IMG/VR virus record: IMGVR_UViG_3300025949_000090
Span: 1-24,791 of that record
Origin: a virus
Reading direction: 5' to 3' (one strand)
Length of the DNA stretch: 24,791 bases
Below are positions 1-24,791 of the stretch, in pieces. The notes under the pieces are model-generated. The model searched no databases and was not told where the DNA came from. It saw only the letters and a list, made by a program, of their open reading frames with translations. The translations under genes were made by a program, and so were the position numbers. Numbering within the stretch: position 1 is the first letter of the stretch; each line of letters begins with the position of its first letter.

Positions 1-414
1 GTCGCTAAACGGGGTGCTGTTTCCGAGCGGCGCAGGGTAAAGCGCGACCAATGGGCGCAATCGCGCTACGGATGCGATTATCAAACGCTCATCGAACTGA
101 ACGAAACTCACAGAACAAAGCAGCTTGGGTGCTACGCGCAGGCATATATCTACCAACTGCGCAATGCGGCTGCTCGTGGGATTCTCTTTCGACTGACATT
201 CCCCCAGTGGATGCAGGTTTGGAGGGCGTCCGGCCATTTCCATGCCCGTGGGCGCGGCATTGGCAAATTCTGCATGTCGAGATTCAAGGATCTCGGCGCG
301 TACGAGGTTGGCAACGTCTATATCCAACTCGCCACGGAAAATAGTAGCGAAGCGATCCGGCGCACGCTCGCCAATGGGCGCATGCCTTGGCAGAGAAAGG
401 CGGCTTAGTCGTGA
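1..414 (+). CDS. Phage hypothetical protein, 5' end missing
   Basis: The reading frame is open from the first base, so the start lies upstream of the window; about 137 residues are visible. The C-terminal half has the pattern of a common phage protein that often lies near HNH genes: a segment around WMQVWRASGHFHARGRG, then GIGKFCMSRFKDLGAYEVGN and VYIQLATENSSEA. I recognise the type but not a defined function. The frame meets TAG at 406-408 and then TCG and TGA at 412-414. If TAG is glutamine, as elsewhere in this genome, the protein gains two residues (Q,S). It converges on the minus-strand gene that ends at 405, overlapping it by a few bases. Confidence 0.7.
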
Positions 415-614
415 ACCAGTTTCCAACGCCTTCCGTCTGCGGTCACGTATTCGCCCGTGCCGTAGTCGTAATCGACCTCTTCGCCGTTTCGATCCGTAAC
501 ACGAACGTTGCGCTCGCCAGTATCCGACGTGTTGTCGAGATAGATCGTCTTCACAGCCTCCCATTGCTTCAGAAACAACCGTCTCTCTCCGCTCTGGCTG
601 ACGACGCTGATCAT
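405..614 (-). CDS. Small acidic hypothetical protein on the minus strand
   Basis: A 69-residue frame reads right to left, ending in TAA. The start is the ATG at 612-614, giving MISVVSQSGERRLFLKQWEA. The C-terminal part is acidic and tyrosine-rich (EEVDYDYGTGEYVTADGRRW), a composition more protein-like than the opposite strand here. No family is recognised. An in-frame ATG at 645-647 would add 11 residues but would overlap the divergent gene starting at 646, so the shorter form is preferred. It is one of only two minus-strand genes in the window, suggesting an early or lysogeny-type control region. Confidence 0.55.
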   Translation of the reverse strand: MISVVSQSGERRLFLKQWEAVKTIYLDNTSDTGERNVRVTDRNGEEVDYDYGTGEYVTADGRRWKLVHD

Positions 615-645
615 TTCCCGCTTTGGAGTAACTGAGGTCGTAAAC

Positions 646-828
646 ATGGCTGAAAGAACCCTGAAAAACGTCCTTTCGATGATCGCGCTGTATGCGGCCG
701 AGCACAAGCTTAGCCCGGAAACCGTTCGCCTGATTTTCGATACCGGCATCGGTCCTGTGCAATATCTGCGCCCCGACCTTTTCGGCAGCGAGAAGCCGGC
801 GACAGGCGAGCCGAAAAGTGCGGATTGA
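646..828 (+). CDS. Small hypothetical protein
   Basis: A 60-residue protein starting MAERTLKNVLSMIALYAAEH and ending TGA. The first half is predicted amphipathic helix (SMIALYAAEHKLSPETVRLIF), and the C-terminus is polar. No family is recognised. It starts divergently from the minus-strand gene at 405-614, with a 31-base gap, and its TGA lies next to the end of the convergent gene at 830-1051. Confidence 0.55.
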   Translation: MAERTLKNVLSMIALYAAEHKLSPETVRLIFDTGIGPVQYLRPDLFGSEKPATGEPKSAD

Positions 829-829
829 T

Positions 830-1051
830 TCATCCATGCGCATGCCACCCTTCATCCCGAATCCGCTGCAGGCATGTCGCAACGATATCCGCCTCGCGCT
901 CGGTTTGGGTGAAAGCAATCACAACGTAATCCGTCCCGCGCCCCTGCCCGAAGTTGACCCGATTGATCGCGAGCATATCGCGCACGGGTTCGACGTGGGT
1001 TGCCTGTTGGGAGTGGGACCAGAGGACGGCGAAGTTGTGTTGTTGGTTCAT
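830..1051 (-). CDS. Hypothetical protein on the minus strand
   Basis: A 73-residue frame starting MNQQHNFAVLWSHSQQATHV, with a tail DEGWHAHG and a TGA stop. The middle (NFGQGRGTDYVVIAFTQTEREADIVATCLQ) alternates hydrophobic and polar residues like a small alpha/beta fold. The function is not recognised. It is transcribed away from the HTH gene at 1108, so the roughly 55 bases between them are a divergent control region. It converges on the gene ending at 828. Confidence 0.55.
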   Translation of the reverse strand: MNQQHNFAVLWSHSQQATHVEPVRDMLAINRVNFGQGRGTDYVVIAFTQTEREADIVATCLQRIRDEGWHAHG

Positions 1052-1107
1052 GGTGCAAAAAAATTTAGCTCAATTCCTCCGTTAAGTCTTGTTAACCGGT
1101 GCTAAGA
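1052..1107. promoter_or_regulatory. Divergent intergenic control region
   Basis: A short, AT-rich gap between a minus-strand gene (start at 1051) and an HTH regulator gene (start at 1108). It contains a run of seven A, two GTTAA half-sites ten bases apart (GTTAA at 1081 and GTTAAC at 1091) and the palindrome ACCGGT. The layout resembles an operator between divergent regulator genes. I cannot place convincing -35/-10 pairs, so the call rests on position and composition. Confidence 0.35.
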
Positions 1108-1470
1108 ATGGCTAAGCAGCGCGCTTTTCCGTGGATCACTCAGGTTCCAAAGCCGGTCGATGCCGAGTTGCATCATGTCGGCATGTGTAGGTCTACGCAG
1201 GATGCCGTGGCGATCAGTCTTTTGACTGGCCGGGTTCCGGCCAAGAGAGTCGCCGACTACCTTGGCGTAACCGAGGCCACGATTAGCCAGATCAAGCGGG
1301 GCGTGCGTCCTGTTCTTGAATGGATGGTTACGCCGTTCTGCTATGCGACAGGCACGAACCTATTGCAGCAATACATCGATCTGCATAACGCACTCCTTGT
1401 CGTGAAGACGAACAAGTGCGATCGCGAGCGCATCCAGGCAATCGTCTACGAGATGCGGAGGGCCGCATGA
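1108..1470 (+). CDS. HTH DNA-binding protein (phage repressor/Cro/CII-like)
   Basis: A 120-residue protein with a helix-turn-helix around residues 40-62: PAKRVADYLGVTEATISQIK reads as helix, turn and recognition helix of the Cro/C1 type. The rest is helical and unassigned, probably for oligomerisation. The ATG at 1108 is preferred over a GTG at 1099 because it gives the usual N-terminus MAKQR. It is the first gene of the long rightward early operon and faces a divergent minus-strand gene, the position of an early regulator. Its TGA overlaps the next ATG (ATGA). Confidence 0.7.
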   Translation: MAKQRAFPWITQVPKPVDAELHHVGMCRSTQDAVAISLLTGRVPAKRVADYLGVTEATISQIKRGVRPVLEWMVTPFCYATGTNLLQQYIDLHNALLVVKTNKCDRERIQAIVYEMRRAA

Positions 1471-1778
1471 ATCCTACTCGTGTGCAACTCAGTCGCCGCA
1501 AGGGCTGGCGCATGCCGCCGAACACGGTAAAGGTTGACCGCAGCACGCGCTGGGGCAATCCATTCGCGGCTGGAAAATGCGGGCCATTAGATCGACAACC
1601 TATCGACGCGGAAGGCGCGGTCGGCTTCTTCTGCGACATGCTTCGAGATGCCCAAATGAGGACTGCCGCAGGATTCCCATTCGATCTGTCGCCGCTGCGC
1701 GGCAAGAACCTGGCGTGTTGGTGCAATCACGGGGATCCGTGCCATGCGGACATACTGCTCAAAGTGGCCAATGTTTGA
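1467..1778 (+). CDS. DUF4326 domain protein
   Basis: A 103-residue protein matching the DUF4326 pattern from memory: N-terminal RVQLSRRKGWRMPPNTVKVD, then STRWGNPF, a spacer with helical segment, then PLRGKNLACWCNHGDPCHAD near the C-terminus. The conserved Cys-Trp-Cys and Cys-His pair suggest a metal- or nucleotide-related site, but no biochemical role is established to my knowledge. The start is the ATG overlapping the upstream TGA. Such genes are frequent in early regions of phages. Confidence 0.8.
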   Translation: MNPTRVQLSRRKGWRMPPNTVKVDRSTRWGNPFAAGKCGPLDRQPIDAEGAVGFFCDMLRDAQMRTAAGFPFDLSPLRGKNLACWCNHGDPCHADILLKVANV

Positions 1779-1782
1779 ATCG

Positions 1783-2037
1783 ATGACCACAACTTTGGAA
1801 ATGCAAATGAAAAGTCTTGACGCAACGCAATGTCCGATTCCAGCAAGCGTTTCAGTGACGGCAATGGAGCGTTTTGATCTGTACAAATGGCGTGACGCAG
1901 CCGTGGCTGCTGAGCGCGAAGCATGTGCCTCAATTTGTGATCGCCTCACGATGGCGCTTGATTGCGGTGGAAATTCCTACCGTCGCCCAGCCATGGCGGA
2001 TCAGTGCGCTTCTGCAATTCGCGGTCAATCCAAATGA
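1783..2037 (+). CDS. Small hypothetical protein
   Basis: About 84 residues, with a core WRDAAVAAEREACASICDRL typical of small phage proteins with an Ala/Glu-rich helix followed by a Cys pair. The start is uncertain: in-frame ATGs at 1771, 1783, 1801 and 1807 are all possible, and TTGGAA directly before 1801 could be a weak ribosome site. The TGA overlaps the ATG at 2034. No function is recognised. Confidence 0.5.
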   Translation: MTTTLEMQMKSLDATQCPIPASVSVTAMERFDLYKWRDAAVAAEREACASICDRLTMALDCGGNSYRRPAMADQCASAIRGQSK

Positions 2038-2189
2038 ACTATAGCGAAGCAAAACGCTTCGGGGCGTCAACCCAGCAAGTGATGCCCGATAGAAACAACA
2101 CTGGCAGTGCGCGCCTTTCTTTCGGCCCATGGGCCACCTCTTGGTGGGGTGAGCGCACAACACGATCCATAACCTTTCGGAGACCGTGA
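2034..2189 (+). CDS. Small hypothetical protein
   Basis: A 51-residue frame beginning MNYSEAKRFGASTQQV. It is linked by ATGA overlap to the gene before and by TGATG overlap to the gene after. The sequence is basic with a Trp pair (SFGPWATSWWGERTTR). The support is the coupled start and stop rather than any recognised family. Confidence 0.45.
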   Translation: MNYSEAKRFGASTQQVMPDRNNTGSARLSFGPWATSWWGERTTRSITFRRP

Positions 2190-2455
2190 TGGCCGAGAAA
2201 GACTTTATCAGTTTGAAGTGGGGCACGTTGAAGGCGTGGACCCTAAATACCGAGAGGTGCCGGCAACTATTTGAGCAGTATTGCGACATCGGCTCGTCAC
2301 TGTCAGCCATGGCACAAGAAGACACGCCAGAGCAGAAAGAGTTGATCTGCCAAATGATCGACGCATGCAACGCCGAAACGATCTATCTGGATTGGGATTG
2401 CGTAGATGTCTCCAAGGAATATGCGAAAAAGTACGTTCGCGAATACAAGCGCTGA
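2189..2455 (+). CDS. Hypothetical protein
   Basis: An 88-residue acidic protein beginning MAEKDFISLKWGTLKAWTLN. GGAG lies about seven bases before the ATG at 2189, a good ribosome site. The core ICQMIDACNAETIYLDWDCV and a basic tail follow. The context is the replication-region operon. No family is recognised. Confidence 0.6.
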   Translation: MAEKDFISLKWGTLKAWTLNTERCRQLFEQYCDIGSSLSAMAQEDTPEQKELICQMIDACNAETIYLDWDCVDVSKEYAKKYVREYKR

Positions 2456-2458
2456 CCC

Positions 2459-2641
2459 ATGAAATACCACGCCTTCCACGAACGCAGCCAAGCCGCATGG
2501 GAAGCGCAGCGAGCGCGTCTCGCCGAGGCGGTAAGGCTCACGGAGCGGCAGGCCACGGAAGGCGAACTGAGGGCCACTGCGGAAGTTCTAGCGCAGCCGG
2601 TTGAGGGTAGGCAGAAAGAGTTGTTTGGGAGCAAAGAATGA
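2459..2641 (+). CDS. Small helical hypothetical protein
   Basis: A 60-residue protein, MKYHAFHERSQAAWEAQRAR, followed by an Arg/Glu/Ala-rich stretch likely to form a long helix or coiled coil and ending RQKELFGSKE. The TGA overlaps the ATG of the nuclease gene at 2638, so the two are probably translationally coupled. Function unknown. Confidence 0.55.
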   Translation: MKYHAFHERSQAAWEAQRARLAEAVRLTERQATEGELRATAEVLAQPVEGRQKELFGSKE

Positions 2642-3312
2642 AATCATTCGAAATTCTGCGAAAAAGTTCTGAGCCCCCCGAATGGGAACAATTCGAGGTT
2701 CCCGAAGAAACTAGAAAAACATTTGCGCAAGCGATGCTCAAACATGCGCTAGATGGCGCACACGGTTTTTGGCTTGAGGCTGAATCAGGGGATGGTCACT
2801 GCAATCCAGAAAACTACTGCATTGCTGTTGCGGAGCGCCTGGCAGCCATAAGCACCCTCTACAACGGGTCGCCTACGCAAAGCCCAATAGAAGACATGCT
2901 TCTTGGCGCTCTTGTGTGGATGCATGTGGATTGGGCGGGATTTCCTAGCCCAGACGCATTCGATTGCCCGAGAGATGACTCCGATAGTTCTGCTGGCCTG
3001 GAGTTTTGGATCACGCCGCAGGCAAAGATCGGCAACTATCGTGTTGATTTTCTCCTGTGGTTCAAGCTAAAGCGTCATATCGGCGGGATCGCCGTTGAGT
3101 GTGACGGACATCAGTATCACGAGAAGACGAAGGAGCAGGCGGCTAGGGATAAACGCCGTGATAGGGAGATATTGCAGTCAGGCTTTCCGGTGATGCGATT
3201 TACGGGGAGCGAGATATACAAGGATGCAATAGCGTGCGCAGAGCAAGTCAGGGATGCTCTTGCATCTCCGTTGTACAGCGTCTCCAAGGAAGGGGGGCTG
3301 TTCGATGCGTGA
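2638..3312 (+). CDS. DUF559/Vsr-like PD-(D/E)XK endonuclease
   Basis: A 224-residue protein whose C-terminal half has the DUF559 (Vsr/MutH-like) nuclease pattern. SPIEDMLLGAL around residues 81-91 gives the early Glu. IGNYRVDFLL around residues 132-141 gives the catalytic Asp. GIAVECDGHQYHEKTKEQA then carries the ExD/H motif, followed by RDKRRDREILQSGFPVMRFT. The N-terminal ~80 residues are unassigned. It lies directly before the replication initiator gene, whose ATG at 3305 overlaps its end. It probably nicks or cuts DNA in phage recombination or repair, but the substrate is unknown. Confidence 0.75.
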   Translation: MKSFEILRKSSEPPEWEQFEVPEETRKTFAQAMLKHALDGAHGFWLEAESGDGHCNPENYCIAVAERLAAISTLYNGSPTQSPIEDMLLGALVWMHVDWAGFPSPDAFDCPRDDSDSSAGLEFWITPQAKIGNYRVDFLLWFKLKRHIGGIAVECDGHQYHEKTKEQAARDKRRDREILQSGFPVMRFTGSEIYKDAIACAEQVRDALASPLYSVSKEGGLFDA

Positions 3313-4057
3313 GTTCGGGGTAGTGCATAGGGGGTTTTGGGCGAACACCAGCCTTCAGGGTGCCGGCGATGATGCAAGGCTTCTCGCCGTCTACCTTTTG
3401 ACGTCTCCACACACAACAACACTCGGCGCATTCCGCCTGCCGGATGCCTATGCGTGCGATGACCTTGCGTGGAGTTCGGAACGGTTACTAAACGGTTTCG
3501 AAACCCTTTCGCGGATCGAATTCATCAAGTATTGCTCCGCAACAAAGTGGGTTTGGGTAATCAAGTTTCTTGAATGGAACAAGCCGGCAAATCCGAACAT
3601 CTGGAAGGCTATTGAGAAGTCTGCCATTAATGTTCCGGCATCCGTCTCTTTTCGCGATCAGCTTCTTTCCTCGCTTAGTTTGTTTGGAACGGTTTCGAAA
3701 CCGTTACCAAACACTCCATCTCCATCTCCATCTCCATCTCCATCTCCATCTCCATCTGCTTCTGAAGACGAAGGAGCGGAAATTTCGATTCCCCTTGAGG
3801 ACGGATCTGCGCATGCGGTCGCGTTGGCCGATGTGGCCGAGTTCGAGCAGGCATATCCAGCCGTTGATGTCATGGGTGAACTGCGCAAGGCGCGGGCCTG
3901 GTGCGTCGCTAACCCGGCCAATCGGAAAACCAGGCGGGGGGTAGGAAAGTTCCTAAACGGCTGGATGGCTCGCGCCGCCGAGCGCGCCGCACAGAAACCC
4001 GCCGCCAAACCAGCCGACGACTACCGTTCCCCAGCGTCCATGCGGAGGCTTTCCTGA
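3305..4057 (+). CDS. Phage replication initiator / replisome organiser (lambda O-like)
   Basis: A 250-residue protein directly upstream of and coupled (TGATG) to the DnaB gene, the O-P or O-DnaB arrangement. The N-terminal ~110 residues look like the winged-helix domain of phage replisome organisers (ARLLAVYLLTSPHTTTLGAF, WVWVIKFLEWNKPANPN). A low-complexity linker of seven Ser-Pro repeats follows at about residues 138-152. The C-terminal region (ARAWCVANPANRKTRRGVG, KFLNGWMARA) resembles the DnaT/helicase-loader end. Such proteins bind origin repeats and bring helicase to the origin. Origin-like palindromes are embedded in this gene (see 3481-3710). The start is the ATG eight bases inside the upstream gene. 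Confidence 0.7.
   Translation: MREFGVVHRGFWANTSLQGAGDDARLLAVYLLTSPHTTTLGAFRLPDAYACDDLAWSSERLLNGFETLSRIEFIKYCSATKWVWVIKFLEWNKPANPNIWKAIEKSAINVPASVSFRDQLLSSLSLFGTVSKPLPNTPSPSPSPSPSPSPSASEDEGAEISIPLEDGSAHAVALADVAEFEQAYPAVDVMGELRKARAWCVANPANRKTRRGVGKFLNGWMARAAERAAQKPAAKPADDYRSPASMRRLS
3481..3710. repeat. Repeated palindrome inside the initiator gene: candidate origin
   Basis: AACGGTTTCGAAACC occurs at 3491-3505 and again at 3688-3705 as a perfect 18-base palindrome AACGGTTTCGAAACCGTT. Flanking GTTACTAAAC (before the first copy) and GTTACCAAAC (after the second) are also shared. The two copies lie in different reading frames (NGFET in one, TVSKP in the other), so the repeat is kept as DNA, not as protein. 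Phage origins often lie inside the initiator gene as iterons, as in lambda O. Binding by this initiator is inferred. Confidence 0.5.
3715..3756 (+). repeat. Tandem hexanucleotide repeat, 7 copies of TCCATC
   Basis: Seven exact head-to-tail copies of TCCATC encode the Ser-Pro linker of the initiator protein. Six-base units keep the frame when copies are gained or lost, so length change alters only linker length. It immediately follows the second origin-like palindrome. Confidence 0.9.
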
Positions 4058-5379
4058 TGCGTACCATGCCGTCAGCGATCGATGCCGAGCAATCCGTGCT
4101 CGGTGGCCTAATGCTCGACTCTCGCGCCCTTGAGCGCGTCCTTGCCGAAATGTCCGAATCAGACTTTTTCCGCAAGGATCATCGGGCGATCTTCCGCGCT
4201 ATCGTTGAGCTTGACTCGCGCAATCAGCCGTATGACGCGGTGACGATGGCCGAATGGTTTGAGTCGAACAAGCTCTCGGAATTGGTTGGCGGAACGAGCT
4301 ACGTCATGGAACTGGCGAATTCGACGCCAGGCGCGGCGAACATTGCCGCCTACGCCAAGATCGTCCGCGAGAAATCCGTGCTGCGGCAGATCATCGACGC
4401 CGGTACGCAGATTTCCGGCGAAGGGTTCGATCCCGGCACGCGCAGCCCAGCCGAGATTCTGGACGCGACGATCCTGCGCCTGATGTCGATGCAGCGCCAC
4501 GATGCGCAAGTCGAGTTCACGGCGAAGCAGGCGGCGAAGCGCGCGTATGACCTGATGGTTGAGGCGCACACGCTCGGCGGTCCCCCGAATTGCGTTCCTA
4601 GCGGCCTGTCTGACCTTGACGAAATGCTCGGTGGGTTTCATCCCGGCGACCTGATCGTCATCGGTGCTCGCGCCGCAATGGGCAAGACCGCGTTCCTCAC
4701 AAATGCGGCCCTGTTCGCTGCGCGCAAGGGTAAGGCTGTCGGCCTGATTTCCGGAGAGCAGCCAGCGGACCAGGTTGCAGCCCGCATGCTGGCTCTGACC
4801 GGAAATATCTCGGCAAAGAAATTCCGTACTGGCAAGATCGAGGAAGCCGAATGGCCGCATGTCACGAACGCATTCACCGAGGTTGCGAAGGCGCGCATGT
4901 GGATTCTGGATCGCTCTGCGCCGTCGATTGCGGAAGTGCAGCGAGTGGCCCGGCGATGGAAACAACTTCATGGAATCGAGGCGCTTTACATCGACTACCT
5001 GCAACGCCTTGAAGCGCCCGGCGAGCGACGCTGGGAATCCGTGGGCGCAGCGGCCAAGGGCTTGAAGAATCTGGCCCGCGATCTTGCCATTCCAGTTGTC
5101 GTACTTGCGCAGGTATCGCGCTCGGTCGAATCGGGCGGCAAGGGCAGGGAGCCTCGCATGGGCGACCTGTCCGATTCCAGCGAGATAGAGAAGGAAGCCG
5201 ATCAAATCCTGATGCTGTACCGGGACGAATACTACAACCCGGAAAGCGAGCAGAAGGGAATCGCGAAAATCATCGTGGAGAAGAACCGTCACGGCGCGAC
5301 CGGCTTTATCGAGGCCGCATGGATCGCCGAGACGATGCGATTTGCCGATTTGGCTAAACACGATCCATGGGCAGCTTGA
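4057..5379 (+). CDS. dnaB: DnaB-type replicative DNA helicase
   Basis: A 440-residue DnaB-family helicase. The N-terminal DnaB domain starts PSAIDAEQSVLGGLMLD (residues 5-21), with FFRKDHRAIFRAI and DAVTMAEWFE. The RecA-like domain begins near residue 180 (CVPSGLSDLDEMLGGFHPGD). Walker A is GARAAMGKT at 203-211, then GKAVGLISGEQPADQVAARML. Walker B is ALYIDYLQRL, followed by VVVLAQVSRSVE and LSDSSEIEKEADQILML. It is slightly shorter than E. coli DnaB (about 470). It unwinds the fork as a hexamer loaded by the upstream initiator. The start is the ATG in the TGATG overlap. No TAG codon is used. Confidence 0.95.
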   Translation: MRTMPSAIDAEQSVLGGLMLDSRALERVLAEMSESDFFRKDHRAIFRAIVELDSRNQPYDAVTMAEWFESNKLSELVGGTSYVMELANSTPGAANIAAYAKIVREKSVLRQIIDAGTQISGEGFDPGTRSPAEILDATILRLMSMQRHDAQVEFTAKQAAKRAYDLMVEAHTLGGPPNCVPSGLSDLDEMLGGFHPGDLIVIGARAAMGKTAFLTNAALFAARKGKAVGLISGEQPADQVAARMLALTGNISAKKFRTGKIEEAEWPHVTNAFTEVAKARMWILDRSAPSIAEVQRVARRWKQLHGIEALYIDYLQRLEAPGERRWESVGAAAKGLKNLARDLAIPVVVLAQVSRSVESGGKGREPRMGDLSDSSEIEKEADQILMLYRDEYYNPESEQKGIAKIIVEKNRHGATGFIEAAWIAETMRFADLAKHDPWAA

Positions 5380-5558
5380 AACCCCATGAAGAATTCCACC
5401 TACACCAAACCAACTACGCAGCATGGTGCAAATACATCGCGCCACGATGGAGGGAAATTTTGATGAAGGCTACGAAAGAGGAAAAGCAGCGGTTGTGGAA
5501 CATCGCTCCAGCGCAGTTGCGCGAGGCGATCTCTGCGTTGAAAAAGGATGCGGCGTGA
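5367..5558 (+). CDS. Small hypothetical protein
   Basis: A 63-residue protein overlapping the end of the helicase gene by 13 bases: MGSLKPHEEFHLHQTNYAAW, then YIAPRWREILMKATKEEKQR and a helical tail. An internal ATG at 5463 has a strong GGAGGG nine bases upstream and would give a 31-residue product, so two starts are possible. No function recognised. Confidence 0.55.
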   Translation: MGSLKPHEEFHLHQTNYAAWCKYIAPRWREILMKATKEEKQRLWNIAPAQLREAISALKKDAA

Positions 5559-6004
5559 ACATCAACGAAGCAATTGAATTGCTGCAAAGGATTCGTGGCC
5601 TTGGATCGCGCAAGGGCGAGCAAAATTTGTGCGTGCAGGTCCATAGGCCCGGAAGCATCGGCGGAACTCCTAGCGTGCCCGTGAAATACATGTTCTCAGG
5701 GTTTGATTGGGATAGTGGGAAACTTCTGATTAGCCTTGAGCGCGAAGTTACTGATCTGACTCCCAAGCAGGTCAGCGAAATATCCGAGAGCGCGCGGCAT
5801 GGCCAGTCGTGGCATGCGTTCCAGCAGTGCAAGGCGCTAAAGGCACAGATCGACCAACACGAGGCAGATGCGGCCAGATACCGCTATCTATGCGAGTGCA
5901 AGGAATGGCCGCGTGAAGTGAGCGATGCGCTTGACTGCGATCCAAAAGTCCTGATCGATGAGGCAATCGACGCAGAGATCAAGAAAACGCGGGAGGCTGC
6001 ATGA
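5555..6004 (+). CDS. Phage hypothetical protein
   Basis: A 149-residue protein from a GTG start whose last bases form the upstream stop (GTGA). N-terminus: NINEAIELLQRIRGLGSRKG. The C-terminus has a pattern common in phage proteins, DAARYRYLCECKEWPREV followed by an Asp/Glu-rich helix (LIDEAIDAEIKKTREAA). It is probably a modular protein with an N-terminal beta domain; the function is unknown. It is coupled to the SpoU gene by ATGA. Confidence 0.65.
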   Translation: MNINEAIELLQRIRGLGSRKGEQNLCVQVHRPGSIGGTPSVPVKYMFSGFDWDSGKLLISLEREVTDLTPKQVSEISESARHGQSWHAFQQCKALKAQIDQHEADAARYRYLCECKEWPREVSDALDCDPKVLIDEAIDAEIKKTREAA

Positions 6005-6456
6005 CTCGCGGATTCTTCGAGATCGGCATCTATCGCGGTAAGACGCCTGCGAATGTCGGCACATTATGGCGCTCTGCGTTTCAGCTTGGCGCTGCGGGCA
6101 TCTTCACCGTTGGTCGCCGCTATCCGCAACAGGCAAGCGATACGGTCAAGGCATTCAAGCATATCCCGTGCCGCGAGTTCTTGGACTTTGATGCGCTGAT
6201 GGCGGCGCTTCCGCACGCGTGTCCGCTGGTCGCTGTCGAAATGGGCGGTAAGCCGTTGCAAAACTTCGTCCATCCTGAAAGCGCCGTCTACTTGCTGGGC
6301 GCCGAGGATCACGGAATCCCGCCGGCAATTCTAGCTCGCTGCCATCACGTCATTTCGCTGCCATCGATTCGCACGCAGTCCTACAACGTCGCGGTCGCTG
6401 GATCGATGGTGATGTTTGACCGACAGAACAAAGCTGGATGGAGAAACGCCGCATGA
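6001..6456 (+). CDS. SpoU-family RNA 2'-O-ribose methyltransferase
   Basis: A 151-residue protein with the three SpoU (SPOUT class) motifs. Motif 1 is TPANVGTLWRSAFQLGAAG near residue 20, with the conserved Asn and Arg. Motif 2 is AVYLLGAEDHGIPPAIL near residue 95. Motif 3 is HVISLPSIRTQSYNVAVAGS near residue 120, the knotted SAM-binding site. The length matches minimal enzymes such as TrmL, which methylates wobble position 34 of tRNA. Family members modify tRNA or rRNA; the target here is unknown. In a phage carrying eight tRNAs, one reading UAG, a tRNA target is attractive but inferred. ATGA coupling on both sides. Confidence 0.85.
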   Translation: MTRGFFEIGIYRGKTPANVGTLWRSAFQLGAAGIFTVGRRYPQQASDTVKAFKHIPCREFLDFDALMAALPHACPLVAVEMGGKPLQNFVHPESAVYLLGAEDHGIPPAILARCHHVISLPSIRTQSYNVAVAGSMVMFDRQNKAGWRNAA

Positions 6457-6713
6457 AAAACTTCGCCGATCTACTGCGAAATTTCCAGCAACAGAAACGC
6501 TCGGTTCCTTCATGCCGCTATGCGCGAATCGTGGCCGAGATATCCAAGGGCAACGTTCAGGCCGAGCAGATCGCCAAGGCGACTGGCGACGGACTCAAGA
6601 ACGTTCAGAACCGATTGGGCGAACTGCGCGAGGCAGGAATTCTTGAGGTCCGCTCACTCGCGCGTAACCGCGAAATCGGTCGCTCGCGGATTGAATGGAG
6701 GATTGCGGCGTGA
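6453..6713 (+). CDS. Small winged-helix DNA-binding protein
   Basis: An 86-residue protein, MKNFADLLRNFQQQKRSVPS, with a winged-helix-like C-terminal half: VQAEQIAKATGDGLKNVQNR is helix-turn-helix, followed by GELREAGILEVRSLARN and a short strand. It is probably a DNA-binding regulator or accessory factor for the helicase gene that follows; the partner is unknown. The start is chosen at the ATG overlapping the SpoU stop. Confidence 0.6.
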   Translation: MKNFADLLRNFQQQKRSVPSCRYARIVAEISKGNVQAEQIAKATGDGLKNVQNRLGELREAGILEVRSLARNREIGRSRIEWRIAA

Positions 6714-8098
6714 GCTATGATGATTTCATAGCGCGCAAGTTGTCGATCGTGCCGCCGACCGGATTGCGTGAGGTTGGCGAAATCGCCGGCCCACTTTTCC
6801 CACATCAAGACGTTCTGACGCGCTGGTCATTGAGCCGTGGCCGCGCTGCAATCTTCGCTGATACCGGACTCGGCAAGACACGCATGCAGCTTGCTTGGGC
6901 TGATGCCGTGCATCGTCTGACTGGCCATGATGTCCTGATCCTCGCTCCGCTTGCGGTCGCTGCTCAGACGGTGCGCGAGGGCGCAGAAATGGGCCTATCC
7001 GTCACACACTGCCGAGAGTCGGAAGATGTGCGCGCAGGCGTCAACATCACGAACTATGACCGTATGCATAAGTTAGATTGCGGCCGGTTCGGCGCTGTCG
7101 TGCTGGACGAATCGAGCATCATCAAACATCACACGTCAAAGACCCTCAAGGCGCTATTGGCTGCGTTCCGAGATACGCCATTCAAACTATGCGCGACCGC
7201 TACGCCAGCCCCTAACGATTGGGCCGAGCTTGGCACTCACGCGGAGTTTCTAGGCATCTGCACGCAAGCTGAGATGCTTGCGGAGTATTTCATTCATGAC
7301 GCGGCAAAGACGCAGGACTGGCGACTGAAGGGGCATGCTCGCGACCTGTTCTGGAAATGGATGGCGACCTGGGCAGCAATGGTTCGCAAGCCTTCAGATC
7401 TAGGTTTCGATGATGGCCCGTACGTTCTGCCGCCGCTGGATATTTCAGAACATCACGTCGAGACAACCGCAAAAGCATCCGATGGAATGTTATTCGCGCT
7501 TGAAGCGTCAAGTCTGAGCGAACGGCGTGATGCGCGTCGCGCCAGCCTGGCTGCGCGAGTTGAGGCGTGTGCGGCGATGGCGAATTCGGATAAGCAGCAA
7601 TGGATTGTTTGGTGCGATCTGAACGACGAGGGCGACGCGCTGACCGCCGCAATTGATGGCGCGGTACAGGTTGCCGGCTCGGATGATCCAGAAGTCAAAG
7701 AGCAACGCATGATGGATTTTGCGGCAGGCAAGATTCGCGTGCTCGTTACAAAAAGCAAGATCGCCGGATGGGGCATGAACTGGCAGAACTGCGCACGCAT
7801 TGCATTCGTTGGCGTCACGGATTCGTGGGAATCGTACTACCAAGCCATCCGCAGATGTTGGCGATTTGGGCAGAAGCGTGAAGTGCAAGCGCACATCTTC
7901 GCGAGCGAACTTGAAGGTGCGATTGTCGCCAATCTAAAGCGCAAGGAAGCCGATGCCGCAACGATGGCCGATGCACTGGCCGCTGAAACCGGCGCGGCAA
8001 TAAAGCAATCCGTGCTCGGCTTAGTGCGCGAAACAAACGCATACAAGCCGGCGCGTCGAATCGTGGCACCCAACTGGCTTAGGAGTGAGGCTGCATGA
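6710..8098 (+). CDS. SNF2/superfamily 2 DNA helicase
   Basis: A 462-residue SF2 ATPase from a GTG start overlapping the upstream TGA. Motif I is FADTGLGKTR (Lys56). LILAPLAVAAQTVREG is motif Ia. Motif II is VVLDESSIIKH (Asp133, Glu134), a DES form. Motif III is LCATATPAPND. The second domain has WIVWCDLNDEGDAL (motif IV), VLVTKSKIAGWGMNWQNC (motif V) and YYQAIRRCWRFGQKR (motif VI with the arginine finger). The pattern is that of phage SNF2-type helicases, which translocate on DNA and remodel protein-DNA complexes. The gene overlaps a DNA methyltransferase by four bases, so the pair is probably co-translated. No TAG codon. Confidence 0.88.
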   Translation: MSYDDFIARKLSIVPPTGLREVGEIAGPLFPHQDVLTRWSLSRGRAAIFADTGLGKTRMQLAWADAVHRLTGHDVLILAPLAVAAQTVREGAEMGLSVTHCRESEDVRAGVNITNYDRMHKLDCGRFGAVVLDESSIIKHHTSKTLKALLAAFRDTPFKLCATATPAPNDWAELGTHAEFLGICTQAEMLAEYFIHDAAKTQDWRLKGHARDLFWKWMATWAAMVRKPSDLGFDDGPYVLPPLDISEHHVETTAKASDGMLFALEASSLSERRDARRASLAARVEACAAMANSDKQQWIVWCDLNDEGDALTAAIDGAVQVAGSDDPEVKEQRMMDFAAGKIRVLVTKSKIAGWGMNWQNCARIAFVGVTDSWESYYQAIRRCWRFGQKREVQAHIFASELEGAIVANLKRKEADAATMADALAAETGAAIKQSVLGLVRETNAYKPARRIVAPNWLRSEAA

Positions 8099-8970
8099 AC
8101 TGTCTTGATTCAACGGTGGGCGAAAATTTCGCCCTATATCACGGCGATTGCGTCGAGGTCTTGCGTGGCTTGCCGGCTTCAAGCGTTGACTATTCGATCT
8201 TCTCACCGCCGTTTGCAAGTCTATATACCTATTCTAATAGTCCGCGCGACATGGGCAATGTGCGCAATGACGCGGAGTTTTTTGAACACTTCGCACATTT
8301 GATCGTCGAGCTTCGTCGCATAATGAAGCCGGGACGCAATGTCTCGTTTCACTGCATGTTGATGCCGACCAGCAAGGAGCGTGACGGCTATATCGGTCTG
8401 AAAGACTTTCGCGGTGATCTGATCCGCGCATTCCAAGCGCAGGGATTCATCTACGCGAGCGAGGTCTGTATCTGGAAAGACCCGGTAACGGCTATGCAGC
8501 GCACTAAGGCGCTCGGATTGCTGCACAAGACCGTGCGCGGAAATGCGGCCATGTCACGGCAGGGCATCCCTGACTATTTGGTAACGATGCGCGCACCAGG
8601 AGATCAAGTTGACCGCGTGACGCACGGCGAGGATTACCCGGTAGACAAATGGCAGAAGGTGGCCTCCCCAGTCTGGACGGATATTGACCCCTCGGACACG
8701 TTGCAATATCGCAGCGCACGCGAGCACGACGACGAGCGCCATATCTGCCCGCTACAGCTTGAGGTAGTACGGCGCGGAATCGACCTGTGGACGAATCCGG
8801 GTGATGTGGTGCTGTCTCCCTTCGCTGGCATCGGCTCGGAGCTTTACGTCGCGCTGCAAATGGGCCGCAAGGCTGTAGGCGCAGAACTGAAAGCGAGCTA
8901 CTACCGACAAGCCGCGCTGAACCTGGCTGCGGCAAATAACCAATCCGACATGTTCGGAGCCGCCGCATGA
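8095..8970 (+). CDS. Site-specific DNA methyltransferase (beta class, N4-C or N6-A)
   Basis: A 291-residue enzyme in the order of the beta class. The catalytic motif IV comes first, FSPPF (Ser37-Phe40). The target-recognition region is in the middle (KTVRGNAAMSRQGIPDYLVT, DYPVDKWQKVASPVW). The SAM-binding motif I, VLSPFAGIGSELYVAL, lies near residue 243, followed by GRKAVGAELKASYYRQA. SPPF is closest to the SPPY form of N4-cytosine enzymes, but N6-adenine is not excluded. It probably marks phage DNA against host restriction. It is coupled (ATGA) to the SNF2 helicase. Confidence 0.9.
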   Translation: MNCLDSTVGENFALYHGDCVEVLRGLPASSVDYSIFSPPFASLYTYSNSPRDMGNVRNDAEFFEHFAHLIVELRRIMKPGRNVSFHCMLMPTSKERDGYIGLKDFRGDLIRAFQAQGFIYASEVCIWKDPVTAMQRTKALGLLHKTVRGNAAMSRQGIPDYLVTMRAPGDQVDRVTHGEDYPVDKWQKVASPVWTDIDPSDTLQYRSAREHDDERHICPLQLEVVRRGIDLWTNPGDVVLSPFAGIGSELYVALQMGRKAVGAELKASYYRQAALNLAAANNQSDMFGAAA

Positions 8971-9152
8971 CCGACTTTGACACTATCGAGCGCGCAGCCA
9001 AGAAGCTATGCGAGCAACGCCACGGCGCAGGATCGTGGAATACGAAGCATCGCAAGCGCGCGGCATATCGGCGCATGGCGGATCGCATGCTATCGCTGGC
9101 GACGGCAGATGCGTTCATGGCGATCTTTGGACTAAAGCGGGTGAAGAAATGA
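8967..9152 (+). CDS. Small basic hypothetical protein
   Basis: A 61-residue Lys/Arg-rich protein, MTDFDTIERAAKKLCEQRHG, with an aromatic-basic stretch (WNTKHRKRAAYRRMADRML) that could contact nucleic acid. It is coupled by ATGA to the methyltransferase upstream and to the HNH gene downstream. No family recognised. Confidence 0.55.
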   Translation: MTDFDTIERAAKKLCEQRHGAGSWNTKHRKRAAYRRMADRMLSLATADAFMAIFGLKRVKK

Positions 9153-9493
9153 GAACCAAAAACGCCGCCGCAATAACTCAGATCGAAAGCGATTATATGG
9201 GTCTGGTGAAGGCGCTCCCGTGCTCCGTATGTGACGCCAAAGCACCGAGCGAAGCGCATCACCAGCGCCAAGGCCACCACTTCACCGCGATTGCGCTCTG
9301 CCATGAATGCCACAAGGGCGCGGGCGGCTGGCACGGTGACAAAACGCGCTGGCGCATATACGGCATTGATGCAGAAACCGCCGCCAACAAGACCATAGGG
9401 CGCCTCGCTGGTCAGAACATGGACAACGCACGGCGGCGGCATTCGCAGCGCAGCACGCGCACGCCAAGCAAAGTATTGGCGAGGTCGGCATGA
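9149..9493 (+). CDS. Ref-like HNH nuclease
   Basis: A 114-residue protein resembling the phage P1 Ref (recombination enhancement) HNH group: CSVCDAKAPSEAHHQRQGHH gives a zinc-binding Cys pair and the His-His core, IALCHECHKGAGGWHGDK the second Cys/His set, then WRIYGIDAETAANKTIGRL. In P1, Ref is a RecA-dependent nuclease that stimulates recombination. The neighbours NinB and a resolvase-like nuclease fit a recombination module. The start at 9149 is set by the ATGA overlap. Confidence 0.75.
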   Translation: MRTKNAAAITQIESDYMGLVKALPCSVCDAKAPSEAHHQRQGHHFTAIALCHECHKGAGGWHGDKTRWRIYGIDAETAANKTIGRLAGQNMDNARRRHSQRSTRTPSKVLARSA

Positions 9494-9900
9494 ATGCTCA
9501 AGCAAACGCGCAGATAGAGCCGTGGCGAGAGCTGCGCAGCAAGGATCAGAACGACCTACTGCAACCGATATGCCGAGATCTGTCCCGCTGTCTCACATGG
9601 TACGGGTTCAAGCTATCGCAGGATGACTGGCGCCACTTCCTCAGCGGCACCGTGAAGGGCTTTCGCATGCTTCCCGGAATCAACCGAGGGAAGGGTGCGC
9701 CCGGCTTCGTGATGCTTGGCGGCAGCTCGCGTGACTTGCTGAAAGCCGAATGCACAGAGGCAATCGAGCTTGCTTTCGCGCTAGGCGATGCGCCGTGGGA
9801 ATACGAGCCAACGCAAACCAAACCCGTCCATTGGTGCGATGTCGTGATGATCGCCCGTGGATTCAATCCATCTGATTTCGAGGTGAGCAATGGGAACTGA
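9490..9900 (+). CDS. ninB: NinB-like recombination protein
   Basis: A 136-residue protein with features of lambda NinB/Orf: KLSQDDWRHFLSGTVKGFRM, LPGINRGKGAPGFVMLGGSS and LKAECTEAIELAFALGDAPW. NinB binds single-stranded DNA and can replace RecFOR in loading recombinase. It lies in a cluster with Ref-like HNH and resolvase-like genes, as in the lambda nin region. It begins at the ATG overlapping the HNH stop and overlaps the next gene by 11 bases. Confidence 0.82.
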   Translation: MNAQANAQIEPWRELRSKDQNDLLQPICRDLSRCLTWYGFKLSQDDWRHFLSGTVKGFRMLPGINRGKGAPGFVMLGGSSRDLLKAECTEAIELAFALGDAPWEYEPTQTKPVHWCDVVMIARGFNPSDFEVSNGN

Positions 9901-10144
9901 GCAACGCAAGCGGAAATACACGTATCGCGCCGAGGTGCTGGCAAAGATCGACGAGCGCAGAAAGATGCGCGGAATGGCGGCATCGCAACGACAACGGCGA
10001 TCAAGAACAGAGCGCATGCCCGAGGAAACAGCTCAGGAGTACATCGAGCACTACGAGCGCCACGGCATCGAGCACTTCAAGCCGGAGCATTGTCCGGCGA
10101 AATTCCGCGCTGCGGTTGTGGCGCATTTTGGGAGGGCGGCATGA
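9890..10144 (+). CDS. Basic hypothetical protein
   Basis: An 84-residue, highly charged protein. The N-terminal half is Arg/Lys-rich (EQRKRKYTYRAEVLAKIDER); the C-terminal half is helical (EYIEHYERHGIEHFKPEHCP). Nucleic-acid binding is plausible from charge only. It sits between NinB and the zinc-ribbon gene. Confidence 0.55.
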   Translation: MGTEQRKRKYTYRAEVLAKIDERRKMRGMAASQRQRRSRTERMPEETAQEYIEHYERHGIEHFKPEHCPAKFRAAVVAHFGRAA

Positions 10145-10524
10145 GTACGAAAGAACTGTTGTCGTGCCCGTTTTGTGGCGGCCCAGCAACATTGGCTTTG
10201 ACATCCGATAGCTCGCTCTGTGAATGTTATCGATGCGAAGTTGGCTATACGGTTTTCGGAACAGACTTTACTGACCAACGGAGGGCGATGGATTTGTGGA
10301 ATCATCGCGCTCGGACAGCACAGCCGTGGCATCCAATTGAGACAGCGCTGAATGGCGAGGCCTTAGTTTGGGTTCCGAATTGGGGACATTTAGTAGCCGA
10401 GTTCGCTGACGGGATTTGGCGCGATGATGAAGGCAACACCTTGAGCGATGAAGTCAATCGAGGAATGCCGACGCATTGGATGCCCCTCCCAATCGCACCA
10501 GCATCAAGCGGAGAAGCCAAATGA
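10141..10524 (+). CDS. Lar-like zinc ribbon / DUF551 protein
   Basis: A 127-residue protein of two parts. Residues 7-58 form a zinc ribbon of the Lar (restriction alleviation) type: LLSCPFCGGPATL, then CECYRCEVGY and AMDLWNHRA. Residues 63-122 match DUF551: WHPIETALNGEALVWVPNWG, then an acidic stretch and THWMPLPIAP. Lar of the Rac prophage eases host restriction, but whether this fusion does is unknown. GGAGGG lies upstream of the ATG at 10141, and the start overlaps the previous TGA. Confidence 0.75.
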   Translation: MSTKELLSCPFCGGPATLALTSDSSLCECYRCEVGYTVFGTDFTDQRRAMDLWNHRARTAQPWHPIETALNGEALVWVPNWGHLVAEFADGIWRDDEGNTLSDEVNRGMPTHWMPLPIAPASSGEAK

Positions 10525-10841
10525 CAAAGACCCCAGCCACCCAACTAACCCTTCGCGAGATGCGCAAGCGCGGCTATACGGCGTTCGTCGTGGAACGTTG
10601 GGATGGCTTCACGAGGCAGCGGCGCGATCTGTTCGGCTTCCTTGACGTACTTTGCCTAGGTGACGGCGAAATCATCGGTGTCTAGACCACAAGCCGATCG
10701 AACATGTCATCGCGCATCAAGAAGATTTCGGAGCACGAGAACGTGGCGGCGGTGAGGAAGGCGGGGATAAGAATCCTCGTTTAGGGGTGGGACAAAGGCC
10801 CGAATGGGCGATATCGCTTGAAGGAAGAGGATATTTCATGA
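10521..10841 (+). CDS. PD-(D/E)XK resolvase-like nuclease, two TAG read as Gln
   Basis: A 106-residue protein when TAG is sense; a standard code would truncate it after 54 residues. It matches a small phage nuclease family (Holliday-junction-resolvase-like fold): RDLFGFLDVLCLGDGEIIGV supplies the catalytic Asp, followed by the GVQTTS motif whose Gln is TAG codon 55 (10683-10685). Then come SNMSSRIKKISEHENVAAV, RKAGIRILV, TAG codon 88 (10782-10784) and GWDKGPNGRYRL. The frame ends at TGA 10839-10841, exactly overlapping the next ATG, as other genes here do. The motif after the TAG proves readthrough is meaningful. It probably processes branched phage DNA. Confidence 0.85.
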
Positions 10842-11191
10842 GCTATTGCCGTTGGTCGAGTGACGATTTTCAGTGCGACGTTTACGTCTATGAGGATTGC
10901 CGGGGCGGCTTTACGACTCACGTTGCCGGCGTCCGCTACGTTTTCGCCGAACCATTGCCAGCGCCAGTTGGCTACCGCACGGATTGTGACGGCTGGTGGG
11001 CGCGCGATAGGCGCGTTTCCGAAATGGTAAAGGATGCCGAGCGGCAGCATATCGGCCTCCCGCACGACGGCGAAACGTTCAACGATGCCACGGCTGCACT
11101 TTGCGCCGACCGTCTCGAATCGCTGCGCAGCGCAGGCTACAACGTGCCGCAATACGCCATTGACGCGCTGCGCAAGGAAGCCGAAGCATGA
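10838..11191 (+). CDS. Hypothetical protein
   Basis: A 117-residue protein starting MSYCRWSSDDFQCDVYVYED, with a beta-rich N-terminal half (GGFTTHVAGVRYVFAEPLPA) and a helical C-terminal part (ATAALCADRLESLRSAGYNV). This type is common next to NinB/resolvase modules, but I know no function. The ATG at 10838 overlaps the recoded upstream stop. An in-frame upstream ATG at 10787 would overlap the resolvase gene and is rejected. Confidence 0.65.
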   Translation: MSYCRWSSDDFQCDVYVYEDCRGGFTTHVAGVRYVFAEPLPAPVGYRTDCDGWWARDRRVSEMVKDAERQHIGLPHDGETFNDATAALCADRLESLRSAGYNVPQYAIDALRKEAEA

Positions 11192-11460
11192 TCTTCCTGC
11201 AAGACGGCCTGATCGAGTTTTTCATATCGCAGGGGGCGAGCAAGGCGCTTGCCGAGGACTTGGCGACGGAATTGGCCGACAAGCTTGCGCGGGCGATTGA
11301 GCGAGAGCGGCGTGAGCAGGATATCGCCGATTTGTTCGCCCGCACGAAACTTAGTTGTGCCGGCATCGCGCAACGAGTCCGCTGCCACAAATCCACCGTT
11401 AGCCGAGTAATCCGCAAAAGTGTTGCATAGAGTGAAATCTTGCAACGCCGTTCGCGATAA
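11188..11460 (+). CDS. HTH regulator, possibly Mor-like, with a TAG near the C-terminus
   Basis: A small protein with a helical N-terminus (IFLQDGLIEFFISQGASKAL, ATELADKLARAIERER) and a clear helix-turn-helix at the C-terminus: CAGIAQRVRCHKSTVSRVIR. The layout, a dimerisation part then HTH, recalls the Mor/C family of Mu middle/late activators, though the similarity is weak. TAG at 11428-11430 (codon 81) ends an 80-residue form. If read as Gln, ten residues follow (Q,S,E,I,L,Q,R,R,S,R) to a TAA at 11460. Its place between TAG-free and TAG-bearing regions makes it a candidate late-gene regulator. Confidence 0.65.
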
Positions 11461-11469
11461 CCTGAAATT

Positions 11470-11655
11470 ATGGACAAACGTAAAAGTGGAAAGTAGATCG
11501 GGATGCGCGGCGACGTCTTGCCAGACGGAATTTGCCACGATCCTGATTGGATGGGCGGGTACGACGAGGCGCAGGAACTGAATTTCGGTGAGGCGCCGCG
11601 CGGTATTCGACTTGAGCGAGAGAAATTCGAGGCGCTAGTGGTTCACGGCGACTAA
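11470..11655 (+). CDS. Small hypothetical protein, visible with TAG as Gln
   Basis: Sixty-one codons from ATG 11470 to TAA 11655 with one TAG at codon 9 (11494-11496). The protein reads MDKRKSGKQIGMRGDVLPDG, then ICHDPDWMGGYDEAQELNFG and ends FEALVVHGD. An in-frame ATG at codon 12 (11503) would give a 50-residue form without TAG, with GGAAAG/CGGG upstream, so the exact start is open. No family recognised. Confidence 0.5.
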
Positions 11656-11923
11656 CAATTTTTGCGGGTACGGCGTACGGAGTCCCGGCGTAATTGGGAC
11701 GGAATCTGGGCTAGAACTGGCCCGCATCGAACATCGGCGGCAGCAGAACATAACGACCAGCAGGTAGCTCCACTGGTAGGCTCGGGAGACTGGCGCAAAG
11801 CTAGACGTAAGCCTGAAACCCGTTGCTGTAAAGGCTCGCGCGGGCCGTCCCGCCGATACATATACGAAAGTCGGGTATTCGCAACATATCGCTGAAACAG
11901 GTATCGAAAACGGCGAAAGTTGA
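11588..11923 (+). CDS. Possible protein gene containing three TAG codons
   Basis: A frame open except for TAG at 11636, 11765 and 11777 runs to TGA at 11921-11923. Translation after the first TAG includes ESGLELARIEHRRQQNITTS, RQLHWQARETGAKLDVSLKP and GRPADTYTKVGYSQHIAETG, which reads like protein rather than random sequence; the last part recalls ParB-like/HTH regions (GRP...IAETGI). The start is unclear: GTG 11588 or TTG 11612. It overlaps the preceding gene by up to 68 bases. It could instead be a decayed gene or a structured RNA (TGCGGG at 11663 pairs with CCCGCA at 11721). Confidence 0.4.
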
Positions 11924-11965
11924 GCATGCCAGACTTTGAGATTGTCGGATGCAAGCCCGACTGAT

Positions 11966-11990
11966 TCAGGTAACGTCGCGACGGACCTGA
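11966..11990. other. Strong hairpin upstream of the tmRNA
   Basis: TCAGGT (11966-11971) pairs with ACCTGA (11985-11990), and an inner CGTC/GACG stem fits inside. No T-run follows, so it is not a clear intrinsic terminator. It lies just before the tmRNA acceptor piece and may be a 5' processing or leader element. Confidence 0.45.
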
Positions 11991-12175
11991 TGACAAATCA
12001 AGAAAGCGTGTCGCACAAAATTTGAATCGCGCAACGCAAGAGTGCGCAAACCCTCCCCCGGTAGGGCGCGGACAACCGGGATAAATTCAGGGTTGTCGTC
12101 GTTGGCAACTGAATAGCAGGGATGAAGGTGTGGCTAGGCATTTCGGACGGCGGTTCAAGTCCGCCCATCTCCACC

Positions 12176-12296
12176 AAATGCAACTTTGAAACGATGGCAC
12201 CAACCATCTAGTCGCGAGTTGAGAAAGCCGCTGAGGCGCTGGTAACGCCCTGGTTGCGAGTAAGGCCAGAAATGGTCCGGCGATGAAGTTGCATTT
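12176..12296 (+). repeat. Intervening segment of the permuted tmRNA, bounded by 11-base inverted repeats
   Basis: AAATGCAACTT (12176-12186) is the exact reverse complement of AAGTTGCATTT (12286-12296). The repeats extend the acceptor stem of the precursor beyond CCA and G1. This forms a long hairpin that holds the two future ends together before the segment is removed. The interior has no gene. Confidence 0.85.
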
Positions 12297-12382
12297 GATG
12301 GGGATGTCAGGCTTCGACGGGGTGCGGTAGTTGCATTGGACCTGACGAGAGGCGACCGACGTAATCGGCGCAAAACGTAAAT

Positions 12383-12424
12383 GCGAACGATGATTCGTAC
12401 ATGCCGATGGCTCAAGCAGCCTAA
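12383..12424 (+). other. tmRNA tag reading frame: ANDDSYMPMAQAA-stop
   Basis: After an A-rich run (AAAACGTAAAT) the frame GCG AAC GAT GAT opens and ends with TAA at 12422-12424. The start AND is the common tag start in many bacteria; the end AQAA differs from the usual LAA or VAA. The stop is TAA, so the amber-suppressing tRNA of this phage would not extend the tag. The resume codon is inferred by analogy. Confidence 0.8.
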
Positions 12425-12434
12425 GCAAGCTCCC

Positions 12435-12540
12435 GCCGCCGGGGTTTAACCAAGGCGGCACTAATTTGCGGAATGCGGGCGCCAACCCGCGACTTATGCG
12501 TTGTTCCAGAGGCCCTTCGCTTCGGCGAAGCTTGGTTAAA
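12435..12540 (+). other. Structured 3' region of the tmRNA coding piece
   Basis: Several stems follow the tag stop: GCCGCC/GGCGGC (12435-12440/12454-12459), GCGGG/CCCGC (around 12475-12490) and CTTCGC-TTCG-GCGAAG (12515-12530), an extra-stable UUCG hairpin. TTTAACCAAG (12445-12454) is also complementary to CTTGGTTAAA (12531-12540), an alternative longer pairing. These may be tmRNA domains, precursor processing signals or a terminator without a U-tract. Confidence 0.55.
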
Positions 12541-12625
12541 GACCAGAAGCATAGTTCAAGTCTACGTAAGCCAGAGATCAGCACTGGCCCGTAAACAAAT
12601 TCAACCTTTCGCGGAGACGGCGAAG

Positions 12626-12838
12626 ATGGGCAAATACTTTCTGTTGGGCGTTGTTCTGCTTGCGTTGAACTTTGCTGGCGTCGTCAGCATTCCCTGGGTA
12701 TGGGCGTTCGCGCCGTTCTGGATTCCTGCGGCGGCGATCGCTTTCGTATTTGGCGTATTCGTAGTCGCATGCACTGCATTCGCCACACTTGGGCCGATGC
12801 TGGCTGAAAAGATAGCAGAGGTGCGCGAAGCAGAATGA
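12626..12838 (+). CDS. Small membrane protein
   Basis: A 70-residue protein with two predicted membrane segments: YFLLGVVLLALNFAGVVSI and the stretch FWIPAAAIAFVFGVFVVACT, separated by a Trp-rich turn, with a charged C-terminus (EKIAEVREAE). GGAG nine bases before the ATG is a good ribosome site. It is the first gene after the tmRNA; a role in the host inner membrane is likely but unspecified. Confidence 0.65.
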   Translation: MGKYFLLGVVLLALNFAGVVSIPWVWAFAPFWIPAAAIAFVFGVFVVACTAFATLGPMLAEKIAEVREAE

Positions 12839-13218
12839 GCATTTTTGGTCAGGACGACTCTGAGCGCGGCCAGTTTCCCATGTGGGATGGCCTAATTGCG
12901 TACTTCCCCTCAGCTCTTGCCGGCGTCGCCCGCGTGTCGTTGCTTGGCAATGCCAAGCATAACGCAGGCGAACCGCTGCATCATGCTCGCGGCAAGTCCA
13001 CGGACCATCGCAACAAGATCATTCGCCACTTGATCGACGGCGACTACGACGAGGCCGCATGGCGCTGTCTCGCGTTGTCGCAGGAAGAATACGAACGCCG
13101 AGGCGCGCCGATTGCGCCAGGTGCGCGGATCGAGTCGGAAACTGGACTGCCGGTCGGATCTGCCGACGAACTGGCAGATGCGCTGCGGCATCCGCTGAGC
13201 GTGGCGGGCGAGGAATAA
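12835..13218 (+). CDS. DUF5664 / dATP-dGTP diphosphohydrolase-like protein
   Basis: A 127-residue protein with the pattern of the phage family named for N-terminal domains of dATP/dGTP diphosphohydrolases (DUF5664): FPMWDGLIAYFPSALAGVAR, LLGNAKHNAG and the conserved STDHRNKIIRHLIDGDYDE. This family is thought to act in nucleotide pools by hydrolysing dNTPs, but the activity of this member is inferred from family naming only. It starts by ATGA overlap with the membrane-protein gene. Confidence 0.72.
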   Translation: MSIFGQDDSERGQFPMWDGLIAYFPSALAGVARVSLLGNAKHNAGEPLHHARGKSTDHRNKIIRHLIDGDYDEAAWRCLALSQEEYERRGAPIAPGARIESETGLPVGSADELADALRHPLSVAGEE

Positions 13219-13313
13219 TGCTTCTGTTCTGCGCCTTCGTGTTGTGTCTATGCGATGAGCCAGGATGGGCAGCATTCTTCATTGCGATGAACTACCTCTT
13301 CTCGGATGACTGA
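13218..13313 (+). CDS. Very small membrane peptide
   Basis: Thirty-one codons fit exactly between TAATG at 13216-13220 and TGATG at 13311-13315, giving a hydrophobic peptide starting MLLFCAFVLCLCDEPGWAAF. The precise coupling on both sides is the main support. Function unknown. Confidence 0.45.
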   Translation: MLLFCAFVLCLCDEPGWAAFFIAMNYLFSDD

Positions 13314-14137
13314 TGCGCCTAGGCAAACGAATTTTCGTTATCCCAGATACACAAGTGAGGCCGGGCGACCCAACTGACCATTTCGATTGGATTGGTGCCG
13401 CGATCAAGGACTACGAGCCGGATATCGTTGTCCATCTCGGCGATCACTGGGATATGGCAAGTCTCTCAACATGGGACGGCCAACTATCCAAGGAAGGGCG
13501 CCGCTATACGGATGACATTGAGGCGGGGAATGCCGCACTGGACCGCCTACAGAACGCGATGGGCGGCTTCCAGCCGAAGCGCAAGGTTATCCTGCGCGGT
13601 AACCATTGCCACCGCATCACGCGCGCCGTAGAGGCTGACGCGAGACTGAAGGGGGCGTTCTCATTCGATCATTTCAACGATCGTGCGCTCGGATGGGAAC
13701 CAGTAGATTACAACGGCTCTACGCCTGGAATTATCGAAATTGAGGGCATCAAGTTTGCCCACTATTTCGCAAACAGCATGACTAGCCGACCAATCGGCGG
13801 CAATGCCAGCTACAAGCTAACGCAGATTGGTTCACCCTTCGTCATGGGTCACGTTCAGACCTACGACATTGGCACGAAGCAATACGCAACTGGGCGCGTG
13901 ATTCGCGGCATTGTTGCCGGCGCGGCCTACTTGCACGATGAAGAATATCGCGGAAATGCGAATACGCACTGGCGCGGAATCGTTGTTCTGAACGAAGTAA
14001 AATACGGCGACTTTTGCGAAATGCCGCTGACGCTATCGTATCTCTGCCAGAAATATACCGGCACATCGCTTGCACGCTATTTGCAGCGCCGCTATCGCCG
14101 AGCAAAAGAACGATTCAGTCTAGCGAGGGCGGCATGA
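13313..14137 (+). CDS. Calcineurin-like metallophosphoesterase
   Basis: A 274-residue protein with the metallophosphoesterase motifs in order: IFVIPDTQVRPGD (DxH-type, here DxQ), VVHLGDHWD (GD), VILRGNHCHR (GNH) and FVMGHVQTYD (GH). The residues bind two metals and cleave phosphoesters; phage members may act on nucleic acid ends or nucleotides. The substitution of Gln for His in the first motif is also seen in other phage versions. The C-terminus is basic (RRYRRAKERF). It starts by TGATG overlap. Confidence 0.85.
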   Translation: MRLGKRIFVIPDTQVRPGDPTDHFDWIGAAIKDYEPDIVVHLGDHWDMASLSTWDGQLSKEGRRYTDDIEAGNAALDRLQNAMGGFQPKRKVILRGNHCHRITRAVEADARLKGAFSFDHFNDRALGWEPVDYNGSTPGIIEIEGIKFAHYFANSMTSRPIGGNASYKLTQIGSPFVMGHVQTYDIGTKQYATGRVIRGIVAGAAYLHDEEYRGNANTHWRGIVVLNEVKYGDFCEMPLTLSYLCQKYTGTSLARYLQRRYRRAKERFSLARAA

Positions 14138-14484
14138 AGCGCAAACCGTCCTACGTGCGGAACTTTTCCGTCCAGCCTTACAACTGGACAGTGTTCGTCT
14201 TTGACGACAAGGAAAAACTGCTTCGATTCATTCTGCGCCGCATGATTGGCTCGGCCAAGGTTATGCGCGAAGACTTGGACGAGTCGCGTGGCATTACATA
14301 CGTCAACGATCATCGGTCCGAGGTCTATATCGGTGTATTCGACGGCGAAAGCCCGACACTGGTTCACGAAATAGTACACGCGGCGTTTTCGATTCTCGGA
14401 TATTCGGCTGTAAAAGTGCAACCGCAAGAATGCGAGGCACTTGCATATCTAGTCGAGCATATCTCGCGCGAATGTTCTAAATAA
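14134..14484 (+). CDS. Small HExxH metallopeptidase-like protein
   Basis: A 116-residue protein with TLVHEIVHAAFSILG. His78, Glu79 and His82 form a zincin HExxH site, and a Glu downstream (ECEALAYLVEHI) could be the third ligand. It resembles small phage proteins of this kind with no known substrate. It is coupled by ATGA to the phosphoesterase and is the last gene before the lysis cassette. Confidence 0.7.
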   Translation: MKRKPSYVRNFSVQPYNWTVFVFDDKEKLLRFILRRMIGSAKVMREDLDESRGITYVNDHRSEVYIGVFDGESPTLVHEIVHAAFSILGYSAVKVQPQECEALAYLVEHISRECSK

Positions 14485-14561
14485 CTCCCCGCGAAGGGGC
14501 AACGACAAGGCAGTTGCGGCGCTTCGCCCCAAGCTAGCCGCAAAGCAGGAGTGACAGGGGA
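14485..14561. promoter_or_regulatory. Gap before the lysis cassette
   Basis: A 77-base space, unusually long for this genome. CCCC-GCGAA-GGGG (from about 14487) forms a short hairpin without a T-run. AGGAG at 14547-14551 lies ten bases before the holin ATG and is its likely ribosome site. A late promoter may lie here, but I see no clear consensus. Confidence 0.35.
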
Positions 14562-14774
14562 ATGCAGTAGATTTCTGACCATCCGATGGCCGCCGATGCG
14601 GTGAAGATCGTCCCATTTGCGGGCGTCTCCGCTGCAAATTTCTTCGGCATGAGTGTGCCGGATGCGATCAACTACGTGACCCTGTTTTGCGGTATCTGCT
14701 ACGCGCTGTCTTGGTGCTGGCGAGGCTATGTTTTCGCTCGCGACAAGAAGTACCTGCCTGAGCACGAAGATTAA
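14562..14774 (+). CDS. Holin-like small membrane protein with TAG at codon 3
   Basis: A 70-residue protein, M-Q-TAG-ISDHPMAADAVKIVP, with a hydrophobic central part (AINYVTLFCGICYALSWCWR) preceded by a weaker one (PFAGVSAANFFGM) and a charged tail (KKYLPEHED). Its location right before the SAR endolysin and its size fit a holin or pinholin. TAG 14568-14570 is the third codon; without suppression the product would be a dipeptide. A downstream ATG at 14586 could give a 62-residue form without TAG but lacks a clear ribosome site, while the ATG at 14562 has AGGAG. Confidence 0.72.
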
Positions 14775-14778
14775 GCGC

Positions 14779-15270
14779 GTGTCAATCAACACGCGAATCG
14801 CAACCCTATTTGCCGGCGCCGCGCTTGCCATTGCGGGCACGATGGCGACGCAACACGAGGGTACGCGCTACTAGGCGTATCAGGATGTAGGCGGCGTGTG
14901 GACTATCTGCGAGGGTGACACGCATGGCGTCAAAGAGGGCGACAAAGCAACACGCCAAGAGTGCGACGATCGGCTTCGCGCGAACCTTGTAGCCGCCAAT
15001 AGTGCTTTCGAGCGTTGCGTGGTTGAACCCGTCAGCGTCTATGAGCGAGCTTCGTACGTGGACTTCATCTTCAACGCAGGCCAAGGGAATTTCTGCCGCT
15101 CGACGCTCGTCAAGAAACTGAACCTCGGCGACCATAAGGGCGCCTGTGACGAGCTGCTGAAATGGGTATACGTGGACGGTAAGGACTGCCGCATCGCAGC
15201 CAGCAATTGCTACGGCATTGTGAAGCGCCGGCAAGCTGAGCATGACCTTTGCCTACAAGGCTTGCGATGA
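14779..15270 (+). CDS. SAR endolysin, lysozyme of the GH24 family
   Basis: A 163-residue lysozyme resembling phage P21 R21. A weakly hydrophobic Gly/Ala-rich N-terminus (IATLFAGAALAIAGTMAT) is the signal-anchor-release segment. The T4-type catalytic triad follows with the right spacing: Glu27 in QHEGTRY, Asp36 in AYQDVGGVW and Thr42 in VWTICEGDTHG. The in-frame TAG is codon 32 (14872-14874), between Glu27 and Asp36. Without readthrough the catalytic domain is lost. C-terminal parts YVDFIFNAGQGNFCRSTLV and KGACDELLKWVY are typical. It cleaves peptidoglycan after release from the membrane. The start is GTG at 14779; later ATGs would remove the SAR segment. Confidence 0.9.
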
Positions 15271-15341
15271 AATGGTTCGCCCTACTGCTAGGCCTACTGC
15301 TCGCGGTGGCGATCTACACCATCGCTGAGCAAGACGAGTAA
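15267..15341 (+). CDS. 24-residue membrane peptide
   Basis: ATG overlapping the endolysin stop (ATGA) opens 24 codons: MKWFALLLGLLLAVAIYTIA followed by EQDE and TAA. It is a single membrane helix with an acidic tail. Its place within the lysis cassette suggests an antiholin-like or accessory lysis peptide, without direct evidence. Confidence 0.45.
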   Translation: MKWFALLLGLLLAVAIYTIAEQDE

Positions 15342-15350
15342 TACGTTCAG

Positions 15351-15443
15351 ATGCGCAACTACGCGATCAAGGTCACGGTGAAGAACAAGATCCAGGGTGA
15401 GGCACTGAACAGATGCCAGCGGTATACGTGGAAGAGTACCTGA
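15351..15443 (+). CDS. Small basic peptide
   Basis: Thirty codons, MRNYAIKVTVKNKIQGEALN followed by RCQRYTWKST, ending in the TGA that overlaps the next ATG (TGATG). The coupling and the gap it fills support it; no family recognised. Confidence 0.4.
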   Translation: MRNYAIKVTVKNKIQGEALNRCQRYTWKST

Positions 15444-15595
15444 TGAGCGAGTTCGCATTTTGGCTGACTGATCCGATCTTTCGCATCAATGCGGGTTTGT
15501 CGGCATGCTTGGATTTGTATCTTGACGCCCTATTGGAAGAGATGGAGGGCATGTTGAATCCGAATCTTCCCGCGCCGGAGGATGGCTGGTGCTGA
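15443..15595 (+). CDS. Small acidic hypothetical protein
   Basis: Fifty residues starting MSEFAFWLTDPIFRINAGLS, followed by a helical segment (CLDLYLDALLEEMEGMLNPN). It is coupled on both sides. An upstream in-frame ATG at 15413 is possible but overlaps the previous frame. Function unknown. Confidence 0.5.
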   Translation: MSEFAFWLTDPIFRINAGLSACLDLYLDALLEEMEGMLNPNLPAPEDGWC

Positions 15596-15843
15596 CCGCA
15601 TTTCTCGTTAAGGCCAAAGGCTGGGCAATCGGCATCGGTGCCATTCTGTTGGCTGTGTTCATGGCGATCATCCTCGCCTTCCGCAAGGGATCGAACGCCG
15701 CAACGGCCAGCATCGAGGCGACCCAAACGCGCGCAGTGAATGACGCGCTGGTGAAGCAGACGACGATCGTTGACCAAGTGCGCAGTCTGCCGGAAGGCGC
15801 TGCGGTCGAGAAACTGAAAGCCGATTGGAGTCGTGACAAGTGA
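15589..15843 (+). CDS. Inner-membrane spanin (Rz-like)
   Basis: An 84-residue protein with one N-terminal membrane helix (AIGIGAILLAVFMAIILAF) and a periplasmic helical part (SIEATQTRAVNDALVKQTTI), the plan of an i-spanin. GGAGG nine bases before the GTG at 15589 supports that start. The next gene, overlapping its end, encodes a lipoprotein, the usual Rz/Rz1 pairing. Together they fuse inner and outer membranes at the last step of lysis. Confidence 0.75.
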   Translation: MLTAFLVKAKGWAIGIGAILLAVFMAIILAFRKGSNAATASIEATQTRAVNDALVKQTTIVDQVRSLPEGAAVEKLKADWSRDK

Positions 15844-16055
15844 ATATCGGTGCTCGCGTAGCAACGATTGTTGCCTTAGCGGCAATGACTGGCTGCGGAT
15901 TGTTGCCAGTTCGCACGGTTCACGACTATTGCCAACTCGACAAGCCCGTAAAGCTGCTGAACGCCGAATACGACCTACTCGGCAAGGAAAGCCAGGATTT
16001 GATCTTGGCGCATAACGAGGCCGGCAAAGCGGTATGCGGCAAGACGTATAAATGA
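15840..16055 (+). CDS. Outer-membrane spanin lipoprotein (Rz1-like)
   Basis: A 71-residue protein from GTG at 15840 with a short signal peptide and lipobox: RVATIVALAAMTGCGLLP, Cys19 being the lipidation site. The mature part is short (VHDYCQLDKPVKLLNAEYDL). It overlaps the i-spanin stop by GTGA. Proline content is lower than in classical Rz1, so an unrelated lysis lipoprotein is a minor alternative. Confidence 0.72.
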   Translation: MNIGARVATIVALAAMTGCGLLPVRTVHDYCQLDKPVKLLNAEYDLLGKESQDLILAHNEAGKAVCGKTYK

Positions 16056-16243
16056 TGGAAATGAGTCCAGACATCGTATACGGCGGCAGTTTCGTTCTTC
16101 ACTGCTCAGGAAATAAGCCGCATATCAGAAAATTCGGCCCCCTCTGGTTGTGCAGCAAAGGCTTGGATTTTTGCATGCACTTCACGCCGCTAGACGCATT
16201 CCGTTCGCTCAAGGCAATGAAGGATGACTATGACGGCATCTGA
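16052..16243 (+). CDS. Small hypothetical protein with KPHIRK motif
   Basis: A 63-residue protein: SGNKPHIRKFGPLWLCSKGL, then CMHFTPLDAFRSLKAMK. The pattern PHIRK...W.C...P..AF is found in many small phage proteins of unknown role. A related gene lies at 16329-16484. The start is ATG 16052 overlapping the spanin stop. Confidence 0.6.
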   Translation: MMEMSPDIVYGGSFVLHCSGNKPHIRKFGPLWLCSKGLDFCMHFTPLDAFRSLKAMKDDYDGI

Positions 16244-16328
16244 CAAAGGCACTACCGATCTCTGCGAGAAAGATGGGACGTGGTGAGCGATGACTTCCAG
16301 GATTTCTAACGGTTACGGTGACGGCTAA

Positions 16329-16484
16329 GTGAATCCTCTGCGATGGCTTGTTAAAGCAATTCAGGCAAAGCCGCATATCCGAAAGAGCGGCAGGCAATGG
16401 ATTTGCCAAGGATCTGGGTATCGGAGCTTCGGCGTCAATCCCGCACACGCATTCGGCTCTTGGAGTTTGTTTTTTCAAAGATGA
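16329..16484 (+). CDS. Second small KPHIRK protein
   Basis: Fifty-one codons from GTG 16329: MNPLRWLVKAIQAKPHIRKS, then GRQWICQGSGYRSFGVNPAH and a short tail. It shares KPHIRK, W(I/L)C and the P..AF end with the gene at 16052-16243. Its TGA overlaps the ATG at 16481 (ATGA), which supports it. The 85 bases before it hold only very short frames. Confidence 0.55.
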   Translation: MNPLRWLVKAIQAKPHIRKSGRQWICQGSGYRSFGVNPAHAFGSWSLFFQR

Positions 16485-16693
16485 GTCGCACGAAACGTAG
16501 TGAACCGTCTAGCGGTTGCTGGATGCGCGTACCGAAAGGCAAGAAATCCGAGCGCAAGCGTCTAGAGCGCATCGCGGAAGACTTCGGGGAAGAGGGCATC
16601 GTGCAGCATAAGCAGCGCAGGGCGGTCCCTCGCGACAGTTGGGACGATGTTCAGATCAGCTATACGCGAGGCCAGGAATGGGCGAGGCGATGA
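16481..16693 (+). CDS. Small basic hypothetical protein
   Basis: Seventy residues, MSRTKRSEPSSGCWMRVPKG, then a Lys/Arg-rich helix (KKSERKRLERIAEDFGEEGI). It is coupled upstream and downstream by ATGA. No family recognised; charge suggests nucleic-acid contact. Confidence 0.5.
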   Translation: MSRTKRSEPSSGCWMRVPKGKKSERKRLERIAEDFGEEGIVQHKQRRAVPRDSWDDVQISYTRGQEWARR

Positions 16694-16848
16694 GCAAAAC
16701 CTTCCGCCGCCTCAACGACGGCAAGAAAGACAAGCGCGAGGCTTCTGGTGGTTGGGGCAAGACCGAAAGCGCAATCAATCGCCAAGAACGACGGCGCGAA
16801 CGTCATGACTGGCAGAGAGTGGTGAGGACGAAATGGCAGTCTTTTTGA
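16690..16848 (+). CDS. Small basic hypothetical protein
   Basis: Fifty-two residues, very rich in Arg and Lys (MSKTFRRLNDGKKDKREASG, RQERRRERHDWQRVVRTKWQ). It starts at the ATG overlapping the previous stop and overlaps the next ATG at 16833. Function unknown. Confidence 0.5.
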   Translation: MSKTFRRLNDGKKDKREASGGWGKTESAINRQERRRERHDWQRVVRTKWQSF

Positions 16849-16970
16849 TCTTCTTCGGATTCCTGTTCATGGTCGGACTCGCCAAGTGCGAGTTCAACGA
16901 TCGGGATATCACTAATGGTTGCGGCTTGGTATGCCTGGCCTGCGGTCTAATCGCACTAGGGATGTCGTGA
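16833..16970 (+). CDS. Small membrane protein
   Basis: Forty-five residues with two short hydrophobic segments, MAVFLIFFGFLFMVGLAKCE and a second with Cys (GCGLVCLACGLIALGMS). The TGA overlaps a GTG start. Too short for the longer frame searches, but well placed in the gene chain. Confidence 0.5.
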   Translation: MAVFLIFFGFLFMVGLAKCEFNDRDITNGCGLVCLACGLIALGMS

Positions 16971-17194
16971 CCGATACGATTGTCATAGAGCAATTCATCG
17001 CCGCCAATAACGCCATTTGCAATGCCTTGGCGGGAGTGGCGATTGCATTCCGCGAGTTGGCCGAAAAGGCTATCGGCATCTTCATTCGGCTGCACGATAA
17101 GCGTTTCTACCCAAAGCGGAAAGGTGGGTTTCACGCCAAACGGTTGAATCGCATGAGCATAGTGCGTTCGCATAAGCGGAAGAAAGCACGATGA
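16967..17194 (+). CDS. Small hypothetical protein
   Basis: Seventy-five residues from GTG 16967 (GTGA overlap). The N-terminal half is helical (IEQFIAANNAICNALAGVAI, AFRELAEKAIGIFIRLHDK), the C-terminal half strongly basic (RFYPKRKGGFHAKRLNRM). Function unknown. Confidence 0.55.
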   Translation: MTDTIVIEQFIAANNAICNALAGVAIAFRELAEKAIGIFIRLHDKRFYPKRKGGFHAKRLNRMSIVRSHKRKKAR

Positions 17195-17421
17195 TGGACC
17201 CGTCGCACGACGAAATTTGCGAAGACAAGATTACCTATCTCGGTGACGTGCAGCGTCTGTGCCTCAAACCGGGCGATATCGTTGTGCTGAGCATTGATGA
17301 CGCCCCGTCGGATCATGTCTTCGCAAATCTGCGCAAAGTGCTCAAGGACATAATCCCTGAGCACAAGGTTTTGATTCTTACCGGTGGCGCGAAGATCGGC
17401 GTTATGGGTTCAGATGACTGA
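17191..17421 (+). CDS. Phage hypothetical protein
   Basis: Seventy-six residues with a small alpha/beta pattern common in phages: LKPGDIVVLSIDDAPSDHVF, ANLRKVLKDIIPEHKVLILT, then GGAKIGVMG. It resembles proteins annotated only as conserved phage proteins. ATGA coupling upstream (an ATG at 17194 is an alternative start). Confidence 0.6.
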   Translation: MMDPSHDEICEDKITYLGDVQRLCLKPGDIVVLSIDDAPSDHVFANLRKVLKDIIPEHKVLILTGGAKIGVMGSDD

Positions 17422-17587
17422 TCCGCAAGAAACTGCAGAAACCGCCATCGAGCAGCTAGGCCATCGCGTAGTGTCCATCTACGACCCGCAAAGAGGCGTG
17501 CTGAAACTGTTCCTCGATCCGCCTGAGTGGATGAGTCCGGCAAGCTTGGAAAGGGCGGATGACGATTACAGGGCGAGGCGAACATGA
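17414..17587 (+). CDS. Small hypothetical protein
   Basis: Fifty-seven residues from ATG 17414, overlapping the previous gene by eight bases: MTDPQETAETAIEQLGHRVV, then SIYDPQRGVLKLFLDPPEWM. No function recognised. Confidence 0.5.
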   Translation: MTDPQETAETAIEQLGHRVVSIYDPQRGVLKLFLDPPEWMSPASLERADDDYRARRT

Positions 17588-17730
17588 GAACGATTCGGGA
17601 ACTCGCCGATGAGTCGACCGGCGCATATATCGATGACAGTTTTTTCAAGCGTGAAGGCGAAATCATCCTTGATGGCCGATTCACGCTTCAGGACTTGATT
17701 GACATCGTTGAGGAATTGAAGACGCGATGA
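17584..17730 (+). CDS. Small acidic hypothetical protein
   Basis: Forty-eight residues, MRTIRELADESTGAYIDDSF, ending in an amphipathic helix (LQDLIDIVEELKTR). Coupled by ATGA at both ends. Function unknown. Confidence 0.5.
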   Translation: MRTIRELADESTGAYIDDSFFKREGEIILDGRFTLQDLIDIVEELKTR

Positions 17731-17906
17731 AGTGGTCAACAACTGGTGTCTGGGTGAATGAGCATCTGGCGCGCAGCTTTGCGCGAGGGCATGTTCTGGT
17801 ACATGCAATTTTGCATCCCGAATTCAGCCGCGTGCTGACCGCTGGCGAAAGGCGCGAGCAATACGCCGACGAATACGCCAGAACGATCATGCGGTTGACG
17901 GCATGA
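17727..17906 (+). CDS. Small hypothetical protein
   Basis: Fifty-nine residues, MKWSTTGVWVNEHLARSFAR, with a C-terminal helix (AGERREQYADEYARTIMRL). Coupled by ATGA at both ends. Function unknown. Confidence 0.5.
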   Translation: MKWSTTGVWVNEHLARSFARGHVLVHAILHPEFSRVLTAGERREQYADEYARTIMRLTA

Positions 17907-18112
17907 CACCGCTGCAAGTAATCGACGAACGCTAGGCCGACTTGTGCGGCCAGTACGCCAACGAAGGCGTAGCGGCTTTCCTGATCCGAACGACGGAAGA
18001 CGGCAACTGCCGAATCATCGGGCCGCAGTTCGACCCATAGACCATTGCCAAGATGCTTCGCACCGCGGCGCAGGTCTATCTGGACCAAGTGCCGCCGATG
18101 AAGACGAATTGA
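17903..18112 (+). CDS. Small hypothetical protein with two TAG codons
   Basis: Sixty-nine residues from ATG 17903 to TGA 18110-18112 with TAG at codon 11 (17933-17935) and codon 46 (18038-18040). Read as Gln it gives MTPLQVIDERQADLCGQYAN, then EGVAAFLIRTTEDGNCRIIG and PQFDPQTIAKMLRTAAQVYL. The smooth helix-strand-helix pattern through both TAGs and the ATGA overlap with the gene before support a single intact gene. Standard code gives only a 10-residue peptide. Confidence 0.65.
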
Positions 18113-18140
18113 CCGCCTGTATGCCTAGCGGTCACAAAAC

Positions 18141-18227
18141 ATGAAGCGGCAATACGCCGTAGGTCCGAGCGGCACCAGGTTGGGTCAGGCCATAAGGGCC
18201 GCAATCAACCAGTCAGGCATCGGCTGA
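18141..18227 (+). CDS. Very small hypothetical protein
   Basis: Twenty-eight codons, MKRQYAVGPSGTRLGQAIRA, then AINQSGIG and TGA. It lies between the last small gene and the first tRNA. Basic and compact; the evidence is composition and position only. Confidence 0.35.
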   Translation: MKRQYAVGPSGTRLGQAIRAAINQSGIG

Positions 18228-18234
18228 CAGATTT

Positions 18235-18314
18235 GCGGGTAGACGTAGGCCGAGTGGACGGCCACTAGCCTTCCAAGCTAGCAGTCAGGGGTTCGATTCC
18301 TCCTATCCGCTCCA
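18235..18314 (+). tRNA. tRNA-Gly (anticodon TCC)
   Basis: Acceptor GCGGGTA pairs with TATCCGC, followed by T73 and encoded CCA. The anticodon stem CTAGC/GCTAG is perfect around the loop CTTCCAA, so the anticodon is TCC (reads GGA). The T-loop is TTCGATT. Confidence 0.88.
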
Positions 18315-18318
18315 AACA

Positions 18319-18405
18319 GGAAGGTTCCGCTGGGTTGGCCGGCGAGCGGTCTTGAAAACCGTGGCTACCGAAAGGTAGGGAGTTCGACTCTTCAACCTTC
18401 CGCCA
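18319..18405 (+). tRNA. tRNA-Ser (anticodon TGA)
   Basis: Acceptor GGAAGGT pairs fully with ACCTTCC; G73 and CCA follow. The anticodon loop CTTGAAA gives TGA (reads UCA). A long variable arm (CTACC/GGTAG) marks a class II serine tRNA. T-loop TTCGACT. Confidence 0.9.
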
Positions 18406-18411
18406 AAACTC

Positions 18412-18483
18412 GGGGTGCGCGTTGGGACGCAGAACTGCCCTGCAAGCAGATCGGTAAGGGTTCGATTCCCTTGTGCTCCACCA
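18412..18483 (+). tRNA. tRNA-Ala-like (anticodon TGC), irregular
   Basis: Acceptor GGGGTGC pairs with GTGCTCC, with G3:U70, the alanine identity pair, then A73 and CCA. T-arm AAGGG-TTCGATT-CCCTT is perfect. The anticodon stem CTGC/GCAG encloses CCTGCAA, giving TGC (Ala), but position 33 is C instead of the near-universal U. The D-arm is short (GCG-TTGGGA-CGC). A Cys reading (GCA) would keep U33 but destroys the stem. Confidence 0.65.
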
Positions 18484-18541
18484 GAAATGCTCGGCGCGAA
18501 AAGCGCTCCCTGTGACCGGGGATGGATACGCCCGTGAGGAA

Positions 18542-18557
18542 CACTGTGCGCACAGTG
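18542..18557. repeat. Perfect 16-base palindrome between tRNA genes
   Basis: CACTGTGCGCACAGTG is self-complementary over its full length. It lies in the only sizeable gap of the tRNA array (18484-18600), which holds no convincing gene. It could be a protein-binding site or a processing hairpin. Confidence 0.55.
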
Positions 18558-18600
18558 GCCACCATAGCGGCAACGTTGAAAAGCCATCAGCAGATGATTC

Positions 18601-18672
18601 GCCGGGCTAGCTCAATGGCAGAGCAATCCCTTTGTAAGGCATAGGTTGCGGGTTCAAGTACTGCGCCCGGCT
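18601..18672 (+). tRNA. tRNA-Thr (anticodon TGT)
   Basis: Acceptor GCCGGGC pairs with GCCCGGC. The D-arm GCTC...GAGC is canonical. The anticodon loop TTTGTAA gives TGT (reads ACA). One mismatch each in the anticodon and T stems. After T73 the DNA reads CACCA, so CCA is not encoded directly. Confidence 0.85.
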
Positions 18673-18679
18673 CACCATT

Positions 18680-18757
18680 CAGGGGTTAGCTCAGTCTGGC
18701 CAGAGTTCTCGATTTGGAATCGAGTTGTCGAAGGTTCAAATCCTTCACCCCTGACCA
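18680..18757 (+). tRNA. tRNA-Pro (anticodon TGG)
   Basis: Acceptor CAGGGGT pairs with ACCCCTG; C1:G72 with A73 is the proline signature. Anticodon stem CTCGA/TCGAG with loop TTTGGAA gives TGG (reads CCA). T-arm GAAGG-TTCAAAT-CCTTC is perfect, and CCA is encoded. Confidence 0.92.
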
Positions 18758-18765
18758 TTTGAAAT

Positions 18766-18849
18766 GCGCCGTTGGCGAAATTGGTAGACGCACCGTCCTT
18801 AGAAGTCGGCGCCTAGTGCATGGGAGTTCAAGTCTCTCACGGCGTACCA
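18766..18849 (+). tRNA. tRNA-Leu (anticodon TAG)
   Basis: Acceptor GCGCCGT pairs with ACGGCGT (G1:U72), then A73 and CCA. The D-arm GGCGAAATTGGTAGACGCA is close to bacterial leucine tRNAs. The anticodon loop CTTAGAA gives TAG (reads CUA); a T-T mismatch is in the stem. The long variable arm marks class II. Confidence 0.88.
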
Positions 18850-18854
18850 AACAT

Positions 18855-18942
18855 GGAAACGTGGCCGAGAGGCCGAAGGCAGCGGCTTGCTAAGCCGTAC
18901 ATCCGCAAGGATGCGTAGGTTCGACTCCTACCGTTTCCGCCA
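18855..18942 (+). tRNA. tRNA-Ser (anticodon GCT)
   Basis: Acceptor GGAAACG pairs with CGTTTCC; G73 and CCA follow. The anticodon loop TTGCTAA gives GCT (reads AGC/AGU). The variable arm CATCC/GGATG marks class II. T-arm GTAGG-TTCGACT-CCTAC is perfect. Confidence 0.93.
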
Positions 18943-18958
18943 GACGATAAGAGAATGC

Positions 18959-19243
18959 ATGATCCGAGAAATTCTGCAAAAGGCCCGCGCGGGAATGATT
19001 GAACAACGTATTCCACCACCATTTGAGGTTCGGCTAACCGCATCCACTCTGGATAAATTGGCCGTCGAAATGCTAAGCGCTGGAGAGTTGCGGAAGGGTG
19101 ACATTCCAAAGCGTTTCATGGATATGGCGCTTATCGCAGATCTCGATGTGTCCGCAGGCGCAATGTATGTTCAGCAACCCAAAATCGAAAGCCTAATGAT
19201 TGGCAGCGAATGGGAATGGCCGAGCCAGCGAGCTGGCAAGTAA
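18959..19243 (+). CDS. Hypothetical protein within the tRNA array
   Basis: Ninety-four residues starting MIREILQKARAGMIEQRIPP, with a central helical region (TASTLDKLAVEMLSAGELRK) and the tail SLMIGSEWEWPSQRAGK. It is the only sizeable gene between the tRNAs, directly upstream of the suppressor tRNA. No family recognised. It ends in TAA and has no in-frame TAG. Confidence 0.6.
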   Translation: MIREILQKARAGMIEQRIPPPFEVRLTASTLDKLAVEMLSAGELRKGDIPKRFMDMALIADLDVSAGAMYVQQPKIESLMIGSEWEWPSQRAGK

Positions 19244-19251
19244 AGAACAAT

Positions 19252-19328
19252 CGGCGCGTAGCATAACGGTTTAATGCCGTGATCTCTAAAGTCACTCGAT
19301 CTCCGTTCGAATCGGAGCGCGCCCGCCA
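19252..19328 (+). tRNA. Suppressor tRNA, anticodon CTA, reads UAG (probably as Gln)
   Basis: Full cloverleaf: acceptor bases 2-7 GGCGCG pair with CGCGCC, while position 1 and 72 are both C and unpaired. T8-A9, D-arm GCAT-AACGGTTTA-ATGC. The anticodon stem GTGAT/GTCAC encloses CTCTAAA, anticodon CTA. T-arm CTCCG-TTCGAAT-CGGAG is perfect, and G73 and CCA are encoded. G2:C71, G3:C70, G10:C25, G73 and a weak or open 1-72 pair are the elements glutaminyl-tRNA synthetase reads in E. coli tRNA-Gln, so charging with Gln is likely. It explains the in-frame TAG codons in the late genes. Confidence 0.93.
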
Positions 19329-19343
19329 AATCAGGAAAAGGCA

Positions 19344-19544
19344 ATGTCGTGCCAATCATGCGCCAAGCGCAGGCAATGGATTCTGGACAAGGTCAAGTAG
19401 GTTTGGAGGCTGATAAGTGACGACGCCAGAGAATCAGGAAGCGATCGAAAGGATCTGCTCTCGCCTATCCGAGACGACGGAAGCATTGCTCAAGACGGTC
19501 GAAGCGGTGAATCGATCGGCGGAAAGCATGTTGCGACTGACTGA
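19344..19544 (+). CDS. Possible small CxxC protein, end uncertain
   Basis: MSCQSCAKRRQWILDKVK matches the start of tiny CxxC-plus-basic proteins common in phages. The frame meets TAG at 19398-19400. Read as Gln it continues to TGA at 19542-19544, but then overlaps the next gene (GTG 19417, strong GGAGG) by 128 bases, which is unlike the rest of this genome. TAG may be a true stop here. Confidence 0.3.
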
Positions 19545-19605
19545 GGCAATTTTGAATGCGCCAGATGAGCCAGACGAACACGCATCAGGATACCTGAGCG
19601 GATGA
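19417..19605 (+). CDS. Small helical hypothetical protein
   Basis: Sixty-two residues from GTG 19417 with GGAGG eight bases upstream. The sequence (ICSRLSETTEALLKTVEAVN, RSAESMLRLTEAILN) is a regular heptad-like helix, probably a coiled coil; the tail is acidic. It is the first gene after the suppressor tRNA. Function unknown. Confidence 0.6.
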   Translation: MTTPENQEAIERICSRLSETTEALLKTVEAVNRSAESMLRLTEAILNAPDEPDEHASGYLSG

Positions 19606-19793
19606 GCAAAGAAGATTGCGATAAGAAGATAGTGCTGGCAGCAAGAGCGCTATCTCAGGCTCTTACTGAGGCCGGAGGTTGCGGATATACCGTATATGCC
19701 CACGCGACAGATGTGACCAGCCTTGACTCGCGTAGTGCCGAATATGTATGGCACGTCACCGTTAGAGAGACGGCAGAGCGTTTGATTGCATGA
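19602..19793 (+). CDS. Small hypothetical protein
   Basis: Sixty-three residues, MSKEDCDKKIVLAARALSQA, then a beta-like stretch (YTVYAHATDVTSLDSRSAEY, VWHVTVRETAERL). Coupled by ATGA on both sides. Function unknown. Confidence 0.55.
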   Translation: MSKEDCDKKIVLAARALSQALTEAGGCGYTVYAHATDVTSLDSRSAEYVWHVTVRETAERLIA

Positions 19794-20080
19794 GCAAATG
19801 GGGGCAAGGCCGAGGCGGTAGTAGATGGCGCAAGCTAAGGGAACGAATCCTCCAGCGCGACAATTACCTATGCCAGCCATGCAAGCGCCAAGAGAGGGTG
19901 ACTGAGGCAAAGTAGGTCGATCACATCACGCCTAGGGCGCGCGGCGGAACGGATACCGAATACAACCTGCAATCGATCTGTGACGAGTGCCACGAGCGCA
20001 AGACGCAGATAGAGGCAGGAGCCAAGCCGGCGAGACTTGAACGACGCGATGCAGGGATGAGTCCGCATTGGGACAGGTGA
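19790..20080 (+). CDS. HNH endonuclease with an in-frame TAG in the HNH motif
   Basis: Ninety-six residues. RWRKLRERILQRDNYLCQPC starts the domain with the first zinc Cys pair. After EAK, TAG codon 42 (19913-19915) is followed at once by the HNH core VDHITPRARGGTDTEYNLQS and the second Cys/His set ICDECHERKTQIEAG. Family members have a polar residue at the TAG position before VDHI. HNH proteins next to terminase genes are common and in several phages assist genome cutting at packaging. Without TAG readthrough the catalytic histidine is lost. Confidence 0.85.
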
Positions 20081-20188
20081 TGGAAACTTTATCTTGGCTA
20101 TGCGATAATCGCGCGCGAGATAAAGCGGCCCGATACCGTGCGTCAACACTATATCGGGCCTAACCAATAACCTGATTGAGGCAGGCCA
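20081..20188. promoter_or_regulatory. Intergenic region with hairpin, possible promoter
   Basis: GGCCCGAT (20127-20134) pairs exactly with ATCGGGCC (20153-20160) around an 18-base loop. Upstream, TGCGATAAT (about 20101-20109) resembles an extended -10 element, without a clear -35. The region separates the two HNH genes and may control the second one. Confidence 0.35.
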
Positions 20189-21004
20189 ATGGCTGAGGGC
20201 GAGTGTATAGATTGCGGTGCGCAAACGAAAGTATTTGTATCAAGCGGCAAGCGCGCTAAACGATGCGCTGATTGTCGAGCAAAGAAGTTACAGCCCCGCC
20301 CAAGGCCAGTCAGACAACGGATACTGGGATTGTGCGAGTGGTGTAAGTTACCATTCAGCAGCTTCTATCCCGAGCAGCGGTATTGCAGCAAATCATGCGC
20401 GGCGTTATGCAAGGTAGCTAATGGCGTAGCTGTTGGCATACATCTCCCTCTACCAAAAGAGGAAAAGGCCGCACGCCTAGCCGATGCTCGCAGGCTGCGA
20501 ATGATTCGCAAGGAAGTGCTGGCATTAAGAAGAATCGCTGGATATGTGGAAAGACCGGCAAAGCGCAGGCGAAAATGCCAGTCATGTGAGGAAATGATCA
20601 TCGTATCCCGAACGCTTGGCGGATGCCGGCGAGTTTGCTTAGACTGCACGAAGAAGAATAAAAGAAAGAGTCGATTACTCTACTTCAAATCAGATGCAGG
20701 TCGCCGCAATAGACGCACAGCCAAGGCAAGGCGCAGGGCAATAGAGCGCGGAGTTGCTGCCGATAAGATTGATCCGATTGCAGTCTTCGATCGGGATAAG
20801 TGGAAGTGCAAGCTATGCGGCACCCATACTCCACGCAGGCTGCGCGGCACGTATGAACCTAATGCACCCGAGCTGGACCATGTTGTGCCGATATCTTTGG
20901 GCGGCGCCCACATATGGAGCAACGTGCAGTGCTCATGCCGCAAGTGCAATGGCGATAAAGGCGCGACGATTAAGGGCCAATTGGCGCTGGCGCTGTGCGC
21001 ATGA
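20189..21004 (+). CDS. Zinc-finger HNH endonuclease, possibly a homing enzyme
   Basis: A 271-residue protein with several Cys pairs: CIDCGAQTK and CADCRAKK near the N-terminus, LCEWCKLPF with YCSKSC, CQSCEEM with CLDCTKK. At the C-terminus is an HNH domain (KWKCKLCGTHTP, APELDHVVPISLGGAHIWSN, CRKCNGDKGA). A long basic middle (RRNRRTAKARRRAIERG) likely binds DNA. Free-standing phage HNH enzymes with such zinc knuckles are often homing endonucleases. Its flanking gaps, lack of TAG and second HNH copy next to another fit an inserted mobile gene, but that is inference. Confidence 0.75.
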   Translation: MAEGECIDCGAQTKVFVSSGKRAKRCADCRAKKLQPRPRPVRQRILGLCEWCKLPFSSFYPEQRYCSKSCAALCKVANGVAVGIHLPLPKEEKAARLADARRLRMIRKEVLALRRIAGYVERPAKRRRKCQSCEEMIIVSRTLGGCRRVCLDCTKKNKRKSRLLYFKSDAGRRNRRTAKARRRAIERGVAADKIDPIAVFDRDKWKCKLCGTHTPRRLRGTYEPNAPELDHVVPISLGGAHIWSNVQCSCRKCNGDKGATIKGQLALALCA

Positions 21005-21109
21005 CCCCAGGCGGGGACCTTCAAAGCTTTTTCTGATCCAAGTTGACACCGTGTCCGTCACTTCTTTTCAGCTATTTCGTAACAATTTCTGTGGTAAATA
21101 AGCAACGCA
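21005..21109. promoter_or_regulatory. Gap before terminase: possible terminator and late promoter
   Basis: CCCC-AGGC-GGGG right after the HNH stop forms a short hairpin, with TTTTT at about 21028-21032. A perfect -35-like TTGACA is at 21043-21048, but no good -10 follows at 17 bases. The region is AT-richer than its surroundings and precedes the packaging and capsid genes, where a late promoter would be expected. Confidence 0.35.
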
Positions 21110-21535
21110 ATGTCTCGTAAAAGCACAGAATCTCTAAGCGTTGCCACGGTTTCGGCACTGCCTTCAAGGCTTGAGCCGCCCGAATCTCTGACAACTAAAT
21201 AGATCGAGCTATGGCGCGCGACGGTCGCGACTAAGCCGGTGGATTGGTTTGCCGCAGATAGCGCGCCATTACTGATGGAATACGTGCGGGCTGTTGCTAT
21301 GTGCGATGCACTTGCAGTCAAGATTGATTTGGCATGCACTGGTAAAGCGGTAGAGGAAGGCATGATGCTAAAAAACCTTCTCGATATGCGCGATAAGGAA
21401 TCAAAGCGCGTCGCGAGCCTGGCCACGAAGCTGCGGCTGACGAATCAGAGCCGGTACACGCCGCAGGCAGCGGCCACGGCAAACAAGCGCTCGGCGCAGG
21501 GTGGTAAGTTGTGGCAGTTCGGAAACGGTAGCTAA
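21110..21535 (+). CDS. terS: Terminase small subunit, one TAG codon
   Basis: A 141-residue protein of the P27-type small terminase group. The N-terminal part LPSRLEPPESLTTK precedes TAG codon 31 (21200-21202) and IELWRATVATKPVDWFAADS, the family pattern with LW and the DWF segment. Then follow APLLMEYVRAVAMCDALAV and a C-terminal helical/basic part. TerS binds the packaging site and regulates TerL. Without readthrough only 30 residues are made. It overlaps the TerL start (GTG 21511) by 25 bases. Confidence 0.85.
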
Positions 21536-23028
21536 CACGCGCGCAGCGAAACATTGCGTGGATCGAAACGTTTTGCCGTATTCCCGAGGGAAAGGATGTT
21601 GGCAAGCCGGTCAAGCTGAGGGATTGGCAGTAGCGCGAATTGATTCGGCTCTACGATTCTCCGACGCGGACATTCATTCTTTCGTTTGGCCGCAAGAATG
21701 GTAAGACCGCCCTGATTGCCTTCATCGTGCTCTTGCATACTTGCGGACCGGAAGCAGTAGGGAATTCGGAAGTGGTATCTGGCGCCCGCTCGCGCGACCA
21801 GGCGTCGATGGTCTTCCGATATGCGAGCAAATGCGCCCGCCTATCGCCCGATATTTCGCAAGCGGTTGTGATTAAAGATACAGCCAAGGAAATCGTCTGT
21901 CCTGAACTTGGAACGACGTATAAGGCGCTGAGTGCTGATGCGGCAACGAATGTGGGCCGCTCGCCAGCTCTGGCGATCCACGACGAATTAGGCTAGGTCC
22001 GCGGCCCTCGCGATGATTTCTTCGAGGCGATTGATACTGCGCAGGGCGCGCATGAACATCCGCTATCAATCATCATCTCGACTCAAGCCGCAAAGGATGG
22101 CGATCTGCTCTCAGTAATGATCGATGATGCACTGAAAGGCGCGGACCCGATGATTAAGGTGGCGCTCTATACTGCTCCACAAGACCTTGATCCGTTCAGC
22201 GATAAGGCGATCAGGGCGGCAAACCCGGCGTTCGGCGATTTTCTGAACGCAGACGAATGCAGGCGGCTGGCGGAAAGCGCGAGGCGCATGCCTTCGAGAG
22301 AGTCGGCGTATCGAAATCTCATCCTAAACCAAAGGGTGAATATGAGCGATCCGTTTGTGACGCGCTCGGTTTGGGAAGCGAATAGCGCTGAGCCGGATTT
22401 CAGCGTTGTACAGGAATGCTATATCGGCGTTGACCTATCTGCGCGCAATGACTTGACGGCAGTGGTCGTGGTGGGGCGCGATGGTGCTGGATTATTCCAT
22501 GTGTTGCCCTATTTCTTCGCCCCCAAGGTCGGCGTCGAGGAACGCAGCCAGCGTGATCGAGAGCCTTATGATGTTTGGGCGCGAGAGGGAAAGATCACGC
22601 TGACTCCTGGTGCATCGGTTGACTATGCCTATGTTGCCTAGCAGCTAATTGAATTATGCGATTCATTCGATGTGCGTGCGATACCGTTTGACCGCTGGCG
22701 CATGGATGTACTGAAAAACGAGCTGTCACGGCTCAGCGCCGAATTGCCGCTTGTGCCGTTCGGTCAGGGATTTAAGGATATGACGCCCGCGCTGGATCAG
22801 CTTGAATCGCTGCTGCTGGACGGCAAGATCAGGCATGGCGGCAATCCGGTGCTCGATATGTGCGCGGAGAATGCCGTAGCAACTCGCGATCCTGCCGGCA
22901 ATCGCAAGCTGGACAAATCTAAAGCAACAGGCCGAATTGACGGACTTGTTGCGCTCGCAATGGCTATCGGCGCGGCGAACACACAAGCGCCGGCCAAGCC
23001 TCCCGAATACCAAATGATGATTCTGTGA
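21511..23028 (+). CDS. terL: Terminase large subunit, four TAG codons
   Basis: A 505-residue protein from GTG 21511 (GGTGG upstream). TAG codons are 7, 41, 162 and 377. The ATPase part has LRDW-Q-(TAG)-RELIRLYDS, Walker A FGRKNGKTAL (Gly60-Thr66) and Walker B LAIHDELG (Asp158, Glu159) directly followed by TAG 162 and VRGPRDDFFEAID, then LSIIISTQAAKDGD as motif III. The nuclease domain has YIGVDLSARNDLTAVVVV and GRIDGLVALAMAIG with metal-binding Asp residues. Length and motif order are normal for HK97/P27-type TerL. It cuts and pumps DNA into proheads. A standard code splits this gene into several fragments. Confidence 0.95.
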
Positions 23029-23039
23029 AGGAATAAACG

Positions 23040-23654
23040 ATGTCAGACAACAAACGCGCCTATTCGGTTTTTTAGGTCAAATCGATCGATGCCGCGAAGC
23101 GCACGTTTACGGGCTTGGCGACTACGCCAGCCGTTGACCGGGTTGGCGATACGATCGACCCGCTCGGTGCGACGTTCCAGAATCCCGTGGTTCTCCTGCA
23201 TCAGCACGAGCACGATGAGCCGATCGGCTAGGCCGTCTTCGGCAAGGCGACAAAAAATGGACTCCCGTTCACCGCGACAATACCGCAGTCCGATGGATTG
23301 CCTGATTGTGAACTGAAAGACCGGCTGGATACGGCGTGGGGCGAAATCGAGTTGGGTATCGTGCGCGCCGTGAGCATCGGCTTCCGTCCGCTTAAATATG
23401 CCTTCAATGACAACGGCGGCATCGAATACCAAGAGATTGAAGTGTATGAGCTTAGCCCCGTTTCGGTGCCGTGCAATCAAGAAGCGATCATTACTTCTGT
23501 CAAATCGATGGATAAAGCACTATCCCGCGATGTTGTGGACAAGCTAAAGGAATTCGATAGCGCTCCAGCGAAAATCCAGAAACGCATCAAGCATGCAATT
23601 CCACTTGTAACGGCAGCACGAATCCCGAAGGGCGCAGTTTCGCTCAAGAAATAA
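23040..23654 (+). CDS. Prohead protease (HK97 family), two TAG codons
   Basis: A 204-residue serine protease of the U35/HK97 type. AAGGA lies before the ATG at 23040. TAG codon 12 (23073-23075) lies in YSVF-Q-VKSIDAAKRTFTG. TAG codon 64 (23229-23231) lies in HDEPIG-Q-AVFGKA, where Lys, Arg or Gln is usual. The conserved His is in LLHQHEHD (about 54-58), the nucleophile Ser112 in VRAVSIGFRP, and LSPVSVPCNQEA is the family end of the catalytic domain. The C-terminal part is a basic tail. It matures the capsid by removing scaffold or delta domain. It precedes the capsid gene directly. Confidence 0.93.
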
Positions 23655-23725
23655 TTCACATGCGGGCATCGCTCCCCTTTGTTGCGGGGGCCACGGGGCC
23701 GCAAATCAACCAAAGGAAATTCAAC
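23655..23725. promoter_or_regulatory. Gap before the capsid gene
   Basis: Seventy-one bases with a GC-rich stretch able to form a hairpin (CCCC...GGGGG, about 23677-23693). AAAGGAAATTCAAC before the ATG at 23726 gives the capsid gene a strong ribosome site. No promoter consensus is clear. Confidence 0.4.
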
Positions 23726-24791
23726 ATGGCAGGTAAGACTTTCGCTGAACAGGTTGCCGATCTCAAGGCCACCCGTGACAGCAAGACCAATGAAATGAAC
23801 GCCTTCGCTTAGAAGTCGTTGGATGAGAATCGTTCGATGGATGAGGCCGAGGCCGAAGCTTTCGATACTCTCGAAAATGAAATCAAGCGCATTGACGGCG
23901 ATATCGCTCGCCTGACGCGTCTTGAAAAGATTAATGCCGAGAAGGCCGTTGTCGTTGCCGGAGCCAAGTCGGAAGATGCGAGCAAGACCCGCGAGGGTGT
24001 GACGGTCAAGAATACGCAGAAGCTTGAGCCGGGTGTTGAATTCGCCCGCTATGCGATGTGTCTGGCCGCCGCGAAGGGTGACGTGGGCCGCGCGTTCAAT
24101 ATCGCGAAGAGCCAGATCCCGCAGACCGATCGCGTTGTCAACGCACTGAAGTTCCAGGCCGAGACGGGCTAGAGCTTTGAATCGCTCATCAAGTCCAACG
24201 TCAATGCCGGCACTACCTCGGATGCGACGTGGGCTTCGCCACTGGTCAACTATCAGATTTTCACGGCTGATTTCGTCGAATATCTGCGTCCGCAAACCAT
24301 CGTTGGCAAGTTCGGTCAGGGTGCGATTCCATCGCTGCGTAATATCCCGTTCAATGTCCGAATTGCTGGTCAGACTTCGGGCGGCGCGGGCTACTGGGTT
24401 GGTCAGGGCGCGCCGAAACCGCTCACCAAATTTGATTACAACGCGACGAATCTGACCTGGGCCAAGGTGGCCGCGATCTCGGTCATCACGGATGAACTGA
24501 TCCGCTTCAGCAATCCGTCTGCCGAGGCGCTTGTACGCAATGGCTTGGTGGATGCACTGCGCGAACGTCTGGATATCGACTTCATCGATCCGGGTAAGGC
24601 CGCGGTTGCGAATGTTTCTCCGGCGTCGATCACCAATGGTGTTGCGGCAATCAGCTCCAGCGGTTCGGATGAAGCGCATGTCCGCGCTGACCTTCGCGCT
24701 CTCTGGGCGCCGTTCATTGCGGCGAACATCGCCCCGACTACTGCGGTCTACATCATGTCTTCGACTACGGCCCTTGCCCTGTCGCTCATGG
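23726..24791 (+). CDS. Major capsid protein (HK97 fold), cut by the window end, two TAG codons so far
   Basis: The first 355 codons of an HK97-type major capsid protein. The N-terminal ~110 residues form the helical delta domain (AEQVADLKATRDSKTNEMNA, DTLENEIKRIDGDIARLT), a coiled coil removed by the protease. The shell part contains TTSDATWASPLVNYQIFTAD, GQGAIPSLRNIPFNVRI, GGAGYWVGQGAPKPLTKFDY and VAAISVITDELIRFSNPSAE. TAG codon 29 (23810-23812, NAFA-Q-KSLDE) and codon 149 (24170-24172, AETG-Q-SFESL) interrupt a standard-code reading. The 3' end is outside the window. Confidence 0.93.

Follow-up and report, generated by a model that had tools for sequence, protein, structure and literature searches.

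A complete, circularly permuted tmRNA gene in an amber-recoded temperate phage from soil

Two-piece tmRNAs are encoded by 53 of the 402 tmRNA-bearing phages found among 18,146 genomes (PMC9004378), and the tmRNA database holds 79 unique bacteriophage sequences (PMC11915505). The gene described here comes from a soil phage genome fragment and was found in a window of 24,791 nucleotides, which is the whole of a 24.8-kb viral record (IMGVR_UViG_3300025949_000090). As in this window, a complete permuted tmRNA is present in the genome of Methylophilales phage Melnitz (PMC9004378). However, the Melnitz tmRNA is of the alphaproteobacterial type and stands under a glutamine riboswitch, whereas the best subtype for the window gene is beta_tmRNA, albeit below the cut-off of that model. 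Permuted, phage-encoded tmRNAs are also found in Menderavirus (Stenotrophomonas phage Yut2 and its kin), where they are annotated as ssrA, lie in a tRNA cluster and score above the beta_tmRNA cut-off. Their tag, VAANDDSYTVRIAA according to ARAGORN, is unlike that of the window gene, and no BLAST match between the two was obtained in a search of the phage collection. The closest cultured relative is Stenotrophomonas phage vB_SmaS-DLP_6 (KU682439.2), in which a permuted tmRNA is located at positions 1382-1725 (RF04321, 136.8 bits), although the GenBank record contains no tmRNA feature. The DLP_6 gene adjoins phage tRNA genes and shares with the window gene the permutation, the acceptor stem, P2, the T arm and the pseudoknot topology. 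The two differ in the tag (ANDDSFAPMAIAA in DLP_6, ANDDSYMPMAQAA in the window) and in the intervening segment (31 versus 123 nt); the coding pieces are 76.5% identical over 131 bp, the acceptor piece has diverged outside the tRNA domain and DLP_6 is a much larger phage (168 kb). Betaproteobacterial two-piece tmRNAs (RF01850) correspond to the closest of the older subtype models, the cut-off of which is not reached by the window gene. Their tags have 10 residues and are ANDERFALAA-like, versus 13 residues in the window.

The window contains a complete and intact circularly permuted tmRNA gene at positions 12084-12463 of the plus strand (Table 1). The Rfam model tmRNA_permuted (RF04321), which has a cut-off of 47, gives it 112.5 bits (window E-value 1.5e-21), and ARAGORN agrees, calling a permuted tmRNA at 12084-12515 with the tag ANDDSYMPMAQAA and a TAA stop. 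The phage-encoded permuted tmRNA proposed in the preliminary description is thus borne out, as are the CCA and the first G of the 5' half at the positions given there: the CCA precedes G12300, with the intervening segment between them. The location holds as well, but the range of 12000-12540 probably extends too far at its 3' side. The 3' end is most likely near 12463 rather than at 12540, because a block shared with an independent contig (G001, see below) stops there and the ARAGORN end at 12515 is nominal. The same block begins at 12082-12084, which bears on the 5' end of the acceptor piece. The score for RF04321 is well above its cut-off, whereas the scores for the three older subtype models, the use of which the preliminary description had suggested, all remain below theirs: 68 bits versus 84 for beta_tmRNA (RF01850), the best of the three, 40 versus 70 for the cyanobacterial subtype (RF01851) and 30.4 versus 50 for the alphaproteobacterial one (RF01849).

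Table 1. Coordinates of the permuted tmRNA gene, its parts and two other features of the window.
Feature	Position	Strand	Remarks
Acceptor piece (3' part of the molecule, encoded first)	12084-12176	+	ARAGORN, RF04321 alignment; 5' end approximate
P2, 3' strand (GCATTTCG)	12138-12145	+	8/8 pairs with 12318-12325
T arm (GGCGG TTCAAGT CCGCC)	12149-12165	+	5/5 pairs, two compensatory relative to DLP_6
Acceptor stem, 3' strand CATCTCC with U70, discriminator A and CCA	12166-12176	+	
Intervening segment	12177-12299	+	123 nt, predicted to be removed
Coding piece (acceptor 5' strand, D-loop, P2 5' strand, tag, pseudoknot)	12300-12463	+	3' end approximate
Tag reading frame (resume codon GCG, ANDDSYMPMAQAA, stop TAA)	12383-12424	+	ARAGORN; RF04321 alignment ends at the TAA
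H-type pseudoknot 3' of the tag (S1 AAGCTCC/GGGGTTT, S2 GCCGCC/GGCGGC)	12427-12459	+	
tRNA with CTA anticodon (amber suppressor)	19252-19328	+	ARAGORN
Terminase large subunit	21511-23028	+	PHROG 9, E 5.6e-118; four in-frame TAG in the listed frame

The tRNA-Ala-like domain is complete, with G3:U70, T arm and CCA all present. The acceptor stem closes perfectly across the permutation, as had been claimed, GGGGATG at 12300-12306 pairing with the 3' strand at 12166-12172 in seven of seven positions. The two pieces are further joined by P2, an 8-bp helix between CGGGGTGC (12318-12325) and GCATTTCG; this helix, too, had been correctly recognized, and it carries a compensatory change relative to DLP_6, pair 6 being U-A in one phage and A-U in the other. 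In the T stem, pairs 2 and 3 have G-C and C-G swapped between the two phages, again in a compensatory manner. These changes, together with a pseudoknot of conserved topology but not conserved letters, point to selection on structure. When the two pieces were cofolded without constraints, the acceptor stem, the T stem and P2 formed along with two further intermolecular helices, although in cofold energy by itself the pair surpasses shuffled sequences only weakly (z -1.85, 6/200). It is the covariance model and the compensatory changes, not the cofold energy, that carry the identification.

The tag frame is open, with a standard alanine resume codon, an Ala-Ala end and a stop. The tag ends in AQAA, where ALAA is usual; among the matches listed, AQAA was found in one of 105 viral tags and TAA served as the tag stop in 90 of 105. 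A pseudoknot stem had been noticed initially; 3' of the tag there is an H-type pseudoknot, in which S1 pairs 12427-12433 with 12441-12447 and S2 pairs 12435-12440 with 12454-12459. None of 300 shuffled sequences gave as good a pseudoknot. The topology is shared with the DLP_6 pseudoknot, the letters being different.

A perfect 10-bp stem (12177-12186 with 12286-12295) closes the intervening segment and extends the acceptor stem; the fold of the segment is better than those of shuffled sequences (z -2.84). It is longer than in most viral relatives (median 75 nt in 107, 14 of which have a segment as long or longer). A structured segment of this kind is what a precursor for tRNA-processing enzymes should look like, and it would be cut out by them. 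No recognizable sigma-70 promoter was found in 11000-13400. Riboswitch control as in Melnitz was considered and rejected, since the surroundings of the gene matched no other Rfam family at E-values of up to 1. A structured RNA upstream, in 11600-12000, was likewise rejected, the fold being no better than that of shuffled sequences (z 0.07).

The surrounding genes are those of a phage and include DnaB, a DnaD-like loader, a helicase, a methyltransferase, NinB, an endolysin, terminase, a head protease and the major head protein. The terminase large subunit identifies a tailed phage, and the lineage is a real temperate, HK97-like, amber-recoded one. In-frame TAG codons are present in the genes for the endolysin, both terminase subunits (TerS and TerL), the protease and the head protein, versus none in 22 early-side genes. 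In TerL, each of the six relatives that lack TAG in the TAG column of highest conservation has glutamine there, and the tape-measure frame of G001 contains 19 TAG codons. The TAG-bearing late genes lie in 14728-15270 and 21110-24790.

The tmRNA gene sits in a non-coding stretch between a gene ending at 11430 and small genes on the other side. This stretch (11431-12626) is a 1.2-kb island of short blocks which vary between close relatives, the tmRNA being one such block; no Rfam family matched the other blocks of the island. In G001, an independent 56-kb contig, the tmRNA is identical over about 12082-12463 and lies in the same phage context, which refutes the assembly chimerism raised in the preliminary description. 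The flanks of the G001 gene differ on both sides, with another neighbouring sequence at the 5' side and about 107 extra bases immediately after the gene. In G002, the terminase region of which shows 97% identity, some of the adjoining non-coding sequence is kept and no tmRNA is found there. The gene therefore behaves as an optional block within a variable non-coding island, and, since a close relative lacks it at the same place, it is dispensable for this type of phage.

Capture of the gene from a host, suggested in the preliminary description, found no support as a recent event. The 17-base core around the resume codon has 11 matches in 84,980 species genomes, none of which was called a tmRNA, and BLAST matches in 369 Gammaproteobacteria genomes are limited to the T-arm region, the best of them lying in one-piece genes. 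As far as sequenced hosts go, these searches thus give no sign of recent capture. The rarity ascribed to phage permuted tmRNAs does not hold either, given the published count of 53 among 402. A pattern scan of IMG/VR yielded at least 105 permuted tmRNA genes among 120 contigs listed, and in a control set of 49 contigs, picked solely by a tRNA-Gln(TTG) pattern and a minimum length of 15 kb, 18 carry a permuted tmRNA above the cut-off. Permuted tmRNAs are therefore ordinary in tRNA-bearing environmental phages. In the contigs sampled their share is about a quarter to a third, which suggests that they are routine in such phages and is well above the reported 2.3% of sequenced phage genomes with any tmRNA. 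The window gene is a fresh example of an already known thing, and adds a clear, intact case of ribosome rescue carried by a phage.

The gene probably encodes a functional permuted tmRNA, a helper in the tRNA and translation set of the phage that serves ordinary trans-translation with a phage-specific tag. If it is expressed, one precursor would be transcribed, from which tRNA-processing enzymes of the host would excise the intervening segment, and the two resulting RNAs would stay joined through the acceptor stem and P2. G3:U70 would direct charging by the host alanyl-tRNA synthetase. No SmpB gene was found in 27 viral records (the window, its relatives and 22 other tmRNA-bearing viral contigs), from which we infer use of host SmpB. 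Together with EF-Tu, host SmpB would deliver the tmRNA to ribosomes stuck on mRNAs that are broken or lack a stop codon; ANDDSYMPMAQAA would then be added, the ribosome freed at UAA and the tagged product degraded by host proteases. During infection, the phage may benefit in that its tmRNA would top up or replace the rescue capacity of the host. The failure to find a sigma-70 promoter, the absence of the gene from its place in G002 and the unusual AQAA end of the tag weigh against this explanation. The takeover tool envisaged in the preliminary description is not supported.

It is unlikely that the RNA is instead a decoy or modulator competing with host tmRNA for SmpB, with phage-specific tagging or inhibition as the outcome. 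An inhibiting form of phage tmRNA is known, since phage DS6A encodes a tag-less tmRNA which inhibits the resident tmRNA in Escherichia coli (PMC11915505), and the window tag is unlike common tags. However, the tag frame, the resume signal and the pseudoknot are all intact in the window, and a pure inhibitor would need none of them.

The tmRNA could also support amber recoding by clearing ribosomes that the suppressor tRNA has driven past UAG stops of the host and on to the ends of the mRNAs, where they become nonstop complexes. The restriction of in-frame TAG to late genes among those tested and the tRNA with the CTA anticodon fit this explanation, and there is precedent for tmRNA activity where UAG does not function as a stop (PMC6207430). 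The tag of the window gene itself ends in UAA, a stop that stays functional in an amber-suppressing cell, although TAA is the common tag end anyway, as the viral tags above attest. In addition, the unrelated code-15 phage PhAss-1 (OQ749652.1) has an unannotated one-piece tmRNA at 2107-2545 (RF00023, 77.9 bits). The description of PhAss-1 makes no mention of a tmRNA in its main text. A general link between tmRNA and amber recoding looked promising from PhAss-1 and from 49 contigs with a suppressor tRNA, 12 of which carry a tmRNA (11 permuted, one one-piece), but was undone by the size-matched tRNA-Gln controls, where the number is 18 of 49 (all permuted, none one-piece; Fisher p 0.27), the suppressor set having been selected by tRNA and including some contigs without visible recoding. 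Moreover, no suppressor tRNA lies near any of the 105 permuted-tmRNA loci among the matches listed, and the relatives G002, G383 and G384 have a suppressor tRNA and no tmRNA in the sequence examined. We therefore regard support of amber recoding as quite improbable. Slightly more doubtful still is the narrower proposal that in this particular lineage the tmRNA takes an active part in the code switch, rescuing ribosomes driven past UAG by the suppressor tRNA of the phage; if true, recoding and ribosome rescue would act as a pair. In any case, the presence of amber recoding and a tmRNA in one temperate lineage offers a natural system in which to study the interplay of suppression and rescue.

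There is very little room for the view that a host ssrA, acquired at an integration site, persists here as a passive remnant. Genes for tmRNA are frequent integration sites and G001 encodes a tyrosine integrase. Yet about 20 kb separate this integrase from the tmRNA, which is thus not an attachment-site leftover, and the gene is complete. No close host tmRNA was found either in the 17-mer scan of the 84,980 genomes or by BLAST in the 369 Gammaproteobacteria, and the compensatory changes relative to DLP_6 show upkeep. As regards the identity of the host, both ends of the G001 contig look phage-like, with no host gene recognized on them. Finally, chance pairing or an assembly chimera, in favour of which nothing was found, can be practically dismissed, as the E-value of the RF04321 match rules out the former and the occurrence of the gene in an independent contig speaks against the latter.

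Two further observations concern tRNAs. Within the tRNA array of the window, positions 18316-18485 contain two tRNA-like stretches not called by ARAGORN, which by eye are Ser-TGA-like and Ala-TGC-like, the latter with G3:U70. Elsewhere, two viral contigs (L293 and L332) carry both a suppressor tRNA with the CTA anticodon and a permuted tmRNA, the tag of which is VAANDNDLMDMRLAA.
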